Assembly (NCBI GenBank): GCA_037200525.1
Contig: JBBCGG010000001.1
Location: forward strand, 3,836,501 to 3,900,500
Direction of reading: 5' to 3'
Origin: Methylocella sp.
Lineage (GTDB): Bacteria > Pseudomonadota > Alphaproteobacteria > Rhizobiales > Beijerinckiaceae
DNA: 64,000 nt
Shown: piece after piece, positions 1 to 64,000 of the stretch
Layout of the letters: each line of letters starts with the position of its first letter
How positions within the stretch are numbered: position 1 is the stretch's first letter
The notes under the pieces: generated by a model
What the model was told of the DNA's origin: nothing
The model's database searches: none
Seen by the model: the letters and a program-made list of their open reading frames with translations, nothing else
Translations under genes and position numbers: made by a program

Positions 1-29
1 ATTGCGATGCTTTCATTGCGAAGTCCGCC

Positions 30-644
30 TCACACGCCTTGCCGCGATGGCGTCTTGCGAATTTCGACCGCCTCAGCCGGCGTCCGCGCATTCTGCAGCG
101 CCACATTCTGGCGCTTGACGCCGATCTTGTGGCGCAGGGTCAGAACGATGGCGCCGATCATTGCGGTGAGAAGGATCAGTCCAGCCGCCTCGAACAGATA
201 GACATATTGCGTATAGAGCACGCGGCCGAGCGCCAGAGTATTGCTCATGCCGGGCGGCGCAGGCGTCGCAACATTCGCGATCGAGCTTGCGTCGATCGTC
301 CAGCCGCTGACGACGAGGATCAATTCGAGCAGCACGATGGCGCCGATGGTCCCGCCAATCGGCAAATATTGCAGAACCCCCTGCTTGAATTCGGCGAAAT
401 CGACGTCGAGCATCATGACGACGAAGAGGAACAGAACGGCCACCGCGCCGACATAAACGACGACGAGGATCATCGCCAAAAATTCCGCCCCGAGCAGAAG
501 AAACAGGCCCGCCGCGTTGAAAAAGGCGAGGATCAGGAAAAGCACCGAATGGACGGGATTGCGCGATGAAATCACCATGAAGGCCGCGCCGATGAGGACG
601 GCCGAAAACAGATAGAAGAACAGCGCCGGGACGTTCATTGCCAA
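30..644 (-). CDS. nuoJ: NADH-quinone oxidoreductase subunit J
   Basis: Membrane subunit of complex I, part of the proton-pumping arm. The 204-residue product has about five hydrophobic segments, beginning with the FFYLFSAVLIGAAFMVIS helix, and the conserved stretch around residues 60-80 (VVYVGAVAVLFLFVVMMLDV) that is typical of NuoJ. It is the last complete gene of the minus-strand nuo operon in this window. A short non-coding stretch after its stop contains an ATG at 14-16 behind a purine-rich AGGCGG, which might be the start of nuoK; too little sequence remains to tell. The 144-bp gap to nuoI is longer than most spacers in this operon. Identification is secure from sequence and context. Confidence 0.95.
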   Translation of the reverse strand: MAMNVPALFFYLFSAVLIGAAFMVISSRNPVHSVLFLILAFFNAAGLFLLLGAEFLAMILVVVYVGAVAVLFLFVVMMLDVDFAEFKQGVLQYLPIGGTIGAIVLLELILVVSGWTIDASSIANVATPAPPGMSNTLALGRVLYTQYVYLFEAAGLILLTAMIGAIVLTLRHKIGVKRQNVALQNARTPAEAVEIRKTPSRQGV

Positions 645-788
645 ACCCTATCCTTTATCCTTGGCGCCGGCCGCAATCCGAAGGAGCAGTCAGTCGCACG
701 CGTCCTATTATGCATTACAGTCTTTGTACCGCCCAAAGGGCGCCGTCCGAAAGGATTTGGCGCCCGCGCTTGTTCGGTCAGGACCGCC

Positions 789-1277
789 TCACCGGTAAGG
801 CGCGTCGAGCGCGAGATTGCGCGCGATCTCCCGCTCCCAGCGATCGCCATTCTCGAGCAGCCGGTTCTTGTCGTAGTAAAGTTCCTCGCGCGTTTCGACC
901 GCAAATTCCGCATTGGGCCCTTCGACGATGGCGTCGACCGGGCAAGCCTCCTGACAGAAGCCGCAATAGATGCATTTGACCATGTCGATATCATAACGGG
1001 TCGTGCGGCGGGTGCCGTCGTTCCGGCGCGGGCCGGCTTCGATCGTGATCGCCTGCGCCGGGCAGATCGCCTCGCAGAGTTTGCAGGCGATGCAGCGCTC
1101 TTCGCCGTTCGGATAACGCCGCAACGCATGTTCGCCGCGATAACGCGGGGACTGCGGATTTTTCTCATGCGGATAGTTCAGCGTCGCCTTCGGCTTGAAG
1201 AAATAGCGCATCGAAAGCATGAAGGCGCCGACGAACTCCGTCAGGAAAACCGCCTTGGCGGATTGATCAAGTTTCAT
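789..1277 (-). CDS. nuoI: NADH-quinone oxidoreductase subunit I (2x[4Fe-4S])
   Basis: Ferredoxin-like subunit that carries iron-sulfur clusters N6a and N6b and passes electrons towards NuoB. Two CxxCxxCxxxCP motifs are visible, [12 protein letters not shown] near residue 60 and [12 protein letters not shown] near residue 100. The 162-residue length is normal for alphaproteobacterial NuoI (the 23-kDa/TYKY subunit). It lies in the minus-strand nuo operon between nuoH and nuoJ. The N-terminal segment before the first cluster is amphipathic and fits the known membrane-edge location. Confidence 0.97.
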
Positions 1278-1344
1278 GATCTGTCCTTTCGAACGAGATT
1301 TCGTCGAACAAGATTTCGCCGAACCGCATTTTGCCGGGTGAAGA

Positions 1345-2373
1345 TCATTGCGCCATCCCCGCGCCCCAGCCGGTCAGCTGCAGCACCGCGGCGACAATGA
1401 CCACCATGGCGAGCGACATCGGCAAAAACACTTTCCAACCAAGCCGCATCAGCTGGTCGTAGCGATAGCGCGGCACGAAGGCTTTCACCATGGCGATCAT
1501 GAAGAAAACCCCGCAAACCTTCAAAATGAACCAGATGGCCCCCGGAACCAGAGTGAAAGGCGCGAAGGGGATCGGCGAAAGCCAGCCGCCGAGAAAGAGT
1601 ATGGTCGTCAGGGCGCACATGGTGATGATCGCCACATATTCAGCGAGCATGAACAGCATGTAGGGCGTCGAGGAATATTCAACCATAAAGCCCGCGACAA
1701 GCTCGGACTCGGCCTCGACAAGATCGAAAGGCGGACGGTTGGTTTCAGCCAAAACCGAAACGAAAAAGATGACGAACATCGGAAAAAGCGGCAGCCAATA
1801 CCAGCCGAACAGTCCGAAGCGCGAATTCTGGGCGTTCACTATATCGGTGAGATTGAGCGACCCGACACAGAGCAGCACCGTGATGATGACGAAGCCGATC
1901 GAGACCTCATATGAGATCATCTGAGCCGCGGAGCGCAGCGCCGACAGAAACGGATATTTTGAATTCGACGCCCAACCGCCCATGATGATGCCATAGACGC
2001 CGAGCGAGGAGATCGCCAAAATATAGAGAATTCCGACATTGATGTCGGCGATGGCCCAGCCATCATCGATCGGAATCACCGCCCAGGCCGCCAGAGAAAG
2101 CAGGCCCATGACGAAAGGCGCGAGCAGAAAAACCCCTTTGTTCGCGCCGTCTGGAATGACGGGCTCTTTGAGGACAAACTTCAGCATGTCCGCAAAGCTT
2201 TGTAGAAGTCCCCAGGGACCCACCACATTGGGGCCGCGCCGCAGCTGCACCGCCGCCCAGATTTTGCGATCCGCGTAAAGAATATAGGCGATGAAAATCA
2301 GCAGGACGACGAGCAGAACGACGCTTTTCACGAGGGTGAGAAGCAGAGGCAGGAACCAACCAGTCTCGGCCAT
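1345..2373 (-). CDS. nuoH: NADH-quinone oxidoreductase subunit H
   Basis: Membrane subunit that forms much of the quinone-binding site and links the peripheral and membrane arms. About eight hydrophobic helices are seen. The conserved [20 protein letters not shown] segment follows helix 1, and [20 protein letters not shown] carries the acidic loop facing the quinone cavity. I place the start at the ATG at 2373 (MAETGWFLP), 5 bp after the nuoG stop; the reading frame stays open further upstream inside nuoG, but that part looks non-native. The resulting length is 342 residues, normal for the family. Confidence 0.95.
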
Positions 2374-2378
2374 GGCTT

Positions 2379-4442
2379 TTACTCCGCCGCCTGCCGCGCG
2401 AAATTGGCGTTGAGGGCGGAACACTCCGCCATCACCGCCGACGCGCGCGCGATCGGATTGGTCTGATAGAAATCAACGACGGGCGACGCGAAAGACGCGT
2501 TGCCGAACGCGCCGCCGGCGGCGATGAGCGCTGCAGGATCGAATGGAGCGCCCGCGGCGATTTCATCAATCGCGCCAAAATGCGGATGCGCGGCCATGAG
2601 GCGCGAGCGCAAAATCTTGAGCGAATCGAACGGCAAGCGGCGTCCGAGCGCATCGGAGAGCGCGCGGATAATGGCCCAATCCTCGCGCGCGTCGCCCGGC
2701 GGAAAATTGGCGCGATCGGCCAATTGCACGCGCCCCTCGGTATTCACATAGGCGCCGGATTTCTCAGTATAGGCGGCTCCCGGCAGAATGACGTCGGCGC
2801 GCGCCGCGCCCTGATCGCCATGCGAGCCTTGGTAGATGACAAAGGCTCCCGGCTCGATGGCGATTTCATCGGCGCCGAGGTTGAACAGGACATCGAGCGC
2901 GCCGCTTTTCGCCATGGAGGCTGCGTCAAGGCCGCCCTGGCGCGGAACAAAGCCAAGATCAAGGCCGCCGACGCGAGCCGCGGCGGTATGGAGAATCGCC
3001 AAGCCGTTCCAGCCATCCTTGATGACGCCGAGCGATGTCGCAGCTTTGGCGGCCAACGCCAGAACGGACAGTCCGTCCTCGCGCGCAAGAGCGCCCTGCC
3101 CGATCAGCAACATCGGCTTTTCCATTTTAGCCGGCGGATGGTTGGCGAAACTCGCCAGGGTATCGGGTCCGGCGCCGAGATAGGCGTAGTCATAGGTAAG
3201 ATCGGCTTTCTCGCCGATAACGCCAATCTTGAAGCCGCCTTTCAGCCAGCGCTTGCGGATGCGGGCGTTCAGGACAGGCGCTTCCTTGCGTGGATTGGAG
3301 CCGATGATCATCAGCCCATCGGCGGCTTCGATGCCGGCGATAGTCGGGTTAAAGAGATAGCTGGCGCGACCAAATTTCGGATCGAGCTTGGCCCCGTCCT
3401 GACGGCAATCGAGCGAGATCGAGCCAAGACCTTCGAGCAGCGATTGCAGCGCGAACATCTCTTCGACGGCGCAAAGATCGCCCGCAATGGCCCCGATGCG
3501 CGCCGGGCTCGTCGCCTTCACCTTTGTCGCGATCAAGCCAAAAGCCTCTTGCCACGAGGCGGCGCGCAATTTGCCGCCTTCGCGCACGTAGGGGCGATCA
3601 AGGCGCCGCGTTTTCAGGCCGTCGACGACTTGGCGCGTCTTGTCGGAAATCCACTCTTCGTTCACGAGTTCATTGGTGCGCGGCAGGATGCGCATCACCT
3701 CGCGTCCGCGCGTGTCGATGCGGATGGCCGAACCCAGCGCATCCATGACGTCGATCGACTCGGTCTTGACGAGCTCCCATGAGCGCGCCTTGAACGAATA
3801 GGGCTTTGGCAACAGCGCGCCGACAGGGCAGAGATCGGCGACATTGCCCTGCAGCTCGGAGCGCATCGCAGTCTCAAGATAGGTCGTGATCTCCATGTCT
3901 TCGCCGCGGCCGATTGCGCCCATGTCGCCCGTGCCCGCGACTTCTGCGGTGAAGCGGACGCACCGCGTGCAATGGATGCAGCGGTTCATCGAGGTGCGGA
4001 CCAGCGGCCCAATATATTTGTCCTCGACCGCGCGTTTGTTTTCGGCGTAACGCGAGGAATCGAATCCGAAGGCCATCGCCTGATCCTGCAGATCGCACTC
4101 GCCGCCCTGATCGCAAATCGGGCAATCGAGCGGATGATTGATGAGCAAGAATTCCATGACGCCTTCGCGCGCCTTTTTCACCATCGGCGACTTGGTGAGA
4201 ACGACGGGCGGCTCGCCATTCGGGCCAGGGCGCAGATCGCGCACAGCAACGGCGCAGGAGGCGGTGGGCTTAGGCGGGCCGCCCTTCACTTCGACGAGAC
4301 ACATGCGGCAATTGCCGGCGACCGACAGCCGCTCATGAAAGCAAAAGCGCGGAATCTCGGCCCCCGCCTGCTCGCAGGCCTGCAGCAGCGTATATTCGGG
4401 CGCGACGTCGATTTCGACGCCATCAACGATAAGTCTGCTCAT
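2379..4442 (-). CDS. nuoG: NADH-quinone oxidoreductase subunit G
   Basis: Large iron-sulfur subunit of the peripheral arm (687 residues). The N-terminal domain has the [2Fe-2S] ligands in [15 protein letters not shown]. It is followed by [14 protein letters not shown] (the histidine-ligated N5 cluster) and by CIHCTRC with a downstream CPVGAL proline-cysteine (N4). The C-terminal half has the molybdopterin-oxidoreductase fold without the cofactor, as usual for NuoG. The gene starts 60 bp after nuoF and runs up to nuoH with a 5-bp spacer, so it is surely co-transcribed. Confidence 0.97.
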
Positions 4443-4502
4443 GCCCTATCCTCAATGCGGCGGTTCGACGGGATCGAGGCTCCACTCGATGCGACCATGC
4501 CT

Positions 4503-5813
4503 CTACTCCGCCGCTACGCCGAAGCCGGCGGCCGGCTCCGAATGCGGGTTGGCGGCATATTGATCGATGCGCTTTTCGATTTCCGGACGAAAATGCCGGA
4601 TCAGACCCTGCACGGGCCAGGCTGCCGCATCGCCGAGCGCGCAAATCGTGTGGCCCTCGATCTGGGTGGTGACTTCGAGCAGCATGTCGATCTCGCGCTT
4701 CTGCGCGCGCCCTTCAGCCATGCGCGAAACGACGCGCCAGAGCCAGCCCGTGCCCTCGCGGCATGGCGTGCACTGGCCGCAGCTTTCGTGCTTGTAAAAA
4801 TAACTCAGCCGCGCGATGGCCCGAATGATGTCGGTCGACTTATCCATCACGATAACGGCGGCGGTTCCAAGGCCAGATTTCAAATCGCGCAGCGTGTCGA
4901 AATCCATCGCCGCGTCGATGATCTGGTGGGCCGGAACGCAAGGGACCGAAGACCCGCCCGGGATCACCGCGAGGAGATTGTCGTAGCCGCCGCGAACGCC
5001 GCCGCAATGCGCATCGATCAGCTCGCGGAACGGAATCGACATCGCTTCTTCGACATTGCACGGCTTGTTGACATGGCCGGAGATGCAGAAAAGCTTGGTG
5101 CCGGCATTGTTTTTTGCGCCGAACCCGGAGAACCAGGCGGCCCCCCGCCGCAGGATCGTCGGCGCGACTGCTATCGATTCCACATTATTGACGGTGGTCG
5201 GGCAGCCATAAAGGCCCATATTGGCCGGGAAAGGCGGCTTCAGCCGCGGCATGCCTTTCTTGCCTTCGAGCGATTCGAGAAGCGCCGTCTCTTCACCGCA
5301 GATATAGGCGCCGGCGCCGCGATGAACGTAGATGTCGAATGGCCAGCCGTGAATATTGGTCTTGCCGATCAGATTGGCCGCATAGGCCTCCGCAATCGCC
5401 GCCTCAAGACGGTCCGCCTCAAGGATATATTCGCCGCGAACATAAATGTAGCAGGCATGCGCCTCCATCGCGAAACAGGCGATGAAACAACCCTCAATCA
5501 GGAGATGCGGATCATTGCGCATGATCTCGCGATCCTTGCAGGTGCCAGGCTCCGACTCGTCCGCATTGACGACGAGATAGGACGGCCGCGCCGGATCGGC
5601 TTTCGGCATGAAGGACCATTTGAGGCCGGTCGGGAAGCCGGCGCCGCCGCGCCCGCGCAGGCCCGAGGCCTTCATCTCGTTGATGATCCAGTCCTTGCCT
5701 TTGTCGATCAGATCTTTGGTTTTATTCCAGGCTCCGCGCGCGCAAGCGCCCTTGAGGCTGCGATCGCCGAAGCCGTAGAGATTGGTGAAGATGCGATCCT
5801 TGTCTTCGAGCAT
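4503..5813 (-). CDS. nuoF: NADH-quinone oxidoreductase subunit F (NADH/FMN)
   Basis: NADH-oxidising flavoprotein subunit. The glycine-rich [13 protein letters not shown] motif (residues about 50-62) binds [23 protein letters not shown] lies in the FMN/NADH pocket, and [10 protein letters not shown] with a later cysteine ([13 protein letters not shown]) forms the N3 [4Fe-4S] cluster. The 436-residue length is typical. It lies 11 bp after nuoE, consistent with the standard E-F-G order of the NADH dehydrogenase module. Confidence 0.97.
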
Positions 5814-5824
5814 CGAGATGGGCC

Positions 5825-6700
5825 TTACGATTTCTTCGGATCGGACGGGAATTTTTGCGCGCTTGCCTGATCAACGCCAACCGCTGCCGCCTCGGTGTGC
5901 TTTGCCTGAGTTTTGACGATCGCGCCTTCCGGCTGAGTGGTCGATAGCTTTGCCTCTTGCTTGAGGCGTTCGGCGGCGGCCTCTGCTGGAGGCTCGTCCT
6001 GCGCCGCATATTCGGCGCGGGCCGCCTTCTCATCGCCGACGCTCGGCGCGGCCTTGACGCTCTGCGGACCGCTACGGCCATCGACGCCATAAAGCGACGT
6101 CAAGGAGGTCAACCCGCCCGAGGTTTCTGAACCGACGCGCCCCGTCTGCGAGCCAACCTTGACCGCGCGCCCCGCCGCCAGATCGTCGAGCAGTTTGGCG
6201 AAATTGCCGGGCGTCAGATCCTCATAATAATCATCGTTGATTTGCGCCATAGGCGCATTGCAGCACGCGCCGAGGCATTCAACTTCCGTCCACGAGAAAT
6301 TGCCGTCGGGCGTCACCCGACCCTGCTCGCCCACGCGGTTTTGCAAAACCGCCTTGATCGCATCCGACCCGGCCAATTGACACGGCGTCGTCCCGCAGAG
6401 CTGGACATAGAATTTGCCGACCGGGGAGAGATTGAACATCGTATAGAAAGTGGCGATTTCCAGCACGCGGATATAGGGCATGCCGAGCTTTTCGGCGACC
6501 TTCTCGATCGCCGGCCGCGGCAGCCAATAATCATTCTGCTTCTGCGCCCGCCACAGCAACGAAATCACCGCCGAGGCCTGACGCCCCTCGGGATATTTTT
6601 TGATGATATCCTCGCACCACGCCTCATTTTCAGGCGTGAAGGCGAACGAGTGGGGTTGCGCTTCGGCAAGCCGGCGAACGGACATATCAGCAATACTCAC
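5825..6700 (-). CDS. nuoE: NADH-quinone oxidoreductase subunit E with C-terminal extension
   Basis: Carries the [2Fe-2S] N1a cluster; ligands are visible in CGTTPC (residues about 102-107) and CLGACC (about 143-148). The thioredoxin-like domain ends near residue 190. It is followed by about 100 residues of low-complexity Ala/Glu/Lys-rich sequence, giving 291 residues in total; many alphaproteobacterial NuoE proteins carry such a tail, of unknown role. An internal ATG at residue 6 (MSVRRLAEA) is an equally good start. It sits between nuoD and nuoF. Confidence 0.94.
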
Positions 6701-6751
6701 GCATCAGGGCCAACGCGGCCGAGGGTTCAGGCAAGCATCCAAACGAATCGC

Positions 6752-7942
6752 TCATCGATCCACCTCGCCGAAGACGATGTCGATCGAACCGAGAATAGCG
6801 CTGACGTCAGCCAACATAGACTTGCGGCAGAGGAAATCCATGGCGGCGAGATGCGCAAAGCCCGGCGCGCGGATCTTGCAGCGATAGGGCCGGTCCGTGC
6901 CGTCAGACACGAGATAGACGCCGAACTCCCCCTTTGGCGCTTCGACCGCGCAATAAACCTCGCCAGCCGGCACATGGAAGCCTTCGGTATAGAGCTTGAA
7001 GTGATGGATCAGCGCCTCCATCGAGCGCTTCATTTCCGTGCGCGAGGGCGGCGTCACCTTGCCATGCTTTGGGGCGACAGGCCCCTGCCCCGTCGGCGAG
7101 GAAAGCTTCTCGACGCATTGCTTCATGATTTTGACCGACTGGCGCATTTCCTCCATGCGAATCACTTGGCGATCGTAATTATCGCCGTGCCGACCAACCG
7201 GAATGTCGAAATCTATCTCCTCATAGCATTCATAGGGCTGCGCCTTGCGCAAATCCCAGGCCGCGCCCGAGCCGCGCACCATGACGCCCGAAAATCCCCA
7301 GCGCCAGCAATCCTCGAGGCTGACGACGCCGATATCGACGTTGCGTTGCTTGAAGATGCGGTTGTCGATGAACAGCGTCTGCAGATCGTCGCAAATTTTC
7401 AGGAAAGGATCGCACCAGGCTCCGATGTCATCGACCAGCTCTTTTGGAATATCCATGTGAACGCCGCCGGGACGAAAATAATTCGCGTGCAGCCGCGCGC
7501 CGGACGCGCGCTCATAGAACACCATAAGCTTTTCGCGCTCTTCAAAACCCCAAAGCGGCGGCGTCAGGGCCCCGACGTCCATCGCCTGCGTCGTCACGTT
7601 GAGAAGATGCGATAGAATCCGGCCAATTTCGCAAAACAGCACGCGCAGCAACTGGCCGCGCCGCGGCACCTCAATCCCGAGCAATTTTTCGATGGCGAGG
7701 CAGAATGCATGCTCCTGATTCATCGGCGCGACATAATCGAGCCGGTCAAAGTAAGGCACGTTCTGCAGATAGGTGCGCGCCTCCATCAGCTTTTCGGTGC
7801 CGCGATGCAGCAGGCCGATATGCGGGTCGACGCGCTCGACGACTTCGCCGTCGAGTTCGAGAACCAGCCGCAAGACGCCATGCGCAGCCGGATGCTGCGG
7901 GCCAAAATTGATCGTGAAATTGCGGACCGGAGTGTCGTTCAT
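6752..7942 (-). CDS. nuoD: NADH-quinone oxidoreductase subunit D
   Basis: The 49-kDa subunit, related to the large subunit of [NiFe] hydrogenases; with NuoB and NuoH it shapes the quinone site. Clear landmarks are [19 protein letters not shown] at the N-terminus, [13 protein letters not shown], and the C-terminal DIVFGEVDR ending. The frame is open 64 codons upstream, but that part overlaps nuoC and is Ser/Arg-rich noise. I therefore use the ATG at 7942 (MNDTPVRNF), which gives the normal 396 residues and a 34-bp spacer after nuoC. Confidence 0.96.
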
Positions 7943-7976
7943 GTGCTGGTTTTCACGCGGTTCAGTTGCAAAACAT

Positions 7977-8591
7977 TCACTGCGGATTGGTCTTGGCTTT
8001 CTCGTCGCCAGGCAGGACGTAATCGATCGCCCCCTCCCACGGCGAGAGGAAGTCGAAGTTGCGGAATTCCTGGGCGAGCTGGACCGGCTCATAGACGACG
8101 CGCTTCTGCTCGTCGTCGTATCGAACCTCCACATAGCCGGTCATCGGAAAATCTTTACGCAGCGGGTGGCCATCGAACCCATAATCAGTCAGCAGACGGC
8201 GCAAATCGGGATGGCCTGAGAAAAACACGCCGAACAGATCATATGCCTCGCGCTCGTACCAATTCGCGGCGGGGTAGAGTCCCGATAACGAGGGGACCGG
8301 CGTTTCCTCATCGGTCATGATCTTGATCCGGATGCGGCGATTATGCTTTGGCGACAACAAATGCGTCACGACGTCGAAGCGCTGCGCGCGGGTTGGGTAA
8401 TCGACGGCGGTCAGATCGATAAAACAGACAAAGAGGCAGCTCGGATCGTCGCGAAGATAGGTCACGGTTTCGATGAGACAATCCGCCCTCACCGTCAAAG
8501 TCAGCTCGCCATAGGCAACAACGGCCGACTCGACCCAGCCGCGCAAGGCCGTCGCTATCGCGTCTCCCAGTTGTTTCAGCTCGTTTTCCAT
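7977..8591 (-). CDS. nuoC: NADH-quinone oxidoreductase subunit C
   Basis: The 30-kDa subunit of the peripheral arm, 204 residues. The signature [22 protein letters not shown] lies near residues 110-130, followed by the conserved [16 protein letters not shown] block. It is separate from nuoD, as in other alphaproteobacteria, not fused as in Escherichia coli. An unusually long 225-bp gap separates it from nuoB; the gap holds a palindrome and a dispersed repeat, annotated separately. Confidence 0.96.
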
Positions 8592-8722
8592 CCGAACCTT
8601 CCGACCTCCCCCGTCCGCATCGGCAGGATCCGTGCGGAGCGGCGCAAGTCTTGTTAGCGCTTTGTTGTGTCTGTTTTTCTTAGGTTGTAGTCGCGGGCTC
8701 TAGCCCTGCGTCTTAAATATCC

Positions 8723-8744
8723 GGAGAATGATTGATCATTCTCC
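8723..8744. repeat. Palindrome in the nuoB-nuoC gap
   Basis: Perfect 10-bp inverted repeat GGAGAATGAT / ATCATTCTCC separated by TG. It lies inside the nuo operon. With a two-base centre it is a poor hairpin terminator and lacks a T-run on the minus strand; a regulator site or a transcript-processing element is possible. Function is not known. Confidence 0.5.
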
Positions 8745-8773
8745 TTCTTGGCGACTGCCCTAGCGCAATCGAC

Positions 8774-8814
8774 GCATGACCTTATGCAAAAAGCCTGCAA
8801 CTCTTGGGATCATG
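8774..8814. repeat. Dispersed GCATGA...GATCATG palindromic repeat, copy 1
   Basis: A roughly 41-bp imperfect palindrome bounded by GCATGA and GATCATG, with an inner AAAAAGCCTGCAACTCTT segment. It resembles two further copies at 21608-21648 and 22701-22743 and the short palindromic intergenic repeats common in Rhizobiales. It ends 3 bp beyond the nuoB stop. This copy is the most degenerate of the three. Confidence 0.4.
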
Positions 8815-8816
8815 TT

Positions 8817-9395
8817 TCACCGCTCGATCGTGCCGGTGCGGCGGATTTTCTTTTGCAAGAGCAAAACGCCGTAGAGCAGCGCTTCCGCCGAGGGCGGGCA
8901 GCCGGGAACGTAGATATCCACAGGCACGATCCGATCGCAGCCGCGCACGACCGAATAGGAATAGTGGTAATAGCCCCCGCCATTGGCGCAAGACCCCATC
9001 GAGATGACATAACGCGGCTCCGGCATCTGATCATAGACCTTGCGCAGAGCCGGGGCCATTTTGTTGGTCAAGGTGCCGGCGACAATCATCACATCGGATT
9101 GACGCGGCGAACCGCGCGGCGCGAAGCCGAACCGCTCGACGTCATAGCGCGGCATCGAGACCTGCATCATCTCAACCGCGCAACAGGCGAGTCCGAAAGT
9201 CATCCACATCAACGAGCCCGTACGCGCCCAGTTGATCAGATCGTCCGTCGTGGTGACGAGGAAGCCCTTATCGGCGAGTTGATCGTTGATCGACAAAAAA
9301 TAAGGATCGTTGGCCGCCAGCGGCCGATCCGTCGCCCGGCCGACCCCAGCGCTCGAGGGCGCCAAATTATCCTGTGGCAAAGGGCTCAATCCCAT
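8817..9395 (-). CDS. nuoB: NADH-quinone oxidoreductase subunit B
   Basis: Holds the terminal [4Fe-4S] cluster N2 that reduces quinone. Ligand motifs are visible as [19 protein letters not shown] and VPGCPPS. The start is set at the ATG at 9395 (MGLSPLPQ), which overlaps the nuoA stop by 10 bp and matches the usual MGL start of alphaproteobacterial NuoB; another in-frame ATG lies 21 bp upstream. The product has 192 residues, slightly long because of a variable N-terminus. Confidence 0.95.
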
Positions 9396-9751
9396 TCGAG
9401 CGCACCCTTCTTCCATTCATAGACGAAGCCGATGGTCAGTATTCCAAGGAAAACCATCATCGACCAGAAGCCGTAAATCCCGACCTGATGAAAGGCTACG
9501 GCCCAGGGAAACAGAAACGCGACTTCGAGATCGAAAATGATGAAGAGCAGCGACACCAGATAGAATCGCACATCGAATTGCATGCGCGCGTCGTCGAAGG
9601 CGTTAAATCCGCATTCGTAAGCCGAAAGCTTTTCTGGGTCCGGCGCCTTGAAGGCGACCAAAAATGGCGCGACGAGCAAAGCGCCCGATATGATTGCGGC
9701 TACGGCCATAAAGACCACGAGCGGCAAATACTGGTTGAGAAGGCTCGGCAT
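9386..9751 (-). CDS. nuoA: NADH-quinone oxidoreductase subunit A
   Basis: First gene of the nuo operon. The small membrane subunit (121 residues) has three hydrophobic helices. The conserved [25 protein letters not shown] loop holds the cysteine that is exposed in the deactive state of mitochondrial complex I. The operon promoter should lie in 9752-9965 between it and the tRNA-Asp gene; I see no box there that I would defend. Confidence 0.95.
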
Positions 9752-9965
9752 GAACTAGCTCGGTCTGGACCGGCGAGGTCTCGGATATTCGCGAAGCCAA
9801 GGGCGCATGCCCTTAACTTGGCGGCCACGCGATCCCTAACTCAGAGCAAAGGCCGGCGCAAGATGGTGTTTTGCAAGAGTCTAAACTGAAGCGTCTCGGC
9901 CGGATATGTTTGAGCTGAAACCACGTCTTTTCCGCGCCCGGCGATAGGAGCAAAACGCTCACAAA

Positions 9966-10042
<77 letters not shown>

Positions 10043-10255
10043 GAATACGGCGTCTAAACAACCATATCGTAGACGTGCCGGATAAGATAGGCGCGAGGCC
10101 AAGTCAAGTGCGAAGAGCTTTATCCAAGCCGTTGGCTGTGCACAGCCTGAGCGTCGCGGCAAGGTTTTTGGCTTGGTTGAGCGTCGGCCTCGACGACGCC
10201 GCGAAGAAAGCCCGATCTAAATCACGCATAATTGTGTGACAAACCGGCTTAGGAC

Positions 10256-10331
10256 TGGTGGGCGGTGACGGGCTCGAACCGCCGACCCTCTCGGTGTAAA
10301 CGAGATGCTCTACCAACTGAGCTAACCGCCC
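10256..10331 (-). tRNA. tRNA-Val (TAC)
   Basis: Minus-strand cloverleaf of 76 nt including CCA. The acceptor stem is GGGCGGT with ACCGCCC, discriminator A. The anticodon stem is TCTCG/CGAGA around loop TTTACAC, giving anticodon TAC. The T-arm contains GGTTCGAGCC. Confidence 0.95.
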
Positions 10332-10534
10332 ATCCATCTCAATTGCGACAGGTTTCCCGCGCCGATCCCGCGTAACCCTCGCGGGCGATTGAGGACAGCC
10401 AAGGGGATTGCATAGGATCCCGCGCCGGTCAACGCCCCCGGGGATAGTCAAATCCAACCATTTGGTTTGCGACCGTTCCGCATCAGCTCGCTTTGGCCAA
10501 TGCGCCCTTGGGGCGAATCACTCTTTCCTCCAAG

Positions 10535-10561
10535 AAAAAGGCCGCGAATCAATCCGCGGCC
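10535..10561 (-). terminator. Rho-independent terminator of lon
   Basis: On the minus strand a 7-bp stem GGCCGCG/CGCGGCC with an 8-nt loop is followed at once by five T residues. It lies 26 bp after the lon stop codon. Confidence 0.85.
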
Positions 10562-10586
10562 TTCGTTCTCGATCGGCAATGCCGAA

Positions 10587-13004
10587 TTAATGCGCTATGG
10601 CGCCCGAAGCTTCATCCTCGGAAGCAAGCGGCGCGACAGGCTTTGCTTCTTCTTCCCAGACAATCGGCACCGGTTGCCGAATCAATGCGTGGGCAAGCAC
10701 CTCATCCATCCGCGCGACAGGAACGATCTCCAGCGCATTCTTCACCGAATTCGGAATGTCGACCAGATCCTTAGCGTTTTCCTCAGGGATCAGAACTTTG
10801 GTCAACCCTCCGCGCAACGCGGCGAGCAATTTTTCCTTAAGCCCGCCGATCGGCAGGATCCTGCCTCGCAGCGTGATCTCTCCCGTCATCGCTATGTCGC
10901 GATGGATCGGGATGCCCGTCATGATCGACACGATCGCCGTGGCCATGGCGACGCCGGCGGATGGACCGTCCTTCGGCGTTGCGCCCTCGGGAACGTGCAC
11001 ATGGATGTCCCGACGATCAAACAGCGGCGGCTCTATGCCGAAATCGACCGCGCGCGAACGGACGTAGGACGCCGCCGCTGAAATCGATTCCTTCATGACG
11101 TCGCGAAGATTGCCGGTGACGGTCATCCGACCTTTGCCAGGCATCATGACGCCTTCAATCGTCAGCAACTCGCCGCCGACCTCGGTCCAGGCCAAGCCCG
11201 TCACGACGCCGACCTGATCCTCCGTTTCCGCCTCGCCATAGCGGTACTTCGGAACGCCGAGGAAGTCCGGCACGTTTTCAGCGGTAACCGCGACCACCTT
11301 GGTCTTGTTGGTCAGGATCTGCTTCACCGCCTTGCGGGCGAGCTTCGACAACTCACGCTCGAGGTTGCGCACCCCAGCCTCACGCGTGTAGCGCCGAATC
11401 AGCAGGACAAGACCGCCGTCGTCGATCGACCATTCCTTTTCCGCCAGCCCATGCTTCTTGAGCGCGGCGGGAATGAGATGGCGCTTGGCGATCTCCATCT
11501 TCTCATCTTCGGTGTAGCCAGCGATCCGGATGATCTCCATGCGGTCCATGAGCGGAGCCGGAATATTCAGCGTATTCGCGGTCGTCACGAACATCACGTT
11601 CGAGAGGTCATAATCGACCTCGAGATAATGGTCGTTGAAAGAATGGTTCTGCTCAGGATCCAAAACCTCGAGCAAAGCCGACGACGGATCGCCGCGGAAA
11701 TCCTGCCCCATCTTGTCGATTTCATCGAGCAGAAAGAGCGGATTTGAGCTTTTCGCCTTGCGCATCGACTGGATGATCTTGCCGGGCATCGAGCCGATAT
11801 AAGTCCGCCGATGACCCCGGATTTCCGCCTCGTCGCGAACGCCGCCGAGCGACATGCGCACGAATTCGCGGCCGGTCGCCTTGGCGATCGACTTGCCGAG
11901 CGAAGTCTTGCCGACGCCGGGAGGACCGACGAGACAAAGGATCGGGCCGGTCAGCTTATTTGCGCGAGTCTGGACCGCGAGATATTCGAGGATGCGCTCC
12001 TTGACCTTATCAAGCCCAAAATGTTCGGCGTCGAGCACGTCTTCAGCAACGCCAAGATCCTTCTTGACCTTGGAGCGCTTGTTCCACGGGATCGAAAGCA
12101 CCCAATCCAGATAGTTGCGCACGACGGTGGCTTCAGCCGACATGGGCGACATCTGACGCAATTTCTTCAGCTCGGCGGTCGCTTTGTCGCGCGCCTCCTT
12201 GGACAATTTGGTCGTCTTGATGCGCTCGTCCAGTTCGGCGAGATCGTCCTTGCCGTCTTCGTCGCCGAGTTCCTTCTGAATCGCCTTCATCTGCTCATTG
12301 AGATAATATTCGCGCTGGGTCTTCTCCATCTGCCGTTTGACCCGCGTGCGAATCCGCTTCTCCACTTGAAGAACCGAAATTTCGCTTTCCATCAGCGCCA
12401 GGCATTTTTCCAGTCTTTTGGTGACTGACGTCGTCTCCAGCACCGTCTGCTTTTCGGCGATTTTCACCGCGAGGTGCGAAGCGACTGTGTCAGCTAGCTT
12501 CGCATAGTCATCAATCTGGGTCACCGCGGCGACGACTTCCGGCGATATCTTCTTGTTGAGTTTGACGTAGCCCTCGAACTCGACGACGACCGAGCGCGCG
12601 AGCGCCTCGACCTCCACCTTGTCGACCGCCTCGTCCGTGATCGCCTCGGCGTCCGCCTCGTAGAAATCATCCGTGCGGGTATAGCCCTGCACCCTTGCGC
12701 GAACCTGCCCTTCGACGAGAACTTTCACCGTTCCATCGGGAAGCTTCAGCAATTGCAGAACCGAGGCGAGCGTCCCAGTAGTGAAGATCGCCTGCGTCGC
12801 AGGATCGTCGTCCGAAGCGTTCATCTGCGTTGCAAGCAGGATGAGCTTATCCGCTTTCATCACTTCTTCGAGCGCGCGAATGGATTTCTCCCGCCCGACG
12901 AAAAGCGGCACGATCATATGCGGAAAAACGACGATGTCGCGCAATGGGAGGACGGGATAGTTTTCGACCGCGCCGGGAGGAACCGGCTCACGCTTCTGTG
13001 TCAT
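10587..13004 (-). CDS. lon: ATP-dependent protease Lon (LonA)
   Basis: Cytoplasmic AAA+ serine protease that degrades misfolded and regulatory proteins. The 805-residue order is normal: N-terminal substrate domain beginning VLPLRDIVVFPHMIVPL, a coiled-coil region, Walker A GPPGVGKTSLGKS, Walker B LFLLDEIDKMG, and the C-terminal protease domain. The Ser/Lys dyad is visible in DGPSAGVAM and IGGLKEKLLAALRGG. Downstream is a strong terminator; upstream is clpX in the same direction with a 254-bp gap, so lon probably has its own promoter. I did not find a convincing heat-shock box by eye. Confidence 0.98.
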   Translation of the reverse strand: MTQKREPVPPGAVENYPVLPLRDIVVFPHMIVPLFVGREKSIRALEEVMKADKLILLATQMNASDDDPATQAIFTTGTLASVLQLLKLPDGTVKVLVEGQVRARVQGYTRTDDFYEADAEAITDEAVDKVEVEALARSVVVEFEGYVKLNKKISPEVVAAVTQIDDYAKLADTVASHLAVKIAEKQTVLETTSVTKRLEKCLALMESEISVLQVEKRIRTRVKRQMEKTQREYYLNEQMKAIQKELGDEDGKDDLAELDERIKTTKLSKEARDKATAELKKLRQMSPMSAEATVVRNYLDWVLSIPWNKRSKVKKDLGVAEDVLDAEHFGLDKVKERILEYLAVQTRANKLTGPILCLVGPPGVGKTSLGKSIAKATGREFVRMSLGGVRDEAEIRGHRRTYIGSMPGKIIQSMRKAKSSNPLFLLDEIDKMGQDFRGDPSSALLEVLDPEQNHSFNDHYLEVDYDLSNVMFVTTANTLNIPAPLMDRMEIIRIAGYTEDEKMEIAKRHLIPAALKKHGLAEKEWSIDDGGLVLLIRRYTREAGVRNLERELSKLARKAVKQILTNKTKVVAVTAENVPDFLGVPKYRYGEAETEDQVGVVTGLAWTEVGGELLTIEGVMMPGKGRMTVTGNLRDVMKESISAAASYVRSRAVDFGIEPPLFDRRDIHVHVPEGATPKDGPSAGVAMATAIVSIMTGIPIHRDIAMTGEITLRGRILPIGGLKEKLLAALRGGLTKVLIPEENAKDLVDIPNSVKNALEIVPVARMDEVLAHALIRQPVPIVWEEEAKPVAPLASEDEASGAIAH

Positions 13005-13258
13005 TTTTTTTCCCTATCTCGAACCGCTTTTCGATTGGTCTGCGGGGCACTCAAAGCGTCATGCGCGCAAGCATTTTTTTAGCGGTTTCGGCGTGTTGCG
13101 TGAAAAAGTTTCGTCTAAATTAGATGGCTATGCGCACCCTCTTTTCAAGCGTTTGATGAGGGGCGAACCGGGGGTCGCTCCAAGGCGGCAAGGCACCTTG
13201 AAGCATGTTGCGCAATGCCTTGGCCCGCGCAACATTTCAGATTCCCTCGCCGCGTCGC

Positions 13259-14524
<1,266 letters not shown>

Positions 14525-15005
14525 GGATAGTCTCCATACTGCTCGAGGCCATGTGCAAACCCCGATCATGCTTCAGTAGTTTGACGGTCCGGATCGGACG
14601 ATCCTCCCGCCACTAAACGCTGACGGATCCGCACATGAATCAGCCAACTTTGTGGAATCCTGGCCCCGTTCTCCTTAAAACTGCGCCCTGAAAATGAAAT
14701 GCAATCATGTTCGCCGCACGGAAGCAAGGCCTTAGACTTTCAGGAAACAGCTGTGTGCGTTACGCCACAATGTCGAAAGACCGCCAACTTACCAAAAGCA
14801 GCTCTCCACGGGTCCGTTTCCGCCAGCGAAAGGCAAAGCCGATACGAACCGCAAGCAATAAATGCGCCATTCGTCATAATTCGCAGACTCAGACACAAAC
14901 GTCGGGGCTCTGCCTAGAGCTCCGCCGATTCCAACTCAGCCTCAACCACAAGTCTTCCAGGGCAAGGCTGCGCATTTACAGAAGAACAAAGGCCCCCAGC
15001 TGACC
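14525..15005. other. Intergenic region between clpP and clpX
   Basis: A 481-bp stretch without a convincing gene on either strand. Short open frames at 14699-14917 and 14707-15003 have no recognisable protein features. It must contain the clpX promoter on the minus strand and perhaps the end of the clpP transcript; I see no clear terminator or regulatory box. Confidence 0.5.
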
Positions 15006-15650
15006 CTATTTCTTTTCAGCTCCAGGGGAATCCTCGGGACGCTTCAAAATAACGTTATCAACAATTCCGAATTCTTTGGCGTCATCGGCGGACATGAAGT
15101 GGTCGCGGTCGAGCGTTTTTTCAATTGTGTCATAATCGCGGCCAGTATGCTTTGCATAGATATCGTTAAGCCGTTTCTTAACCTTCATGATGTCTTCCGC
15201 ATGGCGCAGAATATCCGAGGCTTGGCCCTGAAAGCCGCCTGAGGGCTGATGCACCATGATGCGCGCGTTCGGCAGGGCGAAACGCGAGCCGGCCTCGCCC
15301 GCCGCGAGCAGCAACGATCCCATCGAAGCGGCCTGGCCGACGCATAGGGTCGACACTTTCGGCCGAATGAATTGGATTGTATCGTAGATCGCGAGGCCCG
15401 CCGTGACGACGCCGCCCGGCGAATTGATGTACATCGAGATTTCCTTCTTCGGGTTTTCCGCCTCGAGGAAGAGAAGCTGCGCGATGATGACCGTGGCCAT
15501 ATTGTCCTCGACCGGCCCGGTGAGGAAGATGATGCGCTCGCGGAGAAGACGCGAATAAATATCAAACCCGCGTTCGCCCCGGCTGGTGTTTTCGATGACC
15601 TGAGGAATCAGATAATTGGCGTAGACGTCGATCGGGTCGCTGTCGCGCAT
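15006..15650 (-). CDS. clpP: ATP-dependent Clp protease proteolytic subunit ClpP
   Basis: Serine peptidase that forms the double-ring proteolytic chamber partnered by ClpX. The 214-residue protein has the catalytic triad Ser109 (GQAASMGS), His134 (IMVHQPSGG) and Asp183 (DRDHFM). The INSPGG oxyanion strand is at about residues 75-80. It lies between tig and clpX, the classic tig-clpP-clpX-lon order. Confidence 0.98.
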
Positions 15651-15856
15651 TGCGGTCCTTCCTCGTTAAAAACTCTCGAAGCGTGTTCATCGCAGAAAGG
15701 CGGGCGAGAAGCAGGCCGATCTTCTGTACAACACCCACCCTCTCCAAATAGTGGTTTCTGCAGCATTCGCAATAACCGGGCCGCGACATCGAACGTCGCT
15801 CGCGCGGCCCTCGGGTGCTTTGCGTTCATCCGTCGCGTCCATCGCACGCGTGTCGC

Positions 15857-15877
15857 GCGGGGCGCTGAGCGCCCCGC
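15857..15877 (-). terminator. GC-rich hairpin after tig
   Basis: A perfect 9-bp stem GCGGGGCGC/GCGCCCCGC with a TGA loop, 11 bp past the tig stop. There is no T-run on the minus strand, so it may be a transcript-stabilising hairpin and not a true terminator. Confidence 0.4.
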
Positions 15878-15888
15878 TGCGCGTTGGG

Positions 15889-17284
15889 TCACGCCTGAAC
15901 GACGCCTTCGGCCTGCGCCAGCTCGGCCTCGTCCTCTTCTTCGTTGAGAGCCAGAAGATCCTCTTTCGACACTTTTTTATCCACAACCTTAACGAGGGCG
16001 ATGATGTGATCGACCACTTTTTCCTCGTAAAGCGGAGCTCTGATCTCGGCCAGCGCCGCAGGATTCTTCTGGTAGTAATCCCAAACCATCTTTTCTTGAC
16101 CTGGGAACGAGCGGGCCCGGGCGACTAGAGCCTGACTGACTTCCTCATCCGGCACTTTGACGGCGGCCCGTTCGCCAATATCAGCCAGGAGAAGGCCAAG
16201 GCGCACGCGCCGTTCGGCGATTTTCCTGTAGTCGGCGCGCGCGACCGCCTCGGTCGTGCCCTCGTCCTCAAAGCTCTTTCCGCTTTGGGTCTGCTCCTCG
16301 GCGACCTTCCGCCACACAGCCTCGAATTCCTGCGTCACCAGCCCCTCGGGCAGATCGAAGGCATATTTCTTGTCCAGCGCGTCGAGCAGGCCGCGCTTCC
16401 ACTTGCGCCGCGAGGCAGCCTCGAAGTCGCGTTGGATATTGGTGCGAATCGATTCTTTCAGCTTCTCCAGATCTTCAAGACCGAAACCTTTGGCCAGTTC
16501 ATCATCGATCTTGATCTCCGAAGGGGCTGCGACGCTCTTCAAGGTGACCTCGAAGGTCGCAGGCTTTCCGGCGAGCGCGGGGGGATGAATAATTTTCTGG
16601 AAAGGTTACTGAAACCGTCCGGTTCTCGCCGACCGCAAGACCTTCGATTTGCTCCTCAAAACCAGGAATAAAACCTCCGCTGCCGAGCACGATGTCGACG
16701 TTCTCTCCCGAACCGCCTTCGAAAATCTCGCCGTCGATCTTGCCGACGAAGTCGATTGCGGCCTTGTCGCCCTTAGCTGCGACAATTCGCTCACCCTCCT
16801 TCGGCGTATAAGCGCGATTCTGCTCGGCCAGCCGGTTCAGAACCTCGTCAACCTCGCCCTCGGTCACATCGGCGACAAGCCGCTCGATCTCGATATCATC
16901 GAAGCTGCCGACTTCGATCTTCGGCAGAACCTCGAGCGCGACGGTGAAGGCGAAGTCGCCTTGCGCCTCGAAGGCTTTCTCCAATTCATCCTTTTCGCCC
17001 GCGAAGTCGATCTTCGGCTCCGAGGCGGGACGCAAGGAATTGTCCTCGACGATCTTGCGATGCGCCTCGCTGACGGCTTCCTGGACGACTTCAGCCATGA
17101 TCGACCGGCCATAAAGGCGCTTTAGATGCGCGACAGGCACCTTGCCCGGACGAAACCCATTGATGCGAGCCTTGGCCTGCATCTCGGAGAGCTGACCTGC
17201 GAGGCGGCTCGCGAGATCGGTGGCGGGAAGCACCACCTTAAATTCGCGCTTGAGGCCCTGCGAGAGGGTTTCGGTGACTTGCAT
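15889..17284 (-). pseudogene. tig: Trigger factor, interrupted by a one-base frameshift
   Basis: Ribosome-associated chaperone and prolyl isomerase. The N-terminal frame (from 17284) carries the ribosome-binding signature GFRPGKVP and most of the FKBP-like domain. It reads TFPENYSS and then goes out of frame. The second frame resumes at once with the end of that domain and the whole C-terminal chaperone domain, ending at 15889. Removing one base from the six-G run at 16579-16584 (six C on the coding strand) gives a continuous protein of about 464 residues of normal domain order. Neighbours clpP, clpX and lon are intact. It may be a sequencing error, since tig is normally kept; a real null is possible because tig is dispensable in several bacteria. 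Confidence 0.9.
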
Positions 17285-17396
17285 CTCTAATCAACCTTTT
17301 CGACTTCGTCGCCTGCTTGAAAATCTAACTGTACGATCCGAAATCAGCGGCTGGCCAGGCGCGGCCATCAACTGAGCAGGAAACTGCGGAGTGTTC

Positions 17397-17481
17397 TGGT
17401 GCGGGCGGAGGGACTCGAACCCCCACGATTTTCACCACCGGAACCTAAATCCGGCGCGTCTACCAGTTCCGCCACGCCCGC
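17397..17481 (-). tRNA. tRNA-Leu (TAG)
   Basis: Minus-strand class II tRNA of 85 nt including CCA. The acceptor stem is GCGGGCG with CGCCCGC, discriminator A. The anticodon loop TTTAGGT gives anticodon TAG. A long variable arm (GTGGTGAAAATCGT) and T-loop GGTTCGAGTCC are present. Confidence 0.95.
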
Positions 17482-17789
17482 GCGAGCCATCCCGCGCAAA
17501 CCTAGACGCACGGCCCGGGCGGTCCGGGACAAGCGCCTCGCCGCTTCGGGTGTGGCTCTATAGCAATCGCGTTCGCTTGATGCAGCAAAAAAAAGCAGAT
17601 TTTGAGTTGACGCCGTCTTACGGAGGATTCTCACCTCGACCTGAGCTTGCGGACTCGCGCTACGCTTCCGACGGATATCGCCGGTGCGGCGGAATGCGAT
17701 TGCCAAGGCGGCTGCTTTGTCGCTAAAGCGAGCCCAATGCGATCTGATCGTCCGAATTCGAACCCGGCTTTCTCGAACTGGCTCAACGC
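17482..17789. other. Intergenic region before the multicopper-oxidase-like gene
   Basis: About 308 bp with no supported gene. It should hold the tRNA-Leu promoter (minus strand) and the promoter of the plus-strand gene at 17790. Nothing stands out. Confidence 0.4.
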
Positions 17790-19172
17790 ATGCCGCCCCT
17801 GACCATCAGCCGCCGGCGCGTTCTCGGCTCCGCAATGGCGATAAGCGTCGTCAATTTGGCCGCGCGGGCCGAAACTCCTCCCGGTCCTGATGGATTTCGC
17901 GTTTTGGAAGCGCGTGCGGGAACCCTGCGCCTGCTTCCCGAACCCAGCGCCGAGACCGCGATCCTCGGATATAATGCGCAGAGTCCCGGACCGCTGCTGC
18001 GCTATAAAGCTGGCGAGGAAGTCAAGGTTCGGCTCATCAACGCGCTCGATCAACCAACGAGCCTCTCGTGGCCGGGCATCCGAATCGCCAACGCTATGGA
18101 TGGCGTCGCCGGCTTGACGCAAAAGCCGGTCGCGCCCGGCGAATCGTTCGATTATCGCTTCACGCCGCCCGACAGCGGATTTTTCTGGTATCGTCCCTAT
18201 GCTCTTCCTTGGCTCGGCGAGCAGCTTGGCCGCGGCCTCTACGGCGCCCTGATCGTCGACGAAATCCATCCGCCGGAGACCGACAAGGATATGCTCGTCG
18301 CCCTCGCCGATTGGCGGCTCGACGACAAGGCGCAAATCGTCGGCAATTTCGATACGCCATCCGAGCCTGGCTCGCTGATCACCCTGAATTCGCAGGCGGT
18401 TCCGGTCCGCGAAACGCTGCCCCCCGGATCGCGCGTGCGGCTGCGCATCCTCAGCGCAATGAATGCGCGAATCATGCTGCTCGCTTTCGAGGGCGCCAAG
18501 CCGTTCGTCCTCGCCGTCGACGGTCAGCCCTGCGATACAGCTTTTGAGCCCGTGCGCAGCTCGTTGCCGATTGGCCCCGGCGCGCGCTTTGACGTGATGT
18601 TCGATCTTCCGGGGGAGCCGGGCGCGGAGGCGAGCTTGATCCTGCGCGGCGACAATGAGCCGGATCGCGCGCTCCTCGCATTCAAGACCGAGGGGGACCT
18701 GCGGGCGCCTTTGCCGCCAATAGCCTCGCTCGAACTCAACCCGCTGTTGCCAACCGCGATCAAGCTGCAGGCGTCAAAGCGCGGCGACATTGTGATCGAG
18801 GCCGCCAAGCCCACGGAAACCCCGGCTTCGACCGCTCCCGCGCCGGCGAGCTCCTGGACGTTGAATGGCGCCGCCGCGGATGGTTTTGGCGCAAAACCTC
18901 TGCTTTCGGTCAAGCGCGGCGGCCCAGTGACGCTCACCATCATCAACCGCACGGCTTTCATCCAACAAATTCATGTGCACGGCCATCACATGCGGCTGCT
19001 GCATGACCTGGACGATGGCTGGGAGCCCTATTGGCGCGACAGCGTGCTCGTACCCGCAGGCAAAACCAAGCATGTCGCCTTTGTCGCGGATAATCCGGGG
19101 AAATGGGCGATCGAGGCCGTCAAAATTGGGCTTGAAGCGGCGCCGCTTGTGACATGGTTTGAGGTGAGTTGA
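17790..19172 (+). CDS. Tat-exported multicopper-oxidase-fold protein lacking most copper ligands
   Basis: A 460-residue protein with a twin-arginine-like leader (SRRRVLGSAMA, residues 7-17) and three cupredoxin-type domains. Family landmarks are present: NAQSPGPLLRYKAGEEVKV, RGLYGALIV and the final LVTWFEV. The copper sites are mostly gone. The first HxH is S93-W-P95, the HSH is R135-P-Y137, the type-1 histidine of HPxHxHGH is Q392 (only H395 and H397 remain), and the HCH near the C-terminus is E442-A-V444. It is therefore probably not an oxidase. SufI/FtsP is a known exported member of this fold without copper. A periplasmic structural or stress role is an inference. The next gene, trmFO, is unrelated. 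Confidence 0.85.
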   Translation: MPPLTISRRRVLGSAMAISVVNLAARAETPPGPDGFRVLEARAGTLRLLPEPSAETAILGYNAQSPGPLLRYKAGEEVKVRLINALDQPTSLSWPGIRIANAMDGVAGLTQKPVAPGESFDYRFTPPDSGFFWYRPYALPWLGEQLGRGLYGALIVDEIHPPETDKDMLVALADWRLDDKAQIVGNFDTPSEPGSLITLNSQAVPVRETLPPGSRVRLRILSAMNARIMLLAFEGAKPFVLAVDGQPCDTAFEPVRSSLPIGPGARFDVMFDLPGEPGAEASLILRGDNEPDRALLAFKTEGDLRAPLPPIASLELNPLLPTAIKLQASKRGDIVIEAAKPTETPASTAPAPASSWTLNGAAADGFGAKPLLSVKRGGPVTLTIINRTAFIQQIHVHGHHMRLLHDLDDGWEPYWRDSVLVPAGKTKHVAFVADNPGKWAIEAVKIGLEAAPLVTWFEVS

Positions 19173-19244
19173 GGTATTCGTCCTCGGCCCCATCAATTCA
19201 TTCGCCCGCGTGGCAATGCCAAGAAAATGCGCTAAACCTCCCCT

Positions 19245-20663
19245 ATGTCAGACATTTCCTCTTCGACCCCCATTCACATCATCGGCGGCGGCCTCGCCGG
19301 AGCTGAGGCTGCGTGGCAGATCGCTCGCGAAAACATCCGCGTCGTGCTGCATGAGATGCGGCCGGTGCGGCGGACGCCGGCGCATCACACCGGCGATCTC
19401 GCCGAACTCGTCTGCTCCAATTCGTTTCGCGCGGATGATCCGCAAACCAGCGCCATCGGCATGCTGCATCGGGAAATGCGTTGTCTCGACTCGCTGATCT
19501 TGGCCGCCGCCGACGCTCATAAGCTGCCGGCGGGCGGCGCGCTCGCCGTCGACCGGACAGGCTTTTCCGCAGATATCACCGCGAAGATCGCCGCCCATCC
19601 CTTGATCGAGATCGTGCGCGAAGAAGTCGACGGCCTGCCGCCGAGCGACTGGACCAATGTGATCATCGCCACCGGCCCTCTGACCTCGCCGGCTCTCGCG
19701 GCCGCAATCGGGGCTCTCACCGGCGAGCGCGATCTCGCCTTTTACGACGCGATCGCTCCGGTCGTGCATCGCGATTCGATCGATATGAGCAAGGCCTGGT
19801 TCCAATCGCGCTACGACAAGGCGGGACCGGGCGGCACAGGCGCCGACTATATCAATTGCCCGCTGACCAAAGAGCAATATTACGCGTTCATCGACGCGCT
19901 CAACGGGGCGGAAAAAATCGAGTTCAAGGAATTCGAGGATACGCCCTATTTCAACGGCTGCCTGCCGATCGAAGTCATGGCCGAGCGCGGGGCGGAAACC
20001 TTGCGGCATGGGCCGATGAAGCCGTTTGGCCTCACCAACCCGCATGCGCCGGGCGTCAAAGCCTATGCGGTGGTGCAGCTGCGCCAGGATAATGCGCTGG
20101 GTACGCTCTACAATATGGTCGGATTCCAGACCAAGCTGAAACATGGCGCGCAGGTCGGGGTTTTCCGCACCATTCCCGGCCTTGATGACGCCAATTTCGC
20201 GCGGCTCGGCGGCCTGCACCGCAATACGTTCTTGAATTCGCCAAAAGTGCTCGACCAGACTTTTCGATTGAAAGCCGATTCGCGGCTGCGCTTCGCCGGT
20301 CAGATCACCGGCTGCGAGGGCTATGTCGAAAGCGCCGCGATCGGCCTGATCGCGGGCCGGATGGCGGCGGCGGACCATAAGGGCGAGACTTTCCCTCCGC
20401 TCCCTCCGACGACGGCGATCGGCGCCCTCATCAATCACATCACCGCCGGGCATATCGAGACTATCGACGCCGGGCCGCCATCGTTTCAGCCGATGAACGT
20501 CAATTTCGGCCTTTTTCCGCCGCTGTCCGAGAAAGTTGCTTCACCGGATGGCAGGCGCGTTCGCGGAGCTGAAAAGGCCGCCCTGAAGAAAGCCGCGATC
20601 AGCGCCCGCGGCGCAGCGGATCTCGCCGCCTGGCTCGGGGCGCAGCCGCTCGCGGCGGAGTGA
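19245..20663 (+). CDS. trmFO: Folate/FAD-dependent tRNA (uracil-54-C5)-methyltransferase
   Basis: Makes m5U54 in the T-loop of tRNA with methylenetetrahydrofolate as carbon donor and FAD as cofactor. The FAD-binding motif [13 protein letters not shown] is near the N-terminus. Family signatures include [31 protein letters not shown] and [16 protein letters not shown]. The length of 472 residues is normal. It is transcribed separately from the gene at 20766. Confidence 0.97.
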
Positions 20664-20765
20664 GGCGACGCCAGCCGGCTGGAGAACTGCGGTCTTCATC
20701 GCTTGCCATCGCAACGCCAAGCTGACAAATTTACAAAGCTTGTCCAAAACGAGAGCGGCGCGCCG

Positions 20766-21587
20766 ATGAGCGAAGAAGCATCAATTCTTGTATTCGGCAT
20801 GGACGAGCTGGCTTCAGTGACCGCCCGAAAACTGCATCTGGCAGGTCACGCCGTGGCGATGCACCAGCCAAAGCCGCCGCAAACCATCCGTCGGCGCATG
20901 GCCTTCGCCGACGCCTGGACGGATGGGACCTGCACTTTTGAGGGCGTCGAGGCGCGCCGCGCCGACAAAGCCAAGGATTTCCTCGCGGGACTTAGAAGCG
21001 GCATATTCATTCCCGTACTCTGGCATTCGTTTGAGCATGTGACGACGCAATGGCCGTGGGACGTGCTCATTGATGCGCGCCCGCAAACAGACAAGCCGCG
21101 GCAAAATCTGAGCGACCTCACCGAATTCGCCATCGGGCTCGGGCGCGGTTTCGTCGCCGGCGACACCTGTGACATCGTGATCGACATCGACGGACGCGAT
21201 CCGGGCGCAGTGCTGCGATACGGGTCGATTGAGCGGGAAGAAGCCGCCGACGACGTCAGATTCAGCGATGGCGATATGGCGATCGCGCCGCATCACGGCC
21301 TGTTTCACGGCACAAAACTTCTCGGCGAACCGATCGAAAAGGGCCAGATTATCGGCTCTGTCGGCGCGACGGCGATCATGTCTCCATCCTCCGGCCGCGT
21401 GCGGGGACTTGCCCGCGATGGCGCGACGGTCCGGAAGGGCGCGGACGTCGCCGAAGTGGTTTCCTCGCCCAAGGCCGAATTTGTGGGGATGACCAAGCGC
21501 GACCGATTGATCGCCCGCAGCGTCGCCTTCGTGGTTGAAATGTATTGCGGCGGCCATGCGCCGATTTCGCTCAAGAGTTTTTTCTGA
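20766..21587 (+). CDS. YqeB/EF2563-like protein (molybdenum hydroxylase accessory family)
   Basis: The 273-residue product starts at the ATG at 20766 (MSEEASILVFG). Its N-terminal part has a Rossmann-like GMDELASVTARKLHLAGHAV followed by IRRRMAFADAWTDGTCTFEGVEARR. That pattern matches the YqeB family, which is linked to (selenium-dependent) molybdenum hydroxylases and named from context only. The C-terminal part has HHGLFHGTKLLGEPIEKGQII, a biotinyl-like hairpin motif. No molybdenum enzyme or yqeC gene is next to it here. Its function is unknown, and the family assignment is from memory of the motif pattern. Confidence 0.6.
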   Translation: MSEEASILVFGMDELASVTARKLHLAGHAVAMHQPKPPQTIRRRMAFADAWTDGTCTFEGVEARRADKAKDFLAGLRSGIFIPVLWHSFEHVTTQWPWDVLIDARPQTDKPRQNLSDLTEFAIGLGRGFVAGDTCDIVIDIDGRDPGAVLRYGSIEREEAADDVRFSDGDMAIAPHHGLFHGTKLLGEPIEKGQIIGSVGATAIMSPSSGRVRGLARDGATVRKGADVAEVVSSPKAEFVGMTKRDRLIARSVAFVVEMYCGGHAPISLKSFF

Positions 21588-21607
21588 TCGAACTCGAAGG
21601 CTCGAGG

Positions 21608-21648
21608 ATGACCGCATCCGAAAAGTTCGCAACTTTTCGGGATCATGC
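21608..21648. repeat. Dispersed palindromic repeat, copy 2
   Basis: Contains a perfect 10-bp stem CCGAAAAGTT / AACTTTTCGG around CGC, flanked by ATGACC and GATCATGC. It sits at the convergent ends of the YqeB-like gene and ubiA and overlaps the last codons of ubiA. It may act as a bidirectional terminator or be a mobile short repeat of the kind common in Rhizobiales. Confidence 0.6.
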
Positions 21649-22662
21649 TCGTAACCAGAAGCGGAGGCTTTCCGCAAAGAGGCCGGCGAACAGGATCAAT
21701 CCCGCATCGCGATTCGAGCGGAACAATTTCAGCGCGCCAACCCCAGCGTCGATTGCATCGTCGGCCGGGTGAACATTTTTGACTTGCCAGCCAAGATGCA
21801 AAGCGAAGCCGGCGAGCCCCGCCCACGCCAAACCGCTCGCTCCTGCGGCGATGAAAGCCGCCGCGCTGCAACCGACTGACGCCACATAAAGACACCCGAC
21901 CCCGGCGCGGACGCGCTTCCCGAAAAGGCGCGCAGTCGAGCCTATGCCCGCGATCACGTCGTCCTTGACGTCCTGCAGCGCGTAAATCGTGTCATAGCCG
22001 ATCGTCCAGAAAATAGCGCCGCTATAGAGCAGCGCGGGAGCGAGGGCGAGCGAGCCGAATGCCGCCGCCCAGCCCATCAATCCGCCCCAGCCAAAGGCCG
22101 CTCCCAGAACCGCCTGCGGCCACGACGTCACGCGCTTGGCGAACGGGTAGACGCCGACGATCAAAAGCGAGGCGAAGCCAAGCGCAATCGAAAAGGCGTT
22201 GAAGCTCAGCAGAACGACGAGACCGACGAGAAGCTGCGCCGCCAGGAACGTTTTGGCGGCGCTGACGCTGACCCGGCCGGAAGGAAGCGGGCGTTGCCGC
22301 GTTCGCTCGACTTTTGCGTCAATCTCCCGGTCCACAATGTCATTATAGGTCGAGCCAGCGCCGCGCATCGCGATCGCGCCGATCAGAAAAAGAATGAGAT
22401 CGCGCCAATGCGGGCCTGCGCCGCGATTGACGCTGGCGAGGGCGCTTGATTGCCAGCAAGGCAAAAGCAACAGCCACCAGCCGATCGGCCGGTCAATTCT
22501 CGCCAGTTGAACGAAAGGCCGCCAGGATTCGGGCGCAAAACGAACGACGAACTGGCCCCCGACCGAGTCGGGCAGCGCGACGGCCCCCTCGGCTGGCGCC
22601 GGACGATCTGAAACGGGCCGGGCCGGCGAGGCGGACGCGGCTTTTGGGCGTGACTGCTTCAA
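21643..22662 (-). CDS. ubiA: 4-hydroxybenzoate polyprenyltransferase
   Basis: Integral membrane enzyme that attaches the polyprenyl chain to 4-hydroxybenzoate in ubiquinone synthesis. The two Asp-rich motifs that bind Mg-diphosphate are visible: NDIVDREID (about residue 107) and DVKDD (about 230). Around eight hydrophobic helices are seen. The 339-residue length includes a Pro/Ala-rich N-terminal extension of about 40 residues before RFAPESWRPFVQLARIDRP, so a later start is possible. In relatives ubiA often lies beside rsmE; here a transposon separates them. Confidence 0.92.
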   Translation of the reverse strand: MKQSRPKAASASPARPVSDRPAPAEGAVALPDSVGGQFVVRFAPESWRPFVQLARIDRPIGWWLLLLPCWQSSALASVNRGAGPHWRDLILFLIGAIAMRGAGSTYNDIVDREIDAKVERTRQRPLPSGRVSVSAAKTFLAAQLLVGLVVLLSFNAFSIALGFASLLIVGVYPFAKRVTSWPQAVLGAAFGWGGLMGWAAAFGSLALAPALLYSGAIFWTIGYDTIYALQDVKDDVIAGIGSTARLFGKRVRAGVGCLYVASVGCSAAAFIAAGASGLAWAGLAGFALHLGWQVKNVHPADDAIDAGVGALKLFRSNRDAGLILFAGLFAESLRFWLRA

Positions 22663-22700
22663 CTTGAATCGCCCGTGCTCGCTATTGCTTTAGCTCCAGC

Positions 22701-22743
22701 ACATGATCCTGTCCGAAAATGTAACGGCGTTTCGGGGTCATGC
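22701..22743. repeat. Dispersed palindromic repeat, copy 3
   Basis: ACATGATCCTGTCCGAAAA and TTTCGGGGTCATGC form an imperfect inverted repeat of the same type as the copies at 8774-8814 and 21608-21648. It lies between ubiA and the small exported protein gene. Confidence 0.5.
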
Positions 22744-22748
22744 TTTGG

Positions 22749-23192
22749 TCAGAGCGGGCCGGTCGGCAGCTTCTGACCCTGCGGCAGCCCGCCGCCCGTA
22801 GCCTGTTGTTCCTGCGCTTTCTTCATTTGCGCGGCGATCTTGCAGGCCTGCCCGGCGACGGCGTTCGATTTGTCGGCGCTCCCCTGGATATTCTCCAGCG
22901 CGGAATCGGGAACGTTGCACCATTCCTTGTTTTTGTTGAGATAGGCGACGAGGTTGCGTTCGACGACGACAAGCTCTTTCAGCTTCGGGCATGAAGCCGT
23001 TGGGTCGAGCTGGTTTTTGGTTCCCTTCGCCAGCTGATTCAGCTGATCGATGATCGCCTGCCGCTTTTGGGAGAGGGCGCCAATATCCGCGTTGCAATCA
23101 GCGGCATAGGCCGCGTTGCAGACCGCGAAGGAGACCGCCAGCGCACCAAGAAAAGCCGCGTTGCGCGCGGCATGGATGAGACCATTCGTCAT
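22749..23192 (-). CDS. Small exported protein of unknown function
   Basis: About 147 residues from the ATG at 23192. It has a signal peptide (NAAFLGALAVSFAVCNAAYA, probable cleavage after AYA) and then a helical, Cys-containing mature part (CNADIGALSQKRQAI, ASCPKLKELV, KEWCNVPD, GQACKIAAQM). The four mature cysteines could form disulfides in the periplasm. It ends in a Gln/Gly-rich tail. I do not recognise a family. A second ATG 21 bp upstream is possible. Confidence 0.75.
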   Translation of the reverse strand: MTNGLIHAARNAAFLGALAVSFAVCNAAYAADCNADIGALSQKRQAIIDQLNQLAKGTKNQLDPTASCPKLKELVVVERNLVAYLNKNKEWCNVPDSALENIQGSADKSNAVAGQACKIAAQMKKAQEQQATGGGLPQGQKLPTGPL

Positions 23193-23387
23193 CAGAATCG
23201 GAGCCTTTCCCACAGATTCGCAATGCCCCCAGCCTTTTGATAGCTAGCCTCATTAATAGCAAAGGCGTGCGCCTCGAAGCAAGCGCCGCGTCAATTGCGC
23301 CGAAAGCGGGCATTGCCGCGTCTCAAAACACCGTTTCGATTCGCGGACGAATCAGTCTAGTTATTCCGCTCCTCGCCGTCACGCCGC

Positions 23388-23411
23388 GGCGACTATGTAC
23401 TTTACAAACCA
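23388..23411 (+). repeat. Left terminal inverted repeat of the IS1595-type transposon
   Basis: Starts GGCGACTATGTACTTTAC and ends AACCA. It matches the reverse complement of 27615-27638 at 21 of 24 positions. The 8-bp target duplication CACGCCGC lies directly outside. Confidence 0.9.
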
Positions 23412-23457
23412 CGTAATTTGATTTAGGATGATTTCAGTTAGAAATCAGGTGTTTGCT

Positions 23458-24374
23458 ATGTCAGTCCTTTCGAAGCCCTACTTCCACGATGAGGCCAAAG
23501 CCTTCGAGCATCTCGAAAGCGTTTTGTGGCCGGAGGGTCCGGTTTGCCCGCACTGCGGTTCGATCAGCGGCAAGCACTACGATCTGCGCAAGACGCGCCT
23601 TGGCCTTCGCAAATGTTCGGATTGCCGCAAGCAATTTACGGTGAAGGTCAAGACCGTTTTCGAACAGGCTCATATCCCGCTGAATAAGATGCTTCAAGCG
23701 GTCTATTTGATGTGCTCCAGCAAGAAGGGCATTAGCGCGCATCAGCTGCATCGAATTCTGGAAATCACGTACAAAAGCGCGTGGTTCCTTGCGCATCGCA
23801 TTCGCGAGGCCATGCGCGTGGGCTCTCTTAGCCCTCTGGGCGGCGATGGCAAGACCGTTGAGGTCGATGAGACCTACATTGGCCGTTTAGAAGGCTATCC
23901 GAAACAGCGCCGGGGGGCGCTCATAAGAACGTTGTCTTGACGCTGGTCGAGCGCGGCGGCTCTGCCCGCAGCTTCCACATTGACACCGCCAGCGTTGCGC
24001 AGATTGCGCCGATCGTGCGAGCCAACATCGCCCGCGAAACCGCGCTCATGAGCGATGAAGGCGCGCAATATAGGGAAGTCGGTCGCGACTTCGCTTCGCA
24101 TGAGACCGTAAATCACGGCGAGAAAGAATACGCTCGCGATCACGTCACGACTAACACGGTCGAGGGCTTCTACAGCATCTTCAAACGCGGCATGAGGGGC
24201 GTGTACCAACATTGCGGCGAGCGCCATTTGCATCGCTATTTGGCGGAATTTGACTTTCGCTACAGCAATCGCAGCGGGCTTGGCACTGAGGATAAAGAGC
24301 GGACTGGGAAAGCTTTGATTGGTGTGACAGGCAAGCGGTTAAAATATAGGGGATCTAGCGCGATCCATGTCTGA
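23458..24374 (+). pseudogene. IS1595-family transposase, frameshifted
   Basis: The N-terminal frame has the zinc-ribbon pair CPHCG and CSDC. It continues through the helical domain to the first catalytic Asp (VEVDETYIG). At the six-G run 23912-23917 the reading moves to another frame (a resumption read as AHKNVVLTLVERGG), which carries the second and third catalytic regions (MSDEGAQYREVG and NTVEGFYSIFKRGMRGVYQH). The break is either programmed frameshifting, an indel, or a sequencing error. I start at the ATG at 23458 (MSVLSKPYF); another ATG lies 30 bp upstream. The ISXO2-like DDE domain is otherwise complete. Confidence 0.9.
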
Positions 24375-24533
24375 TTCTCAAAAAGTCAAGCGGAATAAAC
24401 CTTGACAACCCCATGATTCGCGACACATAACGAACTGCGGGTGATTATGCGCCGAACATCCTGATGATGTCAGGAGACCGGGGTTTACCGTATCCCTCGT
24501 AAAGAGGGTGTAGGTGCCTAGCTCCCGCTCCTT

Positions 24534-25271
24534 TTATCTCCCCCGAAACCGCATATTCCATACCGTGAACCTTGTGACGTTATGGGGGCTGTCCACGTCG
24601 AACGTAGTTAGCCCACTTTTATCAAGAATTTTATGTGCTAGCTCGCGCTTTGATTGGCGACCTTCTGCGAGCAAATGTCTGCCGTTACGGGCGGCACAGA
24701 CGGCCCCTAAGATCAAATCATTCAACTGCAATAAATCGCACTTTTTTGAGTCTTCGGACACCAGTTGCTTGACCGGGTTAGTTGTAATGTTGTGGTCTCG
24801 AGCAGCTGTTCTGTTCAGCATTCTGCGTATATCCTCCAGGGGCGTCTGGCTATTCCGGTGGTCCAGCCTCACGTAAAGCGACCCCTTCGCACCATATAAT
24901 TTTACAAATTTATGAAGCAAAAGTTGATAGTACAACTTTGAGAGACCTACATCTCTTTCACCGTTGTTATATTTGGTGTGATTCCATTGGTGGCTGTCGA
25001 AAACTAAATTATTGAAATGCATGTAATTGGCGTTATTCATGGCAAAAAAATAATCAATCAGAGCTTCATATTCTCCTTGCTTCTGATTTGACACCCTCTG
25101 CCATTTCAACTCGGCATTCATATTGAATTTATCTCTGTATTTTTTTAGCGTCTCGTAGGCCCGTGTTAGCATGTTACGGTGCATGCAAAGACCGCCGACG
25201 ACGACAAATCGATCGCTGGATATGCCAGATTCATCTGCGATGAAAACATAATCTTCGGGTGGCACGAACAT
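24534..25271 (-). CDS. DUF3800 domain protein (transposon passenger)
   Basis: The 245-residue product has the DUF3800 pattern: FIADESG (Asp13) on the first strand, VVVGGLCM on the second, an ELKW acidic motif (Glu54), VRLDHR in the middle, and LLQLNDLILGAV with Asp185 near the end. This acidic set is thought to form an RNase H-like nuclease site. The family is frequent in mobile elements and near defence genes, but its role is unproven. It is divergent from the small gene at 25270; the two start codons share two bases. Local base composition is lower in GC than the core genes, fitting transfer. Confidence 0.85.
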   Translation of the reverse strand: MFVPPEDYVFIADESGISSDRFVVVGGLCMHRNMLTRAYETLKKYRDKFNMNAELKWQRVSNQKQGEYEALIDYFFAMNNANYMHFNNLVFDSHQWNHTKYNNGERDVGLSKLYYQLLLHKFVKLYGAKGSLYVRLDHRNSQTPLEDIRRMLNRTAARDHNITTNPVKQLVSEDSKKCDLLQLNDLILGAVCAARNGRHLLAEGRQSKRELAHKILDKSGLTTFDVDSPHNVTRFTVWNMRFRGR

Positions 25272-25491
25272 GAGTAAAGGAAAGTCCGACGCGAAAAATA
25301 AAACGAATCAAGCCAAGATACAGCAATCGGATAGATTCACAGAAGCCGCCCGCGAACTCGGCTGCGACGAAGACGAATCGCATTTCGACGAGAAGCTAAA
25401 GAAAGTCGCGCGGCATACGCCGACCAAAGTGCCGCCTGTCGGCCACGAGAAAGACTCGCATAGCGAGCAAAAGAAGGAGCGACGACGCTGA
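25270..25491 (+). CDS. Small basic/acidic passenger protein of unknown function
   Basis: A 73-residue, highly charged protein. It has a Lys-rich start (MSKGKSDAKNKTNQAK), a middle SDRFTEAARELGCDEDESHFDEKLKKVAR, and a Lys/Glu/Arg tail. The middle section resembles small proteins I have seen beside mobile-element genes in alphaproteobacteria, with no known function. Its ATG overlaps the DUF3800 start on the other strand, so the two may share a promoter region inside each other's coding sequence. Confidence 0.6.
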   Translation: MSKGKSDAKNKTNQAKIQQSDRFTEAARELGCDEDESHFDEKLKKVARHTPTKVPPVGHEKDSHSEQKKERRR

Positions 25492-25499
25492 TTTGAAAG

Positions 25500-25772
25500 A
25501 TGGAACAGCTGCCCCTATGGGACGTTACCAAACTCACCCAAGCGGAGGATCAAATGTACGGGACTGCGACCTTAAAAGAGAGGGAAAACATCAACCAGCA
25601 CGAGCCGGTTGTCGCGGAAGAAAAGCTGCAAGCCTTCACTCGGGAACTAACCGAAGTATCCCGTAAACATGGAATCGGAATTGCCGGCGAACCGGACCTT
25701 TTCGTTTTTGAGCCTGAAGACTATGCGGCTGTCTATCATTGCGACTCGGAAAGCCGCCTTACGTTAGACTAG
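25500..25772 (+). CDS. Passenger protein of unknown function (90 aa)
   Basis: Follows the 73-residue gene by 8 bp in the same direction, so the two are probably co-transcribed. The sequence is acidic, with a predicted helix (EEKLQAFTRELTEVSRKHG) and a beta-rich C-terminus (DLFVFEPEDYAAVYHCDSES). A second ATG at 25554 (MYGTATLKE) is possible. The last 9 bp overlap the 3' end of the convergent gene 25764-26294. No family recognised. Confidence 0.6.
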   Translation: MEQLPLWDVTKLTQAEDQMYGTATLKERENINQHEPVVAEEKLQAFTRELTEVSRKHGIGIAGEPDLFVFEPEDYAAVYHCDSESRLTLD

Positions 25773-26294
25773 CCTGACCGTCAGGCCCGTGTTCGGCATG
25801 GGAATATCAATTGACGGCTCGACGCCGCGCGTGTCGCGGAGCACTTGAAGGACAACGCGGGCGTCGAGCGTCTTCCCAATCATAGCCTCTGATTCTGGCC
25901 TCGGAACTTCGACTGTCTTTGCTCTGTAAACGAAAAGCCCCTGGCTCGCGTCGATGGCTCTGAGAGCGAGAGCGCGGATGTAATACATATTGAATTGCGA
26001 CTCGGCCAAGGTTTGGGAAGCGGTGACGGGCACCCGCCTCATCCCTGTACCCCCGCCTCGGGGCTTGTTATATGCGACCTCAATCTTAAAGCAGTTCGCC
26101 CTGCGTAGGGCGTTGGCGAGGCTGTCGTCTGTGCCTTTTTCCGCCGCCTGTATCAGCAGGGGAACCCATCTTAAACGGCCTATTTCGTTGAGATAATCGC
26201 TCACATAGACAGTTCCGCCCGCTCTATCTATTTCGATCTCGCTAAGCATTGACTGGCGTGTCGTATCGTCCAAATGAACAAATGAAAGCCCCAT
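25764..26294 (-). CDS. Conserved transposon/defence-island-type protein of unknown function (176 aa)
   Basis: Starts MGLSFVHLDDTTRQSMLSEI and has a middle motif RRVPVTASQTLAESQFNMYYIRALALRAI, then VYRAKTVEVPRPESEAMIG and a final NTGLTVRLV. I recall this pattern from uncharacterised proteins of bacterial mobile regions, but no function is known to me. An IS3-type element is inserted 19 bp upstream of the start codon, so its original promoter may be disturbed. It converges with the 90-residue gene. Confidence 0.7.
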   Translation of the reverse strand: MGLSFVHLDDTTRQSMLSEIEIDRAGGTVYVSDYLNEIGRLRWVPLLIQAAEKGTDDSLANALRRANCFKIEVAYNKPRGGGTGMRRVPVTASQTLAESQFNMYYIRALALRAIDASQGLFVYRAKTVEVPRPESEAMIGKTLDARVVLQVLRDTRGVEPSIDIPMPNTGLTVRLV

Positions 26295-26380
26295 GGCGAT
26301 TTCCTCGTCGCTCTGGTCTGCCCCCTGAAAAGTGATCCTCCGTGAAGTATGGGCTTATGAGCCTGATGGAGGACTGCGCA

Positions 26381-26659
26381 ATGCCGAGGAAAAGACAGAA
26401 GGCGGAAGAGATCGTCGCGAAGCTACGGCAAGTCGAAGTGCTTAGCGCGCAAGGGCGACCGGTCGCGGAGGCGATCCGCTCGATAGGGGTGACGGAAGTT
26501 ACATACTATCGATGGCGGTCGGAATACGGCGGCCTGAAGGGCGATCAGGTGAAGCGGCTGAAGGAGCTGGAGGCGGAGAATACGCGGCTCCGTCGAGCGG
26601 TGTCCGATTTGACGCTTGAGAAGCTGATCCTGAAAGAGGCTGCCTCGGGAAACTTCTGA
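26381..26659 (+). CDS. IS3-family transposase OrfA
   Basis: A 92-residue protein from the ATG at 26381 (MPRKRQKAEEIV). The helix-turn-helix (RPVAEAIRSIGVTEVTYYRWRSEYGG) is followed by a leucine-zipper-like helix (LKELEAENTRLRRAVSDLTLEKLI). In the IS407 group the product is usually fused to OrfB by -1 ribosomal frameshifting near its end. Confidence 0.9.
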   Translation: MPRKRQKAEEIVAKLRQVEVLSAQGRPVAEAIRSIGVTEVTYYRWRSEYGGLKGDQVKRLKELEAENTRLRRAVSDLTLEKLILKEAASGNF

Positions 26660-26682
26660 GCTCCGCGCGTCGTCGCGCCTGC

Positions 26683-27549
26683 GTGGAGCATGTGATCGCC
26701 GAACATGGCGTTTCCGAGCGGTTCGCTTGCCGGGTTCTCGGTCAGCATCGCTCCACGCAGCGCAAGGTTCCGACCAAGCCCGATGACGAAGCGGCATTGA
26801 TCGCCGACATCACGGCGCTCGCCATCCAGTACGGCCGCTATGGCTACCGCCGCATCACGGCGATGTTGTGGGAGCGAGGCTGGAAGGTCAACGTCAAACG
26901 GGTCGAGCGGATCTGGCGACGCGAGGGGCTGAAAGTTCCGGCCAGACAACCCAAGCGCGGGCGTCTCTGGCTCAATGACGGCTCGTGCGTCCGGCTGCGC
27001 CCGCAATGCCCCAACCACGTCTGGTCCTATGACTTCGTCGAGGACCGCACTCATGATGGCAGGAAATATCGCATGCTGAATATCATCGACGAATTTACCC
27101 GCGAATGCATCGCGATCAGGATTAACCGGAAGCTGAAGGCAGCGGACGTCATCGACGTTCTCTCGGACCTCTTCATCTTGCGAGGGGTTCCGATCCACAT
27201 TCGTTCCGACAACGGCCCGGAGTTCATCGCCAAGGCGTTGCGTGACTGGATTGCCGCCGTCGGCGCGAAGACCGCCTACATCATGCCGGGCAGTCCCTGG
27301 GAGAACGGCTATTGCGAGAGCTTCAACTCGAAGCTGCGCGACGAGCTTTTGAATGGTGAAATCTTCTACACTCTCAAGGAGGCGAAGGTCGTCATTGAGC
27401 GATGGCGACGCCACTACAACACCGTGCGCCCGCACTCATCGCTGGGCTACAAGCCGCCAGTCCCGGAGACCCTGCAATGGCCGGCTTCGCAATCCGGACC
27501 AGCTTCGCCCGCCACGCCAGCAATAGCGCCAGGGCCGACAATGCACTAA
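26683..27549 (+). CDS. IS3-family transposase OrfB (DDE integrase)
   Basis: The 288-residue DDE domain has the first Asp in VWSYDFVEDRTHDGRKYR, the second in IRSDNGPEF, and Glu in PWENGYCESFNSKLRDE; the typical ending PHSSLGYKPP is present. It appears intact. It lies in the -1 frame relative to OrfA and is probably translated as a fusion product. Confidence 0.93.
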   Translation: MEHVIAEHGVSERFACRVLGQHRSTQRKVPTKPDDEAALIADITALAIQYGRYGYRRITAMLWERGWKVNVKRVERIWRREGLKVPARQPKRGRLWLNDGSCVRLRPQCPNHVWSYDFVEDRTHDGRKYRMLNIIDEFTRECIAIRINRKLKAADVIDVLSDLFILRGVPIHIRSDNGPEFIAKALRDWIAAVGAKTAYIMPGSPWENGYCESFNSKLRDELLNGEIFYTLKEAKVVIERWRRHYNTVRPHSSLGYKPPVPETLQWPASQSGPASPATPAIAPGPTMH

Positions 27550-27614
27550 CATTCAAACTGGATCACCCCATGGGGGCAGGCCAGCTCAACGGGCGCAAAC
27601 TAAGCTGATTCGCA

Positions 27615-27638
27615 TGGTTCGTAAAGTACACAATCGCC
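27615..27638 (-). repeat. Right terminal inverted repeat of the IS1595-type transposon
   Basis: Reverse complement begins GGCGATTGTGTACTTTAC and ends AACCA, matching the left end at 21 of 24 positions. It is followed by the target duplication CACGCCGC (27639-27646), only 13 bp before the rsmE start codon. Confidence 0.9.
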
Positions 27639-27659
27639 CACGCCGCCGGTCCTAGCCAC

Positions 27660-28427
27660 ATGCCCCGCTATGATTTCACCTCCCATCGGCTATACGTCGA
27701 CGCCACGCTGGCGCCAAACGCGGGGATCGATCTCGATCCGGACCAGGCCAACTATCTCCGCAATGTCTTGCGTCTGCCCGACGGCGCCGAAATTCTGGTG
27801 TTCAACGGCCGCGACGGCGAATGGTCCGCTAATCTGTCGGCCGCCAATCGCAAATCCGTTGCGCTGGTCGCGCGCGATCTAGTCCGCCCACAGACGCCGC
27901 CGTTCGGTCTCCACTACCTCTTTGCGCCGCTCAAACATGCAAGGCTGGATTATATGATCCAGAAAGCTGTCGAAATGGGGGCGGGCCTGCTCCGTCCGGT
28001 TCTTACCCGCCGAACTCAGGCTGAACGAATCAATGAAGGGCGCATGCACGCCAATGCGATCGAGGCCGCAGAGCAATGCGGCATCCTCTCGATCCCCGAA
28101 ATCGCCCCTGCAATCCGACTCGACGCCTTGGTCGAGGGCTGGGACAAAACCCGCCTGCTCGTGTTTTGCGATGAAGATGCGCCGGTGCGAGACCCCTTGC
28201 AGGCCTTGAAGGCCTTAACGCCCCTTTCCGCCAAGGGTGAACCGCTCCCGCTGGCGGTATTGATAGGCCCCGAAGGCGGCTTCGACCCGGCTGAACGCGA
28301 GGCGTTGCTGGCGCTGCCGCAAGTCTTGCGCCTGTCGCTTGGCCCGCGCATTTTGCGTGCTGACACGGCGGCCGTGGCCGCGCTGGCCGTGATTCAGGCT
28401 TCAATCGGCGACTGGCGACATTCTTAA
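27660..28427 (+). CDS. rsmE: 16S rRNA (uracil-1498-N3)-methyltransferase
   Basis: SPOUT-fold methyltransferase acting on the 30S subunit. The N-terminal PUA-like domain includes NYLRNVLRLPDGAEILVFNG. The knotted C-terminal domain has IGPEGGFDPAEREAL and LSLGPRILRADTAAVAALAV, the S-adenosylmethionine-binding signature. The length of 255 residues is normal. The transposon right end lies 13 bp before the start codon beyond its target duplication, so any native promoter has been pushed away; expression may depend on sequences within the transposon or IS3 element. Confidence 0.96.
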   Translation: MPRYDFTSHRLYVDATLAPNAGIDLDPDQANYLRNVLRLPDGAEILVFNGRDGEWSANLSAANRKSVALVARDLVRPQTPPFGLHYLFAPLKHARLDYMIQKAVEMGAGLLRPVLTRRTQAERINEGRMHANAIEAAEQCGILSIPEIAPAIRLDALVEGWDKTRLLVFCDEDAPVRDPLQALKALTPLSAKGEPLPLAVLIGPEGGFDPAEREALLALPQVLRLSLGPRILRADTAAVAALAVIQASIGDWRHS

Positions 28428-28500
28428 AGGATCATTAAATCGCCCCAATGTAAGATCATTCCAAGAACATGATTTCGGGAAGCAAAGGTTCGGGTTATCC

Positions 28501-28854
28501 ATGATCCCGTACGCTAAATTCCTTATATTGTTTGGGGCCGCGGCGGCTTTTCTCGCCTTTGGCGTTGGCGCGCAGGCTGACGATCTCGCAGGCGATCCGA
28601 GCGCCCTCGCGCGCGCGAAAGCCCGCTGCGCCGCGTTTGGATCGGGCTTCACCACCATCGAGGGAAGCGATGTCTGCGTCTGGAGAGGCAGCCATATTCG
28701 CATAGGATTTGGCTCGCACGGCGTCGCTTCGCCCGCCGCGGGCGGCGGCGCAATGCACGTCAACGCCGGCGACGAATCCGGCCAAAATGCCGACGTCGCT
28801 CCCAGCCATCTGCGCCTGCCCGATGACGACGAAACCGGGTCAATTCCCCGCTGA
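28501..28854 (+). CDS. Small exported protein with a porin-like N-terminal motif
   Basis: A 117-residue protein with a signal peptide (FLILFGAAAAFLAFGVGAQA). The mature part contains ARCAAFGSGFTTIEGSDVC followed by a glycine-rich beta-like segment. It resembles the start of alphaproteobacterial porins, where a C-x-x-[FY]G-x-GF...GTDTC loop precedes the barrel. At about 95 mature residues it is far too short to be a porin; it may be a truncated relative or an independent family. There is no evidence that it is broken by frameshift. Confidence 0.65.
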   Translation: MIPYAKFLILFGAAAAFLAFGVGAQADDLAGDPSALARAKARCAAFGSGFTTIEGSDVCVWRGSHIRIGFGSHGVASPAAGGGAMHVNAGDESGQNADVAPSHLRLPDDDETGSIPR

Positions 28855-29076
28855 TCGAAAGCCGAACCTCTCGATCTTAGGCCAGCGCAAGGTCAAACGC
28901 GTTCCTGGCCCTTGCCCCGTAAGCGCCTCGGCTCGGCGGAGCCCCAAAAGGCGGCCTACGCGCTTATCTAAGCCTTACCGCTTGCTCATTGGCTTGCAGT
29001 CCATCATATTTTAAGCGGGAACCTCGCCCTGTTCGCATCCAGCTCCGGCCTTGAACCGGACGTTTGGGAGAATAAA

Positions 29077-29643
29077 ATGTTCATACAGACCGAAACCACA
29101 CCTAATCCCGCCACGCTGAAATTCCTGCCCGGACGAGCCGTCATGACGGCGGGAACCTTAGAAATCCGGGGAGCCGAATGGGCCTCGCAATCGCCGCTCG
29201 CGCAGTCCTTGTTCGCGCTCGAGGGCGTATCCGGCGTGTTTTTTGGCTCCGATTTCATTTCCGTCACCAAATCGGAAAGCGATGATTGGCAGGAATTGAA
29301 GCCAACGATTCTCGGCGCCATCATGGAGCATTTTCTGTCCGGAGCGCCCCTGCTCAACGCCGACGCAGAGTTCACGCCGCAAGTTGCAGATAGCGAGTTT
29401 TTCGCTCCAGACGACGCCGATACGGTCGCGACCATCAAAAATCTGATCGACACCCATGTGCGGCCAGCCGTCGCAAATGATGGCGGCGACATCCAATTTC
29501 GCGGGTTTCGCGAAGGAACAGTCTATCTCGCCATGAAAGGCTCATGTTCGGGCTGTCCTTCGTCCACGGCGACGCTAAAACGCGGAATCCAGAATTTGCT
29601 CAAACATTATGTGCCGGATGTGCTGTCGGTCGAACAGATCTAA
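29077..29643 (+). CDS. NifU-like iron-sulfur scaffold protein
   Basis: 188 residues. The N-terminal Nfu domain begins MFIQTETTPNPATLKFLPG, and the C-terminal NifU domain (about residues 110-180) contains the CSGCPSS Fe-S cluster-binding cysteines. Such proteins carry [4Fe-4S] clusters to target enzymes; complex I, MiaB and others in this window are plausible clients (inference). It is separated by 123 bp from tsaB. Confidence 0.94.
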   Translation: MFIQTETTPNPATLKFLPGRAVMTAGTLEIRGAEWASQSPLAQSLFALEGVSGVFFGSDFISVTKSESDDWQELKPTILGAIMEHFLSGAPLLNADAEFTPQVADSEFFAPDDADTVATIKNLIDTHVRPAVANDGGDIQFRGFREGTVYLAMKGSCSGCPSSTATLKRGIQNLLKHYVPDVLSVEQI

Positions 29644-29766
29644 TTCAAGGCAAATCGCGCCTCTGCCTGAACGACAGGGAAATAGGTCAGCTTGTCTGCG
29701 GCGCGACCGTTGCGGTCGTAGTTGGATCTCCGCGCCTCGGTCGGAATGTCGACCGGGATATCGGCG

Positions 29767-30456
29767 ATGAAAATCCTGGCGATCGACACTGCGCTGCCGG
29801 CGGTTTCGGCTTGCGTCCTGGACGATAAAACCGGGACCCTTGAGGCGGTCGAAACCATTTCGATGGAGCGCGGGCACGCGGAAGCGCTGCTGCCTCTGAT
29901 CGATCGCGTTATGGCGCGCATTGAGGGCGGCTTTCCCGCGCTTGGCCGGGTTGCCGTGACCGTCGGCCCCGGCTCTTTCACGGGGTTGCGCGTCGGCATC
30001 GCCGCCGCCCGAGCCATTGGCATTGCTTGCGAAATTCCTGTCGTCGGCGTCTCCACTCTGGCGGCTCTCGCCGCACCGCTGATTCTCGAACAGCTGCCCG
30101 GCCTTGTCGGCGCGGCGATCGACGCCCGCCACGGCAATGTTTTCTTCGCCGCTTTCGGTCCCGATGGGCGCGCAATCCTGTCGCCCCGGATCGCGCCGAT
30201 TCGCGAGGCCGCCCGCTCGCTCGGCTCAGGCCCCGTCCGGCTTGTGGGTTCGGGCGCCGCATTGCTCGCCATTGAAGCCGCGAGCGCCGGATTGACCGTC
30301 GAATCAGTTGGCGAAACTCTCGTTCCCGATATCGTTTTTGTCGCTAAACTGGGACTTCTCGCCGATCCGGCCATGGCTCCCCCGCGTCCGCTTTATCTGA
30401 AAGCGCCGGACGCCAAACCGCAGGATGCGACGCGAGTCCCGCTGGCGACGCCTTGA
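29767..30456 (+). CDS. tsaB: tRNA threonylcarbamoyladenosine biosynthesis protein TsaB
   Basis: Partner of TsaD in t6A37 synthesis. The ASKHA-fold N-terminus is MKILAIDTALPAVSACVLDD. The VGPGSFTGLRVGIAAARAI signature is clear at about residues 60-80. I start at the ATG at 29767; upstream open codons are unlike the family. The product is 229 residues. Its stop overlaps the TTG start of rimI, indicating translational coupling. Confidence 0.95.
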   Translation: MKILAIDTALPAVSACVLDDKTGTLEAVETISMERGHAEALLPLIDRVMARIEGGFPALGRVAVTVGPGSFTGLRVGIAAARAIGIACEIPVVGVSTLAALAAPLILEQLPGLVGAAIDARHGNVFFAAFGPDGRAILSPRIAPIREAARSLGSGPVRLVGSGAALLAIEAASAGLTVESVGETLVPDIVFVAKLGLLADPAMAPPRPLYLKAPDAKPQDATRVPLATP

Positions 30457-30959
30457 GCCCATCAAGACATGTACAGTCCGTTCGCAAAGGCGCCCCCCCG
30501 TCCAACCGCAGAATCGGTCCGGAGCGGAGCGCCGAATGCGCGGCCATCCACAAAGTGAGTTTCGCCTATCCTTGGGACGAATCGGACTTCGAGCAGCTCC
30601 TGCTCGCACCGGAAATCGTCGCGGCGGGCGCTGTGGACGCCAGGGACTGCAGTTTGGCGGGGTTCATTCTGTCCCGCGTCGCCCTCGATGAGGCTGAAAT
30701 TCTGACCATCGCGGTCGCCTTGGAACGGCGACGCTGCGGCGTTGGCAAGATTTTGATGACGCCGCATTTGACTGGCCTTGCCGCGATCGGAGTAAAGCGC
30801 CTGTTTCTCGAGGTGGACGCCGAAAATGCCGCAGCGCGGGCGCTTTATGCCCGCTACGGCTTTGAAACAGTGGCTGAACGAAAAGCCTATTACCGAAAGC
30901 TTGACGCCCGACAAGCGAGCGCGCTCGTCATGCGGCTCGATTTGCAAGAATGGGTTTGA
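30453..30959 (+). CDS. rimI: Ribosomal protein S18-alanine N-acetyltransferase (RimI-like)
   Basis: GNAT acetyltransferase of 168 residues. The acetyl-CoA region reads ERRRCGVGKILMTPHL, followed by LFLEVDAENAAARALYARYGFETVAERKAYY, typical of RimI. The most likely start is the TTG at 30453, overlapping the tsaB TGA; the first 27 residues are poorly conserved, so a later start cannot be excluded. The tsaB-rimI pair is standard in this group. Confidence 0.88.
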   Translation: MSPSRHVQSVRKGAPPSNRRIGPERSAECAAIHKVSFAYPWDESDFEQLLLAPEIVAAGAVDARDCSLAGFILSRVALDEAEILTIAVALERRRCGVGKILMTPHLTGLAAIGVKRLFLEVDAENAAARALYARYGFETVAERKAYYRKLDARQASALVMRLDLQEWV

Positions 30960-31290
30960 ATTCTTCGCTCGCGCGAAAACAAAAGAAACAGGAAGAAGAT
31001 CAACAGGGCGGCGGCGATTGAGATTAAAGTAATCACGCTCGAAGCATCTACCTGAAAACTGTCGCAGTAGTCTGACCCCTCATGCTCGAGTAGGACTCGG
31101 CGTCCAAAAGGAATATATCGAGCGCCGCCGGAGAAAGACTTTCCGAATTGGGAAGGAAAATGAGGCAAAATCAACGAACGCCGATTTTCCTGGGCATTCC
31201 AACGGAGAGTGTATTTTTGCCTGTTCCTTCGAGCGTCATAAGGCTTTAGAATAAACGTGCGAGGCTCAAGCCTCGAAGATCGCGGGGACG
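30960..31290. other. Intergenic region between rimI and miaB
   Basis: 331 bp. A minus-strand open frame (30890-31174) holds one hydrophobic helix (VITLISIAAALLIFFLFLLF), but it runs antisense into rimI and has no family likeness, so I do not call it. The miaB promoter should lie here. Fur normally sits between rimI and miaB in many Rhizobiales and is absent. Confidence 0.4.
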
Positions 31291-32763
31291 ATGTCTGATT
31301 CTGAGCATTTGCATTTGAAGTCGAGCGAATTGGCCAAACCTAGCCAAAGCTCGGAGGAACCCCGCGCGCGCAGGCTTTTCGTGCAGTCCTTCGGCTGCCA
31401 GATGAATGTCTACGACTCCCAGCGCATGGTCGATCTTCTGGCCCCGGAGGGTTACGCCGAGACGGCGCGAGTCGAAGACGCCGACCTCGTGATCTTGAAC
31501 ACCTGCCACATCCGCGAGCGCGCATCCGAGAAGATTTTTTCTGAATTGGGCAAGCTGCGCGTTCTGAAGGCGGAACGCGCGAGCGCTGGGCAAGCCACCA
31601 AAATCATCGTCGCGGGATGCGTCGCCCAGGCCGAAGGCGAGGAGATTTTTCGCCGCCAAAAGGCCGTGGACGTCGTTGTCGGTCCGCAAAGCTATCATCG
31701 CCTGCCGGACCTTTTGCGCCGGACGGAGACCGAGCGCCGCCTCGTCGAAACCGACTTTCCGGCGAACGATAAGTTCGATTTTCTGGTCGCTCCTTCGCCA
31801 AAGCAGATCCGCAAGCGGGGCATCAGCGCCTTTGTCACGGTCCAGGAAGGCTGCGACAAGTTTTGCACCTTCTGCGTGGTGCCCTACACGCGCGGTGCCG
31901 AGAGTTCGCGCCCAGTCGCCAACATCGTAGCGGAAGTCGAAGCGCTCGCCGCTTCCGGCGTGCGCGAGGTGACCCTGCTCGGCCAAAACGTCAACGCCTA
32001 CCATGGCGACGCCGGAGCCGGGCGAACGGCCTCGCTGGCGCAGCTTTGCGCAGAGGTCGCGCAAGTCGCGGGCATCGCCCGCATCCGCTACTCGACAAGC
32101 CACCCATACGACATGGACGCCGGCCTCATTCAAGCGCATCGCGATGAAGCCGCGTTGATGCCTTTCCTGCATTTGCCGGTGCAATCCGGCTCAGACAGAA
32201 TCCTCGCCGCGATGAACCGCAAGCATAGCAGCGCCGACTATGTCGCGCTCTGCGCCGAGATTCGCCGCGCCCGCCCGGACATTGCTTTGTCGTCCGATTT
32301 CATCGTCGGTTTTCCGGGCGAGACGGATGAGGATTTCGAGGCGACGCTCGATTTGATCGAGACGGTCGGCTTCGCCAGCTCGTTTTACTTTAAATATTCC
32401 CAGCGGCCTGGAACTCCAGGCGCCGATCTTCCCGATCAGGTCAAGGAAAGCGTGAAAGTCGCGCGGCTCCTGCGGCTTCAGGATCTCCTTGAGCGGCAGC
32501 GGCAGGCATTCAACCGCAGCATGGTCGGGCGCACGCTCGACGTCTTGATCGAGAAACGCGGTCGCCACGCCGGCCAGATTGCCGGGAAAACGCCTTATGT
32601 TCAGCCGGTTCAGCTGGAGGGAGAGGCCGATTGGATCGGCCAGATTGTAGCCGTCGAGATTATCGGAACATCATCGAACTCCTTGTTCGGCAGGCTGGCG
32701 GCCGATCGGGCCGCGCCAGCCTTTGCCGGACAACATGACATCACGCGAGGTGCGCCCGCTTGA
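31291..32763 (+). CDS. miaB: tRNA-2-methylthio-N6-isopentenyladenosine37 synthase
   Basis: Radical-SAM methylthiotransferase acting on tRNA A37. The N-terminal UPF0004 domain has cysteines in [17 protein letters not shown] and GCVAQ. The radical-SAM CxxxCxxC is CDKFCTFC near residue 190, and the C-terminal TRAM domain begins about residue 415. The 490-residue length is normal. Its TGA overlaps the start of phoH. Confidence 0.97.
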
Positions 32764-33824
32764 AACCAAACGATCGTTCCATGTCGCTTGTGCGAACCGA
32801 GATCAAACGCCCATCCGGCGAGGGTGAAATCGCCGAAATCAATCTCTCTTTCGACGATAATCGCTCCGCTTCTCTCGTCTTTGGCCATTACGACCAGAAC
32901 CTCGCCAAGCTGGAGCGCAAACTCGGCGTCATCGCCAACGCCAATGGCAATCTCGTCACCGTCAAGGGGCCGCCCGAGGCTTGCGAGCACGCCCGCCTCG
33001 TTCTTGAAAATCTTTACGGGCGCGTAAAACTCGGTCAGCCGGTGAGCCTTGGGGACGTCGATGGCGCGATCCAGGAAGGGGCGCTGCAAGGAAACCTGTT
33101 TCCCAAAGAGACCGAGGCCGGGCGAATCGCTTTCGAGCAGATCGGCACGAGGCGGCGCGGCCCGGTCCGCGCCCGCAATGCCGCACAGGACCTCTACCTT
33201 CGCACCTTGAAACGCCATGAGCTGGTGTTCGCCGAGGGTCCGGCCGGAACGGGCAAGACTTGGCTCGCTGTCGGCTATGCCGTATTGCTGCTCGAACAGG
33301 GAGCCGTCGAGCGCCTCATTCTCTCGCGCCCCGCCGTCGAAGCCGGCGAACGGCTGGGCTTCCTGCCGGGCGATATGCGCGAGAAAGTTGATCCTTACCT
33401 GCGGCCGATCTTCGATGCTTTGGCCGATTTTATGGACCCGCGCATGCTGGAGCGCGGCATGCAGACCGGCATGATCGAGGTCGCCCCGCTCGCCTTCATG
33501 CGCGGGCGAACCCTGAGCAATGCCTGCGTGTTGCTCGACGAGGCGCAGAACGCCACCTCGATGCAGATGAAAATGTTCCTGACCCGCCTCGGCGAAGGCT
33601 CCCGCATGATCGTCACCGGCGACCCGACGCAGACGGATTTGCCTCCCGGCCAGAAATCGGGCCTCAGCGAAGCCATCGAGCTGCTATCTGGTCTCGAAGG
33701 CATCGGCCATGTCATCTTCAAGGAAGGCGACGTCGTTCGCCACGATCTCGTGCGCCGCATCGTCGGCGCTTATGAAGAGGCGGGGCGACGAGCGGCGGCC
33801 GCAGCCGAAAGACCTCGAAAATGA
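32760..33824 (+). CDS. PhoH-like ATPase
   Basis: Cytoplasmic P-loop protein (354 residues) usually found with ybeY. Walker A is [11 protein letters not shown] and Walker B is [20 protein letters not shown] is also conserved. An N-terminal KH-like segment precedes it. The start is taken as the TTG at 32760, which overlaps the miaB stop; the ATG at 32781 ([10 protein letters not shown]) is an alternative. It probably works with YbeY in RNA metabolism, a link based mainly on gene context. Confidence 0.95.
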
Positions 33825-34309
33825 AACCCGTTATTGATATTGCGATCGAAGCTGAAGCCTGGGACTCTTTCGACGACCCCGCCGGCCTCGCCGAGACCGT
33901 GATCGGTCAAACCATCAGCCAAAGCCGCGTGAGGCTCGCGCCAGAGGTTGAGATTAGCGTCGTCCTCTGCGACGACGCATTCATCGCGGAACTCAACCGC
34001 AAGTGGCGGGGCGTCGACAAGCCAACCAACGTATTGTCCTTTCCAAGCGGCGGCGACATCGGCTCGACGCCAGTTCTGGGTGACATTGTGATCGCGTTCG
34101 AAACCACCGCGAACGAAGCGCGCGAAGCCCAAAAGCCTTTGCGCAACCATGTCGCGCATTTGCTGGCGCACGGATTTTTGCATCTGATCGGCTATGATCA
34201 CCTTGAGGATGCGGAAGCCGAGGCGATGGAGGCTCTCGAACGCTCCGTGCTCGCAAAGCTCGGCATCGACGATCCGTATCTCGACGCCTTGATCCAGGCC
34301 GAAAACTGA
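33821..34309 (+). CDS. ybeY: Endoribonuclease YbeY
   Basis: Metal-dependent RNase for 16S rRNA 3' processing and ribosome quality control. The zinc motif HGFLHLIGYDH is near residue 115-125, preceded by NVLSFP. It has 162 residues and overlaps the phoH stop by 4 bp. It is in the operon miaB-phoH-ybeY-corC. Confidence 0.96.
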   Translation: MKPVIDIAIEAEAWDSFDDPAGLAETVIGQTISQSRVRLAPEVEISVVLCDDAFIAELNRKWRGVDKPTNVLSFPSGGDIGSTPVLGDIVIAFETTANEAREAQKPLRNHVAHLLAHGFLHLIGYDHLEDAEAEAMEALERSVLAKLGIDDPYLDALIQAEN

Positions 34310-34345
34310 TGATGATCCACGCTTGATGACGATCGAAAATCGACG

Positions 34346-35419
34346 ATGACGATGATAAGCGAACGCGATAGTCCCGCCGCAAGCGAGACGGGCGTAGATA
34401 AATCGATCTCTGGCGCCAAGCCGAGTTTGTTCGATCGCCTGCGCTCCGTATTCGGGCTCGGCGGCGCTTCAATCCGCGATGATATCCAGGATGCGCTAGC
34501 CGACACCTCGACCGACAAGGACGTATCGGCGCAAGAGCGCGCCATGTTGAAGAACGTGCTGTCTATGCACGAAGTGCAGGTCGGAGACGTCATGGTTCCG
34601 CGCGCCGACATTGTCGCGGTCTCGCTGGACACCAAGCTCGCTGAGGTGCTCGACCTCTTTTGCACCGCCGGCCACTCCCGCCTGCCCGTGCATGGCGAGA
34701 CGCTGGATGATCCGCGCGGGATGGTTCACATCCGCGATTTTGTGGCCTATTTCGCTAACATTACGAATTCTCGCGATCGGGCTGCGGGCGAGCCTGACGC
34801 GCCAGCCGGTTCGCCGGAATCCCTCGTTTCCATTGAGAAATCGCTCGAAAGCTTCAGGGACTTAAATCTTCCCCTGTCCGAGGCCAATATTCTGCGCCCC
34901 GTCCTGTTTGTTCCGCCCTCAATGCCCGCCCTCGATCTGCTGGTGAAGATGCAGGCGACGCGCACTCATATGGCGCTGGTCATTGACGAATATGGCGGCA
35001 CGGAAGGCCTCGCTTCGATCGAGGATATCGTCGAGATGATTGTTGGCGATATCGAAGACGAACACGATTTGGACGAAAGCCCAAAGATCGATCGCGCGGC
35101 CGACGGCGGTTTCATCGTCGACGCGCGAGCCAGTCTCGAGGATGTCTCGGCGGCAATCGACGCGGACCTCACCGCAATCGGCGACGCCGAGGAGGTCGAA
35201 ACGATCGGCGGTCTGATCACGACCCTCGCTGGTCATGTTCCGGTGCGCGGCGAAATCATCTTGGAAGGCGGACTGGATTTCGAAATCCTCGACGCCGATC
35301 CGCGACGCGTCAAGCGGATCAAGATCCACATCGGCCACAAACATCCTGTCGCCGGGAGCGAGAGCGCGGAGCAAGAGGCCTCGGCCAAGACTGGGCGCTC
35401 CGTGCCTGCATCTCGCTGA
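34346..35419 (+). CDS. CBS-domain transporter-associated protein (CorC/TlyC family)
   Basis: 357 residues. Two CBS domains span about residues 80-220 (VMVPRADIVAV and MALVIDEYGGTEGLASIEDIVE). A CorC_HlyC-type C-terminal domain follows (GGFIVDARASLEDV, VETIGGLITTLAGHVP). It has no membrane domain, so it is of the short CorC type that in other bacteria assists magnesium/cobalt handling. In relatives the next gene is normally lnt; here lnt is missing and an unrelated exported protein gene follows, which marks a synteny break. Confidence 0.92.
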   Translation: MTMISERDSPAASETGVDKSISGAKPSLFDRLRSVFGLGGASIRDDIQDALADTSTDKDVSAQERAMLKNVLSMHEVQVGDVMVPRADIVAVSLDTKLAEVLDLFCTAGHSRLPVHGETLDDPRGMVHIRDFVAYFANITNSRDRAAGEPDAPAGSPESLVSIEKSLESFRDLNLPLSEANILRPVLFVPPSMPALDLLVKMQATRTHMALVIDEYGGTEGLASIEDIVEMIVGDIEDEHDLDESPKIDRAADGGFIVDARASLEDVSAAIDADLTAIGDAEEVETIGGLITTLAGHVPVRGEIILEGGLDFEILDADPRRVKRIKIHIGHKHPVAGSESAEQEASAKTGRSVPASR

Positions 35420-35562
35420 GTTTGCGGCGCGCAAAGCGCCGGCGTGCGAGCCCCTCAATAGACGCCGCTGTCGATTGCCGTTCGATTTAGGTATTTTTAG
35501 ACCTCCGATCACCTTATCGTGAATAGTCAAGATTCCGGCAATGACCTCTTGAATTTTTCAAT

Positions 35563-35574
35563 ATGACCGGTCAT
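35563..35574. promoter_or_regulatory. Candidate TetR-type operator ATGACCGGTCAT
   Basis: A perfect 12-bp palindrome 64 bp before the start of the exported protein gene (35638) and about 640 bp before a TetR gene. Its GACCGGTC centre resembles operators bound by NemR/AcuR-type TetR regulators. A TTGAAT at about 35550 could serve as a -35 box. The link to the TetR at 36215 is an inference. Confidence 0.45.
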
Positions 35575-35637
35575 TTTGAACGGAAGGCGATGACGCAATT
35601 GGCGCCGCCGGCAACATATTCAAGAAGGTCGCAAGTC

Positions 35638-36021
35638 ATGAATAACTCTAAAAAACTTCTCCTCGCCGGCGCGTTGCTGGCCTTCGGGGGCATTACGCAG
35701 CAGGCAAGCGGTGAAGAAGCCTACGATCCGGAGCGGGCTTTTGTCGCCCAGCTTTCAGGGAAGCCCTTTGTGACGCCGGAAGTTAGAGATTCTTTTTCTC
35801 GTCAGGGCGGCGCGGTTTCTTCTCGGGTTGACGCCTCGGTCGAGCAGGATGATGTCGCGCGCATTGGCGGCAGGGTCGAACGGCTATCCTCGAGCGCCAG
35901 CGCGCCGACGCTACATGACAGTTCGTTCGCCAACTCCGTCGAGCGAGATGACGTCGAGCGCCTTGGCGGCAAAGTAGAGCGACTCTCGCCCAGCCCGGCG
36001 AGGGCCGGCCTCGGCGGATAA
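35638..36021 (+). CDS. Exported protein with a duplicated DDV-RIGG-VERLS motif
   Basis: I place the start at the ATG at 35638 (MNNSKKLLLAGALLAFGG), which has an AAGAAGG ribosome-binding site. A signal peptide is followed by about 105 mature residues with a repeat: EQDDVARIGGRVERLS and ERDDVERLGGKVERLS, about 35 residues apart. The repeats are acidic-basic and probably helical. No family recognised. The palindromic operator candidate lies upstream and a tetR gene downstream, so a regulated envelope protein is possible. Confidence 0.7.
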   Translation: MNNSKKLLLAGALLAFGGITQQASGEEAYDPERAFVAQLSGKPFVTPEVRDSFSRQGGAVSSRVDASVEQDDVARIGGRVERLSSSASAPTLHDSSFANSVERDDVERLGGKVERLSPSPARAGLGG

Positions 36022-36091
36022 GCCGAACCCAAACGCGACGCTGCGACTTTTTGGCGCGAGCAGCGTCGCAGCGCTCAATCCAATCAAGCTC

Positions 36092-36117
36092 ACAGGCTCG
36101 CTACCTAGCGAGCCTGT
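36092..36117. repeat. 26-bp palindrome upstream of tetR
   Basis: A perfect 12-bp inverted repeat ACAGGCTCGCTA / TAGCGAGCCTGT around CC, 70 bp after the exported-protein gene and 98 bp before tetR. No T-run follows on either strand, so it may be an operator or a stable hairpin at the end of the upstream transcript. Confidence 0.5.
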
Positions 36118-36214
36118 AGCGCATCGAAATATTCTCACGGGAAGACCGATCCATCCTTGCCGATGAGACGACCAGTCACCTAATAAGGAAAATAACAAAT
36201 AAATAAGGGAGAAA

Positions 36215-36790
36215 ATGATGGCCAGAGCCAGCCTCCGCGAGAAGATTGTTGACGCCGCCCTAGAGCGCTTCCATGTGCAGGGCTTCAACGGCTGCAGCGT
36301 TCAGGACATCACTGAGGCCGCCAGCGCGCCAAAGGGATCTTTCTACAATCATTTCAAGACCAAAGAGCTTTTGGCGCTAGAGACGCTTGATCGCTACAAT
36401 GAAGACAGCAAAGTCAGCATCCTCTTCGAAGACGACAAGCCGCCCTTGCAGCGGCTCAGGGCCCATTTTGAATTTCTCGCCGCTAGAGCAGAAAGCTGGG
36501 GGTTTGGCCGCGGATGCCTGATCGGCAACTTCGGAGCGGATATGGCCGATTCATATCCGGCGATGCGCAAGGCCCTGGCGAAAGTGCTGCTCGATTGGAG
36601 TGACGCCGTGGCCATTGTGCTGCGCCAGGCCCAGGCTGAAGGAGAGATCTCCAAAGACAAAGACGCCGATCTTATGGCTCGTTTTTTGGTCAACGCATGG
36701 CAGGGGGCGACAACGCGGAGCAGAATCGACAAGAACCGCGCGGCCCTTGACGATTTCTTGACCGTTGCCTTCGACATCCTTCTCATCTGA
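36215..36790 (+). CDS. TetR/AcrR-family transcriptional regulator
   Basis: 191 residues. The N-terminal helix-turn-helix is IVDAALERFHVQGFNGCSVQDITEAASAPKGSFYNHFKTKE in outline (residues about 9-49). The ligand domain includes WGFGRGCLIGNFGADMAD, a motif of the NemR/AcuR-like subgroup that senses electrophiles or small organic compounds. It starts with two adjacent ATGs behind a GGGAGAA ribosome site. Likely autoregulated or acting on the nearby exported protein gene (inference). Confidence 0.88.
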   Translation: MMARASLREKIVDAALERFHVQGFNGCSVQDITEAASAPKGSFYNHFKTKELLALETLDRYNEDSKVSILFEDDKPPLQRLRAHFEFLAARAESWGFGRGCLIGNFGADMADSYPAMRKALAKVLLDWSDAVAIVLRQAQAEGEISKDKDADLMARFLVNAWQGATTRSRIDKNRAALDDFLTVAFDILLI

Positions 36791-36843
36791 CGCCGCATTC
36801 GATCCAGTTTGCGCTGCGATCTTCGACATGCGAGGAGGAGATC

Positions 36844-37662
36844 GTGCGTCGAAACAAACGGATAGAGAGCGTCGAGCGGCGAGAGATGAACGCAGAAGCT
36901 GAAGCCAAACCGCCGACCCGCGAATTTTGTCCGCCCGCATGCGGGGCGCATCATGATGCGCAGACCGAGGCCGCCTTCCGGCAAGCCACTTTGTTTGGCC
37001 GTCGGAGAGGCAAAAAGCTGACCGCGCGCCATAGCGAATTAATGCAAACGGCCCTGTCCGGCGTCACCATCGACGCATCAAAGCCGATTGATCTCGCGTC
37101 CTTGTTTCCCGACCGCCCCGCCGCGGTATGGATCGAAGTCGGCTTTGGCGGCGGCGAACATCTTGCCGCGATCGCCAGCGCTCATCCCGAGATCGGCTTC
37201 ATTGGCTGCGAGGCGTTCCGCAACGGGATCGCCAAGGCATTGATGCTCATTGAAGATAGCCAGTTGCGCAATGTCCGCCTTTATGAAGGCGATGCTCGCG
37301 CAGTGATCGAGGCGCTGCCGGCGGCTTCCTTGGACGGCGTTTACCTGCTCTATCCTGATCCCTGGCCAAAGCGCAGGCAGCGCAAACGCCGGTTCTTGTC
37401 GGATGACATGCTGAAGCGGCTCGCGCGCGTCATGCGGCCACGCGCTGAACTTCGGTTCGCCACCGATATCGATGACAATGCGGGTTGGACTTTGGCCCGA
37501 ATTCTGCGCTCGCGCGAATTTTCGTGGGCTCCCGCGAGCGCGCAGGATTGGCTCCGCCCATGGGAGGGTTGGAGCGGCACGCGATATGAGGCGAAAGCAT
37601 TGCTTGAAGGTCGGCGTCCCGCCTATTTTTCGTTCTTGCGCAGCGACGCATGCGACCCGTGA
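36844..37662 (+). CDS. trmB: tRNA (guanine-46-N7)-methyltransferase
   Basis: Forms m7G46 in tRNA. The SAM-binding core IEVGFGGGEHLA and the family motif YLLYPDPWPKRRQRKRRFL are clear. A GTG at 36844 is chosen because AGGAGG lies 6 bp before it; the ATG at 36886 (MNAEAEAK) is another option. The product is 272 residues. metK and rimP, common neighbours in relatives, are absent. Confidence 0.93.
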   Translation: MRRNKRIESVERREMNAEAEAKPPTREFCPPACGAHHDAQTEAAFRQATLFGRRRGKKLTARHSELMQTALSGVTIDASKPIDLASLFPDRPAAVWIEVGFGGGEHLAAIASAHPEIGFIGCEAFRNGIAKALMLIEDSQLRNVRLYEGDARAVIEALPAASLDGVYLLYPDPWPKRRQRKRRFLSDDMLKRLARVMRPRAELRFATDIDDNAGWTLARILRSREFSWAPASAQDWLRPWEGWSGTRYEAKALLEGRRPAYFSFLRSDACDP

Positions 37663-37820
37663 TCGCGTTGGATGGAGGCGTACCTGCTTCTCTCCGGCTC
37701 GAGCGCTATACGAGCGGAAAGGGCCGCAACTTTTCGGGACAGGATAGGAGTGCAAGGATCGCAGCGCAGATCGCCTTCGCTCGGAAACCGACTTTAGCTA
37801 TCAGGCCAGTCCATTCGAGA

Positions 37821-38210
37821 TCAACTGCTCATCCCGCCGGCCTTCTTGACTGGCTTTGTCGTGGCGACTTCAGACGAAATGCCCCCGCGTCTCGCCCAAA
37901 ATGATTGTCTGGCCCTGCGATGACCCGGCCAATGCGATGTCGCCGAAGCTCCGCGCGTCACCATGCCGACGAAGCGCTGCAATATGGATGAGAAGGAAGG
38001 AGAAATCGTCCCAGCTAGATAACCGATCTGGAGACTTGCGCTCGCCACAAATATGCCCAGCAATGCGCCCGAGAGACTATGTCCTTCGTGAATTTGACCG
38101 GACAGAGCCACAACGGTCACAAAGACGCCGGCAGGGATAAGTACGTAGAATTTAAAAAATTGTGATAACACTATTCCAAATACTGCGCAGGCGGCAATAA
38201 AGACATACAT
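37821..38210 (-). CDS. Small membrane protein of unknown function
   Basis: From the ATG at 38210 (MYVFIAACAVFGIVLSQFF) the product has about 129 residues. It has three hydrophobic helices (VFIAACAVFGIVLSQFF, FYVLIPAGVFVTVVAL, SGALLGIFVASASLQIGYLAG), then a polar, Arg-rich tail. The first half resembles small Rhizobiales membrane proteins of unknown role. A longer in-frame start exists at 38273. Between trmB and here (37663-37820) there is only a degenerate dispersed-repeat fragment near 37715-37745. Confidence 0.65.
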   Translation of the reverse strand: MYVFIAACAVFGIVLSQFFKFYVLIPAGVFVTVVALSGQIHEGHSLSGALLGIFVASASLQIGYLAGTISPSFSSILQRFVGMVTRGASATSHWPGHRRARQSFWARRGGISSEVATTKPVKKAGGMSS

Positions 38211-38486
38211 TCCAAATGCTCCTTGACTCCCCCATTGCCTCTTCTTGAATTTTATTGTTTTTATAATTTTCAATATTAGCTACTGAGACTAAAACTACTT
38301 AAACCCAACGACTACCCGCAGTTTCCAGCGGCCGGGCCCTCGATGCAACGGCGCGGCGCCTACTTTGCCTTGATGTGACAACTATCTCACATTTAACGAG
38401 TTCCGTCTGTCGAAAAATGATTGCTGAAAGCGAATAATCAGTTAGGTTAAGCTGTGCTTTAGTTTGATGCGGCCGCCATATGAACC

Positions 38487-38922
38487 TTGAACCAATGCGC
38501 CGGAACGCCGCCGCAGTTCCGACGAGGCCGGCTGCCGCCGACTCCTCCGCGTTCCGCTGTAGCTTCTGCGAAGCTCGAACGGCGATTGGAAACTCTTCCC
38601 GCCGAGCTCACCTTTCTCTCCGCTTATGGCGCCTCTCCTTCTATCCTTCTTGGAGCCGCCGCGCAGGCGCAGGCATTGGCAGTCGCGCCGGAAGCTGCGC
38701 TCCTTGCCCGCGGCGCCGTCACCGAGACGTTTTTTTTATCGGTCCCTCGCCCGCCACCTCGGCGTCGCCTTCATCGCCGGCGACATCGCTCTTGGGGCCG
38801 GGGCGCGCTATCCGCACTCGATCCATGCGGGCGTCGCCCCACTCGCCTCAGGAGCTGGCTGGCTCGCGGCGCCGCGAGGGTCGACGCTCACAAGTTTGTT
38901 GCGGCGCGAGCAGCGCGGCGAA
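38487..38922 (+). pseudogene. 5' fragment of a family-2 glycosyltransferase gene, cut by the island
   Basis: Reads LERRLETLPAELTFLSAYG, then a MshEN/GspE-N-like segment (LAVAPEAALLARGAVTETFF). After an eight-T run at 38730-38737 it continues in another frame as YRSLARHLGVAFIAGDIALG, ending TSLLRREQRGE at the left att repeat. Removing one T restores one frame. At the repeat the codon phase is the same as in the 3' part at 60420, so the two parts rebuild a protein of about 659 residues. The proposed start is the TTG at 38487; an upstream start is possible. Confidence 0.8.
38899..38922 (+). repeat. Left attachment site (attL) of the island
   Basis: TTGCGGCGCGAGCAGCGCGG plus CGAA matches 60420-60443 at 23 of 24 bases. 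It lies in the coding sequence of the glycosyltransferase 5' fragment (residues LRREQRGE). Similarity continues weakly for about 12 more bases (AGAGGGA). Confidence 0.8.
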
Positions 38923-39201
38923 CGTTTAGAGGGAAACGAGCGATTTTTCCGCGCCAACCATAGAGCTGACCATAGTCTTTAGCGCCTAGCGCTGGCATCT
39001 TCAACATGGCTCAGTTCTTGCTTTCTCAATGTCAGGAAGCTCCTGGTCAAAGCCGCGTTGCGGTTCCTCCCCCGCTTCTTCAACTAATAGCCCTGCTTAG
39101 CGCCGGGTTTTTTTTCGCACGGACTCACGCTTAGACCGCCAATTGAACAAATGTGGAACCATGGTGGTCTGTGGTAAAAAGGCTGCCACGGAGGTGATTC
39201 G

Positions 39202-39492
39202 ATGTTGGATCAGGATACACGAGGGCCGGCCGAGTTGCTGTGCGATCCCCCCTTTGAATTCCTCGAATTTTTAAGGTCGGAGGGTGCGCACGCGAGAGCG
39301 CATAGGGCATTGATGCGTGGAAGCAGCATCGAACTGCCCGCTAAACAGTGGGACGTCTGGGAGCGGACAAGCGCTCAATATGGTCGCAGCTATAGGCGTC
39401 TCGTAGCCTGTTTCCCCAATTATATCGACACCATGCACGATCTACTTTTGCCGATCCAAAACGAATGGGAGCGTCTCCATGCGCAGCACTGA
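39202..39492 (+). CDS. Island protein of unknown function (96 aa)
   Basis: Strong ribosome site GGAGGTGA, 5 bp before the ATG. The product is soluble and acidic at first (FEFLEFLRSEGAHARAHRALMRGSS), later with aromatic residues (KQWDVWERTSAQYGRSYRRLV). It overlaps the next gene by 14 bp. No family recognised. Confidence 0.6.
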   Translation: MLDQDTRGPAELLCDPPFEFLEFLRSEGAHARAHRALMRGSSIELPAKQWDVWERTSAQYGRSYRRLVACFPNYIDTMHDLLLPIQNEWERLHAQH

Positions 39493-39751
39493 CTCGCTAC
39501 CAATGCCGCGACAACGCGCAATCAATGCTCTTTCAATGAGATTCTTCCTACTGGTGGCATTGACGTTGGCGATCGTTGCGGTCGCATCGCTCAGTTTCGG
39601 AGTGGGCGATAGGGCGCAAAAGTGCCGGTTCCATACCGGTGGCTTCTCATCGGGCTTTTCAGGTGACTTTGATATAGATCGGATCAAATGCCGTTCGACC
39701 TCAAAGGCGGTAGTCGTAATCGACCGGCTACGTTCATTCTTCGCAAATTGA
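39479..39751 (+). CDS. Small membrane-anchored or exported island protein (90 aa)
   Basis: Starts inside the end of the preceding gene (MRSTDSLPMPRQ). One hydrophobic segment (FFLLVALTLAIVAVASL) is followed by about 45 residues with two cysteines. Probably anchored to the inner membrane with a periplasmic tail. No family recognised. Confidence 0.5.
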   Translation: MRSTDSLPMPRQRAINALSMRFFLLVALTLAIVAVASLSFGVGDRAQKCRFHTGGFSSGFSGDFDIDRIKCRSTSKAVVVIDRLRSFFAN

Positions 39752-39794
39752 AGCGTGCGTAAAAACCTAGAATCCTCACTAAGGATCTGCACAG

Positions 39795-40097
39795 ATGGAC
39801 AATAACAAGATTTGGTCGGAAATGACCGCTGACGAAAAGATAGAAAGTCTTCATCAGCGGAACAAGATGGACCGACAATCGATCTTTAGACTTGCTGGCC
39901 TTCTTGACGAAAGAACATCGCAGTTGGCCGCGTGTCTCTCCATTGTTGCTGGTATGACAGAGGGAAATTTCCCCGCCGCAGATAAGGTTGCTAGCTGGAG
40001 CGATAAGCTTCGCCTTACGTTGCCAATGATTACCAAATCCGATCTCGATCAGCGTGTTCAAGATAGCCTGAAGCAGATAATTAGGACGATGTCCTAA
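39795..40097 (+). CDS. Island protein of unknown function (100 aa)
   Basis: ATG preceded by AAGGA at an 8-bp spacing. A helical, soluble protein: MDNNKIWSEMTADEKIESLH, then GLLDERTSQLAACLSIVAGM. No family recognised. It is co-directional with the two genes before it and convergent with 40148-40841. Confidence 0.5.
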   Translation: MDNNKIWSEMTADEKIESLHQRNKMDRQSIFRLAGLLDERTSQLAACLSIVAGMTEGNFPAADKVASWSDKLRLTLPMITKSDLDQRVQDSLKQIIRTMS

Positions 40098-40147
40098 ATC
40101 AAAATCGAATGCGCGCCCATAGCGTGCGGCGAAGCGGCTGGGTCATG

Positions 40148-40841
40148 TCAGGTCTCCACGTCGCGGGTGGCCTCAAAAAGCACGCCGACGTGATCCACGG
40201 TCCGCGTCTCTGGATCGTGCGACGCTAGATATTGAAGCCTGCTGAGGGCCTCGTGGGGCGTCGTGCACCGGTAAGCGCATAGCGCCATCAAGGCGTCCTG
40301 TTCGGCGTCATCGGCGCGATCATTGTCGAGCTCTAGAGACTTGAGGCCGCTGCGTTCCCTCGCCGCGTCATCGTCGGCGAAGATTTTCTCAAGGATCTCC
40401 TTATTTTCCTCCTCGACGGCTTTAGCGAAATTTTTTCCTCGCTTCTGGAGCTTCGGAGATGCCCGACTCATAAGAATTTCGAACATCATACCGGAAAACT
40501 CAAGGCCGGCCGCCAACTCCTTCCTGCATTTCTCGATACCCATATCCAATGTTAATGGCACTGATTTGGCATGCCCCTTTACAGGTAAGGGCCCCTTCCA
40601 ACGGATTGTTTGATAGACCGCCTCTGCTTCACCCTCCTTCGCAATAATGGCTTGGAGAGCAGCATGAGCCACACGATGGTCGTTCGATCAGCCGAGTAAG
40701 TTCGTGCGAGACCGGTGTCTCTGCGCTGGCGCCTGTGGCGAGTGTGGCGCCGCCAGCGATCCCCATTGCAAGCGCGGCAAGCGCTGATCTGCGGTTGAGA
40801 TTTGGCAAGCGGGTATCGGCCGTTTCAATGTTCTTCGCCAT
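40148..40841 (-). pseudogene. Tat-leader-type island protein, frameshifted
   Basis: The first frame (from 40841) has NRRSALAALAMGIAGGATL, a twin-arginine-like leader, and runs to LTRLIER. It then leaves frame near 40678-40682; the second frame continues HRVAHAALQAIIAKEGEAEAVYQTI and on to 40148. Deleting one base of CGACC restores a continuous 230-residue protein. I have seen proteins with this layout (leader, then LxxLIxxHxxAHAAxxxA) in alphaproteobacterial mobile regions; function unknown. The frameshift could be a sequencing error. Confidence 0.65.
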
Positions 40842-40843
40842 GG

Positions 40844-41172
40844 TTATAGCCCCTCCCGTTTGGCTTCCGGCACGAAGGCGTGGAACCAGGTGTGCACGGT
40901 CGTGATTTGGTCCAGCGCCCCAGCGCCATGGTGAAGAGTTCTTCCAGCGCCTCCCGCTCGCCGCCGAAAGCGGTTTCGAGGCTTCGTGCAGCGAGCCCGC
41001 CGATGAGCATGAGTGACTGGGTGCGGTCGATGGCGAGCTCGGCGTCGATGTAATCCGGCCATTGACGCCCGGGGGCCGCGGATTCGGACATCGATGGCTT
41101 TCCGCATTGTTCGTCTAGATGCTCACGGATATCGGTCGGGATTTTGTCGACTGCTGGTTTGTTTGTCGTCAT
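40844..41172 (-). pseudogene. Island protein upstream of the Tat-leader gene, probable frameshift
   Basis: From the ATG at 41172 (MTTNKPAVDKIPTDIREHL) the frame is good through GGLAARSLETAFGGEREALEELFTMALG. After the four-C run at 40918-40921 the natural sequence appears in the neighbouring frame (LDQITTVHTWFHAFVPEAKREGL), ending at 40844, 2 bp before the next start. Uncorrected, the frame runs to 40825. Function unknown. It is divergent from the XRE regulator. Confidence 0.55.
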
Positions 41173-41191
41173 TTGTGTTGTTCCTGTCCTC

Positions 41192-41214
41192 GTTTGTTGG
41201 TACAACGTACAAAC
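41192..41214. promoter_or_regulatory. Candidate operator between the XRE regulator and the divergent gene
   Basis: GTTTGT-TGGTACAAC-GTACAAAC forms an inverted repeat with GTAC repeated inside, and another GGTACAAA lies just before the XRE gene. It sits in the 92-bp divergent promoter region, so autoregulation by the XRE protein is plausible. Confidence 0.45.
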
Positions 41215-41264
41215 TAATAACGCGGATTAGGGTGCGTGTCAACGCACATTTGGACAGGGTACAA

Positions 41265-41486
41265 ATGAAAGCGGTTCAGCTTAAGATGGCGCGGGCGGCG
41301 GTTGGCTGGGGAGTTCGAGAATTAGCCGAACGAGCTGGCGTGACCGCCAATACGGTAACGCGAATAGAGAATGGCGCCGACGCGAAGCAATCGACAATTG
41401 AGGCCCTGCAAGCCGCCTTGGAGTCCGGAGGCGTCGAATTCATCGCCGAGAATGGTGGAGGGGCCGGCGTGAGGCTGAGGAAATAA
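41265..41486 (+). CDS. XRE-family helix-turn-helix regulator
   Basis: A 73-residue protein from the ATG at 41265 (MKAVQLKMARAAVGWGVRELA). The HTH is RELAERAGVTANTVTRIENGADA and the C-terminus ends GGVEFIAENGGGAGVRLRK. This type is common in alphaproteobacterial mobile elements and chromosomes. It is divergent from the 40844-41172 gene, with an operator-like repeat between them. Confidence 0.85.
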   Translation: MKAVQLKMARAAVGWGVRELAERAGVTANTVTRIENGADAKQSTIEALQAALESGGVEFIAENGGGAGVRLRK

Positions 41487-41662
41487 TTTACTAAAGGCGA
41501 TCGGCGTACGTAGCTTCGATGCCAACTGCGCATGACATTGCAATCGTAGCGCGATTGATCTCCACTGAAACCCCTTCGTCACAATCCAAATGGTCTATTC
41601 GTCTAAACAATTCCGCGTCGCTTTCGGGCGGCAATCGCTCTTCCTACGAACGGAGAATCTGA

Positions 41663-42652
41663 TTGGACAAACGTGCTCTTGGCCCCCTACAGGTATCAGC
41701 GATTGGACTCGGCTGCATGGGGTTTACGTCATCCTATGGCGGACACGAGGAATCGGCATCGATAGAAACGCTGCGTCGCGCAGTGGATTTGGGAATCACC
41801 TTCTTTGATACTGCTGAGGTTTACGGGCCGTTTGAAAACGAGCGGGTGGTCGGCCGCGCTCTCGCCGGCCTGCGAGACCAGGTGATCATCGCCACCAAGT
41901 TCGGGTTCGGCATCGGTCCAGGTGTTGGTTTTGATGCGGTGACGGGGCTCGACAGCAGTCCCAAGCATGTTAAGGCGGTCGCCGACGCGTCATTGAAGCG
42001 GCTCGGCGTCGATACTATAGACCTTTTCTTTCAGCATCGCGTCGATCCAGCGGTTCCAATCGAAGAGACAGTGGGAGCAATGGCCGAACTGGTGCAGGCA
42101 GGCAAAGTGCGGGCGTTGGGCTTGTCCGAAGCGGGTTCGCAGACGATCCGTCGCGCCCATGCTGTACACCCGATCGCTGCGGTACAGAGCGAATATTCAC
42201 TCTGGTCACGCGATCCAGAGAAGGGGGTGCTGCAAACTTGCCGTGAGCTTGGGATTGGCTTCGTGGCCTATAGCCCGCTCAGTCGCGGCTTTCTCCCGGG
42301 AAAGATCCGGACGCGGGAGGATCTCGGCGAAAACGATATGCGCGCGTGGCTTCCCCGATTTGAAGATGGCAATTTGAAGGCAAACGTAGCGCTCGCCGAC
42401 ACACTAGGCGAAATGGCCGCCCAGCGCGGGGCTACCGCCGCACAGCTTGCTCTCGCTTGGGTGCTGGCCCAAGGCGACGACATAGTGCCCATTCCCGGTT
42501 CACGGAAGGTGGCTCATCTGGAGGATAACGTGCATGCAGTGAACCTCCGGCTTGATGCCCATGACATGGCCCTCATAGCTGCCGCCATGGCCGAAGGCGT
42601 CCGAGGCGAACGCTACTCCGAACAGTTCATGGCGGCTGTCGAGCAGCACTGA
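41663..42652 (+). CDS. Aldo/keto reductase
   Basis: NADPH-dependent oxidoreductase with a TIM-barrel fold, 329 residues. Catalytic residues are visible: Asp and Tyr in FFDTAEVYGP, Lys in IATKFGFG, and His in FFQHRVDP. The cofactor segment reads IPIPGSRKVAHLEDNV in outline. The start is a TTG at 41663 preceded by GGAG. It belongs to the YajO/AKR13-like group that reduces aldehydes. It appears to be cargo of the island and is more like a chromosomal gene than a phage gene. Confidence 0.9.
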   Translation: MDKRALGPLQVSAIGLGCMGFTSSYGGHEESASIETLRRAVDLGITFFDTAEVYGPFENERVVGRALAGLRDQVIIATKFGFGIGPGVGFDAVTGLDSSPKHVKAVADASLKRLGVDTIDLFFQHRVDPAVPIEETVGAMAELVQAGKVRALGLSEAGSQTIRRAHAVHPIAAVQSEYSLWSRDPEKGVLQTCRELGIGFVAYSPLSRGFLPGKIRTREDLGENDMRAWLPRFEDGNLKANVALADTLGEMAAQRGATAAQLALAWVLAQGDDIVPIPGSRKVAHLEDNVHAVNLRLDAHDMALIAAAMAEGVRGERYSEQFMAAVEQH

Positions 42653-42673
42653 ACGCACCGTGGGAGATTAGCC

Positions 42674-42705
42674 GGTCAAGGGGCCTAAGCTTGAGCCCCC
42701 TGACC
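42674..42705 (+). terminator. Hairpin after the aldo/keto reductase gene
   Basis: GGTCAAGGGGC and GCCCCCTGACC pair with one mismatch around a 10-nt loop, 22 bp past the stop. There is no T-run directly after it; a terminator or bidirectional stop is likely but not certain. Confidence 0.45.
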
Positions 42706-42878
42706 GACGCACTTCACTAGTATCTGATTTTAGGTGTGTCCGGGAAAGCTTCGGCATATCAGGCGTTGGCGACGGTCAACTGAGATTTGCAAAATGGGCT
42801 GCTTCGCAAAAAAATGACGCCATCAAGCCGGACGGTTTGAGTGGCGCCATCGCATCACCAGAGTGAAATCGCCCGGCG

Positions 42879-44861
42879 TTACTCGGTATAGGGCTGGTTG
42901 TTCGGTGCGGCGTCGAAGTTGAACGCGTCGAACAAATCACCGATCGCCGGCGGGTTAGTCGGAACGTAGGGATTGTTCTTGGTAGAGGTCGGGTTGGGCA
43001 GGTTGTCGCGGCTGCGGTCAGTCAGCGGCTGGAGCTTCCAGTTGCGCTCAATGAACTTCAGGATCGAGACGTGGTCCGTATAGGTGTGGTTGACCATGCC
43101 GCCAGTCGAATAGGCCGAGAGGATCAGCAGCGGAGTGCGCGGGCCGTCGCCGAAGAAGTCGAGCGGCTGAATATAGCCGGAGTCATAAAACCCGCCCCCC
43201 TCATCCCAAGTGACGAATACTGCTGTTGTGGCCTTGAGCTTCGGATGGTTATCGAGCGCGTCGAGAATTTTCTCTACATAGGCTTCGTAGAGATCGATTT
43301 TGCCGCGCTGCGGATGACCGTCGAGTAATTCGTCCGGCTTGCCGAACGAGACCGACGGAAGCGTATCGTTCTTGATGTCCGCGATCAGGTCCACAGTGTC
43401 TTTCATATGTTCGGCCCTGACCGTTGGATTGGCCATGATCGATGACGAATATTGGAATGGAGAGCAGTGTTCGCAAACGGCTACACCTACGGCGTGCGCC
43501 GGATCATTGAGAGCGGCTTCGCTGAGATTGGGACTCGTCGGGTCCGCGGCTACGGCCTCATTCGACAGAATGACGGCGTCATTCCAGGATCCCGCGAAAT
43601 AGGCCCAGGAGATTTTCTTGTTGTTCAGCTCGTCGCCGATCGTTTTAAGAGGCGATGGCGGCAGGGCGTTCCCGCCGGCGAGCGCGCCATTCGGTAGGAA
43701 ACCCGCGTTCGTATCGTTGAGTACATAATAGTGGTTTTCCTGGCAGTTCGGCTCGGCGTCATAAGGAAGAGAGTTGAGGTAATCGACGATGGGCTTTACG
43801 CCGGGCTGGGTCACGTCCGAGCAATTGCTAAAGGAATTGTCGGCGGTGTAGCGATTATTTGTGCCGACGACCGGATTCGGGTTGGCGATCAGTGATGCCG
43901 GCGGAACGATCGGCGTGCCGTTGCCATCGGTCCAGAAGGTATCGTCGCCGGAACCGAGCATAATATGGTTGGCCGCGGTTCCTCCCATCATGGGCTGATG
44001 ATAGTTATCGCTCAAGGTGAAGCGATCTGCGAGAGTCTTTAGCAGCGAAACCTCTTCACCCTCGGCGTCGTAGAACCCCATTTCATTGCCTTGACTTTTA
44101 TCTGTCGCTGAAAAGGTCGCCATCACGAAGGGATAAAGGTCATTTTGACAGCCGGAGGGATTCTCCTTGGTGGCCGCGGAGAGGTTGCAATCCACTTGCT
44201 GCCACATTTCATAGAACTCGTGTTGCGCATCACCCATATAATCATCATCACTGATGTTGGGGCCCAGCAACGGGAAAGGACCGGCCAACATGCCTGCGCC
44301 CGGAATGCGCTTGTCCAATACGCCCTGCGCTTCACCGGTGGAGCCCGTCGTCAGCAGACCGAGGTCCGCCTTTTCGAGATCCGGCTCAACGCTGGCCAAA
44401 GCAACGCTGCCGAATGGGGGGCTGCCACTCGGCTCGCCGTTCTCCGACGGCGTCGACGGCGCGCCACTGGTATTGGGCTGCGGCATCAGGTACTTCGTGC
44501 CGTACGCTACCTTATCTCTCTGCTTCGGGGCAATAAAGTAGGTCTTCTGGGGGAAAACCAAAAACTGCTGAGCCAAGGCGAAGCTCGGCCCCGGCTGGCC
44601 GTTTTCCTTGACAATGCCCTTCGACAGAAGGTTTGAAATCGTCTGGCCTTTGCCCTTCGGCTTGTAGACGCCGAAGGTGTGGTCGAAACCGCGATTTTCG
44701 CCGATCAGAATGATGACATGCTTGATGGGGGATTTCGTTTCGACAGACGCTGCAGCGTCTGTGCCGGCCGCATAGCCGGTGGTGCTCGACGCGAACGTCG
44801 ACAGCGCACACAACGCAGCGACGAACCGCCACATTCTGCGAGCGTGAGGGTCAGAGTGCAT
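42879..44861 (-). CDS. Secreted phosphoesterase (phospholipase C / acid phosphatase family)
   Basis: 660 residues with an N-terminal signal peptide (RFVAALCALSTFASSTTGYA). The phosphoesterase domain opens with IKHVIILIGENRGFDHTFGVY, where the Glu-Asn pair is the metal/nucleophile site, and has NYHQPMMGGTAANHIML, FVTWDEGGGFYD and TPLLILSAYS, all typical of the family (PF04185). It probably acts in the periplasm or outside the cell on phosphate esters. No phosphate-starvation box was recognised. It lies on the island as cargo, with TGGAG before its ATG. Confidence 0.88.
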   Translation of the reverse strand: MHSDPHARRMWRFVAALCALSTFASSTTGYAAGTDAAASVETKSPIKHVIILIGENRGFDHTFGVYKPKGKGQTISNLLSKGIVKENGQPGPSFALAQQFLVFPQKTYFIAPKQRDKVAYGTKYLMPQPNTSGAPSTPSENGEPSGSPPFGSVALASVEPDLEKADLGLLTTGSTGEAQGVLDKRIPGAGMLAGPFPLLGPNISDDDYMGDAQHEFYEMWQQVDCNLSAATKENPSGCQNDLYPFVMATFSATDKSQGNEMGFYDAEGEEVSLLKTLADRFTLSDNYHQPMMGGTAANHIMLGSGDDTFWTDGNGTPIVPPASLIANPNPVVGTNNRYTADNSFSNCSDVTQPGVKPIVDYLNSLPYDAEPNCQENHYYVLNDTNAGFLPNGALAGGNALPPSPLKTIGDELNNKKISWAYFAGSWNDAVILSNEAVAADPTSPNLSEAALNDPAHAVGVAVCEHCSPFQYSSSIMANPTVRAEHMKDTVDLIADIKNDTLPSVSFGKPDELLDGHPQRGKIDLYEAYVEKILDALDNHPKLKATTAVFVTWDEGGGFYDSGYIQPLDFFGDGPRTPLLILSAYSTGGMVNHTYTDHVSILKFIERNWKLQPLTDRSRDNLPNPTSTKNNPYVPTNPPAIGDLFDAFNFDAAPNNQPYTE

Positions 44862-45074
44862 AGCTACTCCAGAAATGTCTATTTCCGCTTACCCCCAGGC
44901 GGCGAACTATTAGAAGATATACGTGACAAGATTATTGCGGGCACTGATCGATGGGGTCGGCATCGTCGGACATCTCCGGCGGATGAGGTCGGCCTAGGTG
45001 TCAACGCGTCAATTGCTCCATCCATCATCGACGAACTCTTTGTAAGCCTTGGGGATCTCGCAGCCGATCTCTCA

Positions 45075-46073
45075 TCACTGGTTGGCCGCCGCCATCGCTG
45101 CAAATTGCGCGGACCCTTGCGGGTTATTTGCGTATGCCTCGAAGATGCTGACCCAGCTGGCGGCATCGGGCTGCCTGAAGTTGCCGCAGTGACGGATACT
45201 GCAGACCGTAAAGCCGCCCTGGAATGTGAGGCCCTGATTCACGGCTTGCGAGTTGTTCCCCTGAATGTTTGTAATCAGTGTTTTAGGTAACGTAATCACA
45301 CTGTTGAATTTTATGTCCCCCCGCATGACGGTTTTGAACTGGATCTTAAAAGCCTCAATCCACGTGGGCTGACCGATCAGATCCTCGTAAGCGATTACAG
45401 GGGCGGTAACCGGCGTGGTTCCGTCCACGGCGTCGATCCCGCCGGCGGTGTTGAAGTTCAAACTCACGCCTGGATAGGACGGACCCAAAATCTCCTGGCT
45501 TATCCGCCGAAGGTACGTCCCGAACTGCTCCAGATTCCCATGATAGCCAATCTCATCCTGGGCATAGACCAGCATCGGGCTAATCTGCACATTGACCTGC
45601 GTGCCTGGATACGCCGTCCGCAGCGCATTCTGAAGCGGCTGAGACAGCGGCGTTCCCTTCTTCCAATTCAGCACGATGTTTTTTGGCGGCGTCTTCGGAT
45701 TCGGGCCGATCGATGTCGGCGCATTGAATGGCGTCGTGATTACGAAATCCTGAGTTTGGTCCGTGCCGATCCAGTTTGCGAAACATTGCCATATAGAGCA
45801 CGTTACCAGAACGCCCTGCTGCTGCGGCTTAGCGAGAGGGAGACCGGCGCTCATTCCTCCCCTGACGGTAATTGGCTTTCCAAACAAGCTCTGCGACTGC
45901 GAGATCGCCGCTAAGCCGATGCCCCATACCCGGACATACGATCCAGCAGCAGGAACATCCGATGCTTGTACCTGGATGTCCATTTCGACGTTTAGGGCGC
46001 CGGGATCGAACTTGCCATTTACGAGAGAAGTATAATGCGGGCCGCCGCCGACGTTGATGTCATAGTATCGCAT
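45075..46073 (-). CDS. Probable phage structural protein of unknown function (332 aa)
   Basis: A beta-rich, Gly/Pro/Thr-rich protein without signal peptide; the ATG is preceded by AAGGAAA. Motifs seen are MRYYDINVGGGPHYTS, VRVWGIGLAAISQSQSLFGKPITVRGGM in parts, and paired cysteine segments (TCSIWQCF, VCSIRHCGNF). Its place at the end of the virion-gene run suggests a tail or baseplate part. I do not recognise the family. Confidence 0.6.
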   Translation of the reverse strand: MRYYDINVGGGPHYTSLVNGKFDPGALNVEMDIQVQASDVPAAGSYVRVWGIGLAAISQSQSLFGKPITVRGGMSAGLPLAKPQQQGVLVTCSIWQCFANWIGTDQTQDFVITTPFNAPTSIGPNPKTPPKNIVLNWKKGTPLSQPLQNALRTAYPGTQVNVQISPMLVYAQDEIGYHGNLEQFGTYLRRISQEILGPSYPGVSLNFNTAGGIDAVDGTTPVTAPVIAYEDLIGQPTWIEAFKIQFKTVMRGDIKFNSVITLPKTLITNIQGNNSQAVNQGLTFQGGFTVCSIRHCGNFRQPDAASWVSIFEAYANNPQGSAQFAAMAAANQ

Positions 46074-46132
46074 TCGCTTTCCTTATCGCGTGAGGAATGG
46101 CCAACGTGGGCGCAAAATCTGCGGTCACGTGG

Positions 46133-46393
46133 CTATTGGACCATCTGGCTCGCTACTCGATATTCGGAGCCCGGTGAGCCACAGCGGCGAGCAAATTCGC
46201 GGTCAAACATATCCAACGCGGCGTATCGCCATTCCAAGTCGGCGCTCTGGACATCGCATTCTGGATCGTCACCCAACTGACTGTGGATGGCGTCGAGTTC
46301 AACGATGCGATTGACGATCGCCTCCTCAAGTCCCGCGATATCGAGACTGGTCGCGCGATTGCGCAAAGTTGCTATCATGTTGTCACTGAGCAT
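46133..46393 (-). CDS. Small phage-type protein (86 aa)
   Basis: A mostly helical, acidic protein (RATSLDIAGLEEAIVNRIVELDAIHSQLG in parts). TGGAGA precedes the ATG. It lies between the Gly-rich fibre-like gene and the 332-residue gene. No family recognised. Confidence 0.55.
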   Translation of the reverse strand: MLSDNMIATLRNRATSLDIAGLEEAIVNRIVELDAIHSQLGDDPECDVQSADLEWRYAALDMFDREFARRCGSPGSEYRVASQMVQ

Positions 46394-46430
46394 TTGATCT
46401 CGTCTCCAGAGATTGAATTGGGGCGGGAGC

Positions 46431-47330
46431 CTAATTGCTGAGTTCTTGGATTAGGACGAGCCCCCCGGCGCCCGGGCCGCCCCCGCCAGGAGCCGATCCG
46501 CCGCCGCCGTTGCCGCCGGACCCTCCGCCACCAGGAAAGGCTCCCGGAGCCGCTGTTGGGCTGCCGCCGCCAGATGCGCTGGCGGTGCCGAATGACGAAC
46601 CGCCGATGCCGTAAATGTTGTCGTTGCCGTTAGTGGTAAAGCCGCCCGTCCCCGCGTATCCTGGGAAGCCAAAGCCTCCAGTTCCGCCAGTTCCGCCAAC
46701 GCCGGGTCCAGAGCTGTTATTTCCGGTTGCGCCATGACCGGGGTTTGCTGTGATGAAAGACCCAAACGAGCTGGCCGTGCCATTAGAGCCAGCTGCGCCG
46801 CCACCACCAACGGTAACCGCGATTCCAGCGCCGGGGGTTATTGTAAAAACGCCCCGGCGGTATTCGGCGCCACCGCCGCCGTCGCCCGCTTGATGGCTTC
46901 CGGCCCCAACCGAATGGCCACCGCCGCCGCCACCCCAAATCTGGACGAAGACGCGTGTAACGCCCGCTGATGGCGTGTAAGTTCCCGAAGTCGAGAACCC
47001 AATAACCGTATTCGCAGTCGGCGTGATGATTGGATTCGGAGAGGCGATGACAAAGGACGAGCCGTTGTAGACGACAACGGCCAGATTACCCCCGACGAAC
47101 TCGCCGCCGGTGAGCGCCGCCAGACCGCTGCCCGTTACCTTGTCGACGATGACGTTGCCGAAGCTGTTGACGTTTATGGTCGTCGCGGTGGTGTTATCAG
47201 AGGCAACCGGAAACATCAGTGGGACGCCCAAGAGATCGGCGTAAGACGTGCAATTAGGAACCGTAAGAGCGATGGCGTTGCCTGTGCCAGTTGCTACGCC
47301 TACCCAGGTCTGTTGGTCAGAAAAGCTCAC
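46431..47330 (-). CDS. Glycine-rich phage tail fibre/tip-like protein
   Basis: I start at the GTG at 47330 (SFSDQQTWVGVATGTG), which has GGAG 8 bp upstream, giving 299 residues. The N-terminal half is beta-rich. Then GTYTPSAGVTRVFVQIWGGG begins a long glycine-rich region with short GG/GGG repeats, ending LVLIQELSN. This is the typical make-up of phage tail tip or receptor-binding proteins with glycine-rich domains. The many short repeats are coding and are not CRISPR. Confidence 0.75.
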   Translation of the reverse strand: MSFSDQQTWVGVATGTGNAIALTVPNCTSYADLLGVPLMFPVASDNTTATTINVNSFGNVIVDKVTGSGLAALTGGEFVGGNLAVVVYNGSSFVIASPNPIITPTANTVIGFSTSGTYTPSAGVTRVFVQIWGGGGGGHSVGAGSHQAGDGGGGAEYRRGVFTITPGAGIAVTVGGGGAAGSNGTASSFGSFITANPGHGATGNNSSGPGVGGTGGTGGFGFPGYAGTGGFTTNGNDNIYGIGGSSFGTASASGGGSPTAAPGAFPGGGGSGGNGGGGSAPGGGGPGAGGLVLIQELSN

Positions 47331-47479
47331 CTGTAAAACTCCATAATGGCAATTAAAAAAGCGCGGCCCCCGGCTCTGGAAAGACAGCAAAGCAAGCCAG
47401 GAGCCGCGCAGTTTTCGCCGATCTACAGCTCCGGGGAAAAGAGGAAGCAGAACCCCGAGGCGAGATCTAAGCGAACTGG

Positions 47480-48129
47480 TTAAACGCTTTCCTTCGTCAT
47501 GAACCTTGTGACGCGCCGAGCTGGACGCTTCATCGATTTGATAAAGCTCGTGCCAAAAAACTCGGTACTGCGAAAGCCGGTCACCGGGTCAACCTTCGTG
47601 CGCTCCATTAGCCGACCTTCGGGGACAATCGGGTTGTGGGACGCAGCAACAGCGTCGGCATAGATCCTGGCCTCGAAGGCATCAAAGGCACCATCGGGAA
47701 TCGCCCGAATATCCTTCGGTTCCACGTCCTTGAAGGACGGGCTATATTGCAAATACGGGAACATCATGCGATTGCGGTAAGATCGTACTGACTCGCCATC
47801 CATAGGGCGTGGAGCAGACGAACCAAAGGCCTGAGCCACCGCATCAGCGTGACCCTGGGCGTCGGCGAGCGTGGCGCGATGAGCCGCATCCGCGACGATG
47901 TTGGGCTCGTCGTCGGAGCCTTCGTCGTCTTTCTTGGATGCGTCCTTTTTCTCGGGGACTCGCCAAGCGCTGCAATTTTTCCTTCCAGCGCATCAAGCTT
48001 GCTCATGCAGGCGTCGAGAGCAGAGAGCACTTTCTCAGGCACAACAGCCGCTGCTTCAGCGTCCTTCTTGGCCTTGTCGGATTTGATAACGGCATCGATC
48101 TCAGCGGCTTTTTTCTCTTCGGGGGTCAT
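47480..48129 (-). pseudogene. Phage head-assembly-type protein, frameshifted
   Basis: The first frame (from 48129) starts MTPEEKKAAEIDAVIKSDKA and has a coiled-coil (LDACMSKLDALEGKIAALG). At the four-G run 47954-47957 (four C on the coding strand) it leaves frame. The other frame gives KKDASKKDDEGSDDEPNIV, ADAQGHADAVAQAFGSSAPR and GESVRSYRNRMMFPYLQ to 47480. Adding one base rebuilds a protein of 216 residues. In phages such sequence follows DUF2213 proteins before the capsid gene. The ATG overlaps the stop of 48126-48722. Confidence 0.7.
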
Positions 48130-48722
48130 ATTTGAACTTCCTGTTGTGTTGGGTTGGTTTCGTTTTCGGTGATTTCGGTGACTTCAACGCCTGGGCCATT
48201 CGCACCACTTGTGCGGGTCCAGACGCCATGATTGCCTAGGCCTACGTAGACCAAGGCGATGTGATCGAGGAGCATCGGCGCCCCCTCGACAAGCATAGGG
48301 GTGCCGTCGATATCGACGGTGGCGGACGCTCCCGGTTCGAGCAGGACGCCGGGCGACGTATCGAACATGCCACCTGCAATCATTGAACAGGCGGTGCTAT
48401 CCAAGACTCTCGCGACGCCCCAGAGTTCATCGTTCCGAACGAACGAATGGACAATCGAGCCAACGCAGCGCTCGCCGAAATACCGAGATGTAAGGGCGTT
48501 GTCGGCAGGGTGTTCGATGACGACTGGCAATCCGAGGACTCGCCGGCGCATTTCATCGGAAAGCCAGATGTCGGGGTCGCGGAAGACGTATTCATTTACG
48601 GATGGCCGATAGGCAACACCGGTCCCAGAGAGTCTCAGCGCAACATAATCGCTGTTGCAGAAACGTGTCGGGGACGGACTCTCTCCTGACGCCACCGACA
48701 ACGCAGTGTCGAGTTCGTTCAT
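48126..48722 (-). CDS. DUF2213-like phage protein (probable prohead function)
   Basis: 198 residues from the ATG at 48722, whose start overlaps the previous stop (ATGA). Key stretches are YRPSVNEYVFRDPDIWLS, LGLPVVIEHPADNALTS and DHIALVYVGLGNHGVW, resembling phage DUF2213 proteins that act in head assembly or maturation. Assignment is by pattern, not search. The next gene overlaps by 4 bp. Confidence 0.6.
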   Translation of the reverse strand: MNELDTALSVASGESPSPTRFCNSDYVALRLSGTGVAYRPSVNEYVFRDPDIWLSDEMRRRVLGLPVVIEHPADNALTSRYFGERCVGSIVHSFVRNDELWGVARVLDSTACSMIAGGMFDTSPGVLLEPGASATVDIDGTPMLVEGAPMLLDHIALVYVGLGNHGVWTRTSGANGPGVEVTEITENETNPTQQEVQI

Positions 48723-48946
48723 TCCGCCCCATCCCAACTGCCATCGTGGGCGCGGACGCGAGACGGCGGAAACGGCAACACCACTGCGGATTCTTCCAAG
48801 CGTTTCTTTGCGGCCAGCTCGCTTAGGTCGGCATAAGTCAAACGCTCGACCGCTACATCAATCATCGCCTGCTCAATCCGCCGCAGACGGGTCTCATGAT
48901 TGTCAAAACGCGCGGCGATGAACACCGCGTCAGGGTCATTACTCAC
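48719..48946 (-). CDS. Small phage-type protein (75 aa)
   Basis: Starts MSNDPDAVFIAARFDNHETRL and has a helical middle (RRIEQAMIDVAVERLTYADLSELAAKK in parts). GGAGACAA precedes the ATG. It overlaps the DUF2213-like start by 4 bp. Unknown function. Confidence 0.55.
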   Translation of the reverse strand: MSNDPDAVFIAARFDNHETRLRRIEQAMIDVAVERLTYADLSELAAKKRLEESAVVLPFPPSRVRAHDGSWDGAE

Positions 48947-49550
48947 CGTTGTCTCCTTGTTTTGTTGAATGTCATTGGCTGTTTAATCCTAAAACGATCG
49001 CATAGACCGAAGCTGCCCGTAGCGGGTCATCAATAAGGTCTGCTCCGCCGCTGAAATCGAGCGCTCCACCGATGGGACTTGACCGCCCTTTGGTTTCGAC
49101 GACTCCGGTAACCTTGACTGACCCGGCCGAAATGTGAGACGCGGCCGCTAGTTTCTGTTGTGTGACATCCTCCATGTGCGGCGGGATGGCGTGCACGGCG
49201 TTGGAGTTTAGGCCACTGCGAATCGCCAAAGGCAGTAGGTCCTTGGTAGCAAAGAGACCGGGTGAACCACCGCGTGCACCGCATTCTGCGATGAGCTCAA
49301 ACAGCCGCTTGATCACGTCCTGAAACAGCCCATGCCGAATGTGGCCAACCTCGAAATCAACCAGCACCAACGGCGTGCCGTAATGCTTTGACCGGGCGAC
49401 ATAGACAGTCGCAACCAGTCCCGACTTGTCGGCGGCCATGACGGCAAAGACAAAGTCGCATTTCGTCGGCGTCGGCGCCGGAGCTTCAGCCACCAACAAG
49501 TCGGATTGGCGCACCAACGCAGGTCTGCGATCCAGATCTAATCCGACTAG

Positions 49551-50414
49551 GCAGTAGTGACGAATTACCTGAGCATGATAGCAATAGCGGCGAGCAATAC
49601 GAAGCCTCGGTAGTTTGCGAGGAGCTTGTCGTATCGGGTTGCGACGCGCCGGAACTGCTTCAGTTTATTGAAGAAACGCTCGACGAGATTGCGCTCCTTG
49701 TAGAGCGCCTTGTCGTAGGGGAGCGGCGCGCGGCGATTGGATTTTGATGGGATCACCGGCTCAGCCTCACGCATAAGAACAGCCTTGCGCAAGTGATTGG
49801 CGTCATAACCTTTATCGGCGATGATCGCATCGGCCGCAAAGCCTTCGATCAGGGCGTGCGCTTTTGTGATGTCGTTGCGCTGCCCAGGTCCGAGAAGGAG
49901 CCGAACGGGGTTGCCGAGTGCGTCTGTCGCGGCGTGGATTTTGGTGCTCAAACCACCGCGAGAGCGGCCCAGGCCTTGGGCATCCGCCCCCCTTTGGCGA
50001 TCCTTGCGCCGGCCGCGTGCTGATGGGCGCGCACGATTGTTGAGTCGATCATCAGCCATTCGAGATCGGCCTCGGCGGTGAATGCCTCAAGAAATCCGTC
50101 CAAGGCGCCGCGCTCGATCCAGCGATAGTAGCGGCGTTTCACCGCCTGATGGTCGCCGAAGCGTTCGGGCAGATCGCGCCAGCGGCCGCCCGAGCGGGCC
50201 ATCCATAACAGCGCGTCGACGAAGCGTCGATTGTCGCAGCGCGGCCCGCGCTGGCCGGCTCTTCCGCCTGGCACAAGATCACAAAGCCGCTCCCATTGAT
50301 CGTCTCGCAGCGCATCGACATCCCGAATCATCAAGGCTGATCTCCAAAAATCAGCCTTGAATCATGGAAAGATCCTCGCGAGAATCCCCCAAACGCCGAA
50401 TTCGTCACCACGGC
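49551..50414 (-). mobile_element. IS5-family (IS427-type) insertion sequence, copy 1
   Basis: 864 bp, flanked by duplicated CTAG (49547-49550 and 50415-50418). The inverted ends share GTGACGAATT and GGC-GT just inside CTAG. It is the same length as copy 2 at 55921-56784, with an apparently matching sequence in opposite orientation; the encoded proteins are the same. It interrupts the terminase gene. Confidence 0.92.
49565..50334 (-). CDS. IS427-type transposase (two overlapping frames)
   Basis: OrfA (49948-50334) starts MMIRDVDALRDDQWERL and holds the DUF4096-like helical domain and the first Asp (LEWLMIDSTIVRAHQH). At AAAGGGGGG the reading must slip -1 to join the OrfB frame (ADAQGLGRSRGGLSTKIHAATDALG). 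That frame holds the second Asp (IIADKGYDANHL) and Glu region (LVERFFNKLKQFRR), ending at 49565. Programmed -1 frameshifting at such a slippery run is usual in the IS427 group, so this copy may be active. Confidence 0.9.
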
Positions 50415-51777
50415 CTAGGACACCGGCGACGACGTTTGCGATGTCATCCTTGCCGCCGGAGGTGTGGTCCACGGTGTCCCGACCGGACCGAGCTGTCCGG
50501 CGCTCCAAGCCCACCAGCTGGGCTGACAAGCGTTGATGCTCCAAGAGCTCGACTCGCTTGGCGTTGAGCAATGGCAGCAAGTCAAGATATAAATCCGACT
50601 TCGGCCTGGCGCTCTGTTCGAAAGCGATGCCGTGCTCAGCAAACCTGGCTTTGGGCCAAGCGCCGGCATATCGATCGCCAACGACGCGGGTTATCCCGTA
50701 GCGCCGCAAAAGCTCGACGCATTGCTCAACGGCTTGCTCAGGATCAAATGGCGCCCGGATTTCCATCAGGCTGTCCAAGACGCAGATAGCGACGCCGATG
50801 GCATTGGTCTCTAGATGGCCAACAGCCAAAGTCATCGAATCTCCGACACCGCCCGATGGATCGACGAATGCCGCATATGTGACACCAGGCGTGAAGGGCA
50901 GCTCACGCCTGCCGCCGATAGTCACGGCGTTAACGATTTCTAGACTAACGAAATCCGCCAAATCATCCCGGAACTCAGCACCGTATTCCGCGCGGGCGGC
51001 TTCCGGGTCGGATTCATAGGCCTCCGCAATGATCGCTGGATCTATGCGGGGGTTCATCGTCGACGTATCGGCTTTCCAGACCAACACACGGGCGTCGTCC
51101 TTGCCGTGGTGGCGGCGATAGGCGTTGTATAGCTCGCCCTTCTTCGCGTATGGCGACGAGGCCAAGAGCAACATGGAGCCGGGCAGCGACGCCATGCCGG
51201 GGCGGAGAGCGCGCAGGATTTCGGTATCGGGATTCGCACTCGACTCTTCTAGGCGCCAGAAGGCGATTTCGTCGGCTAGAACGGCCGCAAAGCTGTATCC
51301 CCTCGTCGTGCGGAATGACGCAGTCGAGATCTCGATCACCACGCGATTCGACAACGTGATTGCTTCGTTGGTTTCATCCTCAACCAGCGTCGCCAGCAGC
51401 GGGACAGCTTTGAGCAGCCCTGACACGTACCGAAATATGCTACGCGCCTGCTGTCTGTTAGCGGCGAGTACGGCGACCGTGGCCATTTCGCCCGGCGCCA
51501 AATGCGGAGTATAATCCCGACAGGCCAGATAGACGGCGATCAGCGCCAGGACCCGCGATTTGCCCCCGCGACGCCCCACGATGAGCGCGGCCTCAGAGGA
51601 TGGGGACGTCGGAGCCACGGAGCGGCCCGTACAGGCCCGATAAGCCTCTAGCTGGGCCCTCGGATAGCGGCAAGCCAAACAAAGCCGCCAGGAAGGCTTT
51701 CCAGCCATCCCAGCTGTCCCCCTTGAAATGCGGAGCGAACAGCGCCGGGTCGTTGAGCTCGTCAATGATGGTCCTGC

Positions 51778-52224
51778 TCACTTGTCGCCCTCGTTGTTAT
51801 CGGCTTCAGCCTGCATTCGCCTGTAGTCGAGGATGGTCATGGGCTTGACCTCACGGGCAACGCGCTGCAGGCCCAGGCGGCCGAACAGTCGGGTGAGGAC
51901 GTTGCAGAGGACGGCATACCTATCCGCCTCGAAAGGCCTGCCGGCGACCGCCGCAGCCTCGATGGCTTCGCAGTAGAGGCTGATCATTCCCGCCCTCTTG
52001 GCTAACTGACGTTGCCCCTCAGAGAGGCCATCAGGGCCGCCCAAATCTGCGATGATTTCGGCGACGACTGAGCGGAACCGGCGCGCCTCTTTTGAACGTC
52101 CGTCGACCGCTTCCAGAACCCCGATGTAACCGGCTGGTATCTGCACTCCTTCGGCCCGCAAACTGGCGTTATGTGCCTGCGAACCGCCATCGATTGGCGG
52201 GGTAAAATCGTCATCCTCTTCCAT
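51778..52224 (-). CDS. Probable phage terminase small subunit-like protein
   Basis: 148 residues, lying just before the large terminase and overlapping its GTG start by 4 bp. Helical, with RFRSVVAEIIADLGGPDGLSEGQRQLAKRAG and ADRYAVLCNVLTRLFGRLGLQRVAREV visible in parts, a pattern I have seen in proteins upstream of terL in alphaproteobacterial prophages. The role is inferred from position. Confidence 0.6.
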   Translation of the reverse strand: MEEDDDFTPPIDGGSQAHNASLRAEGVQIPAGYIGVLEAVDGRSKEARRFRSVVAEIIADLGGPDGLSEGQRQLAKRAGMISLYCEAIEAAAVAGRPFEADRYAVLCNVLTRLFGRLGLQRVAREVKPMTILDYRRMQAEADNNEGDK

Positions 52225-52358
52225 CTTTTCAGGTTCTTTCGGATATGGTTCGGCAGCCCAGTCGGGGCGCTAAGTTCAGCCATGCACTAGGGTTGGCGCT
52301 AGGGTACGATGAGGCCGCCACTCGTGAATACGAATGAAATCAATATGTTATAAGCATA

Positions 52359-52384
52359 GATGCGCGGAATCATCTCCGCGCATC
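52359..52384. repeat. Hairpin between the small-terminase-like gene and the phage gene upstream
   Basis: A perfect 10-bp stem GATGCGCGGA / TCCGCGCATC with a 6-nt loop ATCATC, in the 273-bp non-coding stretch 52225-52497. No T-run follows on either strand. It may mark a promoter or an operator for the packaging genes. Confidence 0.45.
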
Positions 52385-52497
52385 CAGGACCAGGCTGTAC
52401 CCAGGCGTTACCCCACAGCGGCATTTGGGCTGCAACCAAAATGGCGATGCCCTGATTGGACATCAGATGCGCAGCGGCCTTCGGTTGGTCAGGAAAA

Positions 52498-52858
52498 TCA
52501 GCGGGATGGCGGGACGTTCAACGCCTCGTCCAGAAGGCCGATTGCCCGTTCAGCAAATCCATGCGGGGCGTCAACGGATGAGCACAAAGTCAGCAGAGTG
52601 CGGCGCACATCGACCGACGTCCCCAGTCCGACTGGGTATGGCTCAGTGACAAAGCGCGAGAACGGCATTGGACCCTGGCGCGTACCGCCGGGGGAATACC
52701 CTCTCTTGCTCCCAAACGCGGGATGACAAAGCCTCAATGACGAATGCGGGAATGTTCCGCAGACCGTTGTGGATCCGGTCGACGGTTTCGTGGAGACATC
52801 GCGTAATCTCTTGTCGGGTCTGTGCCTTGGCGACGGGGCTGTCTATGTCGATACTCAT
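52498..52858 (-). pseudogene. Small phage protein, frameshifted
   Basis: The ATG at 52858 (MSIDIDSPVAKAQTRQEITR) opens a frame through VIEALSSRVWEQERVF. At the five-G run 52690-52694 the natural text moves to the next frame (PGGTRQGPMPFSRFVTEPYP, then DVRRTLLTLCSSVDAPHGF), ending at 52498. Deleting one base gives 119 residues. Before the IS at 52873 arrived, its start overlapped the stop of the SSB-like gene (ATGA). Function unknown. Confidence 0.6.
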
Positions 52859-52872
52859 TGGGCAGCCTCTAG

Positions 52873-53704
52873 GCTCAGGACTCATTGATTGAGATAGAAG
52901 AGGACGGCGGCTGCGATGCAGATGGCGGAGAAGAAGGTGTGGGCGCATCGATCATAGCGGGTTGCGATGCGCCGCCAGTCCTTGAGCTTGGCGAACATGT
53001 TCTCGATTTTGTGACGCTGGCGGTAGAGCGTCTTGTCATAGGCAATGGGAAGCTTGCGGCTTCTGGTTGGCGGGATGCAGGGCTCGACGCCCCTGGCCTT
53101 CAGCGCGGCGCGGAACCAGTTGCTGTCGTAGCCCCTGTCGGCGATCAACATTGAAGCAGGCGGTAAAGCCTTGAGCATCAGCCGCGCGCCCTTGTGGTCG
53201 CTCATCTGGCCCTCCGAGAGCAACATGACGAGGGGCTTGCCGGCGCCGTCGCAAACGACGTGGAGCTTCGAGTTCAGTCCGCCTTTCGTGCGCCCCGATA
53301 CGGCGGGGAAGAGCCCCTTTTTGAGCAGGCTCGCCGCTGTGCGATGCGCCTTCAGATGCGTGGCGTCGATCATGATGCGCTCGGGCTTTGGACCTTCGCC
53401 AGCGAGCGCGGCGAATATGCGGTCGAAGACGCCGAGCCGGCTCCAGCGGATGAAGCGATTGTAAAGCGTCTTGTGCGGCCCGTAATCCTTGGGCGCATCT
53501 TTCCATTGCAGGCCGTTGCGGATCACATAGACGATTCCGCTGACCACCCGACGGTCGTCAACCCGCGGAACGCCATGCGACAGAGGAAAATGCGGCGCAA
53601 GCCGCGCCATCTGCCGCTCGCCCAACAAAAACAAATCACTCATCCCAGCCTCCCCATGCGGAGACCAGGAATCACATCTCAGGCAAATTTAATAGGTCCT
53701 GAGC
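52873..53704 (-). mobile_element. IS5-family insertion sequence, third element
   Basis: 832 bp with ends GCTCAGGAC in inverted form and duplicated CTAG at 52869-52872 and 53705-53708. It differs from the two 864-bp copies. It is inserted five codons before the stop of the SSB-like gene. Confidence 0.9.
52882..53643 (-). CDS. IS5-family transposase
   Basis: A single 253-residue frame with a complete DDE domain: first Asp in RIMIDATHLKAHRT, second in MLIADRGYDSNWF, Glu in YRQRHKIENMFAKLKDWRRI. The DUF4096-like N-terminal domain (VSGIVYVIRNGLQWKDAP) is present. Intact and possibly active. Confidence 0.93.
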   Translation of the reverse strand: MSDLFLLGERQMARLAPHFPLSHGVPRVDDRRVVSGIVYVIRNGLQWKDAPKDYGPHKTLYNRFIRWSRLGVFDRIFAALAGEGPKPERIMIDATHLKAHRTAASLLKKGLFPAVSGRTKGGLNSKLHVVCDGAGKPLVMLLSEGQMSDHKGARLMLKALPPASMLIADRGYDSNWFRAALKARGVEPCIPPTRSRKLPIAYDKTLYRQRHKIENMFAKLKDWRRIATRYDRCAHTFFSAICIAAAVLFYLNQ

Positions 53705-54017
53705 CTAGCCGAATACGAGAAACGGGCTTGTCGAGGGTCGTTATCCTGTTCGCGTAAATGTCGACAGCGGGAAGCCACTCGCCGTTATTTTCCCAGCAAC
53801 GTACCTTGACGTCGCCGACAACGCTGATGACGTCGCCCGCAGTGCAGCTTTGCAGTATCTCGAACGCCATCGACTTGAACGCCTTAACCGTCACTGGGAT
53901 GCCAACCAGGGCGTATCCGCCGCCTTCGACGATTGTCGCCTCAATGAAGGGAGCCTTGTTCGATGCCAGCTTTGGTTCCGGCGTTTTCGCTAGGTAGCCC
54001 GTTACAATCACGTGCAT
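53679..54017 (-). CDS. Single-stranded DNA-binding-like protein with an IS-derived C-terminus
   Basis: 112 residues of OB-fold type: MHVIVTGYLAKTPEPKLASN at the start, VTVKAFKSMAFEILQSC and the typical GDVISVVGDVKVRCWENNGE segment. An IS5 element is inserted after RIRL; the present C-terminus (GSGPIKFA) comes from the IS end, replacing an original EAAQ-stop. The OB fold itself is whole, so the protein may still work. A role in the island's DNA replication fits the neighbouring helicase and primase. Confidence 0.75.
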   Translation of the reverse strand: MHVIVTGYLAKTPEPKLASNKAPFIEATIVEGGGYALVGIPVTVKAFKSMAFEILQSCTAGDVISVVGDVKVRCWENNGEWLPAVDIYANRITTLDKPVSRIRLGSGPIKFA

Positions 54018-54060
54018 GGGGGTGTCTTTCTTCGATGTTGATTGGTGCGTTCACCTCGCC

Positions 54061-54177
54061 GGGACAGCGGGACAGCGGGACACTCCTAAAGGAGTGTGTC
54101 CCGTCCCGTCCCGCTATGTACCCAGCTTATAGGACGGGACATTTGGGACATTGTCCCGGTATGTCCCGTCCCGTCCC
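54061..54177. repeat. Cluster of twelve GGGAC/GTCCC motifs (candidate origin or binding array)
   Basis: GGGAC occurs at 54061, 54069, 54077, 54136 and 54145. GTCCC occurs at 54098, 54103, 54108, 54153, 54163, 54168 and 54173. Spacing is 8 bp in the first triplet and 5 bp in the GTCCC triplets. GGGACACTCC and GGAGTGT...CCC also form a hairpin around TAAA. It fills the 168-bp gap between the RepA-like helicase and SSB-like genes. Confidence 0.75.
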
Positions 54178-54185
54178 GCTTGACC

Positions 54186-55286
54186 TTAGCTATTCAGCCA
54201 TATGAAGCGCTGTCCTTCCGCCTGACGCGCCACCAAGATTTTCCTCTTGAGCATGTCCTCGATGGAGCGGTTGAAGCTTTTTCGTTGGCGTTCTTTGAGC
54301 TTCTCTGGGTCATCGGGACCGGCTTGTTCGGCAATGCGGGCATAGAGCCGCTTACGGATTTCCTCATCGTTCACGGCGCGAACCGTTGGGCCATCATTGA
54401 ATGGCCGGATATCCTTGCCTGCCTCATCAAGCGCAATGTACGTCACATCCATGAGCAGCCGTTGCGCTGGCGAGATCGCTTTAGACGTGTCCCTGACCTT
54501 TGCGGTCTCCGTGTCGTCAAGCCTATCGACGACCAGGGTTGAAATGTCGTCGCCGTCTGAATCGCGACCGATGACGATCCGCGATAGCTTCGCCTCAAGG
54601 CGTATGTTTGTGTCCTCATCCTTCAACTTTTGCAGCGTCAGAGTCGTCCACAACTCCTTTTCCGCGCGCTCACACAGCAGCTGAGCGTCGATGCCGCCGA
54701 TTAAGCTGGAATGCCCCCGCATGCGTTGGTCGTCCGCCAATCCAACGTGATGCGTGATAAGCACCAGCGCCTTGAAGTAATTGGCAAGCGCGGTTGCATT
54801 GCTGAGGAGTTGGACCATCCCTGATCCGTTCTCTTCGCCGCCTCCAAGAGATTGGGCAAGCGTATCGATGGTGATCAGGCCCGGACTGACACCTGCGGAT
54901 TCGATGTCGGCAACGAGCCTTTCAAGGTCTCCTTTTTCGCCGCCGAGGTTCGGCGCTGCAGCAATCATGCTGAACGGGATAGCCGTCGGCAGAATGCCAG
55001 GGTTCGCCTTTTTGAAACCAGCGATGCGCTTTCGAAGTCCTGCAGCACCTTCAGCCGCAATATAAACGACTGGAGCCTGTTCGACACGACGTCCGGCCCA
55101 ATCTCTGCCAAGCGCTATGGACATTGCCAGATCGAGCGCGACGAAGCTTTTGAACGACTGCGACTTGCCATAAATAACTGCAACGCCTTGTCGAGGAATA
55201 AGCTTCTTCACGAACCACTCTTCGCTGATATCAAACCGGATCGCGTCAAAAGGCTCTAATATGAATTTCAATCGGGATGGCGACAT
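54186..55286 (-). CDS. RepA-like hexameric helicase/ATPase
   Basis: A RecA-fold ATPase of the type found beside phage and plasmid primases. Walker A is YGKSQSFKS, Walker B region reads LITIDTLAQSLGGG, and VLITHHVG is the sensor-like segment. The C-terminus has a winged-helix-like part (QRKSFNRSIEDMLKRKILV). I use the ATG at 55286 (MSPSRLKFILEPF), but the frame is open to 55415. Another ATG at 55387, in a different frame and overlapping the primase stop, begins MNVPPDFCTDPFPDQ and looks like the usual N-terminus, hinting at one more indel. Confidence 0.75.
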   Translation of the reverse strand: MSPSRLKFILEPFDAIRFDISEEWFVKKLIPRQGVAVIYGKSQSFKSFVALDLAMSIALGRDWAGRRVEQAPVVYIAAEGAAGLRKRIAGFKKANPGILPTAIPFSMIAAAPNLGGEKGDLERLVADIESAGVSPGLITIDTLAQSLGGGEENGSGMVQLLSNATALANYFKALVLITHHVGLADDQRMRGHSSLIGGIDAQLLCERAEKELWTTLTLQKLKDEDTNIRLEAKLSRIVIGRDSDGDDISTLVVDRLDDTETAKVRDTSKAISPAQRLLMDVTYIALDEAGKDIRPFNDGPTVRAVNDEEIRKRLYARIAEQAGPDDPEKLKERQRKSFNRSIEDMLKRKILVARQAEGQRFIWLNS

Positions 55287-55920
55287 GGGCGCGCCCGGCG
55301 CGATGCGACCACTGTCGAACCGATAAACGAGTCCCCTGCCGTCTGGTCCGGGAACGGGTCGGTGCAGAAATCGGGCGGGACATTCATGCGCGAACTCCCA
55401 TCCGAATCTGATCATTCATATCGTTCCCGACTTCAGGCCAAATGATATGGACGTCTCGCCCAGCGGCCTGCCAACGGACAGCACATTCAGCGATGGCTTT
55501 TTCGCTGGTCCGGCGCTCGTCGAATTCGCCGAATACATGCAAGCCCGAGAGGCTTGGTATCACCGGAAATGTCGCTATAGCTCCAGCACTGCCGACGGCC
55601 CACACTGGAAGGTAACCCAGCTGACGCCCGCTTAGGGCAGTTTCCAGGCCTTCCGCGATGCAAAGACCCATCGTGACATCGGCGTCGCTATCAATTTTGA
55701 TTGCGCAGCCTTTTGCGGGGCCGAGCATGAGCCGGTCGAGCTTTCTGCCTGTGGGATCGAGGCGCGTGCGCTGGATTGCGCGGGGCTCGTTGGTTAGAAC
55801 GTCCCGCATCAATGCGATCATCGCTGGAGCACGCTCGTTTCCGAACGGGCATCTCGGGTGAAATCGCAGCACGTTCGACCAATTCTTATCGCCGTCGAGG
55901 ATCAATCCTCGCGATGCTAG

Positions 55921-56784
55921 GCCGTTGTGACGAATTCGGCGTTTGGGGGATTCTCGCGAGGATCTTTCCATGATTCAAGGCTGATTTTTGGAGATCAGCC
56001 TTGATGATTCGGGATGTCGATGCGCTGCGAGACGATCAATGGGAGCGGCTTTGTGATCTTGTGCCAGGCGGAAGAGCCGGCCAGCGCGGGCCGCGCTGCG
56101 ACAATCGACGCTTCGTCGACGCGCTGTTATGGATGGCCCGCTCGGGCGGCCGCTGGCGCGATCTGCCCGAACGCTTCGGCGACCATCAGGCGGTGAAACG
56201 CCGCTACTATCGCTGGATCGAGCGCGGCGCCTTGGACGGATTTCTTGAGGCATTCACCGCCGAGGCCGATCTCGAATGGCTGATGATCGACTCAACAATC
56301 GTGCGCGCCCATCAGCACGCGGCCGGCGCAAGGATCGCCAAAGGGGGGCGGATGCCCAAGGCCTGGGCCGCTCTCGCGGTGGTTTGAGCACCAAAATCCA
56401 CGCCGCGACAGACGCACTCGGCAACCCCGTTCGGCTCCTTCTCGGACCTGGGCAGCGCAACGACATCACAAAAGCGCACGCCCTGATCGAAGGCTTTGCG
56501 GCCGATGCGATCATCGCCGATAAAGGTTATGACGCCAATCACTTGCGCAAGGCTGTTCTTATGCGTGAGGCTGAGCCGGTGATCCCATCAAAATCCAATC
56601 GCCGCGCGCCGCTCCCCTACGACAAGGCGCTCTACAAGGAGCGCAATCTCGTCGAGCGTTTCTTCAATAAACTGAAGCAGTTCCGGCGCGTCGCAACCCG
56701 ATACGACAAGCTCCTCGCAAACTACCGAGGCTTCGTATTGCTCGCCGCTATTGCTATCATGCTCAGGTAATTCGTCACTACTGC
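55921..56784 (+). mobile_element. IS5-family (IS427-type) insertion sequence, copy 2
   Basis: 864 bp flanked by CTAG duplications (55917-55920 and 56785-56788). It encodes the same transposase proteins as copy 1 but lies in inverse orientation. A one-base difference is seen at the left end (GGCCGTT here, GGCCGTG in copy 1). It interrupts the primase gene. Confidence 0.92.
56001..56770 (+). CDS. IS427-type transposase (two overlapping frames), copy 2
   Basis: OrfA is 56001-56387 and OrfB 56276-56770, joined through the AAAGGGGGG slippery run at about 56340-56348 by a -1 shift. The protein text is the same as that of copy 1, including catalytic IDSTIVRA, ADKGYDAN and the ERFFNKLKQ region. Confidence 0.9.
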
Positions 56785-57321
56785 CTAGATACGTCTCGGC
56801 GAGAGATCCATAAATATCGACGGATTCGCGCCAAATGACCCGAGCACGCTCAACATTTTCGTTTGCTGCTTCAGTCGGCTGGGCCAATAGGGATCCGGGT
56901 AAGGATTTGTCCCGGCGCCGGGACAAACCGAATGCAGGAAGCCCCATCTTCGCGCGGAAATAGTCGAGACAGATAATGTCGTCGTCACCGCAAAACGAAT
57001 TCAGCAGAAATCCGTTCGGCGATGTTGAGCTCAGCGTAATCGATAGCGAGCGGTCTCTCTTGCTGTGACCCGGACCTGGAATCAGAATACCGTTTCCGCT
57101 TATGTCGCCGCCGAACACTGATTGTATTGATTGAAGGGTAAGCGCGCTCATCGGGCACGCCCCGAGAGCAAAATAATCGGTTGCAAAAGGGCGCCGAAAA
57201 TCATAAATTCAGGAGTGTTCGAGACGCCTCGCAAGAGCGAACCGAACAGAGGATGCCGCCGCGCAAACGGCGTATCCTGAGTGGGGTTAATCAACTTGTT
57301 GACTCCATCAATGATGGCATC

Positions 57322-57354
57322 AGCGGTCGCCCTGGCAGGGGTTGGCCGCTTTTT
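57322..57354 (+). terminator. Plus-strand intrinsic-terminator-like hairpin
   Basis: AGCGGTC and GGCCGCT pair (one G-U), with an inner CCCT/AGGG stem, followed by five T. No plus-strand gene lies close before it. It sits in the 242-bp gap between the AlpA-like gene and the primase and might end a short antisense or regulatory RNA. Confidence 0.5.
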
Positions 57355-57393
57355 GCTTTTGGGATTTGGTGATTGAAAGGCAACTGGCGGATG

Positions 57394-57585
57394 TTAGCCG
57401 GCCAGTATGTTCCTGACGTCCGCGATTGGGATGAGCGCGCGCGCGCCGATCTTGACCCGGCGGAGCTTCCCTTGCTCAAAAAGCGCGTACACGGTGGTCC
57501 GAGATATCCCCAACGCTTTTTGGGTCTGGGGGATCGTCAGGGCCAAAACGCCATCAAAGGCGCTAGAAGTTTTAATCGAATTCAT
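57394..57585 (-). CDS. AlpA/excisionase-like helix-turn-helix protein
   Basis: 63 residues from the ATG at 57585 (MNSIKTSSAFDGVLALTIPQ). The core TQKALGISRTTVYALFEQGKLRRVKIGARALIP is a MerR/excisionase-type winged HTH. Such proteins control integrase or excision in prophages and satellites. The frame is open upstream but that part is not family-like. Confidence 0.85.
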   Translation of the reverse strand: MNSIKTSSAFDGVLALTIPQTQKALGISRTTVYALFEQGKLRRVKIGARALIPIADVRNILAG

Positions 57586-57822
57586 TATAGGATGCCCTTG
57601 CGTGGCCCGAGCGGGCCATGTTGGTGAAGGCGGGGACTCGCGACGCTGCCAAGTGAGGCGGGTCCCCGTCGAACGCGAACATTTGCGAACGCCCAAACAC
57701 TGACGTGCCGTTGCTTTGTCCGCAACAACCCTTCCTGGTTTTCCACCGAAACCGCCCCCTCGGTCCCGTTATTCACAGACCAGCGATACCGCCGGTCTAA
57801 ACTTCCCAGCACCGGGAAGCTC

Positions 57823-58044
57823 TCAGCGACTACTGTTAAGGGATGCAAAAACCTTCTGCGCCGCGTATGTAGCGGCTATGCGCTTATCAAATCTAATCGC
57901 GGGTCCGCACCTCCAGCATCCGGGGAGCACGTCTGCCAGCATACGGACCCGCCTCGGACTCATGTTGAAGAAGGCGGCAGCGTCCCGCTCGTCTCCGAAA
58001 GGATGATTGGCTGTGGCCTTGCGGGATAGTTCAGCGATTGTCAT
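57823..58044 (-). CDS. Small DNA-binding-like island protein (73 aa)
   Basis: Its start overlaps the stop of the 271-residue gene (ATGA). Sequence DERDAAAFFNMSPRRVRMLADVLPG suggests a helix-turn-helix, and the end is Ala/Lys-rich. Possibly a regulator or excision helper. No firm family. The following 57586-57822 stretch holds no gene I can support. Confidence 0.55.
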   Translation of the reverse strand: MTIAELSRKATANHPFGDERDAAAFFNMSPRRVRMLADVLPGCWRCGPAIRFDKRIAATYAAQKVFASLNSSR

Positions 58045-58856
58045 TCGCGCTCTCCATAGACAGTCGTCAGAATTGCAATTTGCTGCTCGTAAATCGTCAT
58101 GGCGTCATCGCTGTCGTCGGTCAGCAACTCAGGGTCTGGTGAGTCTGGTCTGATTTCCATCCCGGCCTCCCGAAGCGCCGCGAGCCCCGCAAGGGCAATT
58201 ATCTCGTCGGCGTCGGCATCAAGGGCGCGTTCGTCCACGCATAATCGCCGCACGAAACTCAACCCGGATTTGCCAACGGCATTGGTGATGATTGCTTCAG
58301 CTCGGTCCACCGGGTCCCGCAGCCTTTTCAGCTTACAGTGACCGCTCCGTGCCAATTGTTCGGCGCGGCGCGCTGTTGCTGCCGCTTTGTCAATCAACGG
58401 TCCGTGGTCTAGCGCCACGTATGTGTCGCTCTGCCCCTTCACGCCGATTATTTTGCCCTTGTTATTCGAGACCCAAGCCACGGATGGTCGATGCGCGACC
58501 TTGCTTCCGCAATTGATGTAGTTCGACGCAAGGATAGGCGATGGCGCGCCGATCGCGGCGGACCAAACTCGGACCAGCTCTCCAAAATTGCAGCCGACGA
58601 CCCATAGATGTACCGGCGCCTGATGCTTCCGAACAATGCAGCCCAAGGGCGATTCCACTAACCTATCGGTGTTTCCTCTGCGATGGGGCTGCGCTAGCAC
58701 CCGCGCCATTGGCGCGACCTCAGCGGCTCGCTTTTCCCGCTCGGCAACAGTTGGCTTCACGAGCCTGCCGTTGGCGTACCGGGCGCGCCCTTTCATGCGC
58801 GGGCGCCCTCGTCGCTTTTTTCCTTGACGGCGCGGGCCGTTGGTCGTATCCAGCAT
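58041..58856 (-). CDS. Island protein of unknown function (271 aa)
   Basis: The N-terminus is strongly basic (GPRRQGKKRRGRPRMKGRARY, AT-hook-like GRPRMKGR). The middle has IVRKHQAPVHLWVVGCNFGELV and the C-terminus is acidic (DELLT-type, DSDDAMTIYEQQI). It may bind DNA. It is co-transcribed with the 73-residue gene. No family recognised. The 241-bp gap 58857-59097 to the integrase is lower in GC and empty. Confidence 0.6.
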   Translation of the reverse strand: MLDTTNGPRRQGKKRRGRPRMKGRARYANGRLVKPTVAEREKRAAEVAPMARVLAQPHRRGNTDRLVESPLGCIVRKHQAPVHLWVVGCNFGELVRVWSAAIGAPSPILASNYINCGSKVAHRPSVAWVSNNKGKIIGVKGQSDTYVALDHGPLIDKAAATARRAEQLARSGHCKLKRLRDPVDRAEAIITNAVGKSGLSFVRRLCVDERALDADADEIIALAGLAALREAGMEIRPDSPDPELLTDDSDDAMTIYEQQIAILTTVYGERE

Positions 58857-59097
58857 CAGTGCCTCGGGTGGAAGAGGAACGGGGTTGGTTGGGGCAAATC
58901 AACTCCCCTCATATGTTATTTTAGCATAGTACTGGTCACGCTCGCGCTTATTAGAGCCCAGACTCAGCTTAAGCTATTGAAATTATTGCATAATATATCT
59001 TTTGTATCGGTCCATTTTCGCGAAGCAAAATTCCGAAAAATCGCGCATTTATATGAGCGAATCGCCGTCATCGTGCTGAGGAAATCAAACTGACAAG

Positions 59098-60276
59098 TTA
59101 GCGGTCCGATCGGCCCGTGCAGAAATCTGCCCACGCCTGCATCAACGCCCTGCGCTTCTCCAAAGCATCCCCCCGCCGATATGCGGTTTCGACTGCATTG
59201 CCGACCGAATGCGCCAACGCTGCCTCGGCGACCTCACGCGGGAAATCGGTTTCTTCGCCGACCCAATCACGAAATGTTGACCTAAAACCGTGCACCGATA
59301 CGCCCTCGGCATTGGCGAGCGCAACGCCGCGCGGACGCGACAAGGGCCTGCCGGTGCGCTGACCTGGAAAGACGAATGGACCCGAACGGACTGCTGCTAG
59401 ATCGGCAAGTATCTCAATGGCGCGATCGCTGAGCGGTATTCTGTGCTCCTTGCCCGCCTTCATTCGGCTGGGAGGAATTGTCCAGACACGAGCCTCGACG
59501 TCTATTTCAGTCCATTCCGCGTGCAGCGCCTCGCTCGTTCGGGTTGCGGTCAATATGACGAACTGCAGCGCCAGCGCCGGCAAGCTATCCTTGCTGACCA
59601 GAGAGGCCACGAATTTAGGCACGGCGGCGTAGGCCATCGCGCGATGATGTGGCCGCGCGGATCGCGGGGGAAAAACGTGTTCAAGGTGGCCTCGCCAAAT
59701 CGCAGGATTGTCACCAGCGCGCCAGCGGTTGGCGGCGGCGAAGGACAGCACCGATTCGATACGGCCACGAAGGCGCGACGCTGTTTCCGGCGCCCGCGAC
59801 CAGACCCGCCCTAATGCCGAAATAATGTGAGCGGCGTCGACATCAGCGACAGGCAAATCCAAGAGACTCGGGGCGTGCGAGATCAGTGTCGACTGCCATT
59901 GCTTTCGATATTTATGGCTACGCCAGGCAGCGCCTTTTGCCGCGATCAACGCCTCGACTGCATCGCCAAACGTCTTAACCGCAGCCGGTGCGATACGGGC
60001 ACCACCTGCCGCCCTCTTGGCATCGATGGGGTTAATACCCTTAGAAATCATTGAGCGCCATTCATGAGCCTTCGCGCGAGCGTGGGCTAGCGTGACTGTA
60101 GCTGCGGAGCCAAGGCCGCCTTCGCGCTGGCGTCCGTCGAGCATGTAAATGAAGGCCCAGCGTTTCGAGCCATTCTTGCCGATCGCCAAATACAAATTGT
60201 CGCCGTCCGAATACCGCCCTGGCGTGCTCAGCGCCTTAACCGTGAGGGCATCTAAACGCTTCGTTTGTTTCGCCAT
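59098..60276 (-). CDS. Tyrosine integrase (P4-type, DUF4102 N-terminus)
   Basis: Site-specific recombinase of 392 residues from the ATG at 60276 (MAKQTKRLDALTVKALSTPG). The DUF4102 arm-binding domain reads LTVKALSTPGRYSDGDNLYLAI in parts. Catalytic residues are Arg in ILTATRTSEALHAEW, the HxxR of VHGFRSTFRDW, and His/Tyr in ALAHSVGNAVETAYRR. It lies next to the right att repeat and reads inward, the normal layout. P4-type integrases usually use tRNA genes; here the site is in a glycosyltransferase gene. Confidence 0.95.
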   Translation of the reverse strand: MAKQTKRLDALTVKALSTPGRYSDGDNLYLAIGKNGSKRWAFIYMLDGRQREGGLGSAATVTLAHARAKAHEWRSMISKGINPIDAKRAAGGARIAPAAVKTFGDAVEALIAAKGAAWRSHKYRKQWQSTLISHAPSLLDLPVADVDAAHIISALGRVWSRAPETASRLRGRIESVLSFAAANRWRAGDNPAIWRGHLEHVFPPRSARPHHRAMAYAAVPKFVASLVSKDSLPALALQFVILTATRTSEALHAEWTEIDVEARVWTIPPSRMKAGKEHRIPLSDRAIEILADLAAVRSGPFVFPGQRTGRPLSRPRGVALANAEGVSVHGFRSTFRDWVGEETDFPREVAEAALAHSVGNAVETAYRRGDALEKRRALMQAWADFCTGRSDR

Positions 60277-60392
60277 GGCATGTCCCCAACCATAGAGAAA
60301 ACCATAGTCTGCGAGGTCGCATTCAGCAATACAGGCGTGAACGATTACGGACTTCTTCCACATATATCCCTGCGAAAACAGTCCATTCCAAT

Positions 60393-61988
60393 ATGCTGGC
60401 GAACGCTGTGAAACATTTATTGCGGCGCAAGCAGCGCGGCGAATCGCTGAGAGGGAGGCTCTCCGTCACCACGGCGAAGAACCTGTCGCGATTGGTGCGC
60501 GCCGCCTCGGCGGCGTCGATCGTGCAAGAGGCGAGTTTCGCCCTCCCCGATCTTGACGCCAGTCTTTCCGCCAAAGCCGGCCCCACTCCGGCGCAAGGCC
60601 TTTTCGCCATAATGGTCGTGATCGCCATCGCCGCCTGCGTCGCAGCGCCCGAACCCGCTTCAATGCTGCTGTCGATTGCGGCGAGCTGCCTGTTCCTCGC
60701 CACTGTTTTTCTGCGGCTTTTCGCTGGCGCGGCAAGCCTCGATCACGCAGACGTCCGCCACCCCCCGCGCATAAATGACCGCAATTTGCCGACTTACTCG
60801 ATCGTGATTGCGCTCCATCGCGAAGCGCGGGTTGTCGGCCAGCTTACCGCCGCGCTCGACGCTATCGATTATCCGCGCGCCAAACTCGACATTAAACTCG
60901 TCATCGAAGCGGACGATCACGCGACCCGGCTAGCGCTTGAGGCGCTCGATCTTCCTCCAGTCTATGAAATCATAATAGCCCCGCACGGGCGACCCAGAAC
61001 CAAGCCGCGGGCATCGAACATCGCATTGCCTCTCGTGCGCGGGGAATTCGTCGCGGTGTTCGACGCGGAAGACGCCCCCGCGCCGATGCAATTGCGCGAC
61101 GCCGTCGAGCGATTCCGCCAAGCGCCCGCCGAAGTCGTTTGTTTGCAGGCGCAGCTGTCAATCGACAATATAGAGGACTCCTGGCTGACGCGGCTATTTT
61201 CGATCGAATATGCGGCGCTGTTTGACGTTTTGCACCACGGACTGACTGGACTTGGCGTTCCGCTTCCGCTTGGAGGCTCATCAAATCATTTCCGCACGGA
61301 GGCCTTGCGGGAGATTTGCGGCTGGGACGCCTGGAATGTGACGGAAGACGCCGATCTCGGCCTGCGCCTCACCCGTTTCGGCTATCGTTCGGAGACGTTG
61401 AATTCGAGCACGCAGGAGGAAGCGCCGGCCCGGTTGAAGGCCTGGATGACGCAAAGGCGACGCTGGTCGAAAGGCTGGATGCAGACATTCATCACGCTGA
61501 GCCGGGATCCGGCCCGTCTCATCGCCGAAGTTGGATGGGCTCGGGCGGGCTCACTGCTCTTGTTGATGACGGCGCTGGTCATCTCGCCGCTGCTTTGGCC
61601 GCTTTTGACCGCGCTGATGATCTACGACCTTGCGCGAGTGGGTTTGCCCTCTCCAACCTCCATCTTCGCGTTGGTGGAGACGACGCTATGGCTCTCGGTC
61701 GGGCTCTTTGGAGCGGCCTCAGTGGTGTGGGTAGCTCTGCTTGGCATGAAGCGGCGCAGGCTGCTCGGGCTCTGGATTTTTCTACCGTTGCTCGCGCCTT
61801 ATTATCTGCTGATGTCCGCCGCGGCTTGGGCGGCGCTTTATGACCTCATCATGCGGCCCTATCATTGGCACAAGACGGAGCATGGGCTCGCCAAAAGCTC
61901 GCGCCAGAAAAACCTTGCGGCGGCTGAGCTCGCCGCGGCGATCAAGATCAAAGCAAATTCTGTGGGGGCACCACCGACGCGGCGTTAA
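60393..61988 (+). CDS. Family-2 glycosyltransferase, 3' part with an island-supplied start
   Basis: 531 residues, of which the first nine (MLANAVKHL) come from the island; native sequence begins at the att repeat (LRRKQRGE). Two hydrophobic helices precede the GT2 domain: YSIVIALHREARVVGQL, EADDHATRL, the DxD-like FDAEDAPAP, EDADLGLRLTRFG and the QxxRW box (TQRRRWSKGW). Two to three more helices follow. It looks like a membrane synthase of NrfB/cellulose-synthase type. The N-terminal MshEN-like domain is left at 38487-38922. No good ribosome site precedes the new ATG, so activity is uncertain. Confidence 0.85.
   Translation: MLANAVKHLLRRKQRGESLRGRLSVTTAKNLSRLVRAASAASIVQEASFALPDLDASLSAKAGPTPAQGLFAIMVVIAIAACVAAPEPASMLLSIAASCLFLATVFLRLFAGAASLDHADVRHPPRINDRNLPTYSIVIALHREARVVGQLTAALDAIDYPRAKLDIKLVIEADDHATRLALEALDLPPVYEIIIAPHGRPRTKPRASNIALPLVRGEFVAVFDAEDAPAPMQLRDAVERFRQAPAEVVCLQAQLSIDNIEDSWLTRLFSIEYAALFDVLHHGLTGLGVPLPLGGSSNHFRTEALREICGWDAWNVTEDADLGLRLTRFGYRSETLNSSTQEEAPARLKAWMTQRRRWSKGWMQTFITLSRDPARLIAEVGWARAGSLLLLMTALVISPLLWPLLTALMIYDLARVGLPSPTSIFALVETTLWLSVGLFGAASVVWVALLGMKRRRLLGLWIFLPLLAPYYLLMSAAAWAALYDLIMRPYHWHKTEHGLAKSSRQKNLAAAELAAAIKIKANSVGAPPTRR
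60420..60443 (+). repeat. Right attachment site (attR) of the island
   Basis: TTGCGGCGCAAGCAGCGCGG plus CGAA, 23 of 24 bases identical to 38899-38922. It keeps the reading phase of the glycosyltransferase. Confidence 0.8.
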
Positions 61989-62029
61989 ATATGGTCTTGG
62001 AAGTCGCCAACTTTCGGAGAAAGTCATGT

Positions 62030-62728
62030 TCAGCGCGGCTTTGCCGAGCCTCCGCCGAGCAGGTCCGGCCGGCGTTCGCGGGTAATCCGCAGCGCTTCGG
62101 CTTTGCGCCATGCCTTGATCTTGGCGTGGTCGCCGGAAAGTAGGATCTGTGGAATTTCTCGCCCCTCCCATTCGCGCGGGCGCGTGAAATGCGGATATTC
62201 GAGCAGTCCAGCCTCAAAGCTTTCATCGATGCCGGAGGCTTCCTTACCCATTACTCCAGGCAGAAGCCGAACGCAGGCGTCGAGCACGACCATCGCGGCG
62301 ATTTCACCACCCGATAAAACATAGTCGCCGATGGACACCTCTTCGAGACGCCGCCCTTCGATCACCCGCTCGTCAACCCCCTCGAAGCGCCCGCAGATCA
62401 GCACAACGCCCTCTCCGGCGGCGAGCGATCGCGCGCGGGATTGGGTGAGAGCTTGGCCGCGCGGACTGAGCAGCAGACGCGGACGAGCATCCAGAGGTTC
62501 AAGTCCAGCGTCGAGCGCCGCGCCCAAGACGTCAGCGCGAATGACCATCCCAGGGCCCCCGCCGGCCGGCGTATCGTCTACGGCGCGATGACGGCCGAGC
62601 CCCTGCTCGCGAATGTCGTGGACGCCAAGCGCCCAAACATCGCGCGCGAGCGCCTCACCGGCCAGCGAAACGCCGAGCGGCCCCGGAAACATCTCCGGAA
62701 AGAGGGTAAAAACCGTCGCGCGCCACAT
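62030..62728 (-). CDS. trmD: tRNA (guanine-37-N1)-methyltransferase
   Basis: SPOUT methyltransferase that prevents frameshifting by modifying G37. Signatures are [40 protein letters not shown] and [11 protein letters not shown]. The length of 232 residues is normal. It lies 3 bp after rimM and converges with the glycosyltransferase. Confidence 0.97.
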
Positions 62729-62731
62729 TGA

Positions 62732-63325
62732 TCAGATCTCGTCCGGCGAAGGCTTCGTCTGCTCGGGGCGATGCTGGGATTCGTCCGCTTTTTCGGAAAA
62801 GAGCTCCGCCTCGATCTCGACAGGCGGCGCGACGATAAGCCGACCGCCCTTTATGTCGATCTCGGGAACGACAGCTTTAGCGAAAGGCAAAAGCAGCGCT
62901 TCGCCGCCACCCTCCGGCGCAATCTCCAAAATGTCGCCGGCGCCGAAATTGAGAACGTTGGTCACCCGGCCGATGGATTCGCCGCTCTTCCGCACAGCCG
63001 CGAGTCCGATCAGATCGGCAAGATAAAACTCATCCTCGTCGGTTTTTGGCAGGCAATCGCGCGGCAAAAATAGCTGGAGATTGGTCAGGCTTTCGGCGGC
63101 GGTGCGATCCTCGATTCCGACAATCCTCGCGACGAATACATTGTCTTTCACATGGCGCAGGGTTTTGATCGAAAAGCGCCGGACGCCGCTCGCATCGGTC
63201 AGAGGCTCATAGCTGGCGATTGCGTTCGGGACGTCAGTGAAGGATTGCAGTCGCAAGTCGCCCTTGAGGCCATGCGGGGCTCCAAAACGGCCAACGAGAA
63301 TGCGTTCGCCGCCATGGGCCGCCAT
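62732..63325 (-). CDS. rimM: Ribosome maturation factor RimM
   Basis: Helps 16S rRNA processing by binding protein S19. The N-terminal domain reads ILVGRFGAPHGLKGDLRLQS; the PRC-barrel domain holds EFYLADLIGL and the LLLPFAKAVVPEID segment. It has 197 residues with an acidic tail. It starts 3 bp after the aminotransferase stop, so the three genes form one operon. Confidence 0.96.
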   Translation of the reverse strand: MAAHGGERILVGRFGAPHGLKGDLRLQSFTDVPNAIASYEPLTDASGVRRFSIKTLRHVKDNVFVARIVGIEDRTAAESLTNLQLFLPRDCLPKTDEDEFYLADLIGLAAVRKSGESIGRVTNVLNFGAGDILEIAPEGGGEALLLPFAKAVVPEIDIKGGRLIVAPPVEIEAELFSEKADESQHRPEQTKPSPDEI

Positions 63326-63328
63326 ACG

Positions 63329-64000
63329 CTATTTCGCCGCCCGCGCCTTAAGCGCATGGTCGGCCAGCGTCTTGCCGAGCGACCAGACCGCCCCCGGCAC
63401 GCGATGACTGTCGGCGATGACGCTGTCGAACGCGCGTTCGATCCAGTCGCAATCCGCATCATTGATGACCAACGTTGGCAGCAGCTTGACCGTATGATTG
63501 GCGTGTCCCGCCACCTGCGCGAGAATCTTGTGATCCTTGAACAGGGGGATAGTGATGAGCTGGCAGAACAAGCCGGGATTGACGGCCTCGAGCAGGCTCC
63601 AAGACGCCTTAAGCTTCAGGGAGCGCGGAGGCCCGAATTCGACGCCGATCATCAGGCCTTTGCCGCGCACGGATTTGACCAGCTCGTAGCGCTCAGCCAT
63701 CCCCTTGAAAGTTTTCAACAGTCGAGCCCCGGTGCGCTCCGCGTTGCGGATGAGGCCGTCGGCGTCGATGACTTCGAGGGTCGCGAGTCCAGCCGCCATG
63801 GCGAGATCATTCTTCGCGAATGTCGAGCCATGCACGACAGCGCGGTCCATGCGGTTGAATACTTTGCCGAACACATGCTTACGGGTCAGGACCGCGCCGA
63901 CCGGCACATGGCCGCCCGACAGCGCCTTGGAGAGGAGCACCATATCGGGCTCGACGCCCCAATGTTCAATCGCCAGAAAACGCCCGGTGCGGCCAAGCCC
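63329..64000 (-). CDS. Class-III aminotransferase, partial (HpnO-like)
   Basis: The 5' end lies outside the window; 223 C-terminal residues are seen, starting GLGRTGRFLAIEHWGVEPD. The PLP-lysine is in LLSKALSGGHVPVGAV, and HGSTFAKNDLAMAAGLATLEVI is the phosphate-binding region. The C-terminus (CQLITIPLFKDHKILAQVAG, WSLGKTLADHALKARAAK) resembles aminotransferases tied to hopanoid synthesis (HpnO, aminobacteriohopanetriol) in Rhizobiales. That subfamily is recalled from memory and is not certain. Confidence 0.8.
   Translation of the reverse strand, partial: GLGRTGRFLAIEHWGVEPDMVLLSKALSGGHVPVGAVLTRKHVFGKVFNRMDRAVVHGSTFAKNDLAMAAGLATLEVIDADGLIRNAERTGARLLKTFKGMAERYELVKSVRGKGLMIGVEFGPPRSLKLKASWSLLEAVNPGLFCQLITIPLFKDHKILAQVAGHANHTVKLLPTLVINDADCDWIERAFDSVIADSHRVPGAVWSLGKTLADHALKARAAK

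Follow-up and report, generated by a model that had tools for sequence, protein, structure and literature searches.

The 64,000-nucleotide stretch of Methylocella DNA analysed here (the window) contains an IS1595-type transposon with four passenger genes, which raises the question of whether these genes form one set and what they would do for the transposon or its host. An initial annotation had delimited the element by 24-bp inverted repeats and a perfect 8-bp duplication, and both are present in the sequence. The left terminal repeat (23388–23411, + strand), which has similar counterparts at the ends of relatives, agrees with the right repeat (27615–27638, − strand) at 21/24 positions, and copies of CACGCCGC lie at 23380–23387 and 27639–27646. 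In inverted form and at ≥18/24 matches, the left repeat finds only the right end in the 64-kb window, with the CACGCCGC duplication directly after it. Matching terminal repeats and an 8-bp target duplication, a described trait of the family (PMC8101967), place the element in IS1595, and the passenger genes between its ends make it a transporter insertion sequence (tIS). Transposase domains and internal open reading frames (ORFs) support the same assignment.

The transposase is split over two frames. Its first piece (23428–23940, + strand) carries the zinc ribbon PF12760 and the start of the IS1595 transposase domain before the frame breaks near its end, and the second piece (23937–24374, + strand) carries PF12762 (DDE_Tnp_IS1595) in a different frame; the two Pfam profiles exceed their cut-offs on the two pieces and NF033547 does so on both. 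The gene is open in a single frame in 95/97 elements with exact ends, described below. No intact, functional transposase is present in this copy and no intact copy was found in the same genome, so the split lowers any claim of an active copy, while the family assignment is unaffected. The right part of the element is occupied by a nested IS3-family insertion sequence of 1,270 bp (26314–27583, + strand), overlooked in the initial annotation, with orfA (26342–26659, + strand), an orfB containing an integrase core (26683–27549, + strand) and a GCTC duplication (26310–26313 and 27584–27587) within the 3–4 bp expected of IS3. Profile NF033516 scores orfB above and orfA below its cut-off, and the insertion may belong to the IS407 group. 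Counting the window copy, the genome holds at least 39 full-length copies, besides a copy of 865 bases and a weak fragment; this is a lower bound, from scoring 40/74 candidates. The "complete" 4,251-bp unit first proposed (23388–27638) thus stands in its ends and duplication and fails in its transposase and in the nested copy, without which, together with its 4-bp duplication, it measures ~2,977 bp. The window element is thus a cargo transposon of the IS1595 family, present as a stranded and decayed copy.

All four passenger ORFs reported initially were recovered. A DUF3800 protein of 245 aa (24534–25271, − strand) and a 73-aa protein with a two-helix core (p73; 25270–25491, + strand) lie head to head, their starts overlapping at 25270/25271 with CATG common to both start codons. 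They are followed by a convergent pair, a 90-aa protein (25500–25772, + strand) and a 176-aa protein (phrog_30545; 25764–26294, − strand), whose ends overlap at 25764–25772. The proposal that these genes move as one four-gene module did not survive comparison: DUF3800, p73 and the 90+176 pair come apart in related elements. Among 199 genomes of the same family, DUF3800 relatives occur in 9 and the 73-aa gene in 23, and the 90- and 176-aa genes in the window only. The pair recurs together in one other element, there next to a different slot A (see below), and constitutes a two-gene module of its own. The 176-aa protein had no match in viral contigs in a close-relative scan or in the PDB.

A common layout emerges from 97 distinct related elements, each delimited by matching inverted repeats and an 8-bp duplication (≤1 mismatch) and spanning 1,977–7,100 bp. 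They comprise the window copy, 37 from loci found with p73 and 59 from loci found with the transposase; in this IS1595 clade 80/176 relatives were retained. The order is transposase, slot A, the constant small gene p73, slot B and right repeat; in the window, DUF3800 fills slot A and the convergent pair slot B. Unrelated cargo surrounds these fixed blocks (left end with transposase, p73 core and right repeat): 208 cargo ORFs of ≥90 aa, shorter ones being ignored, fall into 126 families, many of them singletons. Slot content differs even where transposases are 93–94% identical. Among the transposase pairs listed, 22 of the closest 25 have no slot-A family in common, and mean transposase distance hardly differs between pairs that share slot A (0.395) and pairs that do not (0.410). 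DNA similarity between close pairs is limited to the left end and transposase, the p73 core and the end repeats in 6/9 cases, and additionally includes slot-B or right-end sequence in the other 3. Slot exchange would proceed by homologous recombination between elements, with the transposase, p73 and ends providing the shared sequence.

The most constant passenger is p73, which is found in 36/37 p73-found and 45/59 transposase-anchored exact-end elements, always on the transposase strand. It is dispensable for transposition, because the other 14/59 transposase-anchored elements have no detectable copy. In 79 elements with p73 and an unbroken transposase (window omitted), p73 divergence tracks that of the transposase (Mantel r 0.236, 0/999 permutations), with a small cargo effect as well (14/999). 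Purifying selection acts on the gene, with a pooled pN/pS of 0.42 and 13/13 chosen pairs below 1, and p73 is a selected protein. The window p73 had no match in Pfam, NCBIfam, PADLOC or PHROGs, nor any in the PDB by profile (best E only 0.27). We consider p73 most likely to serve the transposon itself, in a regulatory or accessory role, and less likely to be an antitoxin dedicated to one particular cargo.

Among Pfam-recognised cargo, DUF3800 ranks first, at 23/103 slot-A ORFs and 9/89 other cargo ORFs (192/208 cargo ORFs were scanned with Pfam and PADLOC, omitting 16 in nested parts of two elements, L044 and L048), set against a background of 28 matches when 99 whole genomes from the family are scanned. 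The earlier suggestion of an RNase H-like nuclease candidate is supported for the window protein, which scores 41.9 bits against PF12686 (gathering cut-off 21). Its predicted fold (mean pLDDT 85.8) best matches RNase HII in the PDB (E 2e-4), with moderate TM-scores of 0.38–0.48 across the five best Foldseek matches. Acidic residues D13 and D185 are invariant in 12 sequences and D137 lies in the third strand, so the model combines an RNase H-like fold with conserved acidic positions. The window protein also matches PADLOC PDC-M04A (E 3.2e-33), a phage defence candidate by database listing alone. Cas12a2-linked TPR-DUF3800 proteins, as described in PMC10910872, likewise combine a predicted RNase H-type fold with a suggested connection to RNA; in the window passengers, by contrast, Pfam and NCBIfam profiles detected neither a Cas nor a TPR domain. 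Among the open-licence papers listed for IS1595 and passenger genes, none mentions DUF3800.

A feature overlooked in the first reading lies between the transposase and DUF3800: a structured RNA candidate of ~100 nt (about 24434–24538, + strand), convergent with DUF3800, whose U-run overlaps the DUF3800 stop codon. Three hairpins are enclosed in one long closing helix. The candidate is common to five DUF3800 loci, and these five sequences, which form the training set, fold singly into the same shape. Across them 90.9% of cells pair and 17/31 pairs are changed on both sides, vs 7.7 in shuffles and 2–6 when the alignment is slid; four helices show covariation, and GAAAA-like and GUAG stretches are conserved and unpaired. 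A model built from the five weakly matched two elements that are more distant (E 0.006 and 0.013), in both directly abutting DUF3800, and matched none of the other DUF3800 loci of the family in 71 sources. The RNA copy in G293 lies at least about 9 kb from any DUF3800, and locus L060 has RNA and DUF3800 with no IS1595 transposase detected in 9.5 kb. Element, DUF3800 gene and RNA are all present in the cultivable Methylocella tundrae (L041/L183). Known Rfam RNAs (RF02967 DUF3800-VII, RF02915 DUF3800-VI and RF02969 DUF3800-I) similarly abut DUF3800 genes, and DUF3800-VII or -VI occupies the equivalent convergent site in 3/22 further slot loci. The window RNA, with its three hairpins in a long closing helix, differs in fitting no Rfam model: positions 23200–27850 searched to E 5 gave no DUF3800 RNA and two weak matches to other families, and L041, L048, L060, L209 and L001 had no match to E 1. 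It is a candidate for an uncatalogued structured RNA. An RNA on the DUF3800 strand (24375–24560) was considered and rejected (z −0.18 vs −2.36 on the opposite strand), as the Rfam strand and the U-run also favour the opposite one. Of 29 DUF3800 cargo genes, only 16 show a strongly structured 3′ flank when the opposite strand is folded, and nearly as many, 15, when the gene strand is; an RNA partner may therefore not be universal, and the strand was assigned from Rfam, the U-run and the fold of the window sequence itself.

Could the conserved segment be a bidirectional transcription terminator rather than a functional RNA? The transposase and DUF3800 genes do converge on it, in the window and in L060 the closing helix runs into a stretch of U, and many DUF3800 flanks fold well on both strands. 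Four covarying helices with conserved unpaired stretches nevertheless exceed what a terminator needs, L060 has the RNA with no transposase detected nearby, and curated DUF3800 RNAs take equivalent positions, which makes a terminator improbable. A further alternative is retention in the manner of TnpB and IscB, in which nuclease and RNA would cleave the donor site left empty and the transposon would then be copied back. The RNase H-type fold beside an RNA inside a transposon fits this, as does the role in interference or crRNA handling proposed for Cas12-linked DUF3800 (PMC10910872). The RNA is internal, however, away from the element ends and therefore unable to read flanking DNA as a guide, and gene and RNA persist in L060 with no IS1595 transposase detected; we regard such retention as very improbable.

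If p73 were a generic antitoxin or adaptor, slot A and p73 would form a toxin–antitoxin pair and the RNA would be mere terminator or UTR structure. The p73 start overlaps the slot-A gene by 1–60 nt in 20/31 same-strand cases and CATG is shared in 7/35 opposite-strand cases (scored from the closest ATG, a choice that favours small offsets), slot A includes PIN and SocA domains, and cargo has its residual effect on p73 distance (14/999). Yet p73 is kept directly after the transposase where slot A is empty (for example L164, L197, L199, L200 and L201), accompanies PD-lambda-5 cargo in L092 and diverges with the transposase, so that the antitoxin reading is unlikely. An ordinary tIS that picked up neighbouring genes at random, with p73 and RNA incidental, has precedent in known passenger-bearing elements (PMC7986276, PMC5704250) and agrees with the many singleton families (126 for 208 ORFs). 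It is hard to reconcile with a p73 that is constant in place and strand and under selection, with DUF3800 recurring far above background and with RNA covariation, and we judge it as improbable as the terminator.

We favour, with a probability of roughly 0.7, a modular IS1595 cargo transposon bearing an RNase H-fold nuclease–RNA pair whose putative function is probably defence or addiction. Slot A of the window would hold DUF3800 and its convergent RNA as one unit; the RNA would be expressed as a partner of the predicted nuclease, serving as guide, cofactor or RNA antitoxin, and the pair would benefit transposon or host. Sister slots contain homologues of known defence genes, namely BstA (L174, L209), PD-lambda-5 A+B (L092) and UzuA (L149), of which BstA and PD-lambda-5 are reported as experimentally known phage-defence genes (PMC8585504, PMC9519451). 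The element may be a transposable defence module, as first suggested. A general defence enrichment of its cargo class does not follow, as PADLOC also matched many families among 99 flanking ORFs, including AbiEi, AbiEii and reverse transcriptases, and 12 of 20 hand-picked cargo proteins had no match. A fuller version, which we hold tentatively and at slightly under even odds, is an IS1595 cassette platform with p73 and the ends fixed and the slots freely exchanged, in which the commonest slot-A protein, DUF3800, forms a ribonucleoprotein with its own convergent RNA, the window RNA is a new class and orphan copies such as that of G293 may be decoys.

The name DUF3800 still marks an uncharacterised domain, and the RNAs catalogued beside it likewise have no assigned function. 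In the present elements it is the cargo most often recognised, within a compact transposon of defined limits, and slots of sister elements contain homologues of validated phage-defence genes, so that gene and RNA can be cloned together and tested directly. Reading the slots between p73 and the fixed blocks could reveal further small systems, as with the cargo of Tn7-like elements (PMC8649781). Those transposons with defence cargo, and Tn3-family transposons with toxin–antitoxin pairs (PMC7157771), are described as carrying comparable genes but belong to other transposase families, whereas the present unit is 2–4 kb with slots around a small constant gene.

Closer relatives are the tIS MTnSag1 and tISCpe8, described with an IS1595-type transposase, inverted repeats and passengers within one pair of ends (PMC5704250, PMC7986276). 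The window lineage differs from them in its constant second gene, present in most copies, its two exchangeable slots and its size: none of the 61 transposase-anchored exact-end elements is below 1,977 bp, so that the same ends were mostly not seen to bound a transposase alone. The near-exception is a second element in L209 of 1,505 bp, with a transposase, a 50-aa ORF and no evident cargo gene; a one-base shift in its flanking repeat kept it out of the count. It belongs to the loci excluded from the 97 for ≥2 flanking-repeat mismatches (with L041/L183, L049/L142, L053/L134, L116, L127, L188 and L208). Both it and the L208 element have a perfect 9-base repeat once the end is shifted by one base, and by eye the 50-aa ORF of the L209 element resembles the 73-aa protein.

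The transposon at window positions 23388–27638 belongs to a lineage of IS1595-type elements in which fixed blocks alternate with differing slots. Its inverted-repeat ends and 8-bp duplication are exact, as the initial annotation had claimed, and two features alter the picture given there: an IS3-family insertion sequence (IS) is nested inside it and its transposase lies in two frames. Slot A separates the transposase from p73, a constant 73-aa gene, and slot B follows p73 up to the right end; in the window, slot A holds a DUF3800 gene and slot B convergent genes for 90- and 176-aa proteins. Searches of Pfam, NCBIfam, PADLOC and PHROGs gave no match for the window p73. The gene is present in 23/199 genomes of the host family and, by profile search, in 42/397 of the host order. 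An IS1595 transposase lies upstream on the same strand in 49 of 59 fetched p73 regions (16/19 and 33/40), with exact ends in 36 of these (11 and 25); the ten regions without such a transposase include some short contigs. A separate transposase scan, limited to the top 80 of 176 relatives from named genomes (mostly Alphaproteobacteria by name), yielded 61 loci with inverted repeats and an 8-bp duplication (≤1 mismatch), the shortest element being 1,977 bp, and p73 downstream of the transposase in 60/80 (first profile). Pooling and deduplication by identity gave 97 exact-end elements: the window, 37 p73-found and 59 transposase-found. According to the profile round, 81–83 of them have p73, invariably on the same strand as the transposase; the fair figure for its frequency is 45/59, from the transposase-found elements. 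Eight of 15 elements without p73 come from sphingomonad-type hosts by name.

The 97 elements carry 208 cargo ORFs of at least 90 aa in 126 families, the largest with 17 members. Slot-A genes differ despite 93–94% identical transposases (e.g. L121/L140 and L174/L180), and no slot-A family is common to both members in 22 of the 25 closest transposase pairs listed, a comparison that counts slot A only, which is empty in both L197/L199 and in one of L054/L055. In nine close pairs, blastn delimits three blocks, namely the left end with the transposase (79–91%), the p73 core (61–125 nt, 71–98%) and the end repeats. Six pairs have no DNA similarity beyond these blocks; in L197/L199, L107/L156 and L051/L058, slot-B or right-end sequence is also similar. 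The slots may be exchanged by recombination at the common blocks. Earlier papers already describe IS1595 elements with passengers (PMC7986276, PMC5704250), transposons whose cargo includes defence or TA genes (PMC8649781, PMC7157771) and DUF3800 RNAs (PMC11701678); no description of the slot layout was found in searches of a partial, open-licence body of literature, and p73 and the RNA class, being nameless, lie beyond name search.

The divergence of p73 tracks that of the transposase (Mantel r 0.236, 0 of 999); cargo adds a minor effect (14 of 999). Purifying selection acts on the gene (pooled pN/pS 0.42, with 13 chosen pairs ranging from 0.21 to 0.71). Its predicted structure consists of two helices (19–30 and 36–47) with low-confidence ends (pTM 0.39). 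A CATG is common to the start codons of p73 and the slot-A gene in the window and six more of 35 elements with opposite-strand slot-A genes, using the closest ATG, a choice that favours small offsets; same-strand slot-A genes overlap p73 by 1–60 nt in 20/31. We infer that p73 serves the element.

Pfam counts, covering 192 of the 208 cargo ORFs, place DUF3800 in 23/103 slot-A and 9/89 slot-B or unassigned ORFs, and PIN in 11/103 slot-A ORFs; singletons include FRG, GmrSD, DNA methylases, HNH and an ion channel. No Pfam family exceeds two members among 99 flanking ORFs, and the 25 of 89 families listed include neither DUF3800 nor PIN. As background, 99 genomes yield 28 DUF3800 matches; three of these matches adjoin p73 and transposase within the flanks covered. 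PADLOC identifies BstA in L174 and L209 (slot B in each), both PD-lambda-5 genes in slot A of L092, UzuA in L149 and PD-lambda-2_C in L106, and finds no match for 12 of 20 chosen cargo proteins submitted singly. Over all cargo, PADLOC does not establish general defence enrichment, because flanking ORFs also score. BstA mediates abortive infection (PMC8585504) and PD-lambda-5 gives broad protection (PMC9519451); their homologues in the slots are candidate defence genes. In L209 (Sphingomonas changbaiensis), BstA accompanies a DUF3800 protein 58% identical to that of the window; the M. tundrae DUF3800 is 57.5% identical. A second frequent slot-A cargo is a ~245–290-aa protein followed by a PIN-type protein (L132, L059, L167, L189 and others); PADLOC matched none of the three such proteins submitted to it singly (both from L132 and the second from L059).

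All five PDB matches below E 0.001 to the predicted window DUF3800 structure (mean pLDDT 85.8; Foldseek) are RNase HII or H2, in agreement with the RNase H assignment published for another DUF3800 (PMC10910872). In a comparison of 12 sequences D13 and D185 never vary, and D137 is acidic in most (by eye). A covarying RNA lies beside this gene (window ~24434–24538). Five DUF3800 genes (window, L209, L041, L060 and L048) have a conserved block in their 3′ flanks; folded singly on the strand opposite the gene, each copy adopts the same shape, with three hairpins between a GAAAA-like and a GUAG-like linker, closed by a long helix. In a MAFFT alignment of the five, 90.9% of 154 cells pair, and both-side changes occur in 17/31 pairs versus 7.7 in shuffles and 2–6 when slid; the pair structure was taken from the same five sequences, which favours it, and the slid control leaves this bias in place.

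The RNA has no match in Rfam. Over 71 sources, a covariance model recovered the five training loci (the window twice, via an overlapping locus) and two weak extra matches, L126 (E 0.006) and L205 (E 0.013), each immediately adjacent to a DUF3800 gene in convergent orientation; no other DUF3800 locus of the family matched. Together with L187 and L193, these two make up a second class of RNA, closed by a long helix of its own, in which 4/23 pairs show both-side changes (four sequences). An Rfam scan of 22 further loci located DUF3800-VII at the equivalent convergent place in L100 and L094, and DUF3800-VI in L174. More generally, a 105-nt segment at the stop codon folds with z < −2 on the opposite strand for 16/29 DUF3800 versus 25/155 other cargo genes (Mann–Whitney p 0.0007) and on the gene strand for 15/29 versus 28/155 (p 0.013), the profile used calling 29 DUF3800-like ORFs versus 32 by Pfam. 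The RNA may be a partner of the DUF3800 nuclease, and together they could serve in defence or addiction. Since the RNA lies inside the element, a TnpB-like system that cuts the donor site under RNA guidance is unlikely.

Across 397 genomes, with stricter filters, the model found two known loci and a new copy in genome G293 (E 6.5e-13; L247 1501–1598, L248 ~9031–9128); the 18 kb retrieved there contain neither DUF3800 nor p73 nor an IS1595 transposase. This orphan may be a relic or a decoy RNA. Nearby, a 126-aa ORF resembles a phage small terminase by eye.

The 90- and 176-aa pair recurs in slot B of L102 (39% (69 aa) and 43% identity, respectively), beside a different two-gene cargo in slot A. 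Other relatives of the 176-aa protein occur on Hymenobacter and Rhodococcus plasmids, in the latter one gene apart from an AbiEii-type gene, and in an Erwinia phage.

The window copy is probably stranded, because its transposase is split into two ORFs in different frames and its genome has no intact relative, the three matches being the two pieces and a weak 171-base match. Among the 97 exact-end elements the transposase is broken only here and in L102, a count confined to elements whose ends are exact; some of the remaining loci have partial transposases (e.g. L101, L109, L111 and L115). The nested IS (26314–27583) is flanked by a 4-bp duplication, GCTC. It lies upstream of the 176-aa gene, 19 nt from its start codon, and leaves that ORF uncut. 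The IS has at least 39 full-length copies at 99–100% identity in the 5.24-Mb genome, window copy included (a lower bound, 40 of 74 candidates having been scored), a recent burst. Matching 4-bp flanks are kept by three of eight copies inspected (window, L002 and L007, from the window and L002–L008); the mismatch at the others suggests later rearrangement between copies.

Several relatives depart from the common layout. At 5400–6904, L209 contains a second element, of 1,505 bp, that adjoins the full cargo element and lies between copies of the 9-base repeat CATCGTGAC. It comprises a transposase and a 50-aa ORF, without evident cargo, and counts against a simple rule that cargo is always present. 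By eye the 50-aa ORF resembles p73, and the lineage may have a basic unit of transposase plus p73, to which this element would conform. In the L055 element (1461–5326, transposase orientation) the transposase ORF has 724 aa, ~400 aa more than its relatives; cargo may be fused to it, or a stop may be missing. In L048/L198, a DUF3800 gene of the window type is interrupted by a nested 4.6-kb element (duplication AAAGTAAT) carrying a second, divergent IS1595 transposase. Finally, the L132 element at 4154–6921 and its neighbour, and those at 6936–9951 and 9960–12475 in L153, lie head to tail with one common 8-bp repeat (CAAACGCT and TGACCTTT, respectively), as if one had inserted at the other's end.
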